This document shows positions 1 through 64,000 of a stretch of 64,000 nt of DNA, in pieces. The notes beneath the pieces were generated by a model. That model ran no database searches. It was not told where the DNA came from and worked only from the letters and a program-made list of their open reading frames with translations. The first letter of the stretch is position 1. Every line of letters begins with the position of its first letter. This DNA is from Archangium primigenium (GTDB taxonomy: Bacteria; Myxococcota; Myxococcia; Myxococcales; Myxococcaceae): positions 1,860,001 through 1,924,000 of the forward strand of contig NZ_JADWYI010000001.1 in the NCBI RefSeq assembly GCF_016904885.1, read 5' to 3'. Both the position numbers and the translations under genes were made by a program.

Positions 1-426
1 CAGCCCCGTCACCACGCACACGGGCAGGGCGCACAGCAGGGTGAAATACAGCGAGCTGCCCACGCTGTCCTCGGCGCGCGCCAGGCGCAGCGTGTCCGGC
101 CGCAGCATCACCTGCACCAGCGTCTTCCAGAAGGCCGGCAGCGTGCCCAGCGCCTCGCGCTGGTCCCAGGGCAGGGGCTGGTCCGGGTCGAGGCCCTCGC
201 ACCGCGCGCACCGCGTGCCCCCCAGGGCATCCGTGCGCAGACACCGCGCGCAGGCGAACGCCCCACAGCGCTCACAGGTGCCCAGGCCCCGGAGCGTGGG
301 GTGCTCGGCGCACACGGGCAGGGTGTCTCCCGGACGCGCCTCCAGGAGCAGGGACGCGCCGCAGGCGGCGCACAGGGTGGCCCCTGGGGTGAAGGGCCGC
401 TGACAGGTCGGACAGAGGGGTCGCAT
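1..426 (-). CDS. Zinc-ribbon membrane protein (C-terminus beyond window)
   Basis: The frame opens with ATG at 426 and stays open to base 1, giving the first 142 residues; the rest lies outside the window. Residues 5-22 form a short zinc ribbon (CPTC, then CAAC). Residues 37-76 hold a second Cys/His cluster (CAEH, CERC, CARCL, CARC), like a B-box or double zinc ribbon. After a linker rich in charged residues, a hydrophobic stretch begins at about residue 122 (SSLYFTLLCALPVC), probably the first membrane helix. Two N-terminal zinc modules followed by several helices is the layout of YIP1-like membrane proteins common in myxobacteria; that family name is an inference. It begins 10 bases after the P450 stop, so it is probably the last gene of that transcript. 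No function can be assigned. Confidence 0.72.
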   Translation of the reverse strand, partial: MRPLCPTCQRPFTPGATLCAACGASLLLEARPGDTLPVCAEHPTLRGLGTCERCGAFACARCLRTDALGGTRCARCEGLDPDQPLPWDQREALGTLPAFWKTLVQVMLRPDTLRLARAEDSVGSSLYFTLLCALPVCVVTGL

Positions 427-436
427 GGGAGGGGGC

Positions 437-1642
437 TCAGTACGCCACGGGCAGCTGCTTCATGCCATGCATGATGATGCCCTCGCTCCAGGGGAGCGCG
501 TGCTCCGCCACCGCCAGGCGCAGGCGCGGCAGGCGCTCGAAGAGCAGGGGCAGGGCGAGCGTGGCCTCCAGCCGCGCGAGGGGCGCCCCCACGCAGTAGT
601 GGATGCCGAAGCCAAAACCGAGGTGCCGGTTGGGCTCGCGGGTGATGTCGAAGCGCTCGGGCTCGGGGAACTGCGCGGGATCGTGGTTGGCCGCCAGCAG
701 CGAGACGTACACGGTGTGCCCCGCGGGAACCACCTGGCCCCGCAGCGCGAGGTCTTCCCGCGCCCAGCGGTGGGTGGCGACCTCCACCGGCCCCCGGTAG
801 CGCAGCACCTCCTCCACCGCCGGGCCCGCCAGGGACGGGTCCTTGCGCAGCCGCTCGAGCTGCTCGGGGTGGCGCAGGAGCGCCCACACGCCATTGCCGA
901 TGAGGTTCACCGTCGTCTCGTGGCCCGCGCCCAGCAGCAGCACCACCATGCCGATGAACTCCTCGGCCGACAGCCGGTCCCCCTGCTCCTCGGCCTGGAG
1001 CAGTGCGCTGATGAGGTCATCGCGCGGCGCGGCCCGCCGCTGCTCCGCCAGCGCCTGGATGTACGCCTTGAGCCCGAGGCTGGCGCGGCGCAGCGCCTCC
1101 AGCCGCGCCTGGGTGGGCGGGGCGGTGATGGCCCCCGTCCACTCGCGGAACTGATCCTGGTCCTCGGGCGGCACCCCGAGCAGCTCGGCGATGACCGTCA
1201 CGGGCAGCCGGAAGGCGAAGGTGTCGATCAAATCCACGGGGCCCTCGCGCGGCAGCGCGTCCAGCAGCCGGTGGGTGATGGCCTCCACGCGCGGGCGCAG
1301 CGCCTCCACCCGGCGCGGGGTGAACGCCTGGGACACGAGCGTGCGCAGCCGCGTGTGGTCCGGTGGATCCGACATGAGCATGTTGCGGTTGATCGCCAGC
1401 ATCTCCGGCGTGCGCGACTGCCGCGCCTCGGCGGGCACCAGACGCTCGTCCTTGGTGAGGCGCGGGTCGCGCAGCACCTCCAGGGCCGTCGGGTAATCGG
1501 TGGTGACCCAGACGGGGATGTCCCGCGCCAGGTCCCGCTGGGCGAACACCGCCCCCTCCCGCCGCATGCGCGCGTAGAGGGGATGCGGATGGGCGCGCAC
1601 GTGGGGTGCCCACAGCTCGTGGGGAGGCAGGATCGTGTTCAC
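437..1642 (-). CDS. Cytochrome P450 monooxygenase
   Basis: A 401-residue bacterial class I P450. Visible landmarks: the I-helix oxygen-binding motif GAGHETT at about residue 240, the K-helix ExxR in EEVLRYRG, and the haem loop GFGFGIHYCVGAP with the Cys ligand near residue 350. Length and motif spacing match soluble CYP107-type enzymes, which hydroxylate polyketides, terpenes or fatty acids using ferredoxin partners; none is encoded nearby, so the substrate is unknown. The GTG start (VNTILPP) gives the normal N-terminus; extending further upstream would only read the mgtE region in a wrong frame. It lies 11 bases after mgtE and 10 bases before the zinc-ribbon gene, consistent with one operon. 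Confidence 0.93.
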   Translation of the reverse strand: MNTILPPHELWAPHVRAHPHPLYARMRREGAVFAQRDLARDIPVWVTTDYPTALEVLRDPRLTKDERLVPAEARQSRTPEMLAINRNMLMSDPPDHTRLRTLVSQAFTPRRVEALRPRVEAITHRLLDALPREGPVDLIDTFAFRLPVTVIAELLGVPPEDQDQFREWTGAITAPPTQARLEALRRASLGLKAYIQALAEQRRAAPRDDLISALLQAEEQGDRLSAEEFIGMVVLLLGAGHETTVNLIGNGVWALLRHPEQLERLRKDPSLAGPAVEEVLRYRGPVEVATHRWAREDLALRGQVVPAGHTVYVSLLAANHDPAQFPEPERFDITREPNRHLGFGFGIHYCVGAPLARLEATLALPLLFERLPRLRLAVAEHALPWSEGIIMHGMKQLPVAY

Positions 1643-1653
1643 GGCGGGTGAGC

Positions 1654-2976
1654 CTACAGCAGTGTGCCCTTGAGGATGAGGCTCGCCGCGGAGAAGTAGA
1701 TGACCAGCCCGGACACGTCCACGAGCGTGGCCACGAACGGCGCCGAGGCGCTCGCCGGATCGAAGCCCAGGCGGCGCAGCAGGAAGGGCAGCATGGAGCC
1801 GGAGAGCGTGCCCCACGTCACCACGCCCACGAGCGACAGGCCCACGGTGAGCGCCACCCGCACGGCGTGCTCGCCATAGGAGTGGAACAGCCCCTGCCAC
1901 ACGAGGATGCGCACGATGCCCACCAGGCCCAGGGTGGTCCCCAGCGCCACGCCCGCGAGCACCTCGCGCCGGGCCACGCGCCACCAGTCGCGCAGGCGGA
2001 TCTCCCCCAGCGCCAGCGAGCGGATGATGAGCGTGGTGGCCTGGCTGCCCGAGTTGCCGCCCGAGCTGATGATGAGGGGCACGAAGAGCGCGAGCACCAC
2101 CGCCTGGGCGATCTCGTCCTCGAAGTGGCCCATGGCGGTGGCGGTGAGCATCTCGCCCACGAAGAGCACGAGCAGCCAGCCCGCGCGCTTCTTGAGCATG
2201 GCGAGCAGGCCCACGTCGAAGTAGGGCGCGTCCAGGGCCTCCATGCCGCCCACCTTCTGGATGTCCTCGGTGGCCTCCTCCCGCACCACCTGGACGATGT
2301 CGTCCACGGTGACGATGCCCTTCATGTGCCGCTGGGCATCCACCACCGGAATGGCCATGAGCGCGTGCTCGGCGAACACCCGGCTCACCGCCTCCTGGTC
2401 CATGTCCTCGGCCACGGTGATGAGGTCGCGGCTCATCACGTCCGCCACGCGCTTGTCCGGCGCCGCCTGGAAGAGCTGGCGCAGGGACACCACCCCGAGC
2501 AACTGCTGCTGGGGGTCGAGCACGTAGGCGTAATAGACCGTCTCCACCTTCTCGCGCGTCTGGCGGCGCAGGTAGCTGATGGCCTCGTCGAGGGTCATGT
2601 CCGGCCGCACGCGCGCGAAGCGGGGATTCATCAGGCCGCCCGCGTGGTCCTCGGCGTAGGCCATCAGCGCCTGCACCTCGCGGCGGGTGCTCTCGTCCAG
2701 CTCGTGCAGGAGCGACGCGCGCAGGTCGGCCGGCGTGCCCTGGATGACGTCCACGGCGTCGTCCGGGGCGAGCAGCCGCAGCCACGTGCGCCGCTCGCCC
2801 GGCCCGAGCGACAGCAGCAGCGCCGCCTGCTCCTGGGCGGACAAGGACAGGAAGAAGTCGTCGGCGGTGGCGTGGGGGACGAGCCGGAAGCTCTCCACGC
2901 GCTCATCGCGCGAGAGCGCGGGCCAGGCGTCGCGCAGCTCGTGCGGGAAGATGGGCTCGGGATCCTGGGTCTCCAT
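1654..2976 (-). CDS. mgtE: Magnesium transporter MgtE
   Basis: A 440-residue protein with full MgtE architecture: an N-terminal helical MgtE_N domain (to about residue 110), a pair of CBS domains (about 115-240, with a HALMAIPVVD-type strand), then five membrane helices from about 265 to the end. The pore-helix signature SSGGNSGSQ near residue 305 is the conserved Mg2+ pathway motif. Family members are inner-membrane Mg2+ channels gated by Mg2+ binding to the CBS/N domains. The start ATG follows GGAGG four bases upstream. It sits 69 bases after the membrane-protein gene that starts at 3849 and 11 bases before the P450, all on the same strand. Confidence 0.96.
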   Translation of the reverse strand: METQDPEPIFPHELRDAWPALSRDERVESFRLVPHATADDFFLSLSAQEQAALLLSLGPGERRTWLRLLAPDDAVDVIQGTPADLRASLLHELDESTRREVQALMAYAEDHAGGLMNPRFARVRPDMTLDEAISYLRRQTREKVETVYYAYVLDPQQQLLGVVSLRQLFQAAPDKRVADVMSRDLITVAEDMDQEAVSRVFAEHALMAIPVVDAQRHMKGIVTVDDIVQVVREEATEDIQKVGGMEALDAPYFDVGLLAMLKKRAGWLLVLFVGEMLTATAMGHFEDEIAQAVVLALFVPLIISSGGNSGSQATTLIIRSLALGEIRLRDWWRVARREVLAGVALGTTLGLVGIVRILVWQGLFHSYGEHAVRVALTVGLSLVGVVTWGTLSGSMLPFLLRRLGFDPASASAPFVATLVDVSGLVIYFSAASLILKGTLL

Positions 2977-3045
2977 GGCGCCTCCAGGCCTCCCCCTTCA
3001 TCCAACTCCGGCGCGTTGTCCAGTGCCCCCCGCTCGCTTCCCGCG

Positions 3046-3849
3046 TCAGCGCAGATACGCGAGCGCGAGGGGCGGCAGCGCCACCACGGCCACGAACAGG
3101 CCGCTCCACAGCAGCGCCTGCTTGTTGCGCGCTCCGTCCAGGGCGTCCAGGACCCACTGCTGGAGCTGCTCCCGGGCGAGGTCGTTGAGCCGAGCGAGCG
3201 TGAGCTCCACGGTGCTCGTGTCGTGCGCTTGCTCACCGATGAGGGCGTCGAGGCGCTCCTCGATGAGGCCGACCACGCCGCGCCGCACCTTGCCGAGGAT
3301 GGCGCGAGACAGCGCGCCGAGGCTCGAATATCCCTCCTCGTCCGCCGCGGTGCGCTCACTGGCCTCGTGGATGAGCGCGCGCAGCTTCTGGATGGGCAGG
3401 GGTCTGCGGAGGACGGCCGGCGTGGCGGCTCCCTCCGCGAGCAGGGCGGCGCGCTCGATGACCCGCTCCACGAGGTGCTGGGACAGCCGGTGCTGCTCCA
3501 CCAGGTTCATCGCCACGCGGCCGATGCCCCGCCACATGCCCGCGGCGCCGAGCCCCACCACCCCCGCCGCGAAGTAGAGCGGACCCAGCAGATAGACGCC
3601 GTAGCGCCACGCGTCCCCGGGCGGGGTCCTGAGCGCTCCCGTGCCCAGCTCGACGGCGAAGACCACCAGGCCGAGCACGAAGCCGAGTACCCCGAAGCCC
3701 AGTGTGCGCCCGGCGATGGTGGCGGCCGCGCGCCCGGCGGTGGCCATCAGCGCCCGCGTCCGACTGGGGGCGGGCTCGGACGAATCGGCCTGGAGGCGCG
3801 AGGTCTCGGGGTTCAAGGACTGCGCGTCGTGGACGGGATCGGGGCTCAC
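3046..3849 (-). CDS. Hypothetical membrane protein with two hydrophobic regions
   Basis: A 267-residue protein of no family I recognise. It has a Ser/Pro-rich head, a hydrophobic region at about 45-100 (FGVLGFVLGLVVFAVELG, then LLGPLYFAAGVVGLG), a long helical charged middle with many Arg, Glu and Leu, and a final membrane helix (LLWSGLFVAVVALPPLALAYL) ending almost at the C-terminus. The GTG at 3849 was chosen because GGGAG lies about ten bases upstream; an internal ATG (MATAGRAA) would remove the head only. It is the most upstream gene of the minus-strand run leading to mgtE and the P450, but nothing ties it to magnesium transport. Confidence 0.7.
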   Translation of the reverse strand: MSPDPVHDAQSLNPETSRLQADSSEPAPSRTRALMATAGRAAATIAGRTLGFGVLGFVLGLVVFAVELGTGALRTPPGDAWRYGVYLLGPLYFAAGVVGLGAAGMWRGIGRVAMNLVEQHRLSQHLVERVIERAALLAEGAATPAVLRRPLPIQKLRALIHEASERTAADEEGYSSLGALSRAILGKVRRGVVGLIEERLDALIGEQAHDTSTVELTLARLNDLAREQLQQWVLDALDGARNKQALLWSGLFVAVVALPPLALAYLR

Positions 3850-4042
3850 GGTACGGGTTCTCCCAGGGCGGCCTCGGGGCCGTGGGGCGCCAATGTAGGC
3901 CGACAACGGGGTCCGATGCGCTCGGGGCCCGGGTCGACAGGGGCTGACCCGTGTCCGTTTTGGTGGGATCCCTCGTTTTCGGACATGGGCCACGGCTTTC
4001 GTCCCGGCGGCCTCTCCCCGTGAGCGCGCGGGACGTGCCCTG

Positions 4043-4513
4043 TCATTCCGGCACGGCCTGGCAGAGGACCTTGCCGTGAAGCCCGCGCGTGCGCAGGACG
4101 GCGTAGGGCCAGACCCGGCGTGTCGTGTGCTCGCCGGGGGCCTTCACCCGCCGGTAGTGGACGATGAGATCCGCGCCCCGGGCCCGCTGCTCGGCCTCTG
4201 GAACATGCTGGACGGAGTCGACGAGGAGGACCGTGCCGTCCTCCTCGCGCGTGGGCGACACGCAGAGCACCCAGTCCGCCACCTTGAAGCGCTCCGGGGG
4301 ACGCAGGGCATCGGCGAGCAGCGCGATGAAGGCCTTGTCGAGCGTGCCCTCGGCGGGCACTCCGTCGCGGTGGGCGACATGTGACGCCATGAGCTGCTCG
4401 AAGCCCTGGTTCCCGTCGTCGGCCTTGAAGTGCGCGCGCATGTCGGGCCCCGCCGCCCCCGCGACCGCCGCCCACACCAGACAGGTGAGACCCATCCCCC
4501 CGTGGAATCGCAT
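4043..4513 (-). CDS. Small secreted protein of unknown function
   Basis: A 156-residue protein beginning MRFHGGMGLTCLVWAAVAGAAG, a short signal peptide. The rest is soluble, with no membrane segment and no family I recognise; KVADWVLCVSPTREEDGTV and ADLIVHYRRV look like beta strands. The ATG at 4513 was preferred to an upstream one at 4561 because it begins the signal peptide directly and has a GCGAGG-like ribosome site upstream. It is separated from neighbours by about 190 bases on one side and the lipoxygenase terminator on the other, so it is probably transcribed alone. Confidence 0.65.
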   Translation of the reverse strand: MRFHGGMGLTCLVWAAVAGAAGPDMRAHFKADDGNQGFEQLMASHVAHRDGVPAEGTLDKAFIALLADALRPPERFKVADWVLCVSPTREEDGTVLLVDSVQHVPEAEQRARGADLIVHYRRVKAPGEHTTRRVWPYAVLRTRGLHGKVLCQAVPE

Positions 4514-4631
4514 CAGGTGTGCCTCGCTTTCGCGAGACAGACACTTCATGCGACGTGTCACGCGGCGGTTCCCTCTCGGAGACGACGCCTCCCGGCCGCC
4601 GCGCCGTGACAGATTGACCGGGAGCCGCGGG

Positions 4632-4659
4632 GCCCGGCGGGACAGCGTGTCCGCCGGGC
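4632..4659 (-). terminator. Hairpin after the lipoxygenase gene
   Basis: GCCCGGCGGGACA and TGTCCGCCGGGC form a 12-pair stem with one bulged G and a three-base loop, about 20 bases beyond the lipoxygenase stop. There is no T-run, as is usual in very GC-rich genomes. The sequence GTGTCCGCCGGGCGG in its right arm recurs at 6721-6735 on the other side of the lipoxygenase gene. Confidence 0.6.
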
Positions 4660-4681
4660 GGGAGCGCTCAGGGGGCTCGGC

Positions 4682-6580
4682 TCAGATGTTGATGCTCTGG
4701 GGGATGGCCGAGGGGATGAAGTAGGGGTAGGGGAAGCGGCGCGTCGTGTTGCGCTCCTGGATGGTGGCGCCGATGCGCTCCAGGTCCGCCTGGAAGTTCT
4801 TCAGGTGGCCGTGCACGTGCAGGTTCTTGAACCACAGGAAGGGGTAGTCCCCGAGCTTCGTGTGGTGCACCCCGCCGAGCAGGGACAGGAAGCTGAGCTG
4901 CTCGGCGGCCATGTCCAGGGGCGGGTACTGATCCAGGCCCGGGTTGAGCGCGGCGTCGGCGCGGTTGGGCGGCGCGGCGCGGTAGGCGGCCGCGGGGGCG
5001 AGCGGCACGAACGTCATCACCCCGGCCTGGGCGAAGTTCACCGCCGCGTGCTGGGCGCTGCCGGTGAAGATGAGCATGGTGAGGGCCTGGATGAGGTAGT
5101 CCACCGTGGTCAGCTTGCCGGCGACGCCGTCCTCGCCGAAGCCCTTCACCCGGCCTCCCTCCTGGGCGACCACCTCGGCGCTCCAGGCCTGGAGCGCGGT
5201 GTCCTGGGCCACCGCCGTGTCCGAGGTGTAGTAGAGGCCCACGTAGGCCCGCACCCAGTTCTCGATGGCGCCCCACACGAGCCGCGCGTCCTCACGGTAG
5301 GGGTAGTCCAGGTCGGGGTCGTTCACGTCCCGCTGCTTCAGGGCGTTGGGCAGCATGCCCTGGTTGAAGTCGAAGTCCTGGGTGTCGAGCAGTGACTCCA
5401 CGGAGACGGTGCGGCTGGCCTGGATGGTGCCCGCCATCAGCATGTCCACGTCTCCGCCGGGGGCGATGAGCTTCGCCTGCGCGGCGTTGTTGATGTAGAG
5501 CGTGCCCTCGAAGTGCGGCCGCAAGAGCAGGCTCACCGGATGGTCGTCCGGGAGGTTGCGGTGGGTGGCCACCACGAAGGGCTCCACGAGCAGGTGGGTG
5601 TGGCCCAGGTGGGAGATCATCTCGTGGTAGTTCACGTCCGCCACGTTGACGGTCGTCTTGGCCTGCAGCCAGGCCTCCCCGTCGGCGGGCGTGAAGAGCG
5701 CATAGGTGCTCGCGTCCTGGCCACAGCGGATGCCCAGGGGACGCAATTGCCGCAGCCCACTGCCCGCGGGCAGGCCGAACAGGGCGCGAGGCGCGAAGCA
5801 GTACTTGGGGCTCACGGGGGCGTTGCCGTTGACGACGCGCGCGAGCGCCTTGTAGTCCGCCAGGTACAGGCGGCCCTCGTCCAGGGCGCGCTGGACGGTG
5901 TCGCCCTCGCCGAGCACGGCGCCGAGCGCCGCGTCCTGGAGGCCGAGCGTGTCCTCGAGCGTGTGCGCGCGGCGCAGCACGAGCGGGTTGAAGCCCGCCA
6001 CGCGCATCCAAGCGAAGGTGGTGTCCTCCTCGTAGCTCGAGGCCGCCGCGGGCAGGGGCAGGGTGGTGAAGAGGTTGAAGTAGTCCTGCATCGAGCCCGG
6101 CCGGCCCGTGGGCTTGGTGGTGATGGCCTCGAGCACCAGCTTGAGCACGTCGAACACGCTGCCCAGCTCCTGGTTGAAGGCCTTGCGGGCCAGGAGCGCG
6201 GCCTTTCCGGCCAGCTCGGCGGCCTCGCCGAACTCGTGCAGCTCGCCGAACAGCTTGCCGGCCAGCGTGGAGGGCGCGGGCAGGGCCTGGAGGTGGCCGA
6301 GGTCCAGCGCGCCCACGCCCACGTGCGACAGGTCCACGTGCAGCGAGAGGGCCGGCGCCGCGCCGCCGTGCTTGCGCTGCTCCTGCTCCTGGACCCAGTG
6401 CAGGCGGTTGCTCGCGATGTGGAGCACCTGCGTGATGACCTGTCCCCACCACTCCAGCGTGGGCCGCTGGTTGGCGGGAACTCCCTGGGCCATCGCGAGG
6501 GGCGCGACGTACGTGTAGTTGTACTGGTACTCGGACGCGGACGACTCGCTGCGCGACGACACGGTTTGAGCGGATGACAT
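4682..6580 (-). CDS. Bacterial lipoxygenase
   Basis: A 632-residue non-haem iron dioxygenase that inserts O2 into polyunsaturated fatty acids. All expected iron ligands are visible: HEMISH gives His319 and His324 (H-x4-H), HAAVN gives His511 and Asn515 (H-x3-N), and the chain ends in isoleucine (SINI, Ile632), whose carboxylate is the fifth ligand in this family. The length matches bacterial lipoxygenases and lacks the plant-type N-terminal PLAT domain. There is no clear signal peptide, so it is probably cytoplasmic. The ATG at 6580 follows a G-rich ribosome site. It is flanked by hairpins, so it appears to be a one-gene transcript. Bacterial lipoxygenases are uncommon but known in myxobacteria. 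Stereochemistry and substrate cannot be read from the sequence. Confidence 0.95.
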   Translation of the reverse strand: MSSAQTVSSRSESSASEYQYNYTYVAPLAMAQGVPANQRPTLEWWGQVITQVLHIASNRLHWVQEQEQRKHGGAAPALSLHVDLSHVGVGALDLGHLQALPAPSTLAGKLFGELHEFGEAAELAGKAALLARKAFNQELGSVFDVLKLVLEAITTKPTGRPGSMQDYFNLFTTLPLPAAASSYEEDTTFAWMRVAGFNPLVLRRAHTLEDTLGLQDAALGAVLGEGDTVQRALDEGRLYLADYKALARVVNGNAPVSPKYCFAPRALFGLPAGSGLRQLRPLGIRCGQDASTYALFTPADGEAWLQAKTTVNVADVNYHEMISHLGHTHLLVEPFVVATHRNLPDDHPVSLLLRPHFEGTLYINNAAQAKLIAPGGDVDMLMAGTIQASRTVSVESLLDTQDFDFNQGMLPNALKQRDVNDPDLDYPYREDARLVWGAIENWVRAYVGLYYTSDTAVAQDTALQAWSAEVVAQEGGRVKGFGEDGVAGKLTTVDYLIQALTMLIFTGSAQHAAVNFAQAGVMTFVPLAPAAAYRAAPPNRADAALNPGLDQYPPLDMAAEQLSFLSLLGGVHHTKLGDYPFLWFKNLHVHGHLKNFQADLERIGATIQERNTTRRFPYPYFIPSAIPQSINI

Positions 6581-6717
6581 GGGAACCCCCGGGAGAGTGG
6601 CGGACCCGGCTGGGGGCGCGGGTCCGTGCCGCGCATGATTGCAGATCCAATGCCAGACGTGCATGGAGGGGGTTCGTGTCCGCCTCCTCGGTGCGCGGGC
6701 GGCGGCCGGGCCCGATG

Positions 6718-6779
6718 GACGTGTCCGCCGGGCGGTTGACACGTCAGGAACGGGGGCCACCCCCCCGCCGGACGTGTCA
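6718..6779 (-). repeat. Three-arm inverted repeat (GST terminator, possibly two-state)
   Basis: GACGTGTC at 6718-6725, TGACACGTC at 6737-6745 and GACGTGTCA at 6771-6779. The middle arm is complementary to both outer arms, so two hairpins exclude each other. One (6718-6745) encloses CGCC/GCGG; the other (6737-6779) encloses CGGGGG/CCCCCG. The last arm includes the GST stop codon. The simplest reading is a terminator for the GST gene, but the region also lies just upstream of the lipoxygenase gene. Confidence 0.55.
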
Positions 6780-7421
6780 GTCCTTGCGCTTGCGCATGGC
6801 GGAGAGGTCGAAGGGGCCGCCGCGCAGGAGGGCGCGCTGGTAGGCGGGCCGCTCGTGCAGGCGCCGCAGGTAGGCGACGAGGTTGGTGAAGCGGCCCAGG
6901 GCGTGACTGGATTGAGCGGCCTCCAGCACGAAGCCGACCTGGATGTCGGCGGCGGTGAACGTGTCACCTACCAGGTACTCGTGCTCGCCCAGGGCATTGG
7001 CGATGTAGGTGAGGTGGTTGTGCACCTCGCTGCCCAGGCGGGGCTGGAGCGGCGCCGCCGCGTCGCCGAGCCGGCTCAGGTAGAGCCCGAGCATGAAGGG
7101 CAGCATGGCCGAGCCCTCGGCGTAGTGCAGCCACTCCACGTAGGCGTCGAACGCCACCGAGTCCGGCGGGGGCGCGAGCCGTCCCCCGCCATGGCGGCGC
7201 ACCACGTAGTCGATGATGGCGCCGGACTCGGCGATGACCCGCCCCTGATCCTCCAGCACCGGGGCCTTGCCCAGGGGGTGCACGGACTTGAGCTCCGGGG
7301 GGGCGAGGTTCGTGTGGGCGTCGCGCTGGTGGGGGACGAGCGCGTAGTCGAGTTCCAGCTCCTCCAGCAGCCACAGGATGCGCTGGGAGCGGGAGTGGTT
7401 GAGGTGGTGGAGCGTGAGCAT
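6777..7421 (-). CDS. Glutathione S-transferase
   Basis: A 214-residue protein with the N-terminal thioredoxin fold (HSRSQRILWLLEEL at about 8-21; the glutathione-binding APVLED and ESGAIIDY strand/helix at about 53-73) and an all-helical C-terminal domain ending YLRRLHERPAYQRAL. SRSQR resembles the catalytic Ser/Cys region of bacterial GSTs. Family members conjugate glutathione to electrophiles or reduce peroxides. Its position upstream of the lipoxygenase on the same strand suggests handling of lipid peroxides or aldehydes, but the inverted repeat between the two argues against simple co-transcription. Start ATG at 7421. Confidence 0.92.
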   Translation of the reverse strand: MLTLHHLNHSRSQRILWLLEELELDYALVPHQRDAHTNLAPPELKSVHPLGKAPVLEDQGRVIAESGAIIDYVVRRHGGGRLAPPPDSVAFDAYVEWLHYAEGSAMLPFMLGLYLSRLGDAAAPLQPRLGSEVHNHLTYIANALGEHEYLVGDTFTAADIQVGFVLEAAQSSHALGRFTNLVAYLRRLHERPAYQRALLRGGPFDLSAMRKRKD

Positions 7422-7480
7422 GGGGGCGTCTCCTGGGGGTGGGGGCCCCCCAGGTTAGCGCCCCGCGCGCCAGGACACCC

Positions 7481-8938
7481 CTAGTCCGCGCCGAACGCGG
7501 TGCCCGTGCCCGTGCCCGTGAGCGGCACCGAGGTGGAGGGGCTCAGCGGATCCGAGGTGGTGAGCGTCAGGGCGCTCGCGAACGCCCCCGTGCCCACCGG
7601 GTTGAAGGTGACCTGGAACTGCACGCTGGAGCCGGGAGCGAGGAAGAAGGGCAGCAGCGGGAGCGTGGTCGCGGTGAAGACGGGGTAGGCGTGGGCGTCG
7701 AGCGCCACGGCGGTGATGATCCGGGGGGCGGTGCCCTCGTTGGTCACGGTGAGCAGCCGGGTGGCGGTGGTGCCCTTGCGCTGCGCGCCGAAGTCGATCG
7801 CGGACGGGGCCCAGACGAGGTCCGGGTCCGTGCCGGTGCCCCCACCGCCCTGGCCCTGGAGGGTGATGGAGAGGGGCGAGAGGCCTTCATCGGTCACGAA
7901 GGTGAGCTTGCCGAGGCTCGCGCCCGCCTGGGTGGGGTGGTACTTCACCTCGAACGTCGTCATGGCGCCGGCGGGCAGGACCAGGGGAAAGGTCGCCCCG
8001 TGGAGGGAGAAGGCGGGGGCGCCCGCGATGTCCGCCGCGTGGAGGAAGGTGTCGCCCGAACCCGTGTTGCGCAGGAACACCCGCTGGACGCTCGAGGTGC
8101 CCAGGGCGACCGTTCCGAAATCGAGCGTGGCGTAGGGCGTCTCGAGGCGGGGCATCGCGCCCTGGCCCCGCATCGCGACGCCGAGGGGCTCGGCGGAGGG
8201 GTCGTCGTTCTTCAGCGACAGCTGCGCGGCGAAGGCGCCCTCCCCCATGGGCGTGAAGCGCACCCGCAGGGTGAAGATGCCGTCCGGAGCGAGTGTGAGG
8301 GGGAAGATCGGCGCTCCGTCGAGCACGAAGGCGGAGGCGCCTTGAACATTCACGGCGGGAATCGTCACGCTCCCCGTGCCCCGGTTCTGGACCTGGACTT
8401 CAAGGGTCTTCGCGTGCCCCACGCGCACCGCTCCGAATTCAAGGACCGACGAGGGGGTCACGACCAGTCTGGGCGCGACCCCCAGGCCCCGCAGGTCCAC
8501 GGTGAGCAGGGGCGTGGCGGGATCGTTGCTCGTGAGCTTCAGGGTCTGCGCCAGCGCCCCTTCCACGAGGGGCGCGAAGCCCACCTCGAGCTTCAGGACG
8601 GCCTGCGGCTCGAGGGTGTAGGGAAGCGCCGGGAGGGAGCGCAGGGTGAAGGCCTGACCCGCGGAGAGCGCGAGCGACTCGAGCTTCACGGGCGTCGAGC
8701 CGAGGTTGCGCAGCTCGAGCACGCGGGCGCTCTGCGTCCCCACCCGCACCGGCCCGAAGTCGAGGACGGGCGTGCTCGTGCCGAGGTCGAGCGTGTCCTC
8801 GGGCCCCGCGAAGGCGAACCGCAGCGCGGGCGCCTCACCCGCCGGGGGGGCGTTCTCGGAGGCGGCGGGGAGAGCGCCGGGCCCACATGCCGCGAGCAGC
8901 GCGAGGCCCACCAGGACAAGGACGTTGCGTAAAGCCAT
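7481..8938 (-). CDS. Lipoprotein with repeated choice-of-anchor-D (ASH/HYDIN-like) domains
   Basis: A 485-residue exported protein. The N-terminus is a lipoprotein signal (LALLAACG, lipidated Cys at about 18). The rest is four tandem beta-sandwich repeats of about 105 residues, each opening with a version of LDFGxVxVG and containing LxNxGxxP and VxFxPxxxGxF, the pattern of choice-of-anchor-D/ASH domains. Repeats start near residues 55, 165, 270 and 375. Such proteins are surface or periplasmic structural/adhesive factors in myxobacteria; no enzyme motif is present. It lies downstream of the kinase/regulator pair on the same strand but is separated by 88 bases and a possible hairpin. Confidence 0.85.
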   Translation of the reverse strand: MALRNVLVLVGLALLAACGPGALPAASENAPPAGEAPALRFAFAGPEDTLDLGTSTPVLDFGPVRVGTQSARVLELRNLGSTPVKLESLALSAGQAFTLRSLPALPYTLEPQAVLKLEVGFAPLVEGALAQTLKLTSNDPATPLLTVDLRGLGVAPRLVVTPSSVLEFGAVRVGHAKTLEVQVQNRGTGSVTIPAVNVQGASAFVLDGAPIFPLTLAPDGIFTLRVRFTPMGEGAFAAQLSLKNDDPSAEPLGVAMRGQGAMPRLETPYATLDFGTVALGTSSVQRVFLRNTGSGDTFLHAADIAGAPAFSLHGATFPLVLPAGAMTTFEVKYHPTQAGASLGKLTFVTDEGLSPLSITLQGQGGGGTGTDPDLVWAPSAIDFGAQRKGTTATRLLTVTNEGTAPRIITAVALDAHAYPVFTATTLPLLPFFLAPGSSVQFQVTFNPVGTGAFASALTLTTSDPLSPSTSVPLTGTGTGTAFGAD

Positions 8939-8972
8939 GAAGCACTCCGGGGAGAACCGAGGGGGCGGTCAT

Positions 8973-8997
8973 CCTAGGAGGGGTTTCAACTCCTGGG
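8973..8997 (-). terminator. Possible hairpin after the response-regulator gene
   Basis: CCTAGGAG and CTCCTGGG can pair with one mismatch around a nine-base loop, about 30 bases downstream of the regulator stop. It is short, has no T-run and is offered only as a candidate. Confidence 0.3.
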
Positions 8998-9026
8998 GAG
9001 GTTGTCGGGAGTCCTCCGCCGCGCCG

Positions 9027-10435
<1,409 letters not shown>

Positions 10436-10439
<4 letters not shown>

Positions 10440-11899
10440 GTCTCGGCCTCCGGTGATGGGCCCGCTTCGGGCGGCAGGAAGATGGAGAAACAACTACCGC
10501 GTCCGGGCTCGCTGCTCACGGAGATCCACCCGCCGTGGTCCCGGATGAGGCCATAGGACACGGACAGGCCCAGCCCCGTGCCCTCGCCCACGTCCTTGGT
10601 GGTGAAGAAGGGCTCGAACACGCGGGGCAGCACCTCCGGGGCGATGCCCTCGCCCTCGTCCACCACGTCCAGCCGCACCCACTCGGCCTCGGGGCCTCCC
10701 AGGTCCGTGGGGGGCAGGGCGCGCGCGTGGCCCAGGCGCACGCGCAAGGTGCCCGGCTGCTTCATGGCGTGCAGGCCGTTGACCACGAGGTTGGTGAGGG
10801 CCTGCTGGAGCTGGCCCGCGTCCACCTCCAGCAGCAGGGGGCCCGGGGACTCCTGGGCGAGCTGGATGTGGCGCCGGGCCGCCAGGGGCTGCAGGAGCGA
10901 GAGCGTGCGCGCCACGAGCTGGGACAGGTCCTCCGGGGCGCGCTGGGGCGTGCGCCGCCGGGCGAAGTCGAGCAGCTGGCGGATGATGCCCGTCATGTGC
11001 TGCACCTGCTGGGCGATGATGCGCGCGTACTCGGGCACCTCCTCGCCCTCGGCCTCGCCGGCGGCGATCATCCGCGCGCGGCCGAGCACCACGTTGAGCG
11101 GCGTGCCCAGCTCGTGCGCCACGCCCGAGGCGAGCTTGCCCACGGTGGCCAGCCGGTCCGAGTGCCGCAGGTGCTCGAGCGTGGCCAGGCGCGCCGCCGT
11201 CTCCGCGTCCACCTGGGCGCGCGCGGACGCCAGGTCCCCGGCCATCTGGTTCATCGCGCCCGCGAGCGTGGCCAGCTCGTCCTGCTGGTGCAGGTGCACC
11301 CGGGCCGCGAGGTCCCCCTGGCCCAGGCGGTGCGCCATGGCGACGAGCTGCTCCACGGGGCGGCCCACCAGCCGGCGGCCCATGGCCATGGCGACCAGGA
11401 AGAAGGCGAAGGTGATGGCGGCGGTGGCCACGGCGGTGCCCGTCACCGTCTGGCGCACGTGCTGGCGCTGCTCGGTGAGGGCCTCGGTCAGCTCGATGGC
11501 GCCGCGCCGCTCGTCGATCATCACCGGGGTGAAGGAGCGCCGCACGCCCGGCACCGGGCCCGTGTCCACGAAGGACGCGTCATGGCCGGCGCGCAGGCCG
11601 CGCAGGATGGGGGCGGGCAGGGCCTGGCCCGGGGGCGAGTCGAGCCACAGCCAGCCCAGGCGGATCTGCTCCTGGAAGCGGTTGGCGTCCGCGAGGATGT
11701 GCAGCGCCTCCTCCTCGCCCTCCAGCTCCCAGGCCCGCACGAACGAGCCGCCCAGCATGTGGCCGAGCAGGCGGTGGTCATGTTCCATGTCCCGCATGGA
11801 GCGGGCGAGCTCCCGCCGCACTTCGATGGTCTCCAGCCCCGCGATGACCGCGAAGGCGAGCAGGACGAGGGCGAGGACGATCTTCCGGGCGAGCTTCAT
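10436..11899 (-). CDS. Membrane sensor histidine kinase
   Basis: A 487-residue kinase. A membrane helix at about 8-24 is followed by a periplasmic sensor region of about 135 residues with no domain I recognise, a second helix at 155-175, and a HAMP linker (PVEQLVAMAHRLGQGDL) at about 181-235. The HisKA dimerisation helix carries the phospho-acceptor His262 (GVAHELGTPLN). The ATPase domain has an N box (NLVVNGLHA, Asn370/Asn374), G1 box DEGEGIA (414-420), F box FEPFFTTK and G2 box GTGLGLSVSYG (440-450). It overlaps the downstream sigma54 activator by four bases, the usual arrangement for a myxobacterial NtrB/NtrC-type pair. The signal sensed is unknown. Confidence 0.95.
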
Positions 11900-12008
11900 G
11901 ACAGGGGCTCCGGGTCTTAGCCGAGCGCCCGGGCCCCACAACGGTGCACACCCTGGCCGGGTTCAGGAACGGACGACTCCCGGGGCCAGGGGGTGGGGGA
12001 GCGGGGGC

Positions 12009-12185
12009 TCAGCTCTTCGTCTTGTGCATCGGAGGCTTCTGGCTCTCCGTGGGCTTGGTGGCCTTCTTGGCGGGCTTCTTCGCCGGGGCGGACGTCGTCG
12101 GCTTGGGAGCCTCCTTCGGGGCCGCGAACGCGCCAACGGACAGCAGGGACACGGCGACACCGAGCAGGATGGACGAGCGCTTCAT
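12009..12185 (-). CDS. Small exported Lys/Pro-rich protein
   Basis: A 58-residue peptide: signal sequence MKRSSILLGVAVSLLSVGAFA with probable cleavage after AFA, then about 37 residues almost entirely Lys, Pro, Ala, Thr and Ser (APAKKPAKKATKP). The mature part would be strongly basic and disordered. It could bind cell-wall polymer, LPS or DNA, but no function is known. A good signal peptide with AFA cleavage and a clear ATG makes it a credible gene despite its size. It lies downstream of the gap after the kinase gene's start and is convergent with nothing, so it is probably monocistronic. Confidence 0.65.
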   Translation of the reverse strand: MKRSSILLGVAVSLLSVGAFAAPKEAPKPTTSAPAKKPAKKATKPTESQKPPMHKTKS

Positions 12186-12458
12186 GGGAACTGCCTCCTC
12201 AAGGGAGGACCGCGAGGTGCGGCCTCCACGCCCGACACTCAAAGCATCGCGCATGCCAAGGCGCCTTCTCCTCGGAGACCCGGGGCTGGGGGGCGCCGGG
12301 GCGGGGCGAAGCGCGAGGCGGAATGCCCCGAGGGGGGCAGCGTGCCCCGTGGCGTCGGGCGCGGGGGGCCGGCGCGCGCCCGGGAGGGCCCTGGCACGCG
12401 CCATGCTCAAGCGCCCGAGGTGGTCCTTCGAGGTGATTCTTCATCGGGAGCGTCCGTC
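12186..12458. other. Divergent intergenic region, no gene seen
   Basis: A 273-base spacer between the small basic exported protein (left) and the receiver protein (right). It must hold promoters for both. I see no convincing gene, palindrome or consensus promoter; a GGGAG ribosome site at 12446-12450 serves the receiver gene. Confidence 0.5.
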
Positions 12459-12878
12459 ATGATGTCCTTTCTTCCCGCCGAGCCCCGGCCCCTGCGCATC
12501 CTCCTGGCGGAGGATGATGAGGACATGCGCGCGCTCTTGACGCTGACCCTGGCGCGCGCGGGCTACGCGGTGGTGGCCCTGGAGGACGGGTACGAGCTGG
12601 CCGACTACGTCTCCTTGACGCAGGTGTGTGGGGGCCCCCTGCGCGCGCCGGACCTCATCCTCTCGGACATCCGCATGCCGGGGCGCACCGGCCTGGAGGT
12701 GCTGGCGCAGCTCCACGCCGCGGGCCTGTCCTGCCCCGTCATCCTCTTGTCCTCCTTCGCGGATGAGGAGACGCGCGCCGAGGCCCGGCGGCTCGGGGTG
12801 AGCGCCTTCCTGGACAAGCCGGTGGACCTGGACGTCCTCCGGGCGACCGTGCGCGAGACCGCCTCGGGTCTCATGTGA
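12459..12878 (+). CDS. Stand-alone receiver-domain response regulator
   Basis: A 139-residue protein that is only a CheY-like receiver: acidic pocket AEDDED at 17-22, phospho-acceptor Asp70 (ILSDIRMPG), a switch Ser in LLSS, and Lys in FLDKPVD. There is no output domain. A ten-residue insertion (SLTQVCGGPL) lies between the second helix and the strand leading to the phosphorylation site. Two ATGs are adjacent (12459 and 12462); GGGAG ends eight bases before the first. Its stop overlaps the GTG start of the multihaem cytochrome gene by four bases, so the two are translationally coupled. No cognate kinase is adjacent. Confidence 0.9.
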   Translation: MMSFLPAEPRPLRILLAEDDEDMRALLTLTLARAGYAVVALEDGYELADYVSLTQVCGGPLRAPDLILSDIRMPGRTGLEVLAQLHAAGLSCPVILLSSFADEETRAEARRLGVSAFLDKPVDLDVLRATVRETASGLM

Positions 12879-14890
12879 GGCCGGCGCGCGTCCCGCTCCT
12901 CGTCCTGGGCGCCGCCGCCCTGCTCGGGCTCGGAGGCCTCGTGGCCTCGCGGAGCGCGCGTCCGGCGCCCGCGCCCGTGCCCGCGGCGTCTCCGCCCCCG
13001 CCCGTCGCGGCGCCCGTGCTGGCCTCGCCCGCGTCGGGGTACGTGGGGTCGGCCCGCTGCGCCGAGTGCCACGAGGACGAGCACGCCGCGTGGCGCCAGG
13101 ACTGGCACGCGCGGGCGCTCTCGGCGGCGCGCCCGGAGTGGGTGGTGGGCGACTTCGCCAACGCCCACTACCAGGGCACCTCCAGCGAGGCGTGGATGAC
13201 GCGGCGGGACACGCGCGCCTTCATGCGGACCCGGGGCGCCTCGGGCGCGCTCGCCGACTACCCGGTGGACTGGGTGGTGGGGGGCAAGCGGATGCAGGAT
13301 CCGCTCACCCAACTGCCCGACGGGCGCTGGCAGGTGCTGCCCGTCTACTTCCACGTGACGGGCCCTGGCGCGTGGGTGGACTACTCGGAGTCCAAGCAGG
13401 GCGCGCTGACGCCGGAGCACCCCTTCTTCTGGACCAACTGGCAGCGCACCGCGCAGCACGCGTGCCTGGACTGCCACGTGACGGGGCTCGACACGCGCTA
13501 CGACCGCGCGAGCCACCAGTGGCGCACGGGGTTCGCGGACGCGGGCGTGGCGTGCGAGAGCTGCCATGGGCCGGGCTCGCGCCACGTGGAGACGCAGCAG
13601 GCGCGCGACATCGTCCAGCCCGCCCGGGTCGCGCCCGCCGAGGGCCTGGCCGTCTGCGGCCAGTGCCATGGGCCGCACCGCACGCTCTTTCCCTCGTTGG
13701 ACGCGCCCCACCACTTCACGCCCGGCGAGCGCTACGAGGACCGCTACCAGCCCCTGGTGGTGCTGCTCGACGAGGAGCGCTCGGGGGACTTCTTCGACGA
13801 CGGGCGGCCGAGGACGTCCAGCTTCGAGTACCAGGCGCTCCTCCAGTCGCGCTGTCATTTGAAGGGCGGCGCCACCTGCCTCACCTGTCACAGCGCGCCC
13901 CATGCCGCGCACGGGAGCAACGAGCTGCCCCCGCCGCGCCCGGGCGCCCCGGTGGGCGCGGCGAGCTGCCAGGGCTGCCACGCGAAAGAGACGGCCGAGG
14001 GGGCGCGGCACACGCACCATGCCTCGGCGGGGGCGCCCGACTGCGTGGCCTGCCACATGCCGCCCACCGTCACGGGCGTGCTCGACACCTTCGCGGACCA
14101 CGCGCTCGACGTGCCCGTGCCGGGCAACACGGTGAAGCACGGCATCCCCAACGCCTGCAACGCCTGCCACACGCACGCCCAGGCCTCCCCCGCGTCCATG
14201 GACGCGGCGCTCGCCCGGTGGTGGCCGCGGGCGAAGGCGCGGCAGGCCCGGCGCCTGCGGCTGGCGGACGCGCTGGCCGTGAAGACCGCCCGGGACAGCC
14301 GCCCGGCGCTCGAGCAGGTGGTGCTGGACACGCACGAGGCCCCGTCCTTGAGGGGCGCGGCGGCGCGCATCCTCGCCCAGCGCTTCTCCCGGGACGCGGT
14401 GCCGGTGCTGGTGACGGCGCTCGCCTCGGCCCCGGACGCGGGCCTGCGCTCGGAGGTGGTCGCGGCGCTGGCCGCCACGCACGTGCCCGGGGCCCTGGCG
14501 GGGGTGGTGCCCTTGCTGGACGACCCGTCGCTCTGGGTGCGGCAGGCCGCGGCGCTCGCGCTCGCGGGGGCGGGGGATGCGCGGGGCACCCAGGCCCTGG
14601 AGGCGCTGGCGCGCGCGCCCGCCTCGGAGGGCCTGCCCCTGCCGCACATCGCGCTCGGTCAGCTCGCGCTGCGCCAGGGGGACTTCACCACGGGCACCCG
14701 GCGGTTGGAGCGCGCGTTGGACCTGCAGCCCTACAACACCGGGGTGCTGGTGCTGCTCGCGGATGCCTACGCCCGCCAGGGAGACATCCGCCGGGCCCGC
14801 GAGCGGCTGGAGGAGACCCTGCGCTTCGAGCCCCAGAACCGGGGGGCCCGGCGGCGCCTGAACCTGCTGCGGGGCGCGCCGGGGCATTGA
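12875..14890 (+). CDS. Octahaem c-type cytochrome with HEAT and TPR repeats
   Basis: A 671-residue exported protein. A signal or anchor helix (residues 5-25) and a Pro/Ala linker precede a cytochrome domain with eight CXXCH haem sites starting at residues 62, 197, 227, 261, 335, 365, 390 and 428. Two of the haem-site clusters resemble doubled CXXCH or cytochrome c554-like modules. From about residue 470 there are HEAT-like helical repeats (LRGAAARILAQRF, VRQAAALALAGAGDARG), then two TPRs at the end (HIALGQLALRQGDF, VLLADAYARQGDI). Multihaem domains move electrons in the periplasm or at the outer membrane; the repeats suggest docking to partners. The GTG start overlaps the receiver gene (GTGA). 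The redox partner is not evident. Confidence 0.9.
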   Translation: MRPARVPLLVLGAAALLGLGGLVASRSARPAPAPVPAASPPPPVAAPVLASPASGYVGSARCAECHEDEHAAWRQDWHARALSAARPEWVVGDFANAHYQGTSSEAWMTRRDTRAFMRTRGASGALADYPVDWVVGGKRMQDPLTQLPDGRWQVLPVYFHVTGPGAWVDYSESKQGALTPEHPFFWTNWQRTAQHACLDCHVTGLDTRYDRASHQWRTGFADAGVACESCHGPGSRHVETQQARDIVQPARVAPAEGLAVCGQCHGPHRTLFPSLDAPHHFTPGERYEDRYQPLVVLLDEERSGDFFDDGRPRTSSFEYQALLQSRCHLKGGATCLTCHSAPHAAHGSNELPPPRPGAPVGAASCQGCHAKETAEGARHTHHASAGAPDCVACHMPPTVTGVLDTFADHALDVPVPGNTVKHGIPNACNACHTHAQASPASMDAALARWWPRAKARQARRLRLADALAVKTARDSRPALEQVVLDTHEAPSLRGAAARILAQRFSRDAVPVLVTALASAPDAGLRSEVVAALAATHVPGALAGVVPLLDDPSLWVRQAAALALAGAGDARGTQALEALARAPASEGLPLPHIALGQLALRQGDFTTGTRRLERALDLQPYNTGVLVLLADAYARQGDIRRARERLEETLRFEPQNRGARRRLNLLRGAPGH

Positions 14891-14979
14891 GAGCGGCCGG
14901 GCCCGCGAGCCCTCGCCGCGCCTGTCGGGGAAGGCGCGGAGGGGGTGAATCCCACGTGGAGGGCACGGGGGCGGGGGTT

Positions 14980-16728
14980 ATGGTCGAACGTGTGGGCTCC
15001 TCCTTTCTCCGCGTGATCCTCCATCCGCTCCGGCCCTTGCGGCGCCTGTTGGGGGACGCGCAGCGCTTCTGGGTCCTGGTCGTGGTCACCGGCCTGGCGA
15101 GCGGGCTGAGCGCGGTCCTGCTGGTCTCCTTCCTGCGCTGGGTGCAACGCCTCGCCTGGTCCGAGGGCGCCGACACCTTCCTGGCGTCCGTGGAGCAGAC
15201 CTCGGCGGCCCACCGGGTGGGGGTGACGGTCCTGGCGGGGGGGTTGGTGTCGGCCCTGGTGCTGCTCATCCGCCAGCCGCTGCGAGGCCATGGCACCGCC
15301 GGCATCATCGAGTCCATCTGGGTGAAGTCCGGCCGGATGCAGCTGCCCCGGACGTTGTTCCGGGGCGTGGTGTCCATCGTGGCGGTGGGGCTCGGGGCGC
15401 CCCTGGGCCGCGAGGGGGCGCTGTTGCAGTCCGGGGCCGCCACGGCGTCCGCGTTGGGCACGCAGCTGCGCCTGCCGCCGGATCGGGTGCGACTGCTGGT
15501 GGCGTGTGGGGCCTCGGCGGGCATCGCCGCGGCGTACAACGTCCCCATCGGGGGCGCGCTCTTCGGCCTGGAGGTGCTGCTCGGCGGCCTGGCGCTGGAG
15601 CTGTTCGGCCCCATCGTGCTGTCGTGCGTGGTGGCCACGCTGGTGTCGCGCATCCTCATCGCCGACCACCCGAGCTACCTCATCCCCCAGTACCACCTGC
15701 TCAACCCGCGGGAGATGCTGCTGGCCATCTTCTTCGGGCCGGTGCTCGGCGTGGCCTCGGCGCTCTACGTGCGCACGGTGAATGCCTTCGCGGTGGCGCT
15801 GGAGGGCGCGCCTCCGGTGCGCGCCGCGCTGCTGCCCGTGGTGTCCATGGGCGCGGTGGGGGGGGCGGCCATCTGGTTTCCCCAACTGCTGGGCAACGGG
15901 TACGACTCGGTGAACGCGGCGCTGCAGGGCCAGCTGCCGCTGATGCTGCTGCTGCTGCTGCCCCTGCTCAAGATGGTGGCCACCGCCCTGTGCGCGGGCG
16001 CGGGGATTCCCGGCGGGCTCTTCACGCCCTCGCTCTTCTACGGGGCGCTGCTCGGGGGCGCGCTGGGCTCGCTCGCCCAGTGGGTGTGGCCGGGCGTGGC
16101 GCCGCCGGGGGCCTACGCGCTCCTGGGCATGGGCGCCATCCTCGCGGGCACCACCCACGCCTCGGTCTCCTCGGTGCTCATCATCTTCGAGCTGACGGGC
16201 AACTACGACATCGTCCTGCCGCTCATGCTCATGTGCGTGCTGTCGACGGTGGTGAGCCGGGGCCTGTGCCCGGACTCGCTCTACACCTCCAGTCTTTCCC
16301 GGCGCAACGTGCGGCTGCCCGAGCGCCAGGGCCCCAGTTGGTTGCGCCCGACGGGGGTGGCCGCGCTGCTCACGCGGGAGGCGCCCACGGTGCACCCGCG
16401 CACCTCGTTCCGGGAAGTGGTGGTGCGGCTGTTGGAGGTGCCCGCGGGCTTCGACCTCTACGTCACCGACGAGGCGGGGCGGCTGCTGGGCGTCGTCGTC
16501 CTGGACTCGCTCAAGGGCCACATCCCGGACCATGAGCTGCTGGACATGACGCTGGCCGCGGACGTGATGGACCTGACCGTGCCCACCGTGCGCGCGGACA
16601 TGTCGCTGTCCGAGGTGGCCCACCTGTTCGGCGACACCGCCGTGGAGCGCCTGCCGGTGGTGGACACGCGCGGGCTGCTCCTGGGCACCATTTCCAAGAG
16701 GGAGCTGCTGCGCCATGGTCGATTCTGA
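14980..16728 (+). CDS. CLC-family chloride channel/antiporter with CBS pair
   Basis: A 582-residue integral membrane protein. About ten to twelve hydrophobic helices (residues 20-430) contain CLC signatures: GHGTAG where canonical transporters have GSGIP, GREGALLQ carrying the gating glutamate, and GIPGGLFTPSLF of the third selectivity segment. Residues about 455-580 form two CBS domains (EAPTVHPRTSFREVV and MDLTVPTVRADMSL), which often gate by nucleotide or ionic strength. The ATG at 14980 follows a G-rich stretch; a GTG at 14956 would add eight residues. It starts 89 bases after the cytochrome gene on the same strand. Whether it exchanges H+ or works as a channel cannot be told by eye. Confidence 0.93.
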   Translation: MVERVGSSFLRVILHPLRPLRRLLGDAQRFWVLVVVTGLASGLSAVLLVSFLRWVQRLAWSEGADTFLASVEQTSAAHRVGVTVLAGGLVSALVLLIRQPLRGHGTAGIIESIWVKSGRMQLPRTLFRGVVSIVAVGLGAPLGREGALLQSGAATASALGTQLRLPPDRVRLLVACGASAGIAAAYNVPIGGALFGLEVLLGGLALELFGPIVLSCVVATLVSRILIADHPSYLIPQYHLLNPREMLLAIFFGPVLGVASALYVRTVNAFAVALEGAPPVRAALLPVVSMGAVGGAAIWFPQLLGNGYDSVNAALQGQLPLMLLLLLPLLKMVATALCAGAGIPGGLFTPSLFYGALLGGALGSLAQWVWPGVAPPGAYALLGMGAILAGTTHASVSSVLIIFELTGNYDIVLPLMLMCVLSTVVSRGLCPDSLYTSSLSRRNVRLPERQGPSWLRPTGVAALLTREAPTVHPRTSFREVVVRLLEVPAGFDLYVTDEAGRLLGVVVLDSLKGHIPDHELLDMTLAADVMDLTVPTVRADMSLSEVAHLFGDTAVERLPVVDTRGLLLGTISKRELLRHGRF

Positions 16729-16987
16729 GAGACAGAAGCGGGACGCCCGGCGCTGGGTGGTGGCGTCCCTGGTGGGCGCCCTGGCCCTGCTGGGGGTGGG
16801 CGTGCGCTACGCCCCGCACCCGCGCACGCCCCCGCGCCGCCGTCCCCGCGCCACCGCGCGGGCCACTCCGGCCCCCGCGTCCCCTCCACGCGCGCGGGCC
16901 CCGGAGCCCGAGGCGCGGGAGCGCGAGCCCCGCGAGGACGCGCCCCTCATCGCCCCCTGGGTCTACTTCGTGCTGCCCCGGCCCTGA
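16715..16987 (+). CDS. Small single-pass membrane protein
   Basis: A 90-residue protein starting inside the end of the CLC gene (14-base overlap, different frame). It has a charged N-terminus (MVDSERQKRDARR), one hydrophobic helix (WVVASLVGALALLGVGV), a long Pro/Arg/Ala stretch and a short hydrophobic end. The tail composition is what GC-rich DNA gives by chance, so the case rests on the membrane helix preceded by basic residues and on the tight coupling with the CLC gene. No family recognised. It ends three bases before the convergent tamB stop. Confidence 0.55.
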   Translation: MVDSERQKRDARRWVVASLVGALALLGVGVRYAPHPRTPPRRRPRATARATPAPASPPRARAPEPEAREREPREDAPLIAPWVYFVLPRP

Positions 16988-16990
16988 GCG

Positions 16991-19900
16991 TCAGTACTCG
17001 TTGCTCCAGAGCAGGTCCGCGCCGCCCACCTGCGCGTCGCCGTACTGGGCCTCCACGCCCCAGCGCGGGCCGAACTGGTACTCCAGGCGCACGGAGTTGG
17101 CGTTCTCCCGCCGGGTGGTGGACTGGTTCTGCGGCGTGCCAATGCGCCCGCTGTAGCCCAGGTAGAGCTTGTCGGTGAGGTACTTGCCCACCTCCAGCCG
17201 CGCACCCGCCAGGCCCTCGTCGCCGGACTCGATGGACAGCACGTCCAGGGGCACCTTCGCCGAGATGGCCTTCTTGGCCTGGGCGGCCAGCACCGAGCCA
17301 AGCACCGACGCCACCTGGCCCTGGTTCATGGACGCGCCCGAGCCGCCGGCCTTGAGGGTGCGCCGGCCCGTGGCCAGCAGCGTATAGATGTCCGTCTCGG
17401 CGAGCGGCGGATCACTCGTGGGCTTGATGGTGAAGTCCTTGCCCTGCCCGCGCACGGCCACGTACACCGTGACGCCCGCGCTCTCGTTCTTGTACTCGGC
17501 CGTGGCGTTGATGTACGGCGCGGCGGGCGGGCCCGTGAAGCGCACCTGGCTGGAGTTCTGCACGCTGAAGCGCCGGCCCAGCACCTCCACGTCGCCGCGC
17601 TTGACGAGCACGTTGCCGTTCATGGTCAAGGTGTCCGCGGTCTCCACGTAGAAGTTCTCCGACAGGCCGAGCTCCACGTTCACGTCCGCGCCCTGCACCC
17701 AGAGGTTGCGCGGGGCGTTGAGGGTGACGCGGATGCGGCGCGTGGCGCTCGAGGGGCCCGCGCCCCCCGTGGCGCTGCCCGGAGTCGCGCCGTCCGCGCT
17801 GGCCTCGGCGGACGCGGTCTTGGGCGGGTTGAGCGGCTCGCCCGCGCACGTGAGCACGATGCCCTCGGGCCGCTCGAGCGGCTGCAAATCCTTGCGCTTG
17901 GCGTCGGGCAGTTTCACGTGCAGCTCGGGGATGGAGAGGTTCTTCACGTTCACGAACTGCGTGGACTTGGAGATGTCCCCCTCGAACTGGGTGCGCAGCT
18001 GCAGGATGGCGAAGAGCTGGTCGTCCAGCACGAGCGGGAAGTCGTCCATCTGCCCCTCGCCGCTCAGGACGTACGCGCCCGACGGGGTGCGATCGCCCCG
18101 GGCCTTGAGCTGGAGGCTTCCGCCGCCGCTCTTGGCGGAGAAGTCGGTGAGCTCCATGCGCTGGTCGTCCACGCGCAGGGCCACGTGCACGTCGCGGTAG
18201 TCCCCCAGGCCCTCCAGGGCGAGCCGGCCCTTGTTCCACTCCACGCGGCCCTTGATGACGGGCGAGCCGACGGTGCCGTCCACCCGGAACTTCTCCATGA
18301 TGAGCTCGCCGCCGAGGGTGCGCACCATGGGCAGCTGGGAGCCGGAGAGAAAGCCCAGGTCGAACTGGTGCGAGTCGAGCTGCACCTCGATGGGGATGCG
18401 GTTGGGGTCCATGCCCTTGCGCAGCGTGGACAGGGACAGGTCCTGCTTCGCGCTGCCGCGCGCCATGAGCGTGCCGCCGGTGGGCGAGGTGAGCAGGGCC
18501 TCGAAGGCGGACTTCGCGTCGGCGTAGGTGTAGTGCACGCTCGCGTGGCCGAGCCCCATCTGGTCCACGCCGATGTTCTGCAACCCGGCGGTCAGGTCCA
18601 CCTGGGGATCCTCCAGCGTGCCCCGGGCGCGCAGCGTCAGGGCGATCACGTTCTGGGGCGTGCCCGAGTCCGAGGGCTGGGCGAAGACGCGCTCCCCGGC
18701 GCGGCAGCGGGCGAGCGCGCCGGCCTTGGGGGACACGCTGGCCAGGCCCTCCAGCTCGCGCTGGGAGATGGGGCCCGCCTTGGCGCTGAGCGTGAAGGGC
18801 ACCCGGCCCACCACGTCCTGATCCTGCAGGGCCTCGAGCGAGGCGTTCACCTGCGCCTCCAACTGGGCGAGCAGGGTGGCGTCGCGTTTGGCCACCAGCT
18901 TCACCTTCACGGCCGAGGCGCTGGTGGTGAGCGCCAGGTCGCCGTCGATGGGCACCACGCCGTTGACGGTGGCGCGTTTGGCCGTCAGCGTGAGCTCACC
19001 CACGGGCGAGAGCACGGGGCCCGTCAGGTGCGTCTTCATGGACAGGGTGCCGCCCGCCTCGGTGGCGAAGCCGAACTGGGCCAGCAGCGTCAGGGGCAGC
19101 TCGGAGATCTCCGCGTCGATGGCCCGCATGGGCGTGTTCATCATCTGCGTGGACGTGGGTGTCTTGGCGATGAGCCGGCCCAGGGTGAAGGGCGTGGCCA
19201 GCGAGGCGGTGGCCTTCTCGGCGAGCCCGTCCAAGTGGAGGCTGGCGCTCAGGGCGCCGTCCTTCTCGTCGGACTGGGCCGTCAGCTCGAAGGCGAGCGG
19301 CTTGCCGAGCATGTCGGCGGGCAGGGCGCCGGGCGCGATGATGACGGGCGCGGCCTCGGTGGCGGTGGCGCCCCAGTAGCGCAGCTCGGAGCCCTTGAGC
19401 GTGAGCTGGAGGCGCGGATCGTTCGCCATGCCCTTGAGCGTGAGCGTGCCGGTCACCTGGCCGGTGACGGTCTCGGGCTGCTGGGCCATGCGCAGCGTGG
19501 GGCCCAGGTCCAGGTGGTCCACCGTGACGAGCAGGTCCACGGCCTCGCGGCGCTGCTTGAGCAGGGCCTGCACCGGCACGTCGAAGCGGCTGGAGACGCG
19601 GAAGGCCGGCGCGCTCGCGGAGAACGTGCCCTTGGCCTTGTCGCCCACGTAGCGCGCATCCACCTCGAAGGCGAGGTCGTCGTACTGCTGGTAGCGGCCC
19701 CCGCGCAGCGTCATCTGGGCGCGGGCGTCCGGACGCGCGGTGGTGCCGCTCACCGCCACGGTGCCGGACAAGAGGCCCTCCACGTCGAAGTCCGGCGGCA
19801 GGAAGGCCTTGGGCAGCCGCGACAGGTCGAAGGCGCGCAGCTCCGTGTGGGCCTGCAGGCGCGTGCCCTCCATGCGCAGCCCGAGCGACAGGAGCTGCTC

Positions 19901-21721
19901 GCCCGAGGTGAGCGTGAGCGCGGGCTTGATCTCCACCGCCTTGCCCCAGGCCACGTGGGTGGGGGACTTGAGCGTCCAGCCCTCCTCGGGGTAGCGCAGG
20001 GTGAGGTCGTCGAGGGTGAGGCCCTGGTTGTCCTTGTCCACGAGGCCCGCGAGCGCGAGCGTCAGGTTCTCCTGGCCCTCGGTGGTGAGGGACAGGTCGA
20101 GCTTGCGGCCCTGGGTGGCGAGCGTGGCGGCGAGGTTCTGGTAGTCCCGGCCCCCGGCGCTCAGCTCACGTGCCCGGATGCGCGCGTCGGTGATGAGCGG
20201 CTGGGTGACGTCGGGCATGCGCACGTCCACGGTGAGCGCCTTCACGGCGGTGTCCGCCCAGGCGACCGTGTCGAAGCCGCCCACCAGGCTCACCGCGGGC
20301 GCCTGCAAGGGCCCGGAGACGTTGAAGCTCAGGGCGCCCTTGCCCGACAGGGGCAGGGGCTCGCCGCCGCCCAGCCGGCCCACGGTGCCGGCGAAGGTGC
20401 CCAGGTTGTCCGCGAGCAGCTGGCCCTTGAGGTTGACGTCCTGCTGCGTGGCGACGCCATCCGCGGTGAGCGTCACGCCCGGGGCGAGCGCCTGGAGCCG
20501 GGCGAGCGTGAAGCGGCCCTGCTTGGCGTTCACGTGCATCTCCACGGGGCCGAGCTGCTGGCCCGCGATGGGCGAGGCGGGCATGGAGAAGTCGAGCTGG
20601 CCGTCGAGCGTGTCCAGGCTCTTGCCGCCGCCCTTGACGCTCAGGTCCGCGGCGAGCGTGGCCGCGGGGCCGCCGCCCAGCAGCTTCGCCAGGTCCAGGC
20701 CGCGCAGGCGCGCGGTGAAGCCGTCCGTGGTGAACTTCTCGAGGTCCACCGCGCCCTGGGCCGTGAGCGTGCCGTCCGCGGCCTGGGCGTTGAGGTCCAC
20801 CTTCACCACGTCCCCCGTCATGCCCACGGTGCCCGCCAGGGACACCGGCGCGGCCAGCGGGTAGGAGGGCAGCACGGCGCGCCCCAGCGTGGGCTCGAGC
20901 GTGAGGCGCTTCACCTCGGCGTGCAGCTGCTTCTCCCCCTCCATGCCACCGCTCGCCTGGAGCACGAGCCCCGGGGCGGTGAAGTCCACGTCGCCGCTCA
21001 GGGCGCCTTCCTCTCCTTGCGCGGACACCGCCAGGCGCACCGGCCCGCGCTGGGGCTTGTCCAGCGCCGCGGTGGCGTCGAGCTTCGCGGCCAGGGCCTC
21101 GGTGGCCGCCGCCCACGAGGCCGCGCCCGTGGCGTCCAGCGTCTCCAGGCGCACCTCCTGGTTGCCCTCGGGGCTCACCGTCACCAGCGACACCTGGCCG
21201 CCCTCGAGCCGCAGGGACTCCAGGGTGAAGCGCAGCTTTCCACGCGGGGCGTTCGGATCCTCGGGCTCGGGCGGGGAGGGGTTCTTCATCGCCACGGCGC
21301 GCGAGAGGTTGAGGCCCCGCGCGTCCTGGCGCAGCGTCAGGTGGGGCTCACCCAGCACCACCGAGCGCACGCGCACGTGCTGGCCGAGCAGGGGCAAGAG
21401 GGCGAAGCGCACCTCCAGGCGGCCGAGCTCCACCACCCGCTCGCCTTCGGGATCATCCAGGGTCACCCCGGTGAGCATCACCGAGCGCGGACTGAGCGCC
21501 AGGCCGCCCACCTCCAGGTGCCCCATCAATTGTTCGTTGGCTTGCGCCACCGCGAAGTCCCGCAGCCGGGCCTCGCCCGGCGGGCTCATCAGGTACGCGA
21601 GCGCTCCCACGACGAGCAGGAGCACCAGGCCCACCAGGCCGAGCAGCCCCCAGAGCAGGCGGCGTCCCCAGCGGCGGGGCTTGGAGGGCGGCGGAGGGGT
21701 GGGCGCGGTGGCGGTGGTCAA
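16991..21721 (-). CDS. tamB: TamB-family translocation/assembly protein
   Basis: A 1576-residue AsmA-like protein. An N-terminal membrane helix (LLWGLLGLVGLVLLLVVGALAYL) anchors it in the inner membrane. The remainder is a long series of beta repeats expected to form a lipid-conducting groove across the periplasm, ending in the conserved TamB C-terminal domain (NLWVQGADVNVEL; FTGPPAAPYINA; GRIGTPQNQ; final GGADLLWSNEY). Family members act with an Omp85 partner in outer-membrane protein insertion and phospholipid transport. I place the start at a TTG (21719-21721) because GGAG lies seven bases upstream and it overlaps the stop of the Omp85 gene (TTTTGA). An ATG at 21754 would overlap that gene by 37 bases. 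Only one in-frame stop exists over almost 5 kb. Confidence 0.93.
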   Translation of the reverse strand: MTTATAPTPPPPSKPRRWGRRLLWGLLGLVGLVLLLVVGALAYLMSPPGEARLRDFAVAQANEQLMGHLEVGGLALSPRSVMLTGVTLDDPEGERVVELGRLEVRFALLPLLGQHVRVRSVVLGEPHLTLRQDARGLNLSRAVAMKNPSPPEPEDPNAPRGKLRFTLESLRLEGGQVSLVTVSPEGNQEVRLETLDATGAASWAAATEALAAKLDATAALDKPQRGPVRLAVSAQGEEGALSGDVDFTAPGLVLQASGGMEGEKQLHAEVKRLTLEPTLGRAVLPSYPLAAPVSLAGTVGMTGDVVKVDLNAQAADGTLTAQGAVDLEKFTTDGFTARLRGLDLAKLLGGGPAATLAADLSVKGGGKSLDTLDGQLDFSMPASPIAGQQLGPVEMHVNAKQGRFTLARLQALAPGVTLTADGVATQQDVNLKGQLLADNLGTFAGTVGRLGGGEPLPLSGKGALSFNVSGPLQAPAVSLVGGFDTVAWADTAVKALTVDVRMPDVTQPLITDARIRARELSAGGRDYQNLAATLATQGRKLDLSLTTEGQENLTLALAGLVDKDNQGLTLDDLTLRYPEEGWTLKSPTHVAWGKAVEIKPALTLTSGEQLLSLGLRMEGTRLQAHTELRAFDLSRLPKAFLPPDFDVEGLLSGTVAVSGTTARPDARAQMTLRGGRYQQYDDLAFEVDARYVGDKAKGTFSASAPAFRVSSRFDVPVQALLKQRREAVDLLVTVDHLDLGPTLRMAQQPETVTGQVTGTLTLKGMANDPRLQLTLKGSELRYWGATATEAAPVIIAPGALPADMLGKPLAFELTAQSDEKDGALSASLHLDGLAEKATASLATPFTLGRLIAKTPTSTQMMNTPMRAIDAEISELPLTLLAQFGFATEAGGTLSMKTHLTGPVLSPVGELTLTAKRATVNGVVPIDGDLALTTSASAVKVKLVAKRDATLLAQLEAQVNASLEALQDQDVVGRVPFTLSAKAGPISQRELEGLASVSPKAGALARCRAGERVFAQPSDSGTPQNVIALTLRARGTLEDPQVDLTAGLQNIGVDQMGLGHASVHYTYADAKSAFEALLTSPTGGTLMARGSAKQDLSLSTLRKGMDPNRIPIEVQLDSHQFDLGFLSGSQLPMVRTLGGELIMEKFRVDGTVGSPVIKGRVEWNKGRLALEGLGDYRDVHVALRVDDQRMELTDFSAKSGGGSLQLKARGDRTPSGAYVLSGEGQMDDFPLVLDDQLFAILQLRTQFEGDISKSTQFVNVKNLSIPELHVKLPDAKRKDLQPLERPEGIVLTCAGEPLNPPKTASAEASADGATPGSATGGAGPSSATRRIRVTLNAPRNLWVQGADVNVELGLSENFYVETADTLTMNGNVLVKRGDVEVLGRRFSVQNSSQVRFTGPPAAPYINATAEYKNESAGVTVYVAVRGQGKDFTIKPTSDPPLAETDIYTLLATGRRTLKAGGSGASMNQGQVASVLGSVLAAQAKKAISAKVPLDVLSIESGDEGLAGARLEVGKYLTDKLYLGYSGRIGTPQNQSTTRRENANSVRLEYQFGPRWGVEAQYGDAQVGGADLLWSNEY

Positions 21722-23964
21722 AACGCCTCTCCAATCGAGAGGAAGAACGTGCAAAGACCCTCGGGGGCTCCCGCGTACTCCCTCTCCACGTTGACGGTCC
21801 GCGGCGTGCCATCCGGGCCCGTGATGGTCTGTTTCTTCACTCCCAGTCCGAAACAGTCACCCAGTCCACCAATGGTGCCGATGGTGGTCGTCTGGCCGGG
21901 GGCGCTGAAGAAGATGGGCAGTGGTCTGCCGATATTCAACCTCCGGGCCACATCCAATCGGATGGGACCGACGACGGTGTTGTAGCGCAGCCCCAGGCCC
22001 ACGGCCTGGTAGTGATAGTCGCCGAAGATGCGGCCGCTCTCCTTGAGCGGGTCGTCCTGGCGGGGACCGAAGGTGAGCGCGCCACTGCCGGTCAGGCCCG
22101 AGTCGTGGAAGACGGCGAGCGACAGGTCCGAGATGAGCCGGGCGCGCACCTCCACGCTCGTCTCCACCAGGCTGTTGCCGCCCACGGGCACGACGCGGTC
22201 CGAGGGCTGCTCGGCGTCCAGGTTGAGCACGTTCATGGGCGAGAGCCGGCGGCTGTTGAAGCCGCGCATGGAGGCGCCGCCGCCGGAGAAGAAGCGGTTG
22301 ACGATGGCGCTGTCCGTGCGCACGCCGCCCTCCACCGAGGTGAGCAGCGTGCCCAGGCGCAGCCGGGCCGCCAGGGTGAAGCGCTCGCTGGGGCCGAAGG
22401 TGTAGTAGCCGCGCACGTCCGGCAGCACGCGCACGAAGTCGTAGTCGCCCCCGAGGAACTTGCCGCCCTCCTGGAAGGACAGCGAGGCGTAGTAGCCCTG
22501 GGTGGGCGCGAGCGAGTCGTTGCGGCGGTTGAGCTCGATGAACTGCTCCAGGTAGCTCACCGAGATGTTGCACCGGTCCGAGGTGGTGGTGTCGCGGCAG
22601 CCCAGCACGAGCGCGGGCGCGGTGGTCTGGTCCACGCTGCCGCGCTGGCCCCGCAGGTTGTAGAGCTCCAGGTTGTAGGTGGGGGACAGGGACAGGTCCG
22701 CCCGGGGCTGCCACACGACACCGGCGCGCGCCCGGCCGCCGATGAAGTTGTAGGCCTGCTCCAGGCCGCGCTCGGCGGTGAGGGACGTCTGCAGGCGCAG
22801 GTCGCGCGCGAGGAAGCGGGGCTGCTCGAACTGGGCGGAGACCTGGAAGATGGGCCCGTGGGGCGTGGTCTCGTTGGGCGCGTCGGCCACGCCGTCCCCG
22901 TCCGTGTCGATCCGGTCGAAGGCGGCGGTGATGTTGGGGATGAAGGCGTAGCCCACGCGGCTCGTCAGCGTGAGCTTGCGCAGGCCGCCGAGGAAGTTGC
23001 GGTGCGTCCACTCGCCGAGCACGCGGATTTCCTGCCGGGCCGCGTCCAGACCGATACCGCCACCGGCGCGCACCGAGCGGAAGGGCGCCTCGCGCACGTC
23101 CACCACCACGGGCACCGTGCGCGCCTCCCGGTCGGGCGCGCCCCGGTTGACCTTCACCGCGCCGAACACGCCCATGCGGAAGACGCGTGCCTGGGCCTCG
23201 GACAGCGCCGACTCGGTGAACCACTCGCCCTTCTTCACCGAGCCCTGCGCCTGCTCGATGATGCGCCGGGGGTTGACCTGGGGGTTGGCGTCCGTGGCCA
23301 CGAAGATGTTGCCGAAGCGGTAGCGCGGCCCCGGGTTGGCCCGGATGTCCACCGTGGCGCCCTGGGTGGCCAGGTCCACCCGCACCTCGCCGCCCACCTC
23401 CGCCTCGGCGTAGCCCAGCTCGTGCAGCCGCGCTTGGATCTGCTCCTGGGTGCCCGCCCACTGCTCCTCGCGGAAGACCTCGCCCTGTTTGACGGGCAGC
23501 CCCTCCAGCGCCTTCTTGCGGTGCTCGTCGGGCAGCTCCTCCAGGCCCGACACCTCCACGGCCGCCACGAGCGTGGGGGCACCCTCGTTGATGACCACCT
23601 CCAGCGCCACCTTGTCCTCGCCCCGGGGCTCCTGCTGGGAGGACTCGATGCGGGCGCCGTAGAAGCCCTGGGCCTGGTAGTAGCGCACGATGCGCTTGAG
23701 GTCCGCCTGCCAGGTGTTGGGGTCGAAGGTGCTCGGCTTGCCGAAGGGGTTGAGCCGCTGCCACCAGGGTGTCTTGGTGGTGAGGATCTTCTCCTTGATG
23801 TCGGAGGCCTTGACCTGGTCGGTGCCCTTCAGGTCGAGCGCGACCACCTGGGGCTGCTCCGGGGGCTGGGAGGCGCGCTGGTGGGCACACCCGGCCGTCA
23901 CGGCCAGCGCGGTGACGAGGGGCAACATACGGCGACGGAGGGGCGAGAAGGAGGCGACGTCCAC
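21718..23964 (-). CDS. Omp85-family outer membrane protein (TamA/BamA type)
   Basis: A 748-residue protein with three or so POTRA domains (about residues 40-340) followed by an Omp85 beta-barrel ending in FLSIGEAF, an aromatic C-terminus typical of barrels. The barrel contains the lid-lock-like ASMRGFNSRR segment, where BamA and TamA have the conserved RGF. The N-terminal signal has three Arg, a hydrophobic core and TAGC, a plausible lipoprotein site, unusual for an Omp85 protein. I chose the GTG at 23964 because it supplies the Arg-rich n-region; an ATG at 23928 would start right at the core. The four-base overlap with tamB argues that this is TamB's own partner, although family-level calls between TamA and BamA are uncertain. 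Confidence 0.9.
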   Translation of the reverse strand: MDVASFSPLRRRMLPLVTALAVTAGCAHQRASQPPEQPQVVALDLKGTDQVKASDIKEKILTTKTPWWQRLNPFGKPSTFDPNTWQADLKRIVRYYQAQGFYGARIESSQQEPRGEDKVALEVVINEGAPTLVAAVEVSGLEELPDEHRKKALEGLPVKQGEVFREEQWAGTQEQIQARLHELGYAEAEVGGEVRVDLATQGATVDIRANPGPRYRFGNIFVATDANPQVNPRRIIEQAQGSVKKGEWFTESALSEAQARVFRMGVFGAVKVNRGAPDREARTVPVVVDVREAPFRSVRAGGGIGLDAARQEIRVLGEWTHRNFLGGLRKLTLTSRVGYAFIPNITAAFDRIDTDGDGVADAPNETTPHGPIFQVSAQFEQPRFLARDLRLQTSLTAERGLEQAYNFIGGRARAGVVWQPRADLSLSPTYNLELYNLRGQRGSVDQTTAPALVLGCRDTTTSDRCNISVSYLEQFIELNRRNDSLAPTQGYYASLSFQEGGKFLGGDYDFVRVLPDVRGYYTFGPSERFTLAARLRLGTLLTSVEGGVRTDSAIVNRFFSGGGASMRGFNSRRLSPMNVLNLDAEQPSDRVVPVGGNSLVETSVEVRARLISDLSLAVFHDSGLTGSGALTFGPRQDDPLKESGRIFGDYHYQAVGLGLRYNTVVGPIRLDVARRLNIGRPLPIFFSAPGQTTTIGTIGGLGDCFGLGVKKQTITGPDGTPRTVNVEREYAGAPEGLCTFFLSIGEAF

Positions 23965-24127
23965 AAGCGGTACATAGTCTGGAAGTTTCCAGAGGGAAGC
24001 CCTGTCCTCGAGGCCACCCCCCTCAAGGTCGTTTCCCCGCCGGTGAGCGACCTTTGGCGGACATTTTGGGGGGCCGGAGGGGCCCGGGGCGTGCATCCCG
24101 GGCGCGCCTGCTCCAGAGTCGGGCCGT

Positions 24128-24454
24128 ATGCGATGGCCAACCAAGGGAGTGCTGGGCGCCGTGGCGCTCGTGGGGCTCGCCGCCTGCGGGGTGAGCGACG
24201 ACGAGGCGGTGCGGCTCAAGGAGGGCGCGACGCTGGGCGTGGCGGGGCGGGGCGGCCTGCGCAACTGCACCGCCCTGGGCTGCGGCTACCAGGACGAGTT
24301 CTGCGTCCAGGTCTTCTTCGAGTACGGCCGCTCGCCCGCGGTGTGCGTCGCGCCGGACATCTGCGAGCGGCTCGAGTGCCAGCAGGCGGGACAGCAGTGC
24401 GCCATCTTCGATGGCTTCCCCGGGCAGGTGAAGTGCATCGAGCCCCGGGAATGA
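24128..24454 (+). CDS. Small Cys-rich lipoprotein
   Basis: A 108-residue protein: lipoprotein signal ending LVGLAACG (Cys at about 20), then a domain with eight further Cys residues (NCTALGCGYQDEFC, VCVAPDICERLEC, QCAIFDG, KCIE), likely paired as disulphides in the periplasm. No family recognised; such small Cys-rich lipoproteins are frequent in myxobacteria. It starts divergently from the Omp85 gene, 163 bases away, and ends at a strong inverted repeat before the convergent malQ gene. Confidence 0.75.
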   Translation: MRWPTKGVLGAVALVGLAACGVSDDEAVRLKEGATLGVAGRGGLRNCTALGCGYQDEFCVQVFFEYGRSPAVCVAPDICERLECQQAGQQCAIFDGFPGQVKCIEPRE

Positions 24455-24455
24455 A

Positions 24456-24490
24456 CGAGGCCCCTCTCCCCCGGGGGGAGAAGGGCCTCG
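24456..24490. terminator. Bidirectional hairpin between convergent genes
   Basis: CGAGGCCC at 24456-24463 pairs with GGGCCTCG at 24483-24490. Inside, CTCCCCC pairs with GGGGGAG apart from single-base bulges, giving a stem of about 15 pairs. It starts two bases after the lipoprotein stop and lies 25 bases beyond the malQ stop, so it can serve both genes. Confidence 0.75.
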
Positions 24491-24515
24491 CGCACCCCTC
24501 ACGCCGCGGGGCGGC

Positions 24516-26063
24516 CTAGCGGCGGGCGGACGCGGTGAGCAGCCCCAGCTTCTGGGCGGCCTCGCGCGTGCGCGCGTCGGTCAGCAGGTCCTCGGTGTTC
24601 TGCGCGATGCGGTAGCCCCAGTTGGCGTCCCCCACCGAGCCCGGCAGGTTGATGCGGTCCTTGGTGCCGAGCACGTCCTGCCACGGCAGCACGCACAGGT
24701 CGCTGCCCGAGTTGAGCGCGGAGGCGAGCGTGGCGCGGTGCACGTCCGGGGAGAACTCGCGCGTGACGTGCACGCCCTGGAACTCCGGGTAGACGCGCGC
24801 CATGCCGGTGCGCTCGTCGTCCGTGGCGGCCTCCCACCAGTCGGCCACGGGCTCGGTGTCGTGCGTGCCCGTGGTGGCCAGGGACACGGCGGGGAAGGCG
24901 TGCGGGTCGCGGTACACCCCGTCATCGCGCTCCCAGCGCATCACCCGGTAGCCGGGCAGGCCCAGGTTCTTGAGGATGGCGCGCACGAAGGGCGGCACCA
25001 CGCCCAGGTCCTCGGCCACGATGCCGGCGCCCTCGGACAAGAGGCGGAAGTGGTGCTCGCCCTGGCGCCGCCAGGCCTCCTCGTTGTCGGGCACGAAGCG
25101 GCCCGTGGGGGTCTTGTCGTCGCGGATCCACTGGCGGAAGTAGCCCACCGCGTGGTCCACCCGGCGCAGGTCGTAGTAGCTGGCGGCCTTCCTGGCGCGC
25201 TCCTTGAGCCAGCCGTAGGCGCCCTTCTCCATCTGGGCGAAGTCGAAGTAGGGCAGGCCCCAGTCCTGGCCCGTGGCGGAGAAGTCGTCCGGGGGCACGC
25301 CCAGGCGCGCGTCGCGGCGCAGGATGTCCCGGTGGGCCCACACGTCCGAGCTGTCCTGGCCGATGATGAAGGGCTCGTCGCCGCACAGGAGCACCTGGTG
25401 CTCGCGCGCCTTCTGGCGCACCGCGTTCCACTGCGTCTCGGCCACCCACTGCAGCCAGGCGTGGTAGCGCACCTGGCGCTCGAGCCGCGCCGACTCGGCC
25501 GCGAGGGCCTCGGGCTCGCGGTCGCGCAGCGGCGCGGGCCACTCCCACCAGGGGGCGTGGTTGCGCTCCTCGGAAATGGCCGTGTAGAGCGCGTAGCTCT
25601 CCAGCCACTCGCCCTGCTCCGTCCTCCAGGCGCTGAAGGCCCGGGCGCGCTCGCCCTGGGGCCACTCGGTGCGCTCGAAGTGCTCGTAGGCCCGGCGGAA
25701 CGCGGCGCCCTTGAGCTTGAAGACCAGGTCGTAGCGCACCCGGGGCGCGGCGCGCGCCTCGGCGAGCAGCCGCTTGTCCTCGTCGGACAGCGCCGCCTCG
25801 CCGCCGGTGGCCTGGAACTCGGGGAGGCTGCCCAGATCGATGAACAGCGTGTTGAGGCCAAACGCGGAGCGCGTGGCGTAGGGGCTCGGGTCTCCCGGCG
25901 CGGTGGGCAGGAGGGGCAGCAGCATCAGCAGCCGCTGACGCGCCTCCGCCATCCAGCGGAAGAGACCATCGAGACCGCCGAAGTCACCGATACCGAAATC
26001 GGTCTTCGAGCGGACGGAGAACAGGGGGAGCAGAAGGCCTGAGACGCGGCCGGTGGATGCCAT
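24516..26063 (-). CDS. malQ: 4-alpha-glucanotransferase (GH77)
   Basis: A 515-residue amylomaltase that transfers alpha-1,4-glucan segments in maltodextrin/glycogen metabolism. It has the GH77 landmarks: the substrate-binding start (KTDFGIGDFGGL, PTAPGDPSPYATRSAFG), the nucleophile region YYDLRRVDHAVGYFRQW, the acid/base AEDLGVVPPFV, and the third catalytic segment TGTHDTEPVADWW. Length is normal for the bacterial short form. The start ATG gives MASTGRVSG, which aligns with the usual N-terminus just before the GIGDFG motif. No glycogen genes are adjacent, so it appears to be a single-gene unit, transcribed away from mpg with 112 bases between the starts. Confidence 0.94.
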   Translation of the reverse strand: MASTGRVSGLLLPLFSVRSKTDFGIGDFGGLDGLFRWMAEARQRLLMLLPLLPTAPGDPSPYATRSAFGLNTLFIDLGSLPEFQATGGEAALSDEDKRLLAEARAAPRVRYDLVFKLKGAAFRRAYEHFERTEWPQGERARAFSAWRTEQGEWLESYALYTAISEERNHAPWWEWPAPLRDREPEALAAESARLERQVRYHAWLQWVAETQWNAVRQKAREHQVLLCGDEPFIIGQDSSDVWAHRDILRRDARLGVPPDDFSATGQDWGLPYFDFAQMEKGAYGWLKERARKAASYYDLRRVDHAVGYFRQWIRDDKTPTGRFVPDNEEAWRRQGEHHFRLLSEGAGIVAEDLGVVPPFVRAILKNLGLPGYRVMRWERDDGVYRDPHAFPAVSLATTGTHDTEPVADWWEAATDDERTGMARVYPEFQGVHVTREFSPDVHRATLASALNSGSDLCVLPWQDVLGTKDRINLPGSVGDANWGYRIAQNTEDLLTDARTREAAQKLGLLTASARR

Positions 26064-26175
26064 GGTGCGCGCACAATGCACCACGCGCCCCGTGCTGTGA
26101 ACTGTCCTGGCCATTGGACGTGCGCCTGGGGTCGCTCGGGACCTCCAACAGACAACACATTGACGCGCGGGGGGC

Positions 26176-26778
26176 GTGCGCGGCATCCCTCGGTCCGTGA
26201 AACTGCCCCTGTCCTTCTACGCCCGTCCCGCGCTCACGGTGGCGCGCGAGCTCCTGGGCGCCCACCTGGTGGTGGAGGCCGAGTCGGGCCGACGCGTGGT
26301 GCGCATCGTGGAGACCGAGGCCTACGTGGGCGCGCACGACCTGGCCTGTCACGCGTCCAAGGGCCGCACCCCCCGCACCGAGGTGCTCTTCGGTCCCCCG
26401 GGGCGCGCCTACGTCTACCTCATCTACGGCATGTACCACTGCTTCAACGTGGTGACGGACACGGAGGGCGTGGCGGCGGCGGTGCTCATCCGCGGCGCCG
26501 AGCCGCTCGAGGGCCTGGGGGCGGCGGTGCGCACGGACGGGCCGGGGCGGCTGTGCCGGGCGCTGGGGCTGAGCCTCGCGCACAACCGCTGGGACCTGGC
26601 GCACCCGCCGCTCTACCTGGAGGCGGGCGCGCCCGTGCCCGAGTCCCAGGTGGCGCGCGGGCCCCGCGTGGGCGTGGACTACGCGGGGGCGTGGGCACTG
26701 GAGCCTTTTCGACTCTGGGTCCGTGGCAGTCAACACGTCAGCCGGCCCCCCGGTCGCGGGTCCCGCGAGTCCGCTTGA
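26176..26778 (+). CDS. mpg: DNA-3-methyladenine glycosylase (AAG/MPG type)
   Basis: A 200-residue base-excision repair enzyme that removes alkylated purines. The MPG signature is clear: ARELLGAHL, IVETEAYVGAHDLACHASKGRT (catalytic Glu within ETEAY), GRAYVYLIYGMYHCFNVVT, and AAVLIRGAEP. The GTG at 26176 was chosen because a G-run lies directly upstream; a second GTG at 26197 would start at VKLPLSF, also a normal N-terminus. The last residues beyond WALEPFRLWVRGS look like non-conserved tail. It precedes the sigma factor gene by 34 bases. Confidence 0.93.
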   Translation: MRGIPRSVKLPLSFYARPALTVARELLGAHLVVEAESGRRVVRIVETEAYVGAHDLACHASKGRTPRTEVLFGPPGRAYVYLIYGMYHCFNVVTDTEGVAAAVLIRGAEPLEGLGAAVRTDGPGRLCRALGLSLAHNRWDLAHPPLYLEAGAPVPESQVARGPRVGVDYAGAWALEPFRLWVRGSQHVSRPPGRGSRESA

Positions 26779-26812
26779 CGGCCAGGAGCCAGACTGGGAG
26801 GGTGCGCCCCAA

Positions 26813-27427
26813 ATGTCCGACGAGGCCGTCAAGGAAGAGGACCGCCAGCTGGTGGACCGCGCCCAGGGGGGCGACATCAGCGCCTTCGAGGCCCTGGTGG
26901 ATGCCCATCGCGACAAGGTGTACGGCCTGGCGCTGCGGATGACCCGCTCGGAGGCGGATGCCGCGGAGATCACCCAGGACACGTTCTTCTCCGCCTACCA
27001 GCACCTCAAGGAATTCCGGGGGGATGCCGCCTTCGGCTCCTGGGTGCACCGCATCGCGGCGAACAACGCCCTCATGCGGCTGCGCCACCGGCGCGTGGTG
27101 CAGGCGGCCGAGGGAGAGCTCCAGGGCCCGGAGTTCACCGAGCGGGGGAGCTTGAGCGCTTATCCCACCCGCGACTGGAGCCGGGACGCGGAGGACCGCA
27201 TCCTGGACGCCGAGCTGGGGCTGGCCATCCAGCGGGCGACCGCCCGGCTGCCCGAGGGCTACCGGGAGGTGTTCCTCCTCAAGGACGTGGAGGGGCTGAG
27301 CTACGAGCAGATCTCCGAGGTGACGGGGAATTCCATCCCCGCCATCAAGAGCCGACTGCACCGGGCGCGGCTCGCCCTTCGCGAAGCCATCGACCAGTTC
27401 TACAATCAGGGCGACACGAGCGGGTGA
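26813..27427 (+). CDS. ECF (group 4) RNA polymerase sigma factor
   Basis: A 204-residue sigma factor with region 2 (residues about 22-90: FEALVDAHRDKVYGLALRMT, then ADAAEITQDTFFSAYQHL) and region 4 (about 145-200: RLPEGYREVFLLKDVEGLSYEQISEVTG, then IPAIKSRLHRARLAL). No region 3, as in ECF factors of the RpoE type. The ATG at 26813 follows GGGAGG with ten bases between; a GTG at 26723 inside mpg would add 30 low-complexity residues. A zinc-binding anti-sigma candidate follows 66 bases later. I do not assign it to a named myxobacterial sigma factor. Confidence 0.93.
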   Translation: MSDEAVKEEDRQLVDRAQGGDISAFEALVDAHRDKVYGLALRMTRSEADAAEITQDTFFSAYQHLKEFRGDAAFGSWVHRIAANNALMRLRHRRVVQAAEGELQGPEFTERGSLSAYPTRDWSRDAEDRILDAELGLAIQRATARLPEGYREVFLLKDVEGLSYEQISEVTGNSIPAIKSRLHRARLALREAIDQFYNQGDTSG

Positions 27428-27493
27428 AACCCATCAGGGGCCGGCGCATCTGCGTGAAGGACAAGGACGCGGAAGGCCACGGCCGAGGTTCGG

Positions 27494-27733
27494 ATGTACA
27501 CGTGTAAAGACGCCATCAACCTGCTGCTGAACATGCTCGACGGGGAGATGTCCCCGGAGGAGCGGCAGCACCTGCGCGAACACCTGGCGGGCTGTTCTCC
27601 CTGCGTGGACTTCCTTCGCACCTACCGGGCCACCCCGGGCTTGTGCCGCAAGGCGCTCGCCGAGCAGATGCCCAAGGAAGTGTCCGCCAAGCTCACCGAG
27701 TACCTGCGCGCGCGCATCAAGTCCGCCTCGTGA
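27494..27733 (+). CDS. Zinc-binding anti-sigma factor (ZAS-type, soluble)
   Basis: A 79-residue protein with the ZAS motif HLREHLAGCSPC (H-x3-C-x2-C) plus an N-terminal Cys at position 4 (MYTC) as the probable fourth ligand. It has no membrane helix, unlike many anti-sigma factors, so it would act in the cytoplasm and could respond to redox state or zinc, as RsrA-type proteins do. Its position just after the ECF sigma gene supports that partner. The stop overlaps the GTG of the next gene (GTGA), coupling it to rlmN. Confidence 0.85.
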   Translation: MYTCKDAINLLLNMLDGEMSPEERQHLREHLAGCSPCVDFLRTYRATPGLCRKALAEQMPKEVSAKLTEYLRARIKSAS

Positions 27734-28824
27734 AATTCCAACTCAAGACGCTGTCGCTGCCCGAGCTGCAGGAGGCCCTGGCCCCCGCGGCGCCCTCCCC
27801 CGTCGCGGTGCGCAAGGTGTTCGCCTCCGTGTTCGCCCATGGCGCCTCCACCCTGGAGGAGGTGTGCACCGCCCCCCAGGTGCCCAAGCGCGTGGCGGAC
27901 TTCCTGCGGCAGAACGCGGAGATGAGCCGCCTGCAGATCGTGGAGCGCCGCCAGGCGGACGACGGCTTCGTGAAGTACCTCTTCGCCTCGCCGCTCGGGG
28001 GTCGGGTGGAGGCCGTCCGCATCCCCATCTTCGACCACAAGTACGTGGTGTGCATCTCCAGCCAGGTGGGCTGCGCGCTCGCGTGCGACTTCTGCATGAC
28101 GGGCAAGCTCGGCTTCCAGCGCAACCTGCGCACCTGGGAGATCCTGGACCAGGTGCTGCAGATCCGCGCCGAGGCGGACCGGCCCGTGCGCGGCGTGGTG
28201 TTCATGGGCATGGGCGAGCCCCTGCTCAACTACACGGAGACGCTGCGCGCCGCGCAGATCCTCTCGCACCCGGCGGGCTTCGCCATCGCCGGGGACGCCA
28301 TCACCTTCTCCACCGCGGGCCTGGTGCCCGCCATCCGGCGCTACACGAGCGAGGGGCACCCCTACCGGCTGGCCTTCTCGGTGACGAGCGCCATTCCGGA
28401 GAAGCGCGTGAAGGTGCTGCCCATCGAGAAGGGGCACCCGCTGCCGGAATTGGTGGAGGCCATCCGCGAGTACGCCGAGGTGCGGCGCGAGCGGGCGATG
28501 ATCGCCTACGTGGCCATCAGCGGCTTCAACACGGGGCTCGAGGACGCGCTGGCGCTCAAGAAGGTCTTCGAGGGCATCCGCATCAAGGTGGACCTCATCG
28601 ACGTGACGGACCCCACGGGCAAGTACCTGCCGCCCTCGGCCGAGGAGCTCAAGGCGTTCCGGGACCACCTGCAGGTGGTGGGCGCGCCCATCGCGCGGCG
28701 CTACTCGGGCGGCAAGGAGATCGGCGCGGCGTGCGGCACCCTGGAGGCCTCGCAGTACGGAGGCGTGGTGCTGCCCGCGCCGGCCGCGGAGCCGACCGCC
28801 GCCCCGGCCCTTCGCCCCAGCTGA
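27730..28824 (+). CDS. rlmN: RlmN/Cfr-family radical SAM rRNA methyltransferase
   Basis: A 364-residue enzyme of the family that methylates C2 of adenine 2503 in 23S rRNA (and some tRNAs). The radical SAM cluster is CALACDFC (Cys115, Cys119, Cys122). Further family motifs are VVFMGMGEPLLNY, ITFSTAGLVPAIRR, LAFSVTSA and the C-terminal GAACGTLEAS, whose Cys would be the essential methyl-carrier or thiyl partner. The N-terminal helical domain is shorter and less conserved than in E. coli RlmN, so a paralogue with another RNA target is possible. Translation is coupled to the anti-sigma gene by a four-base overlap. Confidence 0.88.
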   Translation: MKFQLKTLSLPELQEALAPAAPSPVAVRKVFASVFAHGASTLEEVCTAPQVPKRVADFLRQNAEMSRLQIVERRQADDGFVKYLFASPLGGRVEAVRIPIFDHKYVVCISSQVGCALACDFCMTGKLGFQRNLRTWEILDQVLQIRAEADRPVRGVVFMGMGEPLLNYTETLRAAQILSHPAGFAIAGDAITFSTAGLVPAIRRYTSEGHPYRLAFSVTSAIPEKRVKVLPIEKGHPLPELVEAIREYAEVRRERAMIAYVAISGFNTGLEDALALKKVFEGIRIKVDLIDVTDPTGKYLPPSAEELKAFRDHLQVVGAPIARRYSGGKEIGAACGTLEASQYGGVVLPAPAAEPTAAPALRPS

Positions 28825-28840
28825 GTCCGGGAGGCCGCTC

Positions 28841-29458
28841 ATGGTGGAGTACCTGGACCAGCTCATCGCGAACCTGAGCCTGTGGTGGGGCCTGGGGCTG
28901 TTCTTCCTGGCGGCGGCGCTGGAGTACGTGGTGCCGCCCTTTCCCGGGGACACCATCACGCTCCTGGGCGGGGTGTACGCCGTGCGCGGCCATCACCCCT
29001 GGCCGCTGATGTTCGGCGTGGTGGTGGCCGGCAGCGTGCTCGGGGCCTTCATCAACTACCAGGTGGGCCACTGGCTGGGCGCCCGCTTTGAGCAGCACCC
29101 GGGCAAGCCCTTCTTCGGCATCACCCACGCGCAGCTCGAGGGGCTCCAGGCGCGCATGCGGCGGCGCGGGCCCTGGCTGCTCATCATCAACCGCTTCCTG
29201 CCGGGCATTCGCGGGCTCATCTTCGTGGCGGCGGGCGCGGCGCACATGCCTCGCGTCAACGCCCTGTTCTTCGGGATGCTGTCGGCCATGGCGCACACCG
29301 CCCTGGTGCTCACGCTCGGGGCCACGGTGGGCGGCAACCTGGACCGGCTGGTGGAGCTGATGAACCGCTACCAGCGCGGGGCCCTCTTGCTCGTGGGCAT
29401 CGCGCTGGGGGTCGCCCTCATCCGCGTGCTGCTCAAGCGGCAGGCCCGCGCCACGTGA
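28841..29458 (+). CDS. DedA-family membrane protein
   Basis: A 205-residue inner-membrane protein. The first half has EYVVPPFPGDTITLLGG, the DedA motif with Pro and acidic residues, and GSVLGAFINYQVGHWLG; the centre has the conserved INRFLPGIRGLIFVAAGAAHM. Four to five hydrophobic helices are visible. DedA proteins flip undecaprenyl phosphate or phospholipids and support membrane potential and envelope stress resistance. It starts 16 bases after rlmN with GGGAGG upstream, completing the mpg-sigma-antisigma-rlmN-dedA gene string. Confidence 0.93.
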   Translation: MVEYLDQLIANLSLWWGLGLFFLAAALEYVVPPFPGDTITLLGGVYAVRGHHPWPLMFGVVVAGSVLGAFINYQVGHWLGARFEQHPGKPFFGITHAQLEGLQARMRRRGPWLLIINRFLPGIRGLIFVAAGAAHMPRVNALFFGMLSAMAHTALVLTLGATVGGNLDRLVELMNRYQRGALLLVGIALGVALIRVLLKRQARAT

Positions 29459-29477
29459 GCCCCGCGCGGGCGCCCGC

Positions 29478-32400
29478 TCAGCCGCGCGGGGGCACGGTGG
29501 GTTGATCCATCCACAGGTGCTCGAAGCGCACCTGGGGGGGCGTCTGCTGTAGCCGCAGGCCCTGCACCTGGGCATTGGCGGCCGTGTGCATGCGGTTGTG
29601 GAACAGCGGGATGACGGGGCAGTCGTCGAAGACGAGCCGCTCGGCGAGCCGGTAGAGGCGCTTGCGCTTCTGCGGATCGATGGTGACGCGCGCCTCCACC
29701 GTGAGCCGATCGAACTCCGCGTTGAGGTAGCCCAGCGAGTAGAGCAGCTGCGCCTTGGAGTTCAGGTGGAAGTAGAGGAAGTTGTCCGGGTCCGGGTAGT
29801 CGGCGATCCAGTTCACCCGGAAGGCGGCGAGCGTGCCGTCGCGGCGCCGCTCGCTGTAGTCCTCGGCGCGCAGCTCCACGTGGCGCAGGTCCACGAGCCG
29901 GGCCTCCACGAGCGGCCGGAAGAGCAGGGCGTCCTCGGCCGAGGTGTCGCGGCCCTGGGGGTGGTAGAGCGTGAGCGGGAGCATGCGCACCCCGGCCTCG
30001 CGCAGGAGCCGCTCCGCCAGGGAGACATCCGCCTGGAGCTCGGGCATGGGCCCGTCGTCCTCCAGCAGCTCCGGCGGGGTGAGCGTGCGGGCCACGTGCG
30101 CGCCCTTGTGGAAGTCGTCCACCAGCGAGCGCACGTCCAGGCCCGCGCGCAGCGCCTTGCGCACGCGCACGTCGTTGTAGGGCGACTCGCGCAGGTTGAA
30201 GCCGAGGAAGGTGGTGGAGGGCGTGGTGCTGGTGACCACCTGGTGTCCGTCGCGCTCGAGCGCCTCCACCTGCCGCGCGAACAGGTGCGACACCATGTCC
30301 ACCGTGCCCTGGCGCAGCGCCGTCACCGCCTGCTCGCGCGACTCCATGAGGTTGAACTCGATCCGGTCCAGCAAGGGCTGGCCCCGGCGCCAGTAGGCGG
30401 GGTTGCGCTCGAGCGTGATGCGCTCCGGGCCGAAGTCCACCAGCCGGAAGGGGCCCGCGCCCACCGTCTGGCCCCGGGCGTCCATGCGCGCCACCGCCGT
30501 GCCCGGCAGGGCCATGAGCTGCAGGAAGAAGGCCTTGGGCTCCTCCAGGCGGATCTCCAGCGTCGCGCCGTCCACGGCCTCGATGCCCGTCACCTCGCGC
30601 GCGCGGCCCTCCAGGTACGCCCGGGCGCCCTCCACGTCCTCCAAGAGGCCCCGGTCCGGGGACTTCACCGCCGGGTCCAACAGCCGCTCGAAGTGGCGCT
30701 TCACGTCGCGCGCCGTGAGCGGCGTGCCGTCATGGAAGGTGACGCCCGCGCGCAGGTGGAAGCGGTAGCGGCGCGCGGACGGGTCCGCCTCCCAGCGCTC
30801 GGCCAGGTCCGGCACCAGCACCCCGTCCTCCAGGCGCAAGAGGCTGGAGAAGACGCACGAGCTCATCTCCAGGATCTGGTTGTCCACGGAGAAGAGCGGA
30901 TCCAACCCGCCCTGGGCGCGCGCGAAGGCCGCCTGGTGGACGGCCGCGCGCAGCGTGCCGCCCGGCGTGGGCGTGGGCAGCCGGAAGCGGAACACCTCGC
31001 CATCCAGGCTGCGCGCCTCGTGCGCGAGCTGCTCCACCGAGCGGCTCAGGCCATCGCCGATGTGCATCACCTGGAGCGCGTCCTGGCGCACCTGGGCCAC
31101 TTCCTCGCCAATGGCCGCGTCCCCGCGCATGAGCACGCCGTGCGCCGCGCGGATCTCCTCGATGGCGGTGCTCAGCCGCACCACCGCCGTGGACAGGTCG
31201 CGCCCGGTGCGCGCCTGGCCCTCGGCCTTCTGCGACGCCTCCTGCGCGAGCTTGGCCATCTGCAGCGTCTGGTGCACCAGCTCGCGCCCGTGGCCCGCCT
31301 GCTCGATGGCCGCCCGGGTCACGTCATCCACGCGCCGCGCCACCCGGCGGCTCGCCTCCACCACCGTGGAGCCCTGGGCCTCCAGCCGCTTGGTCTCGGC
31401 CACCGTGGCCTCCACCGCGCTGAACGTGCGCTGGGTGATGGCGCGGAGCTCCCGCAGGTCCTCGGCCGCCCGGTCTCCGAGCTGCACGCCCACGCCCGCC
31501 TGCTCGCGGCCCTCCTTCACCAGGGACACCGCCGTGCCCACCTCGCGGCGGATGCCGCCCACCATGGTGGCGATCTCCCGCGTGGAGCGCGCGGTGCGCT
31601 CGGCGAGGCTGCGGATTTCGTCCGCCACCACGCCGAAGGGCCGGCCCTGCTCGCCGGCCTGCGCGGCGATGATGGCGGCGTTGAGCGCGAGCAGGTTCGT
31701 CTGGTCGGCGATCTCCTGGATGACGTCCACGATGCGGCCAATCTGCGTGGAGCGCACGCCGAGCGAGTCCACCAGCTCGGCCGTCTTCCGCACCGTCTCC
31801 TCCACCCGGTACATGCCCTGCACGCAGTCGTTGACGAGCACCGCGCCGTGCTCGGCCGTGGCCGTCACCGCGTGGGCGAGCTGGTTGGTCTCCGAGGCCC
31901 GGTGGCGCACGGCGTCGATGCCCGACTGCACCACCTGCACGAAGGCCTCCGCCTCGCTCGCGAAGCGCGCCAGCTCGTCGCCCGAGGAGGCGATGTGGTG
32001 CAGCCGCTCGCTCATGGACTGCACCTGCTGGGTGGTGCGGTGCGAGAAGTCATCGAGCGCGAGCAGCGCCTCGGCCACCTGCCCGAGCCGGTCCGACATG
32101 TCCGTGAGCGAGCCGTTGGTCTCCTGGGCGAACGTCTCCAGCTGCGCCACGCGCTTGCCCGCGGCCTGGAGGCTGTGGCCCATGCTCACCACCGACTGCT
32201 GCGAGCGCTCCACCGCGCCGCCCTGGCGGTGCGCGGCCTCCAGGAGGATGCCCACCTTGTCGGAGACCTCCTGGCAGGTGCGGCGCACGTTGCCCGTCAC
32301 CCGCTGCACCTGGCCGAGCGCGCGGCGCAGCGAGAAGAGCAGCCGGTGGGCCTCGCGCTGCTCGCGCGTGCCGCTGTAGTACGCGCCGTTGGTGAGGTCG

Positions 32401-32636
32401 CCCTCGGCCAGCCGCGCGAGCAGCCCCGCGCGCTGGCGGATGCGGTCCCTCGCCCAGAGAAACCAGAACAGGTAGCTTGAGCCGAACACCACCGTGGGAG
32501 GGCCGAGCAACACCACGGCCCAGCTGGCCCCGTTGAGGGGCTGCTCGCCGACGAGCGAGAGCAGTCCTCCCAGCACGAGGGACAGCGCGAACGAGGCGAC
32601 GATGACGAACGAGAGGAGATACTTGTTGGCGCCCAT
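29478..32636 (-). CDS. Chemoreceptor fused to a family-5 solute-binding domain
   Basis: A 1052-residue protein that joins two families. Residues 1-65 have two membrane helices ([20 protein letters not shown] and [23 protein letters not shown]) with only a short loop between them. Residues about 70-550 are a methyl-accepting signalling coiled coil with the hairpin tip [18 protein letters not shown] at 308-325 ([18 protein letters not shown] follows), where CheA/CheW bind. Residues about 557-1052 are a complete SBP_bac_5 (OppA/DppA-like) domain: [82 protein letters not shown], and CPVIPLFH. No helix follows the signalling part, so the binding domain should lie in the cytoplasm, as in SgrR regulators, not in the periplasm. 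No transporter or che genes are adjacent. The start ATG overlaps the next gene's ATG on the other strand. Confidence 0.9.
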
Positions 32637-33711
32637 GGGAGACCGAGGCCGCACCGTACCTCGCCTCGCCGCGCGGTTCCTCCTCCGTGCTCGCGCGGGC
32701 CGCCCCACCGCCGGGGTTGTCGCGGTATTACTCGCTTGGACGACCCACGCGGGCGAGCTTTCCGGGGAGGACCGTTTCGTCTTCTCCTGGCGGGGCATTC
32801 CGCTCGGCACCGTCACCCTGGCCTTCGCCCCGGAGGCGCGGCGTTTCCTCTACACGTCCCGGCACGTGCACACCCGCGGTGGACACGTGGGGCAGCGCAC
32901 CCGGGAGGTGGCGCTGGTGCTGGACGCGAAGGGGCGGGTGGAGGGGCGCGGGAGCGTGCCCCAGACGTGGTGGTTGTGGCGGGGGCCGCCGGCGCCGGGC
33001 TGTGTCACCGGCCGCGAGGAGCTGTCCGGCCGCGAGGGGCCGCACTGTGTCACCGGGGCACGCGAGGGCCACGTGGAGGGCACCATGCTCGGGCAGGCCT
33101 TCACGGCGGACTACGACGCGCGGGGTCGGCTGCGGGAGGTGGTGGTGGGCGCGTCGCGCTTCGTGGCGGTGGCGCCGGGCACGCGGACGCGGCCGCCGCC
33201 GGACCTCTTCGTGGAGGGGGTGGCCGTGGAGGGCGGCACGCGAGGCGCGCTGCGCTTCGAGCCCGCCTGGCCCCTGGTGGCGCGGCCCGCGTGGGTGACG
33301 GACTGGCGGGCGGACGAGGCGCGGGCGCTCGCGGCCGAGGTCCACGCGGCCTTCGCGGAGAAGGCGCCCGGCGCGGCGGACTGGAGTGACACGGGCGAGG
33401 GCGAGGGCGGCGCGTGTCTGGCCCACGCGGCGCGCTTCGCGGCCCGGGCGGCCCAGCGGGGGCGGCGCGTGGCGCTCGTGCAGGGCCTGCTCGTGGTGGA
33501 CGGGGGCCCGGGCCGGCCCCATGCCTGGGTGCGCGTGGGCCTCGCCGGCGGGCGGACCCTGGACCTGGATCCCACCTCGCTGGACGCCGTGCGCCCGGAC
33601 ACGCACCTGCCGCTCGCCCTGGCCGAGCCGGGCACGCCGGCGGTGGAGGCCGGAGAGCGCTGGCTCGCGCTGCTCCGGGGCGAGCACCGCGTGGTGCGCG
33701 CGGGCCCCTAG
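32635..33711 (+). CDS. Exported transglutaminase-like protein
   Basis: A 358-residue protein with an N-terminal signal region (Arg-rich, then [16 protein letters not shown]). The first two thirds are beta-rich with no family I can name. The C-terminal part has the order of a transglutaminase-like Cys-His-Asp triad: Cys261 ([11 protein letters not shown]), His296 (PHAWVRV) and Asp310 or Asp312 (LDLDPT). Such domains act as proteases, amidases or cross-linkers. No alternative start codon is present after the ATG at 32635, which overlaps the chemoreceptor's ATG on the opposite strand within CATG. It ends convergently with astA, the two TAG stops sharing CTAG. Confidence 0.75.
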
Positions 33712-34733
33712 TCGAACGGGATGACGGACAGCCGCGCGCCCACGGGGGCCTGGAGCAGCTCCTTGGCGCGCGCGGGCAGGTAGGCCGTCTTGTCGTCCAG
33801 GCGCGCCGTGGTGCGCACCGCGCGGAAGCGGTTGCGGCCCGACTCGCGCTCGTAGCCCACGAGCACGTCATCCCCCTCCATGTCGAAGTCCTCGGCCGCG
33901 AGCTTCACCGAGCGGTAGCGGCGCACGAGCGTGATGTCCGCCAGGTTCGCCTCGAAGTGCGGCCCGCCGTCGAACGGATCGATGCGCTCCACGTAGCGAA
34001 AGCCCACGCGCTCGAGCATGCGCTGCACGCCCTGGGTGTTGGGCCCCACCTCGCCGAGCACCTTCTGCACGCGCTCGGGGAAGAGCGACGCGTACACGTC
34101 CGAGGAGGGGAACAGCTCCTTGATGAACTCCTTGTTCTGCCGGCTCAGCCGGTCCGCCTCCTGGTAGTCCAGGCCGGTGAACTTCTTGCCGCACGCCTCC
34201 CACAAGAGGCTGCGCCCGTCCGGCATGAGCGGCGGGAGCAGCTCGGCGAGCACCCGCGGCCGGAACGAGCGCTTGTGCATGGCCATGAAGAGGAAGCGCG
34301 CGTAGGACAGCTGCTTGCCGGGCTTGTCCGGCGTGGCGCGGTAGGGCGGGTCCACCACCAGGCCGCCGATCTCCGTGGGGCCCTCGTAGTTGTAGCCGAT
34401 GGACAGCACCTTGTGCCGGAAGTGCCGGCCGATGCTCACCGAGTAGTGCTCGCGCTCGGACACGTCGTAGTAGATGTGCGGCGCCTCGTAGGTGCCGTGC
34501 TGCGCGATGATCATCGACGTGCCGATGAGCATCTCGTTGCGGACGTCCTCCAGGACGAAGAGGTACTCCCGCTCGAAGGGGTTCTTCACCTTGTCCGAGA
34601 AGCTCTTCACCGACGTGTCGATGATGGCCTCGAGCATCTCCTCGTTGTTGGGCAGGTTGACGGTGTTGAGCACCGCGGCGAGCCGTTTGAGCCCGGGCAG
34701 GTCGGTCTTCTGGACATCGCGCAGGACGAGCAT
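33708..34733 (-). CDS. astA: Arginine N-succinyltransferase family protein
   Basis: A 341-residue protein with AstA features: VLRDVQKTDLPGLKRLA at the start, a GNAT-like acyl-CoA fold, EIGGLVVDPPYR, SYARFLFMAMHKRSF, and WEACGKKFTGLDYQEADRLS, then ELFPSSDVYASLFP and GGPHFEANLADITLVR. AstA transfers succinyl from succinyl-CoA to the alpha-amino group of arginine (AST degradation pathway). No other ast genes are nearby, so the role may be something other than arginine catabolism. The start ATG at 34733 begins the conserved N-terminus directly. Confidence 0.88.
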   Translation of the reverse strand: MLVLRDVQKTDLPGLKRLAAVLNTVNLPNNEEMLEAIIDTSVKSFSDKVKNPFEREYLFVLEDVRNEMLIGTSMIIAQHGTYEAPHIYYDVSEREHYSVSIGRHFRHKVLSIGYNYEGPTEIGGLVVDPPYRATPDKPGKQLSYARFLFMAMHKRSFRPRVLAELLPPLMPDGRSLLWEACGKKFTGLDYQEADRLSRQNKEFIKELFPSSDVYASLFPERVQKVLGEVGPNTQGVQRMLERVGFRYVERIDPFDGGPHFEANLADITLVRRYRSVKLAAEDFDMEGDDVLVGYERESGRNRFRAVRTTARLDDKTAYLPARAKELLQAPVGARLSVIPFD

Positions 34734-35003
34734 GGGGCACCCGCGTCCCCCCCTTCCGGCCGGGGGTCCGCTGACAGGGAGGGCTACCTTACACCACCTG
34801 GGAGGCGCGTCAGCCGCGCTCCCCGTCCGAGCGGGCAACGCGCCGCGTCGCTGCTCCCGCTTTGTCTGCTTCTCGCGGCCCGGGCGCTCGGCCGTCTGTC
34901 TGCCCTTTTGTCAAGGGAGAAGAAATGACAGCCGCTTGAAATAAAACTCCAAAATGAGAGCGTGCACGTCGCCGTTGGCGTTCCAACCTCGACGAGGGAG
35001 TGC
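34734..35003. other. Divergent intergenic region with AT-rich leader
   Basis: About 270 bases between astA and the polysaccharide lyase. The stretch 34905-34960 is much richer in A/T than its surroundings (TTGAAATAAAACTCC, then AAAATGAG), as expected for a promoter or leader of the lyase gene. No open reading frame with coding character and no clear palindrome were seen. Confidence 0.4.
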
Positions 35004-36011
35004 GTGCCTTTGAGAAGACTCCTGCTTTCTTTGCTCACCGTGCTGTTGCCAGTCTCGTCGTGGGCGGGTGTGGTCTGGCGGGGGGACTTCGAGACCGGCA
35101 ACATCGGGCAGTACACGAGCACCCAGCGCGTCAGCGCGGACCGGCTGCAAGTCGTTCAGGCCGCGGGCGCCACCCCCGACAGCCGCTACGTGCTCAAGGC
35201 CACGGTGCGCCAGGGAGACAATCCCATCAACGCCAGTGGCAACCGCAACGAGCTCGTCTACATGGGCAAGGAGCGGGAAGGGTCCGAGTATTACTATCGC
35301 TGGCAGGTGAAGTTCGCGCCGGACTACCCCAGCGCGAACACCTGGCAGGTCTTCACCCAATGGCATCACGAGGGCTGCTGTGGCTCACCGCCCGTGGAGT
35401 TCTTCGTCAAGGGCGAGGAGATCCGCCTCACGCTCACCAACACCACGACGCCGTGGAAGACGAAGCTCGTGCGCGGCGAGTGGCAGGACTTCATCTTCCA
35501 CGTGAAGTGGTCGTCGAGCGCGTCCGTGGGCTTCGTGGAGCTGTGGCACAACGGCAAGCTCGTGCTGTCCAAGCTCAAGCACGCCACGATGTACCCGAAC
35601 GACGGCATCTACCTGAAGCTGGGCCTGTACCGCAGCGACACCGTGCAGCCGGTGGGCGTCGTGTACCACGACGGTTTCACCCAGGCGACGGCGTGGGAGG
35701 ACGTGAAGCCCGCGGACCCCACGCCCGTGCCCGTGCCGCCCGCGGAGCCGACGCCCGCGGAGCCCGACGCGGGCACGCCTCCGGCCCCCGACGCGGGTGA
35801 GCCCGAGGCCGACGCGGGCGCTCCCTCCACCGAGCCGTCGCCCATCGTGGACTCCACCTCCCCCTCGCCCGTCGTGGACACGCCGCCGGCCCACACGCCC
35901 TCCGTCGAGGCCATCGGCCCGCACGTGGGCTGCACCAGCGCGGGTGGCCCGCTCGGCGCCCTGGGCCTGCTGGGGCTCGGGGGCCTGCTGCGCCGCTCGC
36001 GACGCCGGTAG
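35004..36011 (+). CDS. Secreted polysaccharide lyase with MYXO-CTERM tail
   Basis: A protein of about 335 residues. A signal peptide (LRRLLLSLLTVLLPVSSWAG) precedes a beta-jelly-roll domain like heparin lyase I/alginate lyase-type proteins: VWRGDFETGNIGQY, RNELVYMGKEREGSEYYYRWQVKF, VFTQWHHE, EWQDFIFHVKWS, VELWHNGKLV, and YLKLGLYR. These motifs fit a polysaccharide lyase that cuts acidic polymers by beta-elimination; the exact family and polymer are unknown. A Pro/Asp/Ala-rich linker leads to GCTSAGGPLGALGLLGLGGL plus Arg residues, a MYXO-CTERM sorting signal for surface anchoring or release. GTG at 35004 and TTG at 35010 are both possible; GAGGGAG at 34994-35000 suits either. Confidence 0.85.
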   Translation: MPLRRLLLSLLTVLLPVSSWAGVVWRGDFETGNIGQYTSTQRVSADRLQVVQAAGATPDSRYVLKATVRQGDNPINASGNRNELVYMGKEREGSEYYYRWQVKFAPDYPSANTWQVFTQWHHEGCCGSPPVEFFVKGEEIRLTLTNTTTPWKTKLVRGEWQDFIFHVKWSSSASVGFVELWHNGKLVLSKLKHATMYPNDGIYLKLGLYRSDTVQPVGVVYHDGFTQATAWEDVKPADPTPVPVPPAEPTPAEPDAGTPPAPDAGEPEADAGAPSTEPSPIVDSTSPSPVVDTPPAHTPSVEAIGPHVGCTSAGGPLGALGLLGLGGLLRRSRRR

Positions 36012-36043
36012 CGCCAGGGCGACGGCAGAAGTAGTCTGGGGCC

Positions 36044-36622
36044 ATGGGACGCCCGACGTCGAATCCCAGGCCCCGGCCCACCCCGGAGGAGCTGCTCGCC
36101 GCGGTGGGCGCGACGATGCCGGATGTCATCGCGCCCGGCCTGAAGGTCCTCTTCTGCGGCATCAACCCGAGCGTGTACTCGGCCGTGGTGCGCCACCACT
36201 TCGCCCGGCCGGGCAACCGCTTCTGGCCCGCGCTGCATGCCTCGGGCTTCACGCCCCGCCTGTTCTCTCCCTTCGAGCAGGAGGAACTGCTCGCGCTCGG
36301 CTGCGGCATCACCAACGTCGTCGCCCAGGCCTCGGTGTCCGCGGACACGCTGACGGCCGCCGAGTACGCCGAGGGGGGACGCCAGCTGGAGGCCCGGGTG
36401 CGGCGCTACGGCCCACGCTTCCTGGCCGTGCTCGGCATCGGCGCCTGGCGCACGGCCTTCCAGAAGCCGCGCGCCGTGCTGGGCCCCCAGCCCGAGTCCC
36501 TGGGGGGCGCCCGCGTCTGGGTGCTCCCCAACCCGAGCGGCCTCAACGCCCACTACCGGCCCGTGGACCTGGCCCGGCTGTTCCGGGTCTTCCGCGAGGC
36601 GGTGGAGTCGTTCCCCAGGTAG
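36044..36622 (+). CDS. mug: G/U mismatch-specific DNA glycosylase
   Basis: A 192-residue Mug/TDG-type uracil-DNA glycosylase superfamily member, which removes uracil or thymine mispaired with guanine. Key motifs are LFCGINPSVYS (motif with catalytic Asn), HHFARPGNRFWPALHASGF (the Mug-type helix), and VLPNPSGLNAHY (the NPSGLN wedge loop). The length is slightly larger than E. coli Mug because of an N-terminal tail rich in Pro/Arg. It begins 32 bases after the lyase stop on the same strand but has no functional link to it. Confidence 0.93.
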   Translation: MGRPTSNPRPRPTPEELLAAVGATMPDVIAPGLKVLFCGINPSVYSAVVRHHFARPGNRFWPALHASGFTPRLFSPFEQEELLALGCGITNVVAQASVSADTLTAAEYAEGGRQLEARVRRYGPRFLAVLGIGAWRTAFQKPRAVLGPQPESLGGARVWVLPNPSGLNAHYRPVDLARLFRVFREAVESFPR

Positions 36623-36694
36623 GGCGGTTTTGAGGGTTTGTCAGGGATGTCCTATAAGACGGTCCTCCAATCCTGTCACCGAGGGGAGCTGTCC

Positions 36695-38230
36695 ATGCGG
36701 ATCCCGAAGAAGCCCATGCTGGCCGTTGCCTGTCTCGCCCTGTCGGCGTGCGCGCCGGAAGCCTCCGAGCAGCAGCCGGAGGCCCTCACCCCCGTCGTCG
36801 CCGGCAAGTTCCTGCGCTCGCCCGAGGCCATCTCCGGGCAGTACATCGTCGTGCTGAAGGACGCCGAGGTCGGCAAGGCGCAGGTGCCCATGCGGGCCCA
36901 GGCGCTGGCCACGCGCCACGGCGCGGCCGTCACCCTCACGTACGCCCACGCGCTGCGCGGCTTCGTGGTGCGCGCGGACGAGCGGGGCGCGCGGGCGCTC
37001 GCCCAGGAGCCGGAGGTCGACTACGTGGTGGAGGACGGACGGGCCGAGGCCATCGGCACCCAGTCCGGCGCCACCTGGGGCCTGGATCGCATCGACCAGC
37101 GCGACCGGCCGCTCAATGGCGCCTACACCTACGACACCACTGGCGCCGGGGTGCACGCCTACATCATCGACTCCGGCATCCTGACGACCCACGCGGACTT
37201 CGGGGGCCGGGCCACCGGGGACTTCACCGCCATCAATGACGGCCGGGGCGCGGGGGACTGCAACGGCCACGGCACGCACGTGGCGGGCACCGTGGGGGGC
37301 ACCACCTGGGGCGTGGCCAAGAACGTCCGGCTGCACGCCGTGCGCGTCTTCGACTGCACGGGCTCGGGTTCCTGGTCGTCCGTCATCGCCGGCGTGGACT
37401 GGGTGACGGGCAACCACGTCAAGCCGGCGGTGGCCAACATGAGCCTGGGCGGTGGGGCCAACCAGGCGGTGGACGACGCCGTGCGCCGCTCCATCAACGC
37501 GGGGGTCGTCTACGCGGTGGCCGCGGGCAATGAGTCCACGGATGCCTGCTCGCGCTCGCCGGCGCGCACGGGCGAGGCCCTCACCGTGGGCGCCACCGAC
37601 AGCTCGGACACGCGCGCGTCGTTCTCCAACTACGGCGCCTGCGTGGACCTGTTCGCGCCCGGTGTGAACATCACCTCGGCGTCCTCCTCGGGGGGCTCCA
37701 CCAACATGAGTGGCACCTCCATGGCGTCTCCCCACGTGGCGGGCGCGGCTGCGCTCTACCTGGAGCGGGTGCCTGGCGCCTCGCCGGGCGCGGTGACCGC
37801 CGCGCTGCTCACCCAGGCGAGTCTCGGCAAGGTCGCCAACCCGGCCGCCTCCAACCGTCTGCTCCACAGCCGGGTGTCGGCCTCCTCGTCGTGTGGATTG
37901 CTCTCCGGAGGCGCGTCCCTCCTGGTGGGCCAGTCGCTCGGCGCCTGCGCCGGCACCGCCACGCTCGTTCACCAATCGGACGGCAACGTGGTCATCTACG
38001 ACCGGTTGGGCGCCCTGTGGTCGACGGGCACCGCCGGGCGCGCGACCTCCTCCTTCACCATGCAGGCGGACGGCAATGCCGTGCTGTACGCGCCCGGGAA
38101 CGTGCCCCTCTGGGCCTCCAGGACCGCGGGCCATTCGGGCACCCGTCTGTGGATGCAGGACGACTGCAACCTCGTCATCTACAACGCGAACGCCACCCCG
38201 GTGTGGGCCAGCGGCACCTCCTGCCGCTAG
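36695..38230 (+). CDS. Subtilase lipoprotein with bulb-lectin domain
   Basis: A 511-residue proteinase-K-type S8 serine protease. The lipoprotein signal ends CLALSACA (Cys19). Residues about 45-115 are an inhibitor_I9 propeptide ([13 protein letters not shown] to VDYVVEDG). The catalytic domain has Asp159 (IIDSGI), His192 (GHGTHVAG), oxyanion Asn279 (AAGNES) and Ser342 ([11 protein letters not shown]). Residues about 400-511 are a B-type (bulb) mannose-binding lectin domain with three QxDxN-type motifs ([27 protein letters not shown]). A carbohydrate-binding tail would hold the protease on glycan surfaces such as prey or matrix. GAGGGGAG precedes the ATG at 36695. There are no adjacent processing genes. 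Confidence 0.94.
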
Positions 38231-38250
38231 GCCCGAGGCCACGGGGGGTC

Positions 38251-38302
38251 TCCGGTGGAGGCCTCCGGTGGAGGCCTCCGGTGGAGGCCTCCGGTGGAGG
38301 CC
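38251..38302. repeat. Four perfect 13-bp tandem repeats
   Basis: TCCGGTGGAGGCC occurs four times without a mismatch, 38251-38263, 38264-38276, 38277-38289 and 38290-38302. Each junction makes the ten-base palindrome GGAGGCCTCC. It lies between the subtilase stop (38230) and the radical SAM start (38338). It could be a terminator-like structure, a protein-binding array or a slippage-prone tract. Confidence 0.9.
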
Positions 38303-38337
38303 GCCCTCCCCCGGCGTGCGTGTTAGCCTTTGGGGCG

Positions 38338-39618
38338 ATGGCTTCCTCGAACAAGGTCGCGCTCGTCCTGAGCTACCAGTACCCGGGCAAGTACGCCCTC
38401 ACCGTGCTCGCGGGCGCGGTGGAGGCGGACGCGGTGGGCCAGCACGTGGCCCTGCGCTTTCCCCGGGACCGGGAGTCCTTGCTGGCCTCGGTGCTCGAGT
38501 GCCTCGACGCGGGCTACCAGGTGGCGGTGGCGTGGTCGTTCTACTCGGCGAGCTTCCCCGCGGCGGCCGAGGAGCTGGCGTGGCTGCGCGAGCGCCTGGG
38601 AGGCCGGGAGGTGCTGTGCCTCGCGGGCGGCGTGCACGCCACGGCGGAGACGGAGCAGACGCTCCGGGCGGGCTTCGACCTGGTGGGGGTGGGGGAGGGC
38701 GAGGTCATCCTGCTGGAGCTGTTGCGGCGGATGGTGCGCGGCGAGGAGCCCCGGGAGACGCGGGGCTGGTCGCGCCTGGTGGAGGGGCGCCTGGTGCCGC
38801 GTGGCCGGGGCGAGGGCGTGGTGCTGGACGCGTATCCGCCCTTCGCGCCGGGGCACGCGAAGTACGGGGCGATCGAGATCACCCGCGGGTGCATCTACGC
38901 GTGCCGCTTCTGCCAGACGCCCTTCTTGAACAAGGCGCGCTTCCGGCACCGGAGCGTGGAGAACATCGCGCACTGGGTGCGGGTGATGCGCGCGGCGGGC
39001 AAGCGGGACGTGCGCTTCATCACCCCCACGTCCATGTCCTACGGCACCCAGGACGAGACGATGAACCTGGAGGCCATCGACCAGATGCTGGGCGCGGTGC
39101 GCGAGGCGGCGGGACCCGAGGGGCGCATCTTCTACGGGACGTTCCCCTCGGAGGTGCGGCCCGAGCACGTGACGCCCGAGGCGCTCGTGCTGCTCAAGCG
39201 CTACGTGCGCAACGACAACCTCATCATCGGCGGGCAGTCGGGCAGCGAGCGCGTGCTCCAGGAGATGCACCGGGGCCACGACGTGGAGACGGTGGTGCGC
39301 GCGGCGAGCCTGGCGGTGGAGCACGGCTTCGTGCCCAACGTGGACTTCATCCTCGGCCTGCCCGGGGAGTCCTCCGAGGACATCCAGGCCACGCTCGCGC
39401 TGATGCGGCGGCTGGCGGACCTGGGCGCCAAGGTGCATGGGCATACCTTCATGCCGCTGCCGGGCACGCCCTACCGGGACGCGCCGCCGGGCGCGGTGGA
39501 CGACGACACCCGGCGGGAGCTGGACCGCCTGGCGTCCCAGGGGCGGCTGTATGGCCATTGGAAGCAGCAGGTACAGCTCGCCCAGGGCATCGCCACCCGG
39601 CGTCAGCCCCGGCGGTGA
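38338..39618 (+). CDS. B12-binding domain/radical SAM protein (MJ_1487-like)
   Basis: A 426-residue protein: an N-terminal B12-binding-like Rossmann domain (about 5-140, GVGEGEVILLELLRRM at its end) and a radical SAM domain (about 180-400). The iron-sulphur motif is GCIYACRFCQ (C-x3-C-x2-C). Further landmarks are ITPTSMSYG, GGQSGSERVL, VDFILGLPGES and HTFMPLPGTPYRD. It matches what I recall of the archaeal/bacterial group named after M. jannaschii MJ_1487, whose function is not settled; related enzymes are methyltransferases or thioether-forming. A B12-binding DxHxxG motif is not obvious, so cobalamin binding is uncertain. The four tandem repeats lie just upstream. Confidence 0.85.
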   Translation: MASSNKVALVLSYQYPGKYALTVLAGAVEADAVGQHVALRFPRDRESLLASVLECLDAGYQVAVAWSFYSASFPAAAEELAWLRERLGGREVLCLAGGVHATAETEQTLRAGFDLVGVGEGEVILLELLRRMVRGEEPRETRGWSRLVEGRLVPRGRGEGVVLDAYPPFAPGHAKYGAIEITRGCIYACRFCQTPFLNKARFRHRSVENIAHWVRVMRAAGKRDVRFITPTSMSYGTQDETMNLEAIDQMLGAVREAAGPEGRIFYGTFPSEVRPEHVTPEALVLLKRYVRNDNLIIGGQSGSERVLQEMHRGHDVETVVRAASLAVEHGFVPNVDFILGLPGESSEDIQATLALMRRLADLGAKVHGHTFMPLPGTPYRDAPPGAVDDDTRRELDRLASQGRLYGHWKQQVQLAQGIATRRQPRR

Positions 39619-39633
39619 GCCGGGGCCCGGCGC

Positions 39634-40215
39634 TCAGCCGCCCCAGGGCTCGATGCGGGTCGCGGTGAAGTCGGCGCTGATGTCACAGCGCACGTCGTCC
39701 GAGGGCTGTCCCTCCGGGGGCAACCGGTAGGAGTAGTAGTGGCCCGTGTAGCTCGACGGAGCGCTCGCGCTCGCGGGCACCGTGTTGAACTGGCCGACGA
39801 TGGAGGCGCTGAGCCGGTGCATGTTTCCGTCGGCGAGCTTCTGGGTGTTCTCGCCTTCGATGACGATCCGCGGGCGTGTGCCGGGCTCGTACCGGCCCGC
39901 GAGCGGAATGTCGCTCATGCTGCCCTTCACCGCCTCGCCATCGCGCGCGAATTTCATCTCGGTGGGCAGCTTGAGGCCCAGCCGATCACAATCACCGACG
40001 AGCTGGAGCTTCGGGAAGGTGAGCGCGTAGGTGCCCGCGATGACATCACACGTGTCATCACAGATGGCGGGAGGCGACGGCGTATAGTCGGAGCTCCCGC
40101 ATCCGGGATTGCCCAACCCGCTGCCCATCGTCATCACGCCGAGCATGGCGATCAACGGCAGACGCAAGGGAAAGCGGGCGGACTGCGGACCGGGACGCTG
40201 CGAAGAGGTCGACAC
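39634..40215 (-). CDS. Exported hypothetical protein
   Basis: A 193-residue protein with GTG start; AGGAG lies nine bases upstream. The signal region (LRLPLIAMLGVMTMGSGLGNPGCGSS) could be cleaved before Cys39, making a lipoprotein. The mature part has four Cys (CDDTCD, GDCDRL, VRCDIS) and a beta-rich pattern (GTYALTFPKLQLVGDC; RPRIVIEGE). No family recognised. It is convergent with the radical SAM gene, 15 bases apart. Confidence 0.7.
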   Translation of the reverse strand: MSTSSQRPGPQSARFPLRLPLIAMLGVMTMGSGLGNPGCGSSDYTPSPPAICDDTCDVIAGTYALTFPKLQLVGDCDRLGLKLPTEMKFARDGEAVKGSMSDIPLAGRYEPGTRPRIVIEGENTQKLADGNMHRLSASIVGQFNTVPASASAPSSYTGHYYSYRLPPEGQPSDDVRCDISADFTATRIEPWGG

Positions 40216-40290
40216 GGGGTGAAGCTCCTGTTGGGGAAGGAATGACGGGAGCTTACTCCAAACCCCTCGCGGGTTCCTCGGGGCGGGCCG

Positions 40291-41295
40291 CTAGGCCGCT
40301 CCAGCCACGGCGTCCGCCACGTAGTCCCGGCGCCGCTCGAAGCGATCGCGCGGAACCTTCCAGTCGTTGAGCATCTTGTCCTCGTCGGAGAGCAAATCCT
40401 TGAGGCCCTGGAGGTCATTGTTGACGAGCAGCGGCTGGAAGTCCTTGCGCGTCTCCGGCTTGTAGTCACCCCGGAAGCGCAGGTCCACCGCGACGTCCAG
40501 GAGCGCCGGGTCCAGGTTCTCCCAATCGACGCGCCCGAAGGCCTCGAGCCGCGAGGGAGAATTGGAGATGTCCAGCACGTCCTTCTCATGCTCGGCATAC
40601 ACCGTGTTGAACAGGTTCTTCTGCGCGCTCTGGCTGATCTCGATCGCCGCGACGTCGGGGCGGTTGACGAAGTCCCGAGCATCCTGGCCCGTCAGCTTCG
40701 CCCCCTGGGCCAGCAGCTCGGCATCCGCCTGGGGCACGCCCGCGGCCGTCAGGTGCTCCACCACCTGCTCCGAAGTGCGGTACTTCATGTCGTAGCCCCG
40801 GCCGATGGTGACCCCGGACCCCAGGGTGGGGTGGTGGGGCGTGCGGCTGAAGAACGCGCCCCGCGTCTCCATGCCCTCCGCGTCGAACGTGAGCTGGCCC
40901 TTGGGGACCTTGAAGGCGCTCTCGAAGTTCTCGGGGAGGGCGGGCAGGGGCTGGGTGAAGGTCTGGGCGACCGGGTTCATCGGCGTGGCGTCGAAGAGGC
41001 CCGGCACCGACGCGCCCGGCTGTGCCGGCTCGAAGCGGCTGTTCGGGTCGAAGCCCGCCCGCGCCAGGGGCGTGGCGTCCCGGAGCGCCGGCGTCGAGCG
41101 GACGGCCCCGGCGGGATCGAAGCCGCTGCGCTCGAAGTTCACCGTCGGCGTGCGCGCGGGCGGCGTGCTCGGCGTCGGGTTCACGCTCGCGGCGTTCGCG
41201 CTGGACGGCGACGGGGAACTCGAGCCCCCACTGGACGAGGACACCGGACTCGACTTGGGACTGGAAGACGAACCGCTGACGGAATCAACGCCCAT
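40291..41295 (-). CDS. Pesticin/T4-lysozyme-like putative muramidase
   Basis: A 334-residue protein. Residues 1-55 are almost all Ser, Pro, Gly, Ala and Thr, without a signal peptide. Residues 55-125 contain a repeated GFDP element (RSGFDPAG, RAGFDPNS). The C-terminal domain (about 130-334) resembles the pesticin/T4-lysozyme fold: METRG with Glu143, then GSGVTIGRGYDM, where Thr163-Ile-Gly-x-Gly corresponds to the catalytic TIGxG of T4 lysozyme; later NLFNTVYAEHEKDVL and LDVAVDLRFRGDYKPETRKDF align with the phage-type helices. It probably cuts peptidoglycan. How it leaves the cell is not visible; a contact-dependent or type VI-type route or release by lysis are options. It faces a lipoprotein gene divergently (96 bases). 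Confidence 0.72.
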   Translation of the reverse strand: MGVDSVSGSSSSPKSSPVSSSSGGSSSPSPSSANAASVNPTPSTPPARTPTVNFERSGFDPAGAVRSTPALRDATPLARAGFDPNSRFEPAQPGASVPGLFDATPMNPVAQTFTQPLPALPENFESAFKVPKGQLTFDAEGMETRGAFFSRTPHHPTLGSGVTIGRGYDMKYRTSEQVVEHLTAAGVPQADAELLAQGAKLTGQDARDFVNRPDVAAIEISQSAQKNLFNTVYAEHEKDVLDISNSPSRLEAFGRVDWENLDPALLDVAVDLRFRGDYKPETRKDFQPLLVNNDLQGLKDLLSDEDKMLNDWKVPRDRFERRRDYVADAVAGAA

Positions 41296-41391
41296 GGGGG
41301 GCCTCGTTGGAGTGACAAGTGCGTGGGCGTGGGATGATACTGGGGGTGTGGGTGGATGTCGACCTGGGTCCGGAAAAGGGAGGACAGACCG

Positions 41392-41940
41392 ATGATGCGC
41401 TCGCTGCTGTCGTGTTGGGTGCTCGTGGCGGGCTGCACGAGTCCTCCCCCCGCGCCGAGGCCCTTGAGGCCACGGCCCGAGAAACTGCTGTCCGTACGGC
41501 CGGTCCGGGTGGAGGCGGGCTTCGAGGTCTGGCGGGAGGGCGAGCGGCTGAGCTTGCAGGACGGGCTGCTCATCCAATTGGAGGGATTCAGCACGGCCAA
41601 GTTCATGCCCCGCGCCGCCCTGTCCACGCCGAGCTTCGTCCTGGACACGACCGCCGTGGAGATGGTGGCCAGGCCCATGTTCGCCGGCGGGCGGGTGACG
41701 CTGCTCGCGCCTTTGCCCGCTCCCGGGACTTCCGCCCCCCTCTGGTTGTCCTACCCAGGGTTCGACCCAGAGCGCTTCCGGGGCCCCCTGCCCACCGTGA
41801 GGAAAGAAGGGAGCATCCCCGCCCCTTACGATTCGGGATGGACCATCCTGGCCCCTCCCGCCGGGACGCCTCGCGCCACCTATCCCTCGGTGGAGGCCTT
41901 GCGGCGCGAGGTCCTCTCCGCCATTCGGATAAAGGAGTGA
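41392..41940 (+). CDS. Lipoprotein of unknown function
   Basis: A 182-residue protein with signal MMRSLLSCWVLVAGCTSPPP (lipidated Cys at about 15). A Pro-rich linker follows, then a beta-rich domain (GFEVWREGERLSLQDGLLIQLEGF; MVARPMFAGGRVTLLAPLP) of no family I know. Two adjacent ATGs (41392, 41395) can both start it, with GGGAGGA about nine bases upstream. It is transcribed away from the pesticin-like gene. An immunity role for that protein would fit a periplasmic lipoprotein but is only a guess. Confidence 0.7.
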   Translation: MMRSLLSCWVLVAGCTSPPPAPRPLRPRPEKLLSVRPVRVEAGFEVWREGERLSLQDGLLIQLEGFSTAKFMPRAALSTPSFVLDTTAVEMVARPMFAGGRVTLLAPLPAPGTSAPLWLSYPGFDPERFRGPLPTVRKEGSIPAPYDSGWTILAPPAGTPRATYPSVEALRREVLSAIRIKE

Positions 41941-41988
41941 GAGGCCGGGCAGCGCGGGCCCGGACCCATGGCCGCGGGGCGCGTGGGC

Positions 41989-42504
<516 letters not shown>

Positions 42505-42623
42505 GGTGCTCTCCTTGGGGGCTGCGAGCTCTACGACTCGGCGACCCACTTAGGCGATCGCCCTCGGGCTTGTCGACGGCGACGTTGCGCTCGCGATGGG
42601 TATCGCACACGGACGGGGCGGGC

Positions 42624-43427
42624 TCAGCGGAAGCCGGCGAGGGTCAGGCCGCCATCCACCAGGAGCGACTGGCCCGTGATGAAGCGCGCCTCCTCGGTGC
42701 ACAGCCACACCGCCACGTCCCCGATGTCCTCGGGCTGTCCGAGCCGCTGGGCCGGGGTCGCGGCCACGAAGGGCTGCTCGGCCCCGGGCGGGACGGTCTT
42801 GCGGAACATGGGGGTGTCGATGATGCCCGGGTTCACGTTGTTGACCCGGATGCCCTGGGCGCCCACCTCCTGCGCCACGGCGCGGGTCATCGCGTCCAGC
42901 CCCGCCTTGCTCGCGGCGTAGATGGAGGAGCCCGCCACGGGGCCCGGGGACAGCCAGGACGAGGTGTTGACGATGGCGCCGCCCGTGCCCCGACGACGCA
43001 GGGCGAGCAGCTCGTGCTTCATGCACAGCCAGGCGCCCTTGAGGTTGATGCCGACCACCTGGTCGAAGTCGGCCTCGGTCTGCTCCAGGAGGGGCGCGAA
43101 GGTGCCCTGGATGCCCGCGTTGTTGAAGGCGCAGTCCAGCCCACCCAGGCGCCGGAGCGTGGCCTCCACGAGCGCCGCCACGTCCGCCTCGCGCGAGACG
43201 TCCGCCGTCAGGGCCAGGGCGGTGCCGCCCTCGGCCTCGATCTGGTGCGCCGTGTCGGCGAGCTCCGCCTCGCGGCGGCCGGCCAGCGCGACCCGGGCCC
43301 CCTGCCGGGCGAAGGCCAGGGCGGCGGCGCGGCCAATGCCGGTGCCTCCGCCCGTCACGAGCGCGACCCGGCCCTCGAGCCGGCGGGAGGGCGGGGTGGA
43401 GGGCGCGGCGGGGGTGGGGGGCGTCAT
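42624..43427 (-). CDS. Short-chain dehydrogenase/reductase
   Basis: A 267-residue classical SDR oxidoreductase. NAD(P)-binding TGGGTGIGRA at about 22-31 with Arg residues at the second strand (AGRREAEL) suggesting NADP. NNAG, catalytic Ser in NTSSW, and YAASK (Tyr-x3-Lys) complete the active site. The C-terminal QSLLVDGGLTLAG is standard. The substrate is unknown. It is divergent from a LysR regulator gene, which is likely to control it. The ATG at 43427 precedes a Pro-rich nine-residue head. Confidence 0.94.
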   Translation of the reverse strand: MTPPTPAAPSTPPSRRLEGRVALVTGGGTGIGRAAALAFARQGARVALAGRREAELADTAHQIEAEGGTALALTADVSREADVAALVEATLRRLGGLDCAFNNAGIQGTFAPLLEQTEADFDQVVGINLKGAWLCMKHELLALRRRGTGGAIVNTSSWLSPGPVAGSSIYAASKAGLDAMTRAVAQEVGAQGIRVNNVNPGIIDTPMFRKTVPPGAEQPFVAATPAQRLGQPEDIGDVAVWLCTEEARFITGQSLLVDGGLTLAGFR

Positions 43428-43481
43428 GGGGGTCTCTCCGGGAGGGGGATGGAGAGAAGGTAGAGGGCGGAACTGCTGGTG

Positions 43482-43502
43482 ATAACGCGGGGACTGCCGT
43501 AT
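43482..43502. promoter_or_regulatory. Candidate LysR-type operator between SDR and lysR genes
   Basis: ATAACG at 43482-43487 and CGTAT at 43498-43502 form an imperfect dyad (ATAACG ... CGTAT) in the 98-base gap between the divergent SDR and LysR genes. LysR proteins usually bind an A/T-ended dyad in just this position. The match to the T-N11-A core is not exact, so this is weak. Confidence 0.3.
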
Positions 43503-43525
43503 GCACTGATGGTCAGGAGCCACCA

Positions 43526-44410
43526 ATGAAGGGATCCGAGTTCGCCGAGCTGGCCGCGTTCGTCGCCGTCGCGCAGGAGCGCAACTTCCGGCGGGCGGCG
43601 GCGCGGCTGGGGCTGATGCCGTCGACGGTGAGCCACTCCCTGCGGGCGCTGGAGACGCGGCTCGGGGTGCGCCTGCTCAACCGGACGACCCGAAGCGTGT
43701 CGCCCACGGCGGCCGGGGAGCAGCTGTTGAGCCAGCTCGCGCCGGCCTTCGGGGACATCTCGCGCGCGGTGGAGACGGTGAACGACTTCCGGGGCAAGCC
43801 CACGGGCACGGTGCGGCTCAACATGCCCCGCCTGGTGGCCCTGGGGGTCCTGGCGCCGCGCTTCGGCGAGTTCACCCGGACCTACCCCGACGTCACGCTG
43901 GAGGTGACGGTGGAGGACGCCCTGGTGGACATCGTCGGCCGGCGCTTCGATGCCGGCATCCGGCTGGGCGAGAACGTGGGCCAGGACATGGTCGCGGTGC
44001 GCGTCACGCCCGACCAGCGTCTGGCCATCGTGGGCTCCCCCGCGTACTTCCGCGAGCGCGCGCCGCCGCGCGGACCGCTGGACCTCAAGGACCACCGGTG
44101 CGTGGGCTACCGCCTGTCCACGGGAGCGCTCGTGCGCTGGGAGTTCGAGCGGGGCGAGGAGAAGCACACCGTGGCGGTGAACGGGCCGCTGGTGCTCGAG
44201 GACTCGGAGCTCATGCGGCGGGCGGCCCTGGATGGCGTGGGGCTCATCTGCACCATGGAGAGCCATGTCACGGAGGAGCTGCGCGAGGGGCGGCTCGTGC
44301 GGGTGCTCGAGGACTGGTGCCCCCCGTTCCCGGGCTTCTTCCTGTACTACCCGAGCCGCCGGCACGTCCCGGCCGCGCTCCGGGCCTTGATCGACATGCT
44401 CAAGGTCTGA
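43526..44410 (+). CDS. LysR-family transcriptional regulator
   Basis: A 294-residue regulator. Residues 1-60 are the winged helix-turn-helix (FVAVAQERNFRRAAARLGLMPSTVSHSLRALETRLGVRLLNRTTR). The rest is a periplasmic-binding-protein-like effector domain (LEVTVEDALVDIVGRRFDAGIRLGE; DQRLAIVGSPAYF; VLEDSELMRRAALDGVGL). It resembles the subgroup that senses small aromatic or lipid-type molecules, with SDR-type target genes often divergent as here. Its last 80 or so codons have a decayed duplicate at 48231-48425. Confidence 0.95.
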   Translation: MKGSEFAELAAFVAVAQERNFRRAAARLGLMPSTVSHSLRALETRLGVRLLNRTTRSVSPTAAGEQLLSQLAPAFGDISRAVETVNDFRGKPTGTVRLNMPRLVALGVLAPRFGEFTRTYPDVTLEVTVEDALVDIVGRRFDAGIRLGENVGQDMVAVRVTPDQRLAIVGSPAYFRERAPPRGPLDLKDHRCVGYRLSTGALVRWEFERGEEKHTVAVNGPLVLEDSELMRRAALDGVGLICTMESHVTEELREGRLVRVLEDWCPPFPGFFLYYPSRRHVPAALRALIDMLKV

Positions 44411-44436
44411 GCGGGCCTCGGCGCGTGAAGCCAAGG
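44171..44436 (+). repeat. Intact copy of a duplicated segment (LysR 3' end)
   Basis: This segment (the last 80 codons of the LysR gene plus 26 bases beyond its stop) recurs in the same orientation at 48231-48451, with a 45-base in-frame deletion there and roughly one change in ten bases elsewhere. Just past the stop, both copies share a stretch that in the second copy encodes the C-terminus of the minus-strand OMP gene (RLGFTL), and in this copy reads a similar but ungenic sequence. Confidence 0.88.
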
Positions 44437-44465
44437 GGTGACCCTGGGGCTTCGCGAGCGCGGCC

Positions 44466-45911
44466 CTATTCTTCCTTGGGGGAGGTATTCCCCGCCGCGG
44501 GATTGTCCTGGAGGAGTCGGAACTCGATGCGCCGGTTCTTCTCGCGCCCCGCCGCCGTGTCGTTCGGCGCCAGCGGACGGGAGGAACCGAAGCCCTGGGC
44601 CGACAACCTGCTCGCCTCGATTCCCCTGGCCCGCAGGTATTGCTTCACCGCCTCGGCCCGCCGCTGCGACAGGTCCTGGTTGAGCTGCGCGTCTCCGTCC
44701 GCCGAGGTGTGTCCGGAGATCTCCAGCCGCACGTCCGGGTGCTCCTTGAGGACCGTCACCGCCTCGTTCAACAGCGCGTGTGAGCTGGCCTGGATGGTGT
44801 CCGAGGCCGCCTTGAACTGGATGCCGCTGATGACACCCGTGAAGCGCTGCACGCCCTTTGGCAGCTCATCCGGGCATCCATCCCCGTCTTGGAAGCCATT
44901 GCGTGTCTCCTGCTCGGTCGGGCACTGGTCGGCCGCGTCGGGCACGCCGTCCTGGTCGTTGTCGGGGTCCGGGCAGCCGTCCTCGTCCTGGAAGCCGTCC
45001 TTGTCCTCCGCCTCCAGGGGGCACTTGTCCTGGGAACCCAGGACGCCATCTCCGTCCTCGTCCGTCTCGGGGCAACCGTCCGCGTCGTCCACCTGATTGA
45101 CCGTCTCGGCCTGGTTCACGCACTGGTCGACCGCGTCGGGCACGCCGTCCTGGTCGTTGTCGGGATCCGGGCAGCCGTCCTCGTCCTGGAAGCCGTCCTT
45201 GTCCTCGGCCTCCAGGGGGCATTTGTCCGTGTCGTCCGTGATGCCATCCCCATCCGTGTCCCGGGGTCCGGCAGGTGGCGACTGGACGGAGGCCGCTCCA
45301 CCGAAACGGTAGGAAAGGCCCGCGTGCAACTCGAAGTCATTCGTGACGCCCATGCCCTGGCGGGAGGGAGGGAGCAGGTGGCGCGCATCCGCCCGCAGGG
45401 ACAGCCGCGGCGCCAGGTCGTACTTGAGCCCCAGGCCCCAGTGAAAGGCGAAGTCCGAGTCATTCCCCACCTGATCCACGCCGGTGCGGCCCGTGAACGA
45501 GCTGTGGGCGCCCAGGCCCGCGAGCACGAAGGGCCGCCAGCGCCCCGGGTTCCAGAAGTGGAACAGGCCGTGGGCGCGCCACCCCAGCACGAAGACGGGC
45601 GTGCCCGCGAAGGTGTCCGAGGTGGGAATGGCGGCCAACTCGCCCTCCACCCACAGGCGGGAGCGCAGCTCATACCCCAGCCGTGCTCCCACCAGACCGG
45701 AGTGGCGGAGCGAGGGAACCAGGCCCGGATAGTCCGCCACGCCCAGCTCTCCATTCCTGGAGAAGAAATGCACGCCCCCGAAGAGGCCCGCCTCCAGGCG
45801 GCCCTCCGGCGTGCGCTCCTCGGCCCGCGCGGAGGGCACCGCCCACAGGCCCGAGGTGGCCAACACCCACCCCACGGCTGACATCCACGATTCGAAAACG
45901 AACTTCCGCAT
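44466..45911 (-). CDS. OmpA-family outer membrane protein with TSP3 repeats
   Basis: A 481-residue protein: signal peptide ending AVPSARA at about 30, a beta-barrel-like domain to about residue 205 (GGVHFFSRNGELG; FVLAGLGAHSS; YRFGGAAS), five Asp-rich thrombospondin type 3 calcium-binding repeats at about 218-348 (DTDGDGITDDTDKCP, DGFQDEDGCPDPDNDQDGVPD), and an OmpA peptidoglycan-binding domain at 355-467 (ISGIQFKAASDTI; EISGHTSADGDA; RAEAVKQYL; DTAAGREKNRRIEF). It should tie the outer membrane to the cell wall, with a Ca2+-dependent rigid linker. The second of two ATGs (45911) has AGAGG eight bases upstream. Confidence 0.93.
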   Translation of the reverse strand: MRKFVFESWMSAVGWVLATSGLWAVPSARAEERTPEGRLEAGLFGGVHFFSRNGELGVADYPGLVPSLRHSGLVGARLGYELRSRLWVEGELAAIPTSDTFAGTPVFVLGWRAHGLFHFWNPGRWRPFVLAGLGAHSSFTGRTGVDQVGNDSDFAFHWGLGLKYDLAPRLSLRADARHLLPPSRQGMGVTNDFELHAGLSYRFGGAASVQSPPAGPRDTDGDGITDDTDKCPLEAEDKDGFQDEDGCPDPDNDQDGVPDAVDQCVNQAETVNQVDDADGCPETDEDGDGVLGSQDKCPLEAEDKDGFQDEDGCPDPDNDQDGVPDAADQCPTEQETRNGFQDGDGCPDELPKGVQRFTGVISGIQFKAASDTIQASSHALLNEAVTVLKEHPDVRLEISGHTSADGDAQLNQDLSQRRAEAVKQYLRARGIEASRLSAQGFGSSRPLAPNDTAAGREKNRRIEFRLLQDNPAAGNTSPKEE

Positions 45912-45952
45912 GAACATGACCTCTGAAAGGACGCGATGACGGGGGTTGGGTC

Positions 45953-48025
45953 TCAGTAGGCGACGACCGCGCCGTAGACGCTGGTGCCATTCGTGTAGGC
46001 CACGAATGCGCCGGAGTTGGAGGGAAGCGCCGCGACCGCCGGGAACGTACCGGCACCGATGCTCCGGGCGTCCGCCGCGCTGATCGAGGTGGCCCCGACG
46101 CGCATTCGATCAAGCTGGACGTCGCCCGTGTTGCGGCCCGTGACGACATACGCGTTGCCAAGGGCATCGGCGTCGATGGCCCGGTTGGAGGTGGCGCCAA
46201 CGTCCGTGGGCAGGCCGGTCACTTGGGTGCTCGTCCCGGGCGCCGACACGGGGATGACATCGACGTTGTCATCGCCATTGGTGCCCACCGCGTAGAGAAA
46301 CCCGTTCGACCCCGTCCAGTCCGAGTAGAAGGCCTGTCCGGGAGGGGTGCTCTCGGGACCGAAGCTGATGCCCATGTCGCTGCTGCGGCGGATGCGAAAC
46401 GCCGGGCTGTCGCTCACCGAGAAAACATCCGCGCTGATCTTGTCCACGACGAGGTCGTGAAAGGCGCTGTTTTGCGTCACATCCGTGGACTCGAAGGCGT
46501 CTTCCCCCCGCGAGAAATTCCGCAGGACGCGCAGGGTGGTGCCGTTGACCTTGGCGGAGATGTAGATGGCGTCACCCAGGGAGTCCAGGCCAAGGGTGGC
46601 AGTCGCCACGCTGGTGAGCTCCCGGGGGCCTTCCCAGGTCGCGCCCGCGTCCAGGGTCCGGGTGAAGAGCAGCTTGCCCGGGCTCGCCGCGGCCACGACG
46701 TAGGCGACTCCCGTGGGCCCCCCTTCGATCGCGACCTCCGACGCGTTGGAGATGCCGAGGGAGGTCGGGCCCACCCAGGTCTGTCCGCGGTCCACGCTCA
46801 CGCTGACATGGACGGTGTTATTGCATCGCATGACCGCGAAGAAGCGGCCCAGCGCATCCACCGCCACCTTGCGCCCCGAATTGGAGACCTGCGTGGTGCA
46901 ATTCAACGTCCCACTGATGAGCTGGGCCGGAACAGTGGAGAAGGTGTCCAGCTTGCACGTGGCGTCACAGCCATCCCCAGAGGCCGTGTTGCCATCATCG
47001 CACTGCTCCCCCACGGTGCTGTCCACCAGCCCATCGCCACACACCTCGACGCCGCGGCAGTCGGCCCGGCAACCATCTCCAGCCGTCCGGTTGCCGTCGT
47101 CGCACACCTCGCCCGGATCCGTGGTGCCGTCGCCGCAGACGGGGGGCGGGGTGACCGTGAGGGTGACCGTGGCGGTGTTGGAGGTGAGCGAACCATCGCT
47201 GGCCTCGAAGGTGAAGGTGTCCTGTCCCAAGAAGCCCGGGGTCGGCCTGTAGACCCGGGTCGCCCCCGTCCCGGACAGTGTTCCGTGGGCGGGGGTCGTG
47301 GTGGTGAAGGTGAGCGCATCGCCGTCCACGTCCGTGGCGACCAGGGTGATGGTGACGCTGGTGCTCTGCGGGGTCGAGACCGTGACGGGGGTGGCCACGG
47401 GGGCGTCGTTGATGGGGTCCACCGTCACGGTGACCCGGCCGATGCTGTTGGCGCTGCCGTCCGTCACCACGTATTCGAAGCTCGCCGTGCCGTTGAAGTT
47501 GGCGTCGGGGGTGAAGGTGAGGGTGGTGCCGGAGAGGACGACGGCGCCGCCGCTCGGGTTCTGCACGCGGCTGAGGGTCAGCGTGTCTCCATCCGCGTCG
47601 GTGTCGTTGGCCAGCAGCACGCTGGCCGCCAGCGTCAGGGCCACGTCCTCGTCCGTAGTGGCCGTGTCATCTCCCGCCACCGGAGCGCTGTTGACTTCTT
47701 GAACCGTAACCCGGACGGTGGCCATGGCCGTGGCCTTGCCGTCGGAGACCGTGACCTTGAAGGCGTCTTCCCCGCTGAAGTTCGCCGTGGGCGTATACGT
47801 CACCGAGGGACCCGTGCCCGCGAGCGTGCCGTGGTTGGGGGGGGCGAACGTGACCTCGAGCGTGTCACCGTTCGCGTCCTGCGCGGAGACGGTGATGACC
47901 ACCGGGGTGTTCTCGAGGGTCGTGACGTCGACGTCCGCGATCGTGGGAGGAAGGTTGGGCTTCTGGTTGTCTCCGCAGGCGACGAGCAGCGCAAGCACTA
48001 CCAAGAGCGGGTACCGTGTCATCAT
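45953..48025 (-). CDS. Lipoprotein: cadherin-like, Cys-rich and BNR-type domains
   Basis: A 690-residue surface protein. The lipoprotein signal ends LLVACG (Cys17). Residues about 25-295 hold three cadherin-like/Ig-like repeats ([40 protein letters not shown]). Residues about 297-365 hold two Cys-rich units ([42 protein letters not shown]) of the myxobacterial DUF4215 type. Residues 370-690 look like a beta-propeller with Asp-box-like [10 protein letters not shown] and LDAGATWEG, as in sialidase/BNR proteins, without a clear catalytic set. It lies 41 bases upstream of the OmpA gene on the same strand. Adhesion is a likely role. Confidence 0.85.
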
Positions 48026-48043
48026 GATTCAGTCCGATCCCAG

Positions 48044-48082
48044 GTGTCAGAGGGCAAACACTTCAGGGCGGCGACCTGACAC
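48044..48082. promoter_or_regulatory. Inverted repeat upstream of the cadherin/BNR lipoprotein gene
   Basis: GTGTCAG at 48044-48050 and CTGACAC at 48076-48082 are perfect inverted copies separated by 25 bases, 18 bases ahead of the lipoprotein start. It could be an operator; no consensus promoter was seen. The rest of the gap to 48230 shows nothing recognisable. Confidence 0.35.
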
Positions 48083-48230
48083 ATTTTCACTTGGGTTGGT
48101 AGGGAATTCATGACGGGGAGAGGATCGCCGTCTTGATCTCCGTGAGCCGGAATGGCCCCTGGCGCAAGACCGTTGTGGTGAAAGGGTTTCGGTCGGACAG
48201 GGGAGGACGTCACGGCCTTGCGGTTCGATG

Positions 48231-48451
48231 GGGGCGGTGCAGGGGCCGCTGGTGCTCGAGGACTCCGAGCTCATGCGGCGGGCGGCCCTGGACGGCGTGG
48301 GGCTCCTCTTGGTGCGGGTGCTCGCGGACTGGTGTCCCCCGTTCCCGGGCTTTTTCCTGTACTCCCCGAGCCGCCGCCACGTCCTAGCCGCGCTCCGGGC
48401 CTTGAGCGACATGCTCAAGGTCTGAGCGGGCCTCAGAGCGTGAAGCCGAGG
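48231..48451 (+). pseudogene. Decayed 3' fragment of the LysR regulator gene
   Basis: Matches 44171-44436 in the same orientation: PLVLEDSELMRRAALDGVGL is followed by LVRVLADWCPPFPGFFLY and ALRALSDMLKV. Fifteen codons covering ICTMESHV to GR are missing, in frame, and the frame stays open to the same TGA (48423-48425). The DNA-binding part is absent, so it cannot regulate as LysR. The last bases overlap the 3' end of the convergent OMP gene. Confidence 0.88.
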
Positions 48452-49065
48452 CGCACCAGGTGGAGGTTGGGATCCCAGACGACCTTGTTCGTGCGGTCGT
48501 AGCCGTAGCTGGAGCCCAACAGCGGAAGATAGAGGCTGGGGGCGTCCCGGGGCACATTCCATCCCCAGCCCACGCCGCCTCCCACGAGGAAATCCAACTG
48601 GCCGATCTCGACGGGGACGCGGTAGCCGATATCCAGTCCCACCGTGACCTGGGTCGCCATGGACGAGCGCTGACTGTCTCTGTCGGACATGTCTCGGAGG
48701 ATGACGCCCATGAGCTTGGGTTGGAGGAAGAAGCCCTGGTGCGGGGACGTGTCGTTCTTGAACCAGGTCGCGCCCGCGGCCAGGGCCAGCGCGAGGCTCC
48801 ATCTGCTCGCGCTGCCCTGTGAATAGATGGGCGTGAGCTCGAGCATCAGCTCCCATTGTCTCCAGCGCTCCTCCAGGGGAACGCTCATGCCCACGGGCAG
48901 CATGAACAGCAAGGACTCGTCAAGGCTCGCGCCCCGGGTGAGCACCAGGAGCGAGGCCACGGGTTGGAACGTGAAGGCCGGCCGGTGTGGCTCGGGGCGA
49001 CTCGCTTCCTCCTGGGCGCTCGACGCGCCCGCGACCAGACACAGCGCCACGCACAATGCTTTCAT
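48433..49065 (-). CDS. Outer-membrane-type protein, tandem paralogue 1
   Basis: A 210-residue protein with signal peptide MKALCVALCLVAGASSAQ. The mature part alternates hydrophobic and polar residues as in a small beta-barrel, with FFLQPKLMGVI, VTVGLDIGYRVPVEIGQLDFLVGGGVGWGWNVP and C-terminal WDPNLHLVRLGFTL. It is clearly related to the next two genes (shared GFFLQPKL, VGWGWNVP, WDPNLHL). No named family recognised; function unknown. It is the most downstream of the three; its 3' end overlaps the LysR fragment. Confidence 0.8.
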   Translation of the reverse strand: MKALCVALCLVAGASSAQEEASRPEPHRPAFTFQPVASLLVLTRGASLDESLLFMLPVGMSVPLEERWRQWELMLELTPIYSQGSASRWSLALALAAGATWFKNDTSPHQGFFLQPKLMGVILRDMSDRDSQRSSMATQVTVGLDIGYRVPVEIGQLDFLVGGGVGWGWNVPRDAPSLYLPLLGSSYGYDRTNKVVWDPNLHLVRLGFTL

Positions 49066-49090
49066 CCGAGGCTTCTCCGGGGGGATGGTT

Positions 49091-49768
49091 TCAAAACGTG
49101 AGGCCGATGCGCAGCAGGTGGAAGTTGGGATCCCAGACGAGCTTGCTCGTGCGGCGCGGGGACCGGCCTCCGATGACGGAGTAGAAGAGGCTGGGGGACT
49201 CCGCGGGCACGTTCCATCCCCAGCCCACGCTGCCGCCCACGAGCAGGTCCAGATGGCCTCCGCGGAACGCGTAGCGACGACCGATGTCCAGTCCAAGCGT
49301 GAGCTGGCTCGCCACCAGAGAGAGGCTCCTGCTCGGCAGGGGGCTCCCTCGGGGGTCATGGCTGATGGCGCCCACGAGCTTGGGGTGGAGGAAGAAGCCC
49401 TGGTGGGTGGCGCCTTCGTGGCTGAACCAGGCCGCGCCCCCGGCGAGGGCCAAGGCGAAGACCTTGTTCACCGGAGTGCGCGGATAGGTCGCCCGGTCAC
49501 TTCGGTAGATGGGCGTGATCTCGAACATCAGCTCCCACTGCTTCCACTTGCCCCGCTGGGGGAGGCTCAGTCCCATGGGGAGCGTGACCAGGTACTCACC
49601 CCGCGGAATGAAGAGGGTGTTGAGGAAGTATGGCATCACGGGTTGGACCCAGAGGGAGGGGCGTTGCGCCTCCGGGGCCTTCGTCTCCGCCTGGGCCCAC
49701 GACAGGCTCGCGACCAGACACAACACCCCGCAGAGGGGGCTCAATCGATGCAATCCCTTGGCGTTCAT
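49091..49768 (-). CDS. Outer-membrane-type protein, tandem paralogue 2
   Basis: A 225-residue protein with signal region LHRLSPLCGVLCLVASLSWAQ and the same barrel-like pattern: LELMFEITPIY-like strand (WELMFEITPIYRSD), HQGFFLHPKLVGAISHD, LTLGLDIGRRYAFRGGHLDLLVGGSVGWGWNVP, and terminal WDPNFHLLRIGLTF. It lies 25 bases upstream of paralogue 1. The ATG at 49768 was chosen over one at 49792 because it begins the signal peptide. Function unknown. Confidence 0.8.
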   Translation of the reverse strand: MNAKGLHRLSPLCGVLCLVASLSWAQAETKAPEAQRPSLWVQPVMPYFLNTLFIPRGEYLVTLPMGLSLPQRGKWKQWELMFEITPIYRSDRATYPRTPVNKVFALALAGGAAWFSHEGATHQGFFLHPKLVGAISHDPRGSPLPSRSLSLVASQLTLGLDIGRRYAFRGGHLDLLVGGSVGWGWNVPAESPSLFYSVIGGRSPRRTSKLVWDPNFHLLRIGLTF

Positions 49769-49788
49769 GGGTGTGCTCGGGGTTCGGG

Positions 49789-50424
49789 TCAAAGCGTGAG
49801 GCCGATGCGCAGCAGATGGAGGTTGGGATCCCAGACGCGCTTATCCTCGCGGTACCCGCTGGGCAGCTGCTCGGCCAGGGAGAGGAAGAGGCTGTTGTCC
49901 GAGGAGGGCACGTTCCATCCCCACCCCACGCTGCCCCCCAGGAGCAGGTCCAGGAATCCGCCCCGCACCGCGATGCGGTAGCCGAGGTCCAGCCCCAGGG
50001 AGAGCTGCTTCTCCACGGGGTTGAAGGGCCCTTGATAGCTCTCCGAGAAGTCGTTTCGCCTGTCGTAGGCGATGACACCCACGAGCTTGGGCTGGAGGAA
50101 GAAGCCATCATGGGCGGGCCGCTGCTGCATGAACCACGCGGTGCCCACGGCCGCGGCCATCGCGACCGCGCCTCCTCCATAGCGGTGGTTCTTGAGGATG
50201 GGCGTGAGCTCGAGCACCAGGTCCCAACGCCTGCTCATGGGGAGGTTCAGGCCCACGGGAAGCGTGGCGATGTAGGCGCCGTCCGTGAACAACGCCGCGT
50301 TGACCAGGATGGGCGCCACGGGTTGGAGCCAGAACGCGGGGCGCCGCTCCTCGGGCGCCTTTGCCTCCTCCTGGGCCCACGCCCCACCCGCGACCAGACA
50401 CAGTGCCACGCACAGCGGTTTCAT
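49789..50424 (-). CDS. Outer-membrane-type protein, tandem paralogue 3
   Basis: A 211-residue protein with signal peptide MKPLCVALCLVAGGAWAQ, very like that of paralogue 1. It shares LVLELTPIL, DGFFLQPKLVGVIAYD, LSLGLDLGYRIAVRGGFLDLLLGGSVGWGWNVP and WDPNLHLLRIGLTL with its neighbours. It is the most upstream of the three, 20 bases before paralogue 2, so the set is probably one transcript. Function unknown. Confidence 0.8.
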   Translation of the reverse strand: MKPLCVALCLVAGGAWAQEEAKAPEERRPAFWLQPVAPILVNAALFTDGAYIATLPVGLNLPMSRRWDLVLELTPILKNHRYGGGAVAMAAAVGTAWFMQQRPAHDGFFLQPKLVGVIAYDRRNDFSESYQGPFNPVEKQLSLGLDLGYRIAVRGGFLDLLLGGSVGWGWNVPSSDNSLFLSLAEQLPSGYREDKRVWDPNLHLLRIGLTL

Positions 50425-50542
50425 TCGACGCGCCCCCTCGGCTTTCTTCGTGGCGCGGACGCCAAAGCAAGGGCTGGGCCAGCACGGGAACGCGGCGGGC
50501 GCGAGGGTTTCCGCATGCAGGTCAGGACGGGCCTGTCCCGGG

Positions 50543-50562
50543 CCCCACGGAAATCCGTGGCG
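50543..50562 (-). terminator. Hairpin after the CHAT gene
   Basis: CCACGGA and TCCGTGG (50545-50551 and 50554-50560) pair around a very short loop, extended by flanking C and G bases, four bases beyond the CHAT stop. It probably ends that transcript ahead of the OMP triplet. No T-run. Confidence 0.55.
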
Positions 50563-50565
50563 GGG

Positions 50566-53484
50566 TCACTCGGCCGTGGCGGAGCCCCGTGCGCAACAAC
50601 TGCCCGTGCCGCGCGCGGGCATGTGAGTACAGGGCTCGGGCGAAGGGGACGCGCGATTCTGCTGGAAGGGACCCACGCCCTGGAGCGGGCCATCCTGCCC
50701 GATGGCGATGAAAGGGGCCCAGTGGGCGGGATGCGGATGGGTCTGGCGCAGCGTCTTCATGGCCGAGTGAAGCGCGGTGACGCGGCCCTGCCCCTCCAAG
50801 AGGCCCCGGTAGTAGAGCTCCATGAGGTGTCGGGTCGTCTCGTCGTTGACCTTCCACAAACTCGTCACCACGGTCTGCGCACCCGCGATCACCAGGGCTC
50901 GCCGCAGACCGTAGATACCTTGCCCGTAGAGGACATCACCCCGGCCGGTGTCACATGCGGACAACACCACGAGTTGTGTCCTCCACAGGTTCAAGCCCGA
51001 CAGTTCCATGGGTGTCACCCAAGCATCCTCGGGTGGGGTGCTCCCGGCTGTCGTGTCCGGCGGAGGAGGGCTCGCGAGCACCAGGGCCGCGCGCAATTGG
51101 GGATGGTCGAAGGTCCATCGGGGCGATGCCCCGTCGCTTCCCATGCCAAAGCCGACCGCCGCGCGAGCCTTCTCGGGTCGGGGGGCCGATGACATCGAGA
51201 ATGCGTGGGTTGCGATGTGCAGGATGCCGGGTGGAGCCATGCTCTTCAGTGCCTGTTTGGTGGCATCACGTCCCAGGATGAGTTTGGCTTGTGGAAGAAG
51301 CTTTTGGATGGCGTTGGCCTCGTCGCGCGCACCCGGCAGGGCGGCCCACGCGGAGCCGAGGGTGGGAGCGGCCAGGACCGAGACGGAACGGGCGGGGGCG
51401 ATGTCTTCGCGCGAGGTGAGCAGGTCCTTGCCCGAGATGAGATAGGTGATGTCGAAGCGATCAACCAGGAACTGTTGGCGGTCGTGGAGCGCGGCGAAGG
51501 GGACCAGGGCCAGTGGGCCCTCGGGGGAAACGAAGAGGCGGCGACGCCCGCCAAGCGTTTCCTCCAAGGGACGGAAGATGAGATCGTAGAGTGTCTGGGT
51601 CGGCACCAGGTAGGCTTCTCCCTTCGTATCCATGGCTTGGTGCATGGCGTGGATGGCCGCGTCGATTGGTGCGGTGGGGCCCAGGTCGAGGGCGGAGGTG
51701 CTTCCGTTCGGAAAGAGCACCAGGGCGAGATACATGCGTCGCTGGCGCCCGAGTGGATCGTCGGCTCGAGGGACGATCGGCTCGTCGGTGTACGTGACGA
51801 ATTCGATGAGTGCGCTGCCAGGAGCAAGTCGCTTGGCGATCTGGCTCAAGAGCTTTGAGGGGTCGTCGTCCGTCGCGGTGCTCGCTCGGATTGACGCGGA
51901 CTGCTTGGCGATTTTCTCCTCGATGTACTCCGTGAGCTCGATGAGCCGTTGGGTCCTATTCCAATCGGATTCACCAGGCTGCTTGAAGACGCGAAGTCCA
52001 GAGCGCGTACTGAATTGATAATCTGTCTGGAATGTGCTTCTCCTGCTGGCGAGTTGTTTCTCAAGTTCTCGCAGTGCGCAGATGTCACATAAGGCGCTGT
52101 CGGTGGCGGGATCCTCACTCGGCAGCCAGAAATACCTGGAGTTGACTTTGCGCGCTGACTTCTCTTTTCGGCGATGGACATCAATCCGATTTTGTATGGA
52201 CTCGACCCCTATCCAACTTCGCGGAGCCGCGCTTCGGGGTGATTGATCTGATTCGAGATACGGAGTTGTGTTCGCGTGCATCGCCTCGGAAATCTTCTCT
52301 CGCATGGCGGACAATAGTGCGAACGACAACAGGAGGTTTTTGTCGGCGGCACCTTGGTGGATGGTGCGAAAATTGAGTGCGCTCTCCTGGAGTGCGCGGC
52401 CCTTCCGGTGGACGGTCGCGGAGAGCGCGAGTCGCTGGAGTCGAACATTCGCCAGATCGGCGCGGACAAGCCTGAAGAGGGCTTCCTCGTCGATGCGGAG
52501 CGTGGACAGAACACGTGTCATGGGCGCTTCTGGCAGAGAGCGGAGTTCACGCTTCACATGCTCTTCTCTCAAGGCGAGCGCGCGCGCGATGAGTGGCAAT
52601 GCTTCGTCGAGACGCTTCTGTGCGGTCAGTGATCTCGCGAGGTCATTGAGCGATTGGACGACGGAGGGATGATTCGGTCCGAATTCCCGTTCTTGGAGGG
52701 CAAGGGCTTCGCTGTAGAGGTTCTCGGCACGCTGGAGTTGTCCTTCGCGCATGGAGATGTTGGCGAGGCCCGCCAGGGACGCGGCAACATGACGGTGGTG
52801 CTCACCGGGTGCTGCTTCGAGGATGCGTCGGGCGCGCTCGTACAGCGCTTTTGCCGCCTTGTCGGAGAGTGCCCTTTCATGCAGATGGGCGAGGTTGTTG
52901 AGGACCTTGGCGACCTGGGGATGACTTCGCCCAAATGCCTCCTCTCGAATCTGGATCGCGCGCAGGTAGAGACGTTCGGCGCGGGTAAGATCGCCTTGAT
53001 GTGCATGAAAATTGGCGAGGGTGATGAGGGGATTGGCGACACCCCAATGGGTTTTGCCCAGTGCCCGTTCCTGGTCGCAGACGGCCTGGATGAGAAGCCG
53101 CTTGGCTTCCGCGTAATTGCCTTGTCGCCAGTAGATGCCGCCGAGGAGCTCCAGGCACCGACCGATGTCTGGGTGGATGGGTCCGAAACGTTCGCGAAGG
53201 CGCGACATCGCGTCCGTGACGAGGGGAACGGCCTGGGCGTAGTGACCCTGCTCCTTGAGTCGAAGTCCCTCGGCGATGGACCGCCGGGCATTCATCAGGA
53301 CGGGGTCCATCGGCGGGTGCTGCACGGTGGCACATGCCGCGCAACTCAAGGCGAGCACGAGCAACAGGCGACGAAGGAGGAGGGCGCGACCCCTCGTGCG
53401 GGGCGTTTTCGCTCCGCGAGAGGGACTCCGGTGCGGGTGGATGTCGGATTCTGGTCCGTTGGAAGATTTCCGTTCAGGATTCAT
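50566..53484 (-). CDS. TPR-CHAT caspase-like protease with export signal
   Basis: A 972-residue protein. A 33-residue basic head leads to a hydrophobic core (LLLRRLLLVLALSCAACA), which looks like a lipoprotein signal with possible lipidated Cys51. Residues about 65-305 are tetratricopeptide repeats of about 42 residues (PLVTDAMSRLRERFGPIHPD; YLRAIQIREEAFGRSHPQVA). Residues about 640-935 form a CHAT peptidase domain with the Cys-His pair: His760 (ILHIATHAF) and Cys844 (LVVLSACDTGRG), with GQGIYGLRRALVIAGAQTVV after it. CHAT proteins are caspase relatives used in defence and cell-death systems; an exported form would act in the periplasm. The gene is lower in GC than its surroundings (34/60 G+C counted by hand on each of the lines at 52201 and 52261). 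Confidence 0.88.
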   Translation of the reverse strand: MNPERKSSNGPESDIHPHRSPSRGAKTPRTRGRALLLRRLLLVLALSCAACATVQHPPMDPVLMNARRSIAEGLRLKEQGHYAQAVPLVTDAMSRLRERFGPIHPDIGRCLELLGGIYWRQGNYAEAKRLLIQAVCDQERALGKTHWGVANPLITLANFHAHQGDLTRAERLYLRAIQIREEAFGRSHPQVAKVLNNLAHLHERALSDKAAKALYERARRILEAAPGEHHRHVAASLAGLANISMREGQLQRAENLYSEALALQEREFGPNHPSVVQSLNDLARSLTAQKRLDEALPLIARALALREEHVKRELRSLPEAPMTRVLSTLRIDEEALFRLVRADLANVRLQRLALSATVHRKGRALQESALNFRTIHQGAADKNLLLSFALLSAMREKISEAMHANTTPYLESDQSPRSAAPRSWIGVESIQNRIDVHRRKEKSARKVNSRYFWLPSEDPATDSALCDICALRELEKQLASRRSTFQTDYQFSTRSGLRVFKQPGESDWNRTQRLIELTEYIEEKIAKQSASIRASTATDDDPSKLLSQIAKRLAPGSALIEFVTYTDEPIVPRADDPLGRQRRMYLALVLFPNGSTSALDLGPTAPIDAAIHAMHQAMDTKGEAYLVPTQTLYDLIFRPLEETLGGRRRLFVSPEGPLALVPFAALHDRQQFLVDRFDITYLISGKDLLTSREDIAPARSVSVLAAPTLGSAWAALPGARDEANAIQKLLPQAKLILGRDATKQALKSMAPPGILHIATHAFSMSSAPRPEKARAAVGFGMGSDGASPRWTFDHPQLRAALVLASPPPPDTTAGSTPPEDAWVTPMELSGLNLWRTQLVVLSACDTGRGDVLYGQGIYGLRRALVIAGAQTVVTSLWKVNDETTRHLMELYYRGLLEGQGRVTALHSAMKTLRQTHPHPAHWAPFIAIGQDGPLQGVGPFQQNRASPSPEPCTHMPARGTGSCCARGSATAE

Positions 53485-53565
53485 ACATTCAGTGAACGCG
53501 GGTCGTTGTCCGCGGGGACGGGGGGATGGGAGCTCCCCCTGCCGGGGGGCTACGCTTCATCCACG

Positions 53566-54822
53566 ATGCGCTTCAGTTTCGTCCACGCCGCCGATCTGCA
53601 TCTGGATACCCCGTTCCGAGGTGTGCCCGTCGAGTCGGCCCTGCTGGGCGCCTTCCAGCAGGCCACCTTCCGGGCCTTCACCGGCATCGTGGACGTGTGC
53701 CTGCGCGAGCGCGTCACCTTCCTGCTGCTCGCGGGCGACCTGTTCGACCTCAAGGACCGCTCGGTGCGCGCGCGGCTGGCGCTGCGGCGCGAGCTGGAGC
53801 GGCTGCACGCCGCCGGCATCCAGACGTTCATCGTCCACGGCAACCATGATCCGCTCAGCGGGGACCGGGGCACGCTCGCCCTGCCGGACTCGGTGAAGGT
53901 GTTCGGTGCCGCGTGGGAGGAGGTCGAGGTGCGCCGCGAGGGACAGGTGCTCTGCCGCGTGCAGGGCGTGTCCTACCCGGACGTGGAGGTGCGCGAGAAC
54001 CTGTCCGCGCGCTTCCACCGCACCGCGCCCGGCTTCACCGTGGGCCTCTTGCACGCCAACCTCGGGGGCGCCGAGGGCCATGCCAACTACGCCCCCTGCA
54101 CCCTGGAGGACCTGGCGGCGCGGGGGCTGGACTACTGGGCGCTCGGCCACGTGCACACCCGCGCCGAGTACCCGCTGCCCAACGGCGCGGTGGCCGTGTA
54201 CCCGGGCAACCCCCAGGGCCGACACGTCAACGAGACCGGCGCGCGGGGCTGTGTCCTGGTGGAGGTGGAGGAGGGCCGCTCGCAGCGCCGCTTCGTGCCC
54301 GTGGACCGCGTGCGCTGGCACCGCCTGGAGGTGTCGCTCGCGGGGATCGGCTCGCTCGACGCGCTCCTGGCCGCCCTCGTCGAGCGCGTGGACGGGGCGT
54401 GCGCGGAGACCCTGGACGGGCACGCGGTGCGCCTCACCCTCGTGGGGCGGGGCCCGCTGCACCGCGAGCTGTCCCCGCCCGAGGCGCTCGCCCAGCTGGA
54501 GGCGGAGCTGCGCGAGCAGCTCGCCCAGCGCCACCCCCCCGTGCTGCTCGAGTCCCTGCGCGACACGAGCCGGCCCGAGCTGGATCTGGTGGCGGCGCGG
54601 CTGGGGGGCGGCTTCGCCGGCACGCTGCTCGCCGAGGCCGAGGCCACGAGTGCGGACCCCGCGGCCCTGGAGGCGCTGTGGGACGAGAGCGCGGAGCTGC
54701 GCGCGCTGCGCCTGCGCCTGCGCCGTCTGGGCGTGGACGTGCTGGAGACGCCCCAGGCGGGCTGGGTGAGCCAGGCGGGGGCGCGGCTGGTGGAGGCGCT
54801 GCACGAGGAGGACGGCCCATGA
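53566..54822 (+). CDS. YhaO/SbcD-like DNA repair metallophosphoesterase
   Basis: A 418-residue Mre11/SbcD-type nuclease subunit. Metal-binding motifs are HAADLHLDTPF (Asp and His), LLLAGDLFD, VHGNHDP, GLLHANLG, and WALGHVHTRAEY. A capping region follows and a helical end (residues about 300-418), used for binding the ATPase partner. The stop overlaps the ATG of the next gene (ATGA), so the two subunits are made together. Together they are likely to process DNA ends. It is divergent from the CHAT gene by 81 bases. Confidence 0.93.
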   Translation: MRFSFVHAADLHLDTPFRGVPVESALLGAFQQATFRAFTGIVDVCLRERVTFLLLAGDLFDLKDRSVRARLALRRELERLHAAGIQTFIVHGNHDPLSGDRGTLALPDSVKVFGAAWEEVEVRREGQVLCRVQGVSYPDVEVRENLSARFHRTAPGFTVGLLHANLGGAEGHANYAPCTLEDLAARGLDYWALGHVHTRAEYPLPNGAVAVYPGNPQGRHVNETGARGCVLVEVEEGRSQRRFVPVDRVRWHRLEVSLAGIGSLDALLAALVERVDGACAETLDGHAVRLTLVGRGPLHRELSPPEALAQLEAELREQLAQRHPPVLLESLRDTSRPELDLVAARLGGGFAGTLLAEAEATSADPAALEALWDESAELRALRLRLRRLGVDVLETPQAGWVSQAGARLVEALHEEDGP

Positions 54823-57800
54823 GGGGCGGACTGCGGATCGACGTGCTGCGCATCCAGGGCTTCGGACACTTCACGAACGCCGAGTGGGAGCTGCGGCCCG
54901 GGCTCAACCTGCTGTACGGCCCCAATGAGGCGGGCAAGAGCACGCTGCTCGCCTTCCTCCGGGGCATGTTGTTCGGCTTCGACGCGCGCTACGAGCCCGA
55001 GTCGGGCACCTGGGGCGGCGAGCTGTGCGTGAGCTCCGCCGCGGGGCCCCTGGTCATCCGCCGCGCCGCGAGCCGCCGGGGCAAGACGCTGTCGGTGTCG
55101 AGCCCCGAGGGTCTGACGCTGTCCGAGTCGGTGCTGGCCGAGGCGCGGGCCCAGGTGTCCGCGGAGCTGTTCAACGAGGTCTTCGCCTTCAGTCTGGACG
55201 AGCTGTCGAGCTTCGAGCGGCTGTCCAAGGAGGACGGCGTCTCCCGGGCGCTCTTCGCCGCCGGACTCCGGGGGGCGCGCCGGTTGCCCGAGGTGGAGAA
55301 GGCGCTGGAGAAGCGCACCGGCGAGCTGTTCAAGAAGGGCGGTCGCAAGCCCCGGCTCAACGAGGTGCTCAACCGGTTGGAGGCCGTGCGCGGACAGCTC
55401 GCGGCCCTGGAGGATCGGCCCGCGCGCTACCTGGAGGAGCGCGCGCGGCTGCTGTCCCTGGGCCGGGAGCTGGAGGAGACGCGCGGGACGCTCGAGCTCA
55501 CCCAGCGTGAGCTGCGGCGGCTCGCGCGGCTGGAGGAGGCCCTGGGGGACCTGGGCGCGCTGGCGAGGCTCCAGCACGAGTTGGCGGGACTGCCCGATCT
55601 GGCCACCTTCCCGCGCGATGGCGTGGTGCGCCTGGAGGAGCTGCTCCAGCGGCGCAAGGACGCTCACGCGGCGCGGGATCGGACGCGGGCCCAGCGGGAC
55701 TCGGCCGAGCGGGAGGCGGCGCGGCTGTCCGAGGTGTCCCCCGTGGACGCGCGGCAGGACGCCCTGCGAGCGGCCCTGACGGCCTTCTCCTCCCGGGCCG
55801 AGCCGTTGCGCACGCTGCCGGGCCGCCGCGTGGCGCTCGAGGCGCGGCGCGAGGAGGTGCTGCGGGCCCTGGAGGGGCTGGGGCTGGAGCTGGACGCGGA
55901 CGGCGTGCGGGCCCTGGAGCTGGGCGCGGCGGCCCGGGGACAGCTGGAGTCGCTCGCGGATCGGCTGACGCGGGCCGAGGGCGAGCGCCACGAGGCGGAA
56001 GGCGTGCTCGAGCGCGCCCGCGCGGCCCGGGAGCGTCTGGCGTCCGGGCTGTCCCGGCTCCAGGGCGAGCGCGGCAAGCCGCCGACCCTGTCCCCGGCGG
56101 AGGTGCGTCAGCGGCAGATGGCGTTGGGCCGGGCACGGCTGCTGCGCATGGAGCGCGAGCAGGTGCTCGCGCAACGCGCCGACCTGCAGCAGCGGCTCCA
56201 GGCCCTGCGGGCCCAGGCCGAGCCGCCGCTCGGGGCCGCGCCGACGTCCGTGTGGGTGGGCGTGGCGGTGGGTCTGGCCCTGGTGGGCGCGCTGGGGGTG
56301 GGGGTCGCCTCGGGCGTGGGGCCGGGCCTGCTCACGCTGCTGGGCGCGCTCGCGCTCGTCGTGCCGATGGTGCTCCTGCATCGCGGCGCCCTGGCCCACC
56401 ACCAGCACCAGGCCGAGGCCCAGGACGTCCGCCAGCGGCACCATGCCCAGGAGATCGCCCGGGTGCAGTCCGCCCTGGACGCGCTCACGGGGCGTCGCGC
56501 CGCGGTGGAGCGGGAGCTGGCGGGGACGATGGGCGAGGCGGGCGTCACCGGGGACGACTCCGTGACGGGGTTCGCCTCGGTGGAGGCGGCGCTCGCCGAG
56601 GCGCTGCGACAGGCGGAGCGCGCGGAGCACCTGGCCCACGAGCGGGAGGCCCGCGAGGCGGAGCACGACAGCGCGCTGCAGGACGTCCAGGCCGCGGAGC
56701 TGGCGTCGCGGCGCGCCGACATGCGCGTGCGCTCGCTGCGAGGGGACCTGTCCCTGCTGCTCGACGCGCGGGGCTTGCCGGCGAACCTGGCCCCCCAGCG
56801 GGCGGTGTCGCTGTGGCGGGACGTGGCCGAGCTGCGGCGGCGGCTCGTGGACCTGGACGCCGAGGGGCGCGCGCTGGCCGAGGACGCGGCCGGGTGCGAG
56901 GCCGTGGTGTCCCGCCTGCTCGCCGAGGCGCGCGACGCCGGGCTGGGGGAGGACGAGGCGAGCGCGGAGGCCGTGGCCTCGCGGGTGGCCGCCGCGCTGG
57001 AGGAGCGCAAGGCGCGGGACGCCGAGGCGCGGGCCCTGCGCGCGCGCGCCGAGGAGCTGCACGCCGAGGACGCCCGGCTCTCGCGCCTGCACGAGGCGGA
57101 GGCCCAGTCCGTGGCGTCCCTGCTGGCCCAGGGCGGGGGCGACTCGGAGGAGTCCTTCCGCCTGCGCGCCCGGCAGGCCGAGCGCTTCGAGGAGCTGATG
57201 CGGCAGGTGGAGGCGCGCACCTCCCGGGTCGAGGCGGCCACCGGGCTGTCCGAGGCCCGGGCCCGCGCGAGCCTCGACGGAGAAGGCGGCGAGGAGCGGC
57301 TGCGCGAGCGGCTGGGGCAGCTGCGCATCCAGGAGCCGGCGCTCGACGGGCGCCTCAAGCAGTTGCACACCGAGCAGGGCGCCGCGGAGAACCAACTGCG
57401 GCAGTGGGAGGACGACACGCGCCTGGCCGAGCTGCGCATCCAGGAGGAGCGGCTGCGCGCCGAGGCGGCGGACCTGGCCTCGCGCTACACGCGCGACACG
57501 CTGGCGCTCGAGCTCTTGTCCCGGGCCCGGCGGCGCTTCGAGCAGGAGCAGCAGCCCCGGGTCATCCAGCTCGCCTCGGAGCACTTCGCGGCGCTCACCC
57601 ACGGCCGCTACCGGCGCGTCTTCGTGCCCGCGGGCGGCTCGCGCGAGCTGCGCGTGGCGGGGTCCCTCGGCGAGCGCGGTCCCGAGCAGCTCTCGCGCGG
57701 CACCCGGGAGCAGCTCTACCTGGCGTTCCGGCTGGCCGTCATCCAGGACTTCGGCGAGACGCATGGCGCCCTGCCGCTCATCCTGGACGACATCCTGGTC

Positions 57801-58003
57801 AACTTCGACCTCGGGCGCTCGCGGGGCACGGTGGAGCTGCTCGCGCGCATGGCCGAGCGCCACCAGGTCATCGCCTTCACCTGCCACCCGTGGCTGCGCG
57901 CGCTCTTCGAGGAGAAGGGCGCGCGGGTGGTGGAGCTGGGCGGGAGCGCCACCGGCCGGGAGGGCGCGCCGGTGGCTCCCGTGGGCTTGCGGCTCGCGGG
58001 CCG

Positions 58004-58007
<4 letters not shown>
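54819..58007 (+). CDS. YhaN/SbcC-like AAA ATPase with coiled coil
   Basis: A 1062-residue SMC-like ATPase. Walker A is GPNEAGKST (34-42) near the N-terminus. Long coiled coils rich in Arg, Glu, Ala and Leu make up residues about 170-930, interrupted near 470-525 by two hydrophobic helices ([38 protein letters not shown]), the feature that distinguishes YhaN from SbcC. The ABC signature [13 protein letters not shown] and Walker [14 protein letters not shown] are near the C-terminus. It would bridge DNA with the YhaO-like nuclease, perhaps near the membrane. It overlaps YhaO at its start and shares CTAG stop overlap with aceA. Confidence 0.93.
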
Positions 58008-59290
<1,283 letters not shown>

Positions 59291-59628
59291 GGGTGACTCC
59301 GGCAGGGTGGGTGTGGAACGGCGTGTCAAAAGCCCTTGGCGTGGTGCGTTGTAAAACACGCGATGCGTCAGAATGTGCGCCCTCCACGAGGTGAAGGGAA
59401 GCCCGGCCGGTGCGGATTGACTGGGATGTGGAGCGGTCAACACGTCGGGCGCTAAAACTGTAAAAACGTGGGGGCGAAAACGGTCAAAGGCACGGGCGGC
59501 CCCGGCCCGTCTGGTGCGCCGAGGTGATGTCAGAGGTCAGGTCCACACTCGTTCGCATGGACCAGGACCGGGTGGTGAGGGGGCGGAGTCGGGTTGCACT
59601 CGTCGAGGGAACTCCCCATGCTGAGGGC
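59291..59628. promoter_or_regulatory. aceA upstream region with repeated GTAAAA elements
   Basis: A 338-base gap with less G/C than its surroundings. Two similar elements, TTGTAAAACACG (59349-59360) and CTGTAAAAACGTG (59458-59470), lie 110 bases apart upstream of aceA; CTAAAACTG at 59452 adds a half-similar copy. They could be binding sites for a glyoxylate-shunt regulator. A TTGACA-like hexamer occurs nearer to aceA on its strand. No gene seen in this region. Confidence 0.35.
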
Positions 59629-60192
59629 ATGACGGACGGGCCCTCGCGACGGGATGCGCTGTACGCCGAGCTGGAGAAGCTGCCACCCAACGTGGTGGGT
59701 GAGATCGTGGGGGGGGAACTGTACGTCAGCCCTCGGCCCGCGATCCGGCACGCTCGGGCGAGTACCCGGCTGGGGATCGTGCTCGGGGGTCCCTTCGACT
59801 TCGGGATGGGCGGACCCGGCGGCTGGGTGCTGCTGGACGAGCCCGAACTGCACCTGGAAGAGGACGTGCTGGTGCCCGACCTGGCGGGCTGGCGCCGGGA
59901 GCGCATGCCCGAGCTCCCCGAGGGGGTCGGCATCCGACTGGCGCCGGACTGGGTGTGCAAGGTGCTCTCGCCGTCCACGGCCGCGCTGGATCGGGCGCGG
60001 AAGATGGGGGTGTATGCCCGCGAGGGGGTGCGGCACCTGTGGCTCGTGGACCCCTCGCCCCGGACCTTGGAGGTCTACCGTTGGGAGCAGGGCCACTGGC
60101 GCGTGCTGCCCGTGCACGTGGACCAGGCGCGCGTCCGCGCCGAGCCTTTCGAGGCGGTGGAGCTGGAGCTGGGCGCGCTCTGGGAGCGCTGA
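59629..60192 (+). CDS. Uma2-family (DUF820) endonuclease-like protein
   Basis: A 187-residue protein of the PD-(D/E)XK-type Uma2 fold: PPNVVGEIVGGELYVSPRPAIRHARAS at the start, LLDEPELHLEEDVLVPDLAGWRRERM (acidic catalytic strand EDVLVPDLAG), then VCKVLSPSTAALDRARKMGVYAREGVRHLWLVDPSPRTLEVY. All family motifs are present. The biological role of Uma2 proteins, abundant in cyanobacteria and myxobacteria, is not known; they are candidate nucleases in mobile or regulatory settings. The ATG at 59629 was preferred by family length; it has GAGGG right before it. Confidence 0.9.
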   Translation: MTDGPSRRDALYAELEKLPPNVVGEIVGGELYVSPRPAIRHARASTRLGIVLGGPFDFGMGGPGGWVLLDEPELHLEEDVLVPDLAGWRRERMPELPEGVGIRLAPDWVCKVLSPSTAALDRARKMGVYAREGVRHLWLVDPSPRTLEVYRWEQGHWRVLPVHVDQARVRAEPFEAVELELGALWER

Positions 60193-60195
60193 GCC

Positions 60196-60678
60196 TCAGG
60201 GCAGCTTGGGGCGGATGGGGCGGGGCGCGTCCGGGTTGACGTCGAGCAGGCGCACGCCGTCGCCCTCGCGCACGAGGCCCCCGCGCAGCACCCGGGCCAG
60301 CTGGCCCCGCTGGCCCCAGGAGTCCTTGAGCAGGCCCGGGCGGATGCGCTCGAGCTTGGAGCAGGGCACGCACGGCTCGGTGATCTCCACCACCACCTCC
60401 GCGCCGAGCGCCAGGCGCTGGCCCGCGGGCAGCGCTTCCAGGGGCACGCCCGCGAGCACCACGTTCTCCTTGAGCTCGCCCGCCGTCATGCCCAGCGCGC
60501 CGTGCGAGGCCTCGTCGAGCAGCAGCAACTGCCGCTTGCCGTGAGGCTTCTTCTTGCCGTGCCGGTCCCCCACGAAGCCCCGGCCCTCCACGGCCTCGGC
60601 CTCGGGGACCCGCTTCATGGGAGTGCCTCGCTCCTGGGCGAGCAGCAGGGCGCGAATGGTACCGGAGGGAGTGTCCAC
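60196..60678 (-). CDS. MOSC-domain protein
   Basis: A 160-residue protein with the MOSC pattern: [40 protein letters not shown], then [13 protein letters not shown], and [14 protein letters not shown], where the Cys pair marks the sulphur-handling site. MOSC domains carry sulphur to molybdenum cofactor enzymes or act as small reductases of N-hydroxylated compounds. The GTG at 60678 was chosen because AGGA lies eight bases upstream and it restores the usual start of the domain. It is convergent with Uma2, three bases apart. Confidence 0.85.
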
Positions 60679-60784
60679 TAGCGGAATCCTGCGAGGGCCG
60701 TTGGCCCCGCGCAACACGGATGCAGGGGCGGGGGCGGAGGGGGCGGTGTTATCGCGCGGGCTCGCCCGCCGAGGAGGCAGCCCC

Positions 60785-62182
<1,398 letters not shown>

Positions 62183-62197
62183 CGAACCCGTCGCGCT

Positions 62198-64000
62198 CTA
62201 TCGCGCGCGTCTCCGGCGCGCGAGCCAGGGCACGAGGCCGAGCAGCCCCAGCAGCGCGCCGGTGCCCGCCTGGCAGCCCATGCCGGCGCGGCCCGGTGGC
62301 TCGGCCAGGGGGGCGGTCGCGTCGGGCGGGGCCGGCTGCTCCGTGGCGGGCCGCCCGTCGAGCAGCTCCTGGGGCGTCGGGGCCCTCACGGTGTGGTTGT
62401 TCACCCGGTAGGCCTCGTCGAAGCGCTCGCTCTTGAATGCCACCTGTCCCAGGTCGTCCGTGGGCGGGGCGTCCGCGCGGAAGGGGAAGCGCTCGGCGAG
62501 CAGAATCTCGGCTTCGCCTTGGGGGGTCACCCAGACGCTGTACGTCCGCGCGGGCAGGTCCACCCACAACCGTACGTGCAGGGGTCTGTGGGCCGTGTAG
62601 GGCACGGCCGCGAGCGCGCCGTACGCGTCGCCGCGTCGCGCGTCGACGAGGCCCTCGGCGTTGAGCCGCACGGCGAGCGCGAGGTCCGTGTAGCCGGTGA
62701 TGGTCGTGGCGCTGTCCGCGTAGCCGATGACGCCGTCGATGGGCTGGCTCAGGGGCGTGACGTCGAAGTCCACCACGCGCACGCCCGTGTGGCTCGTGCC
62801 CAGCGCATGCGGGGCGCCGGGGAAGGCGAGCGCCGAGAGCCAACCGCCCGCGGCGGCGCGCTGGAAGCGCCCGAGGGCCTCGACGAAGTAGTAGTCGCCG
62901 TAGATGAGGCTCGCGTCGATGTCGTCCCCCGAGGGCTTGAGGGGGGTGCGGTAGAAGGCCGTGCCGTGCAGGAGGATGCCGGGGTTGGACGTGCCCTCGG
63001 CGAGGTAGGCCGGAGAGGCGAGGCTGTCGAGCATGGCGAGGGCGGCCTCGCGGTAGCGTCGGGCCTCGGCGGTGCTCGTCGCGTAGGTGCTCAACTCCTG
63101 GAGCGCCGAGGCGGCGATGGCGGCGGCCGAGGAGTCCTTCTGTTGCTGGCTCGGGGGCGCGTCGAAGTCCCACGGCGGCACCGCGTCCGCCGGGAGCCGG
63201 GCGAGGTAGGAGTCGGTGACCTTGCGCGCGGCCTGGAGCATGCGGGGGTCGCGCGTGTAGCGGTAGGCCATCGTGAAGCCGTAGACGGCCCACGCCTGGC
63301 CGCGCGACCACGTGGAGTCATCCGCGTAGCCCTGGAAGGTCTCCTTGGAGCGCACCCGCCCCGTGTCGTCGTAGTCCACCACGTGCCACGTGCCGCCATC
63401 CGGGCGCACCATGTCCCGCGCGGCCGTGAGCGCGTGCTGGAGCGCCAGGTCGTTCCACGCCGGATCTCCCCCGTTGCGCGCGGCCCAGAAGAGCAGCTCC
63501 AGGTCCACCAGCGTGTCGGTGACGGTGGCCACGCGCCAGGGGGGGTCGTTCCAGTCGCAACAGTCGATGGCGCCCACCTCCGGGTGGTAGCGCGAGGCGA
63601 GCGAGCGCGCGGCCTCGAGGAGCACGTCCCGGTAGTACGGGTCGCCCGTGAGCCGGTAGGCGTGGCCGTAGCTGGGCATGAACTTGAAGCCCAGATCGTG
63701 CGTCTCCCGGTTGCCCTTCTGCACCTCCAGGGGCCTTGTCCACGTGTCCGCCCGGGTGCGCCAGACGGCCTCGCGCCCGGGCTCGTGCATGAACCACAAC
63801 AGGCCCGGGAAGAAGCCCTGGGTCCAGCCCACACGGTCGGTGTTCGCCACACGCTTCCACGGTCCGCCCAGGCTGCTCTTGGGGGACTGGGTGGGGGGCA
63901 CGGCGGGGTCGGTCGCGGTGTGCTCCAACTGCCGCCGGGCGAAGGCGAGGGCCCGCTCCGCCGCCGCCTCGTCGAAGCCCCGCGCGGGTGGGGCGAGCGC
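62198..64000 (-). CDS. GH88 unsaturated uronyl hydrolase with MYXO-CTERM tail (N-terminus beyond window)
   Basis: The frame is open from base 64000 to the stop at 62198; the signal peptide lies outside the window. An internal TTG near 63928 is not needed, since the sequence before it (LAFARRQLEHT) already resembles a GH88 N-terminus. The catalytic domain has ETHDLGFKF with the first catalytic Asp, VDLELLFWAARNGG with the second, and WSRGQAWAVYGF. Such enzymes remove the unsaturated uronic acid left by polysaccharide lyases. A beta-sandwich domain follows, then a Pro-rich linker and GMGCQAGTGALLGLLGLVPW plus Arg residues, a MYXO-CTERM sorting signal. Confidence 0.9.
   Translation of the reverse strand, partial: ALAPPARGFDEAAAERALAFARRQLEHTATDPAVPPTQSPKSSLGGPWKRVANTDRVGWTQGFFPGLLWFMHEPGREAVWRTRADTWTRPLEVQKGNRETHDLGFKFMPSYGHAYRLTGDPYYRDVLLEAARSLASRYHPEVGAIDCCDWNDPPWRVATVTDTLVDLELLFWAARNGGDPAWNDLALQHALTAARDMVRPDGGTWHVVDYDDTGRVRSKETFQGYADDSTWSRGQAWAVYGFTMAYRYTRDPRMLQAARKVTDSYLARLPADAVPPWDFDAPPSQQQKDSSAAAIAASALQELSTYATSTAEARRYREAALAMLDSLASPAYLAEGTSNPGILLHGTAFYRTPLKPSGDDIDASLIYGDYYFVEALGRFQRAAAGGWLSALAFPGAPHALGTSHTGVRVVDFDVTPLSQPIDGVIGYADSATTITGYTDLALAVRLNAEGLVDARRGDAYGALAAVPYTAHRPLHVRLWVDLPARTYSVWVTPQGEAEILLAERFPFRADAPPTDDLGQVAFKSERFDEAYRVNNHTVRAPTPQELLDGRPATEQPAPPDATAPLAEPPGRAGMGCQAGTGALLGLLGLVPWLARRRRAR

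Follow-up and report, generated by a model that had tools for sequence, protein, structure and literature searches.

An McpK-like chemoreceptor of a myxobacterium with a solute-binding domain behind its signalling rod, placed by prediction in the cytoplasm and possibly linked to Che8

The window analysed here (a stretch of 64,000 nucleotides from Archangium primigenium, taken at its full length) holds the gene of a chemoreceptor in which a family-5 solute-binding domain comes after the signalling rod. The protein is this myxobacterium's relative of McpK and a member of a known but little-studied kind of receptor. We propose that it is a sensor of a peptide-like solute in the cytoplasm which reports, with a McpJ-like receptor, through a Che8-like cluster, a proposal that we would neither bet on nor bet against. 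What is new here is the ligand signature, the support for the topology, and the proposal of Che8 and McpJ, which contradicts the suggestion of Dif made in print.

Table 1. Features of the McpK-like gene and its product (positions in the window)
Feature	Position	Strand	Evidence
mcpK-like gene, 1052 codons and stop	29478..32636	minus	open frame; ATG at 32636; start matches the start of many relatives
Membrane helix 1, residues 2-30	32547..32633	minus	hydropathy up to 2.49; AlphaFold model helix 2-30
Membrane helix 2, residues ~38-61, short loop before it	32454..32525	minus	model helix 36-77; hydropathy 1.48; positive charges after it
Long signalling rod, residues 91-548, MCPsignal at 253-426	30993..32366	minus	Pfam, model; gapless match to 2ch7
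Hairpin tip, residues 305-350	31587..31724	minus	I323 and Q326 at the positions of Tsr E385 and R388
Family-5 solute-binding domain, residues 554-1046	29499..30977	minus	Pfam, model; VIA Z 39.3 to DppA 1dpp
D946	29799..29801	minus	aligned with DppA D436 and OppA D445 (precursor numbering); invariant, 28/28
R896	29949..29951	minus	one alignment position off DppA R383; at least 90% conserved

An earlier note on this DNA had described a single reading frame with a membrane hairpin, the coiled coil of a methyl-accepting chemotaxis protein (MCP) and a C-terminal family-5 domain, and its statements about the sequence were right. The frame is open over all 1052 residues, with none of the frameshifts that the note had thought conceivable, and the domain searches that it proposed gave matches in the expected halves, both far over the cut-off: MCPsignal with E 6e-34 (117.7 bits against a cut-off of 34.6) and SBP_bac_5 at residues 607-960 with E 1e-74 (252 bits, profile positions 2-363 of 368). 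When we looked for genomes with the same order of domains, both were found in each of the 28 aligned relatives, MCPsignal at E<=0.1. An assembly artefact or frameshift is ruled out by the open frame together with 85 nearly full-length relatives. The AlphaFold model used below was built on the 28-sequence alignment, and its pLDDT falls below 50 in parts of the rod, the block means in the binding domain being mostly 80-97.

The second hydrophobic segment of the N-terminus exceeds a hydropathy of 1.6 in 17 of the 28 relatives and 1.3 in 26 of them. Past residue 76 a value above 1.6 is reached in one relative of the 28, within the rod near residue 353 and away from the junction of the two domains. 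Between rod and binding domain (residues 481 to about 593) we found no hydrophobic stretch in 49 relatives, the highest window being 1.05, and hence no membrane helix at residues 500-560, a place where one had been thought dangerous to the cytoplasmic reading. The mean number of lysines and arginines is 1.8 at the N-terminus (net positive in 25 of 28 relatives), 0.3 in the loop between the helices (net positive in 2) and 4.9 behind helix 2 (net positive in 26, the exceptions, L056 and L057, being the most distant members). By this charge bias the rod should lie in the cytoplasm, and with it the binding domain that follows, in agreement with the placing suggested in the earlier note, and we think that the presence of both protein ends in the cytoplasm is well supported; a periplasmic binding domain is ruled out by the same bias together with the junction devoid of a hydrophobic stretch. 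If both ends are cytoplasmic, the binding domain lies at the membrane-near end of the rod's second arm. A HAMP domain was matched in one of seven N-terminal pieces (E 0.009, under the cut-off), and in the 28-sequence alignment L81 never varies and G79 and D80 hardly do; a HAMP remnant behind helix 2 is possible.

It had also been suggested that this layout could be a distinct receptor class, and here we have to disagree, because the layout is already that of McpK of Myxococcus xanthus (PMC3945109), and TlpD and DcrH are further receptors with C-terminal sensors. The 2014 table of that paper gives McpK (MXAN_6456, ABF92748) as a protein of 1048 aa with a solute-binding domain, and names no ligand for it. 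Ours resembles it in length (1052 aa), in the MCP region (listed at 246-463), in the solute-binding domain, in that no HAMP is listed and in its orphan locus, and differs in having two membrane helices where the table lists three (PMC3945109). The order of membrane helices, rod and solute-binding domain, the length of about 1050 aa and the orphan gene thus all agree with the McpK family, a fit judged from the table row and not from the sequence of MXAN_6456. PMC3945109 is the one paper in which we found an MCP/solute-binding fusion described.

Other proteins share parts of this arrangement. TlpD of Helicobacter pylori likewise has its sensor behind the signalling rod and in the cytoplasm, but, as described in PMC6715182 and PMC12871147, it is a cytosolic protein that begins with a PAS domain and whose C-terminal sensor is a zinc-binding CZB domain. 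DcrH of Desulfovibrio vulgaris is described as carrying a hemerythrin-like sensor at the C-terminus of a chemoreceptor, but it has a periplasmic domain and a HAMP domain too, and its diiron site binds oxygen (PMC13401364). DppA and OppA have the same fold and the same anchoring Asp, but are exported, free-standing and serve a transporter. The family-5 domain of SgrR of Escherichia coli sits in a cytoplasmic regulator (annotated as DNA-binding), whose output is however DNA binding and in which Asn replaces the anchoring Asp. The comparison with SgrR made in the earlier note is thus apt for the cytoplasmic placing and fails for the ligand site, SgrR being without the peptide-anchoring Asp.

The receptor is a conserved one. 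Matches at E<=1e-60 were found in 92 of 195 Myxococcota genomes, nearly whole-length in 85 and partial or split in 7, which answers the concern that the fusion might be lost in all close relatives. They are concentrated in the family of the window (88 of 96 genomes, against 4 of 99 others, namely G057, G155, G163 and G164, the two groups being separated by the numbering of our genome handles). Fifty relatives were extracted, and the alignment was made from 28 that are less than 85% identical among themselves. In one genus a second copy, nearly full-length, is present in three genomes (G061, G062, G065); it shares 73-75% identity with the query and may have another ligand, and a fourth genome of that genus (G064) has two partial copies. 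In G116 (L232, G116:C4:214500-218000) the reading frame changes between the two halves, at the domain junction, either because the gene is truly split or through an error of sequencing.

Outside these genomes, none of 1924 matching plasmid records covers 80% of the query in one place, the fusion was not found in viral contigs, and the defence families gave weak matches to rod-like stretches (best E 0.0015). A scan of named genomes with two distant relatives, read for the best 80 of 568 relatives (593 stretches), gave no match past query residue 561, and it carries little weight for absence outside Myxococcota. Ten neighbouring proteins in the window were scanned and comprise no che gene and no ABC transporter: they are a 4-alpha-glucanotransferase, a methylpurine-DNA glycosylase, a sigma factor, a radical SAM protein, a VTT/DedA-like protein, one protein without a match, AstA, a polysaccharide lyase, a uracil-DNA glycosylase-like protein and a subtilase. 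The genes of the polysaccharide lyase, the uracil-DNA glycosylase-like protein and the subtilase are adjacent (34962-38230 of the window).

What the domain binds can be approached from its fold and its conserved residues. According to PMC9602780, the solute-binding Pfam families include many cytosolic proteins and sensor domains. The model superposes on DppA with glycyl-leucine with an rmsd of 2.1 over 463 residues, and equally well (Z about 39, rows within one unit of Z being ties) on ligand-bound AgaA and on MppA; structures of AgaA with agropinic acid, of AccA and of NikA are in the list as well. In our alignment with the E. coli proteins, D946 falls on the Asp which, as we take it, anchors the amino end of bound peptides in DppA and OppA, and beside it W943, D949, D951 and F953 are invariant in the 28 sequences. 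R896, well conserved if not invariant, lies next to the place of the arginine (R383) that presumably holds the carboxyl end of the peptide in DppA. A DppA with both residues changed is in the PDB (8z1z, with R383D+D436R in the title). Of the other aligned family-5 proteins of the genome, L163 has Asp at this position, L160 Glu and L162 Ser. There are five family-5 matches in the genome, one fused to the receptor and four with an N-terminus that looks by eye like that of a signal or a lipoprotein sequence; five such matches are few for a genome of 9.5 Mb.

Since the Asp is kept in all 28 relatives and is absent in SgrR, we rate a peptide-like ligand above a sugar phosphate, and from the earlier guess of "peptide or sugar" we would retain the peptide, for which the DppA/OppA-type D946 speaks, and give up the sugar. 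Our best guess from the conserved residues is that the ligand may be a short peptide-like solute, in a family that is versatile. One could object that the fold binds many ligands, as the tied structures with agropinic acid and the listing of AccA and NikA illustrate, and that SgrR is said to sense sugar phosphate, which would leave room for a cytoplasmic sugar phosphate, opine-like compound or metal chelate; D946 and R896 are nevertheless of the DppA type, where SgrR has its Asn, and a non-peptide solute seems improbable to us. One could go further and see in the domain a structural or docking module, for instance a site meeting a transporter or another protein. We found no measurement of a ligand, nor one of a partner, and in the 28-sequence alignment the conservation of the domain does not exceed that of the rod outside the tip (mean majority frequency 0.67); the invariance of the anchoring Asp and of the four residues around it, and the match of the fold to ligand-bound DppA and AgaA and to MppA, make this a doubtful reading in our eyes.

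The partner of the receptor has to be sought from its rod and tip and from the che clusters of the genomes that carry it. The rod core aligns without a gap over 269 residues to PDB 2ch7, which we believe to be Tm1143, a receptor of class 44H. At the tip, the Ile and Gln that McpK has in place of the Glu and Arg of Tsr recur in one of the 24 other chemoreceptors of the genome, a McpJ-like orphan, DifA having the E/R tip. From the GDL motif to the tip Asn we count 240 residues in McpK and 244 in the McpJ-like receptor, against 179 in DifA. Among the 22 remaining receptors the value is 113-161 in 16, and in the last six a GD motif was not found at a plausible distance. Much the same distances are seen in relatives, 238-239 for McpK in five genomes and 177-179 for DifA-like receptors in seven, that of McpJ-like receptors being readable in our genome and in G155 (244) only. 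All eight McpK genomes examined have a receptor with an I/Q tip and a 234-residue C-arm. In a tree of the tips (105 residues, 11 McpK members and 24 other receptors) McpK stands beside the McpJ-like receptor with a support of 92/82, which is under the tool's strong threshold, and DifA is outside that group. Two tandem chemoreceptors of the same genome (L007 and L008, G000:C1:1289913-1290389 and 1291610-1292086) have identical 105-residue tips; they are perhaps the Che3 pair, with a recent duplication or gene conversion.

The strict methylation consensus is present in 10 of the 28 McpK relatives, seven of these sharing one site near residue 489, and it appears to be poorly kept in these proteins; among the 24 other receptors of the genome it is present in only 10, and DifA is not one of them.

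The earlier note had asked whether a che cluster co-occurs with the receptor. The genome has several, including Dif and a receptor-less cluster of Che8-like type. The latter reads CheR-HEAT-CheW-CheW-CheA-CheY, an order that fits the che8 locus tags in the tables of PMC3945109. The cluster that we call Dif has a P2 domain, which a table of the same paper gives to DifE alone. A further cluster (L171, G000:C1:3156000-3170000) combines a CheA that bears a receiver domain with CheW matches and a TPR-containing CheR; MCP matches are absent from that stretch.

Two genomes have very few receptors, G104 (95% complete) and G140 (100%). Each has three chemoreceptor matches, a DifA-like receptor beside the Dif genes, a McpJ-like receptor and McpK (all three loci were read in both, and 30 of the 52 listed matches over the eight genomes), and in each the CheW matches fall into two clusters, Dif and a receptor-less CheY-CheA-CheW-CheW, with one more weak match elsewhere in G140. 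Compared with the Che8-like CheA of our genome, that of the receptor-less cluster is 49.7% identical in G104 and 52.5% in G140 (over 414 residues). DifE, DifD, DifC and DifA of G104 are 55-70% identical to those of our genome and its McpJ-like receptor 46.5%, Dif of G140 being recognised from layout and tip only. The simplest reading is that DifA goes with Dif, and the McpJ-like receptor and McpK with Che8. Among 24 chosen genomes CheA8 was found in five of the six with McpK and in three of the 18 without it (Fisher p 0.007, ignoring kinship and the choice of genomes). The exceptions are CheA8 without a McpK match in G069 (98% complete), G106 and G152, and McpK pieces without CheA8 in G164, the last three genomes being 78-85% complete. 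As the genomes are related, such counts are not independent.

This brings us into conflict with PMC3945109, which, in the parts that concern us, places McpK with DifA in class 44H and suggests Dif for both; the comparison is by table row, the two McpK sequences being unaligned. Besides that assignment, a route through Dif and DifA for a receptor of cytoplasmic peptides has on its side the gapless match of the core to 2ch7, and the DifA-like receptors that accompany McpK in seven of the eight genomes examined, although a partner found in seven of the same eight genomes fails to separate Dif from Che8 by its presence. Against Dif stand the E/R tip of DifA, the place of DifA away from McpK in the tip tree, and the difference in rod length, 240 against 179 residues in two receptors assigned to one class, with a McpK rod that reaches residue 548. 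According to PMC3945109, trimers of dimers do not seem to form between receptors that differ in length, and in TlpD a Glu and an Arg close to the tip are described as trimer contacts (PMC12871147). Moreover, the Dif clusters of G104 and G140 already hold a receptor and their Che8-like clusters hold none. We consider the Dif route unlikely and, from the I/Q tip, the rod length and the receptor-less Che8 of G104 and G140, propose that McpK reports to Che8. It has to be counted against the Che8 proposal that Che7, with Mcp7, is also present in M. xanthus; McpJ is linked to both Che7 and Che8 in PMC3945109. McpK is absent from the two-hybrid assays of that paper (its section 10) and from its ten localised fusions. 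Among its mcp deletions, five mutants are named as without a defect, McpK not among them, and at least 13 have developmental defects; we infer that mcpK is one of the latter.

The Che8 proposal would work as follows. A short peptide-like solute of the cytoplasm would be bound by the domain, whose closure around it would twist or loosen the base of the helical bundle and so change CheA activity at the tip. McpK would share arrays with the McpJ-like receptor, whose tip carries the same I/Q signature and whose rod is about as long, and the signal would go to the receptor-less Che8-like cluster, so that the internal peptide supply would modulate a Che8-controlled behaviour. The more general form of the idea, that of a conserved myxobacterial receptor in which an internalised dipeptide-binding protein reads the cell's own peptide supply and, with McpJ, feeds the receptor-less Che8, we put forward tentatively, with more doubt than conviction.

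If it is true, this would be a chemosensory array listening inside the cell for nutrition, not outside for gradients. In myxobacteria starvation decides between feeding and the formation of fruiting bodies, and how nutrients are measured internally is known in part. A receptor through which cytoplasmic peptides act on a chemosensory system would be a direct way of making this measurement, and with the assignment to Che8 a system that lacks a receptor gene in its cluster gains a named partner that can be tested.
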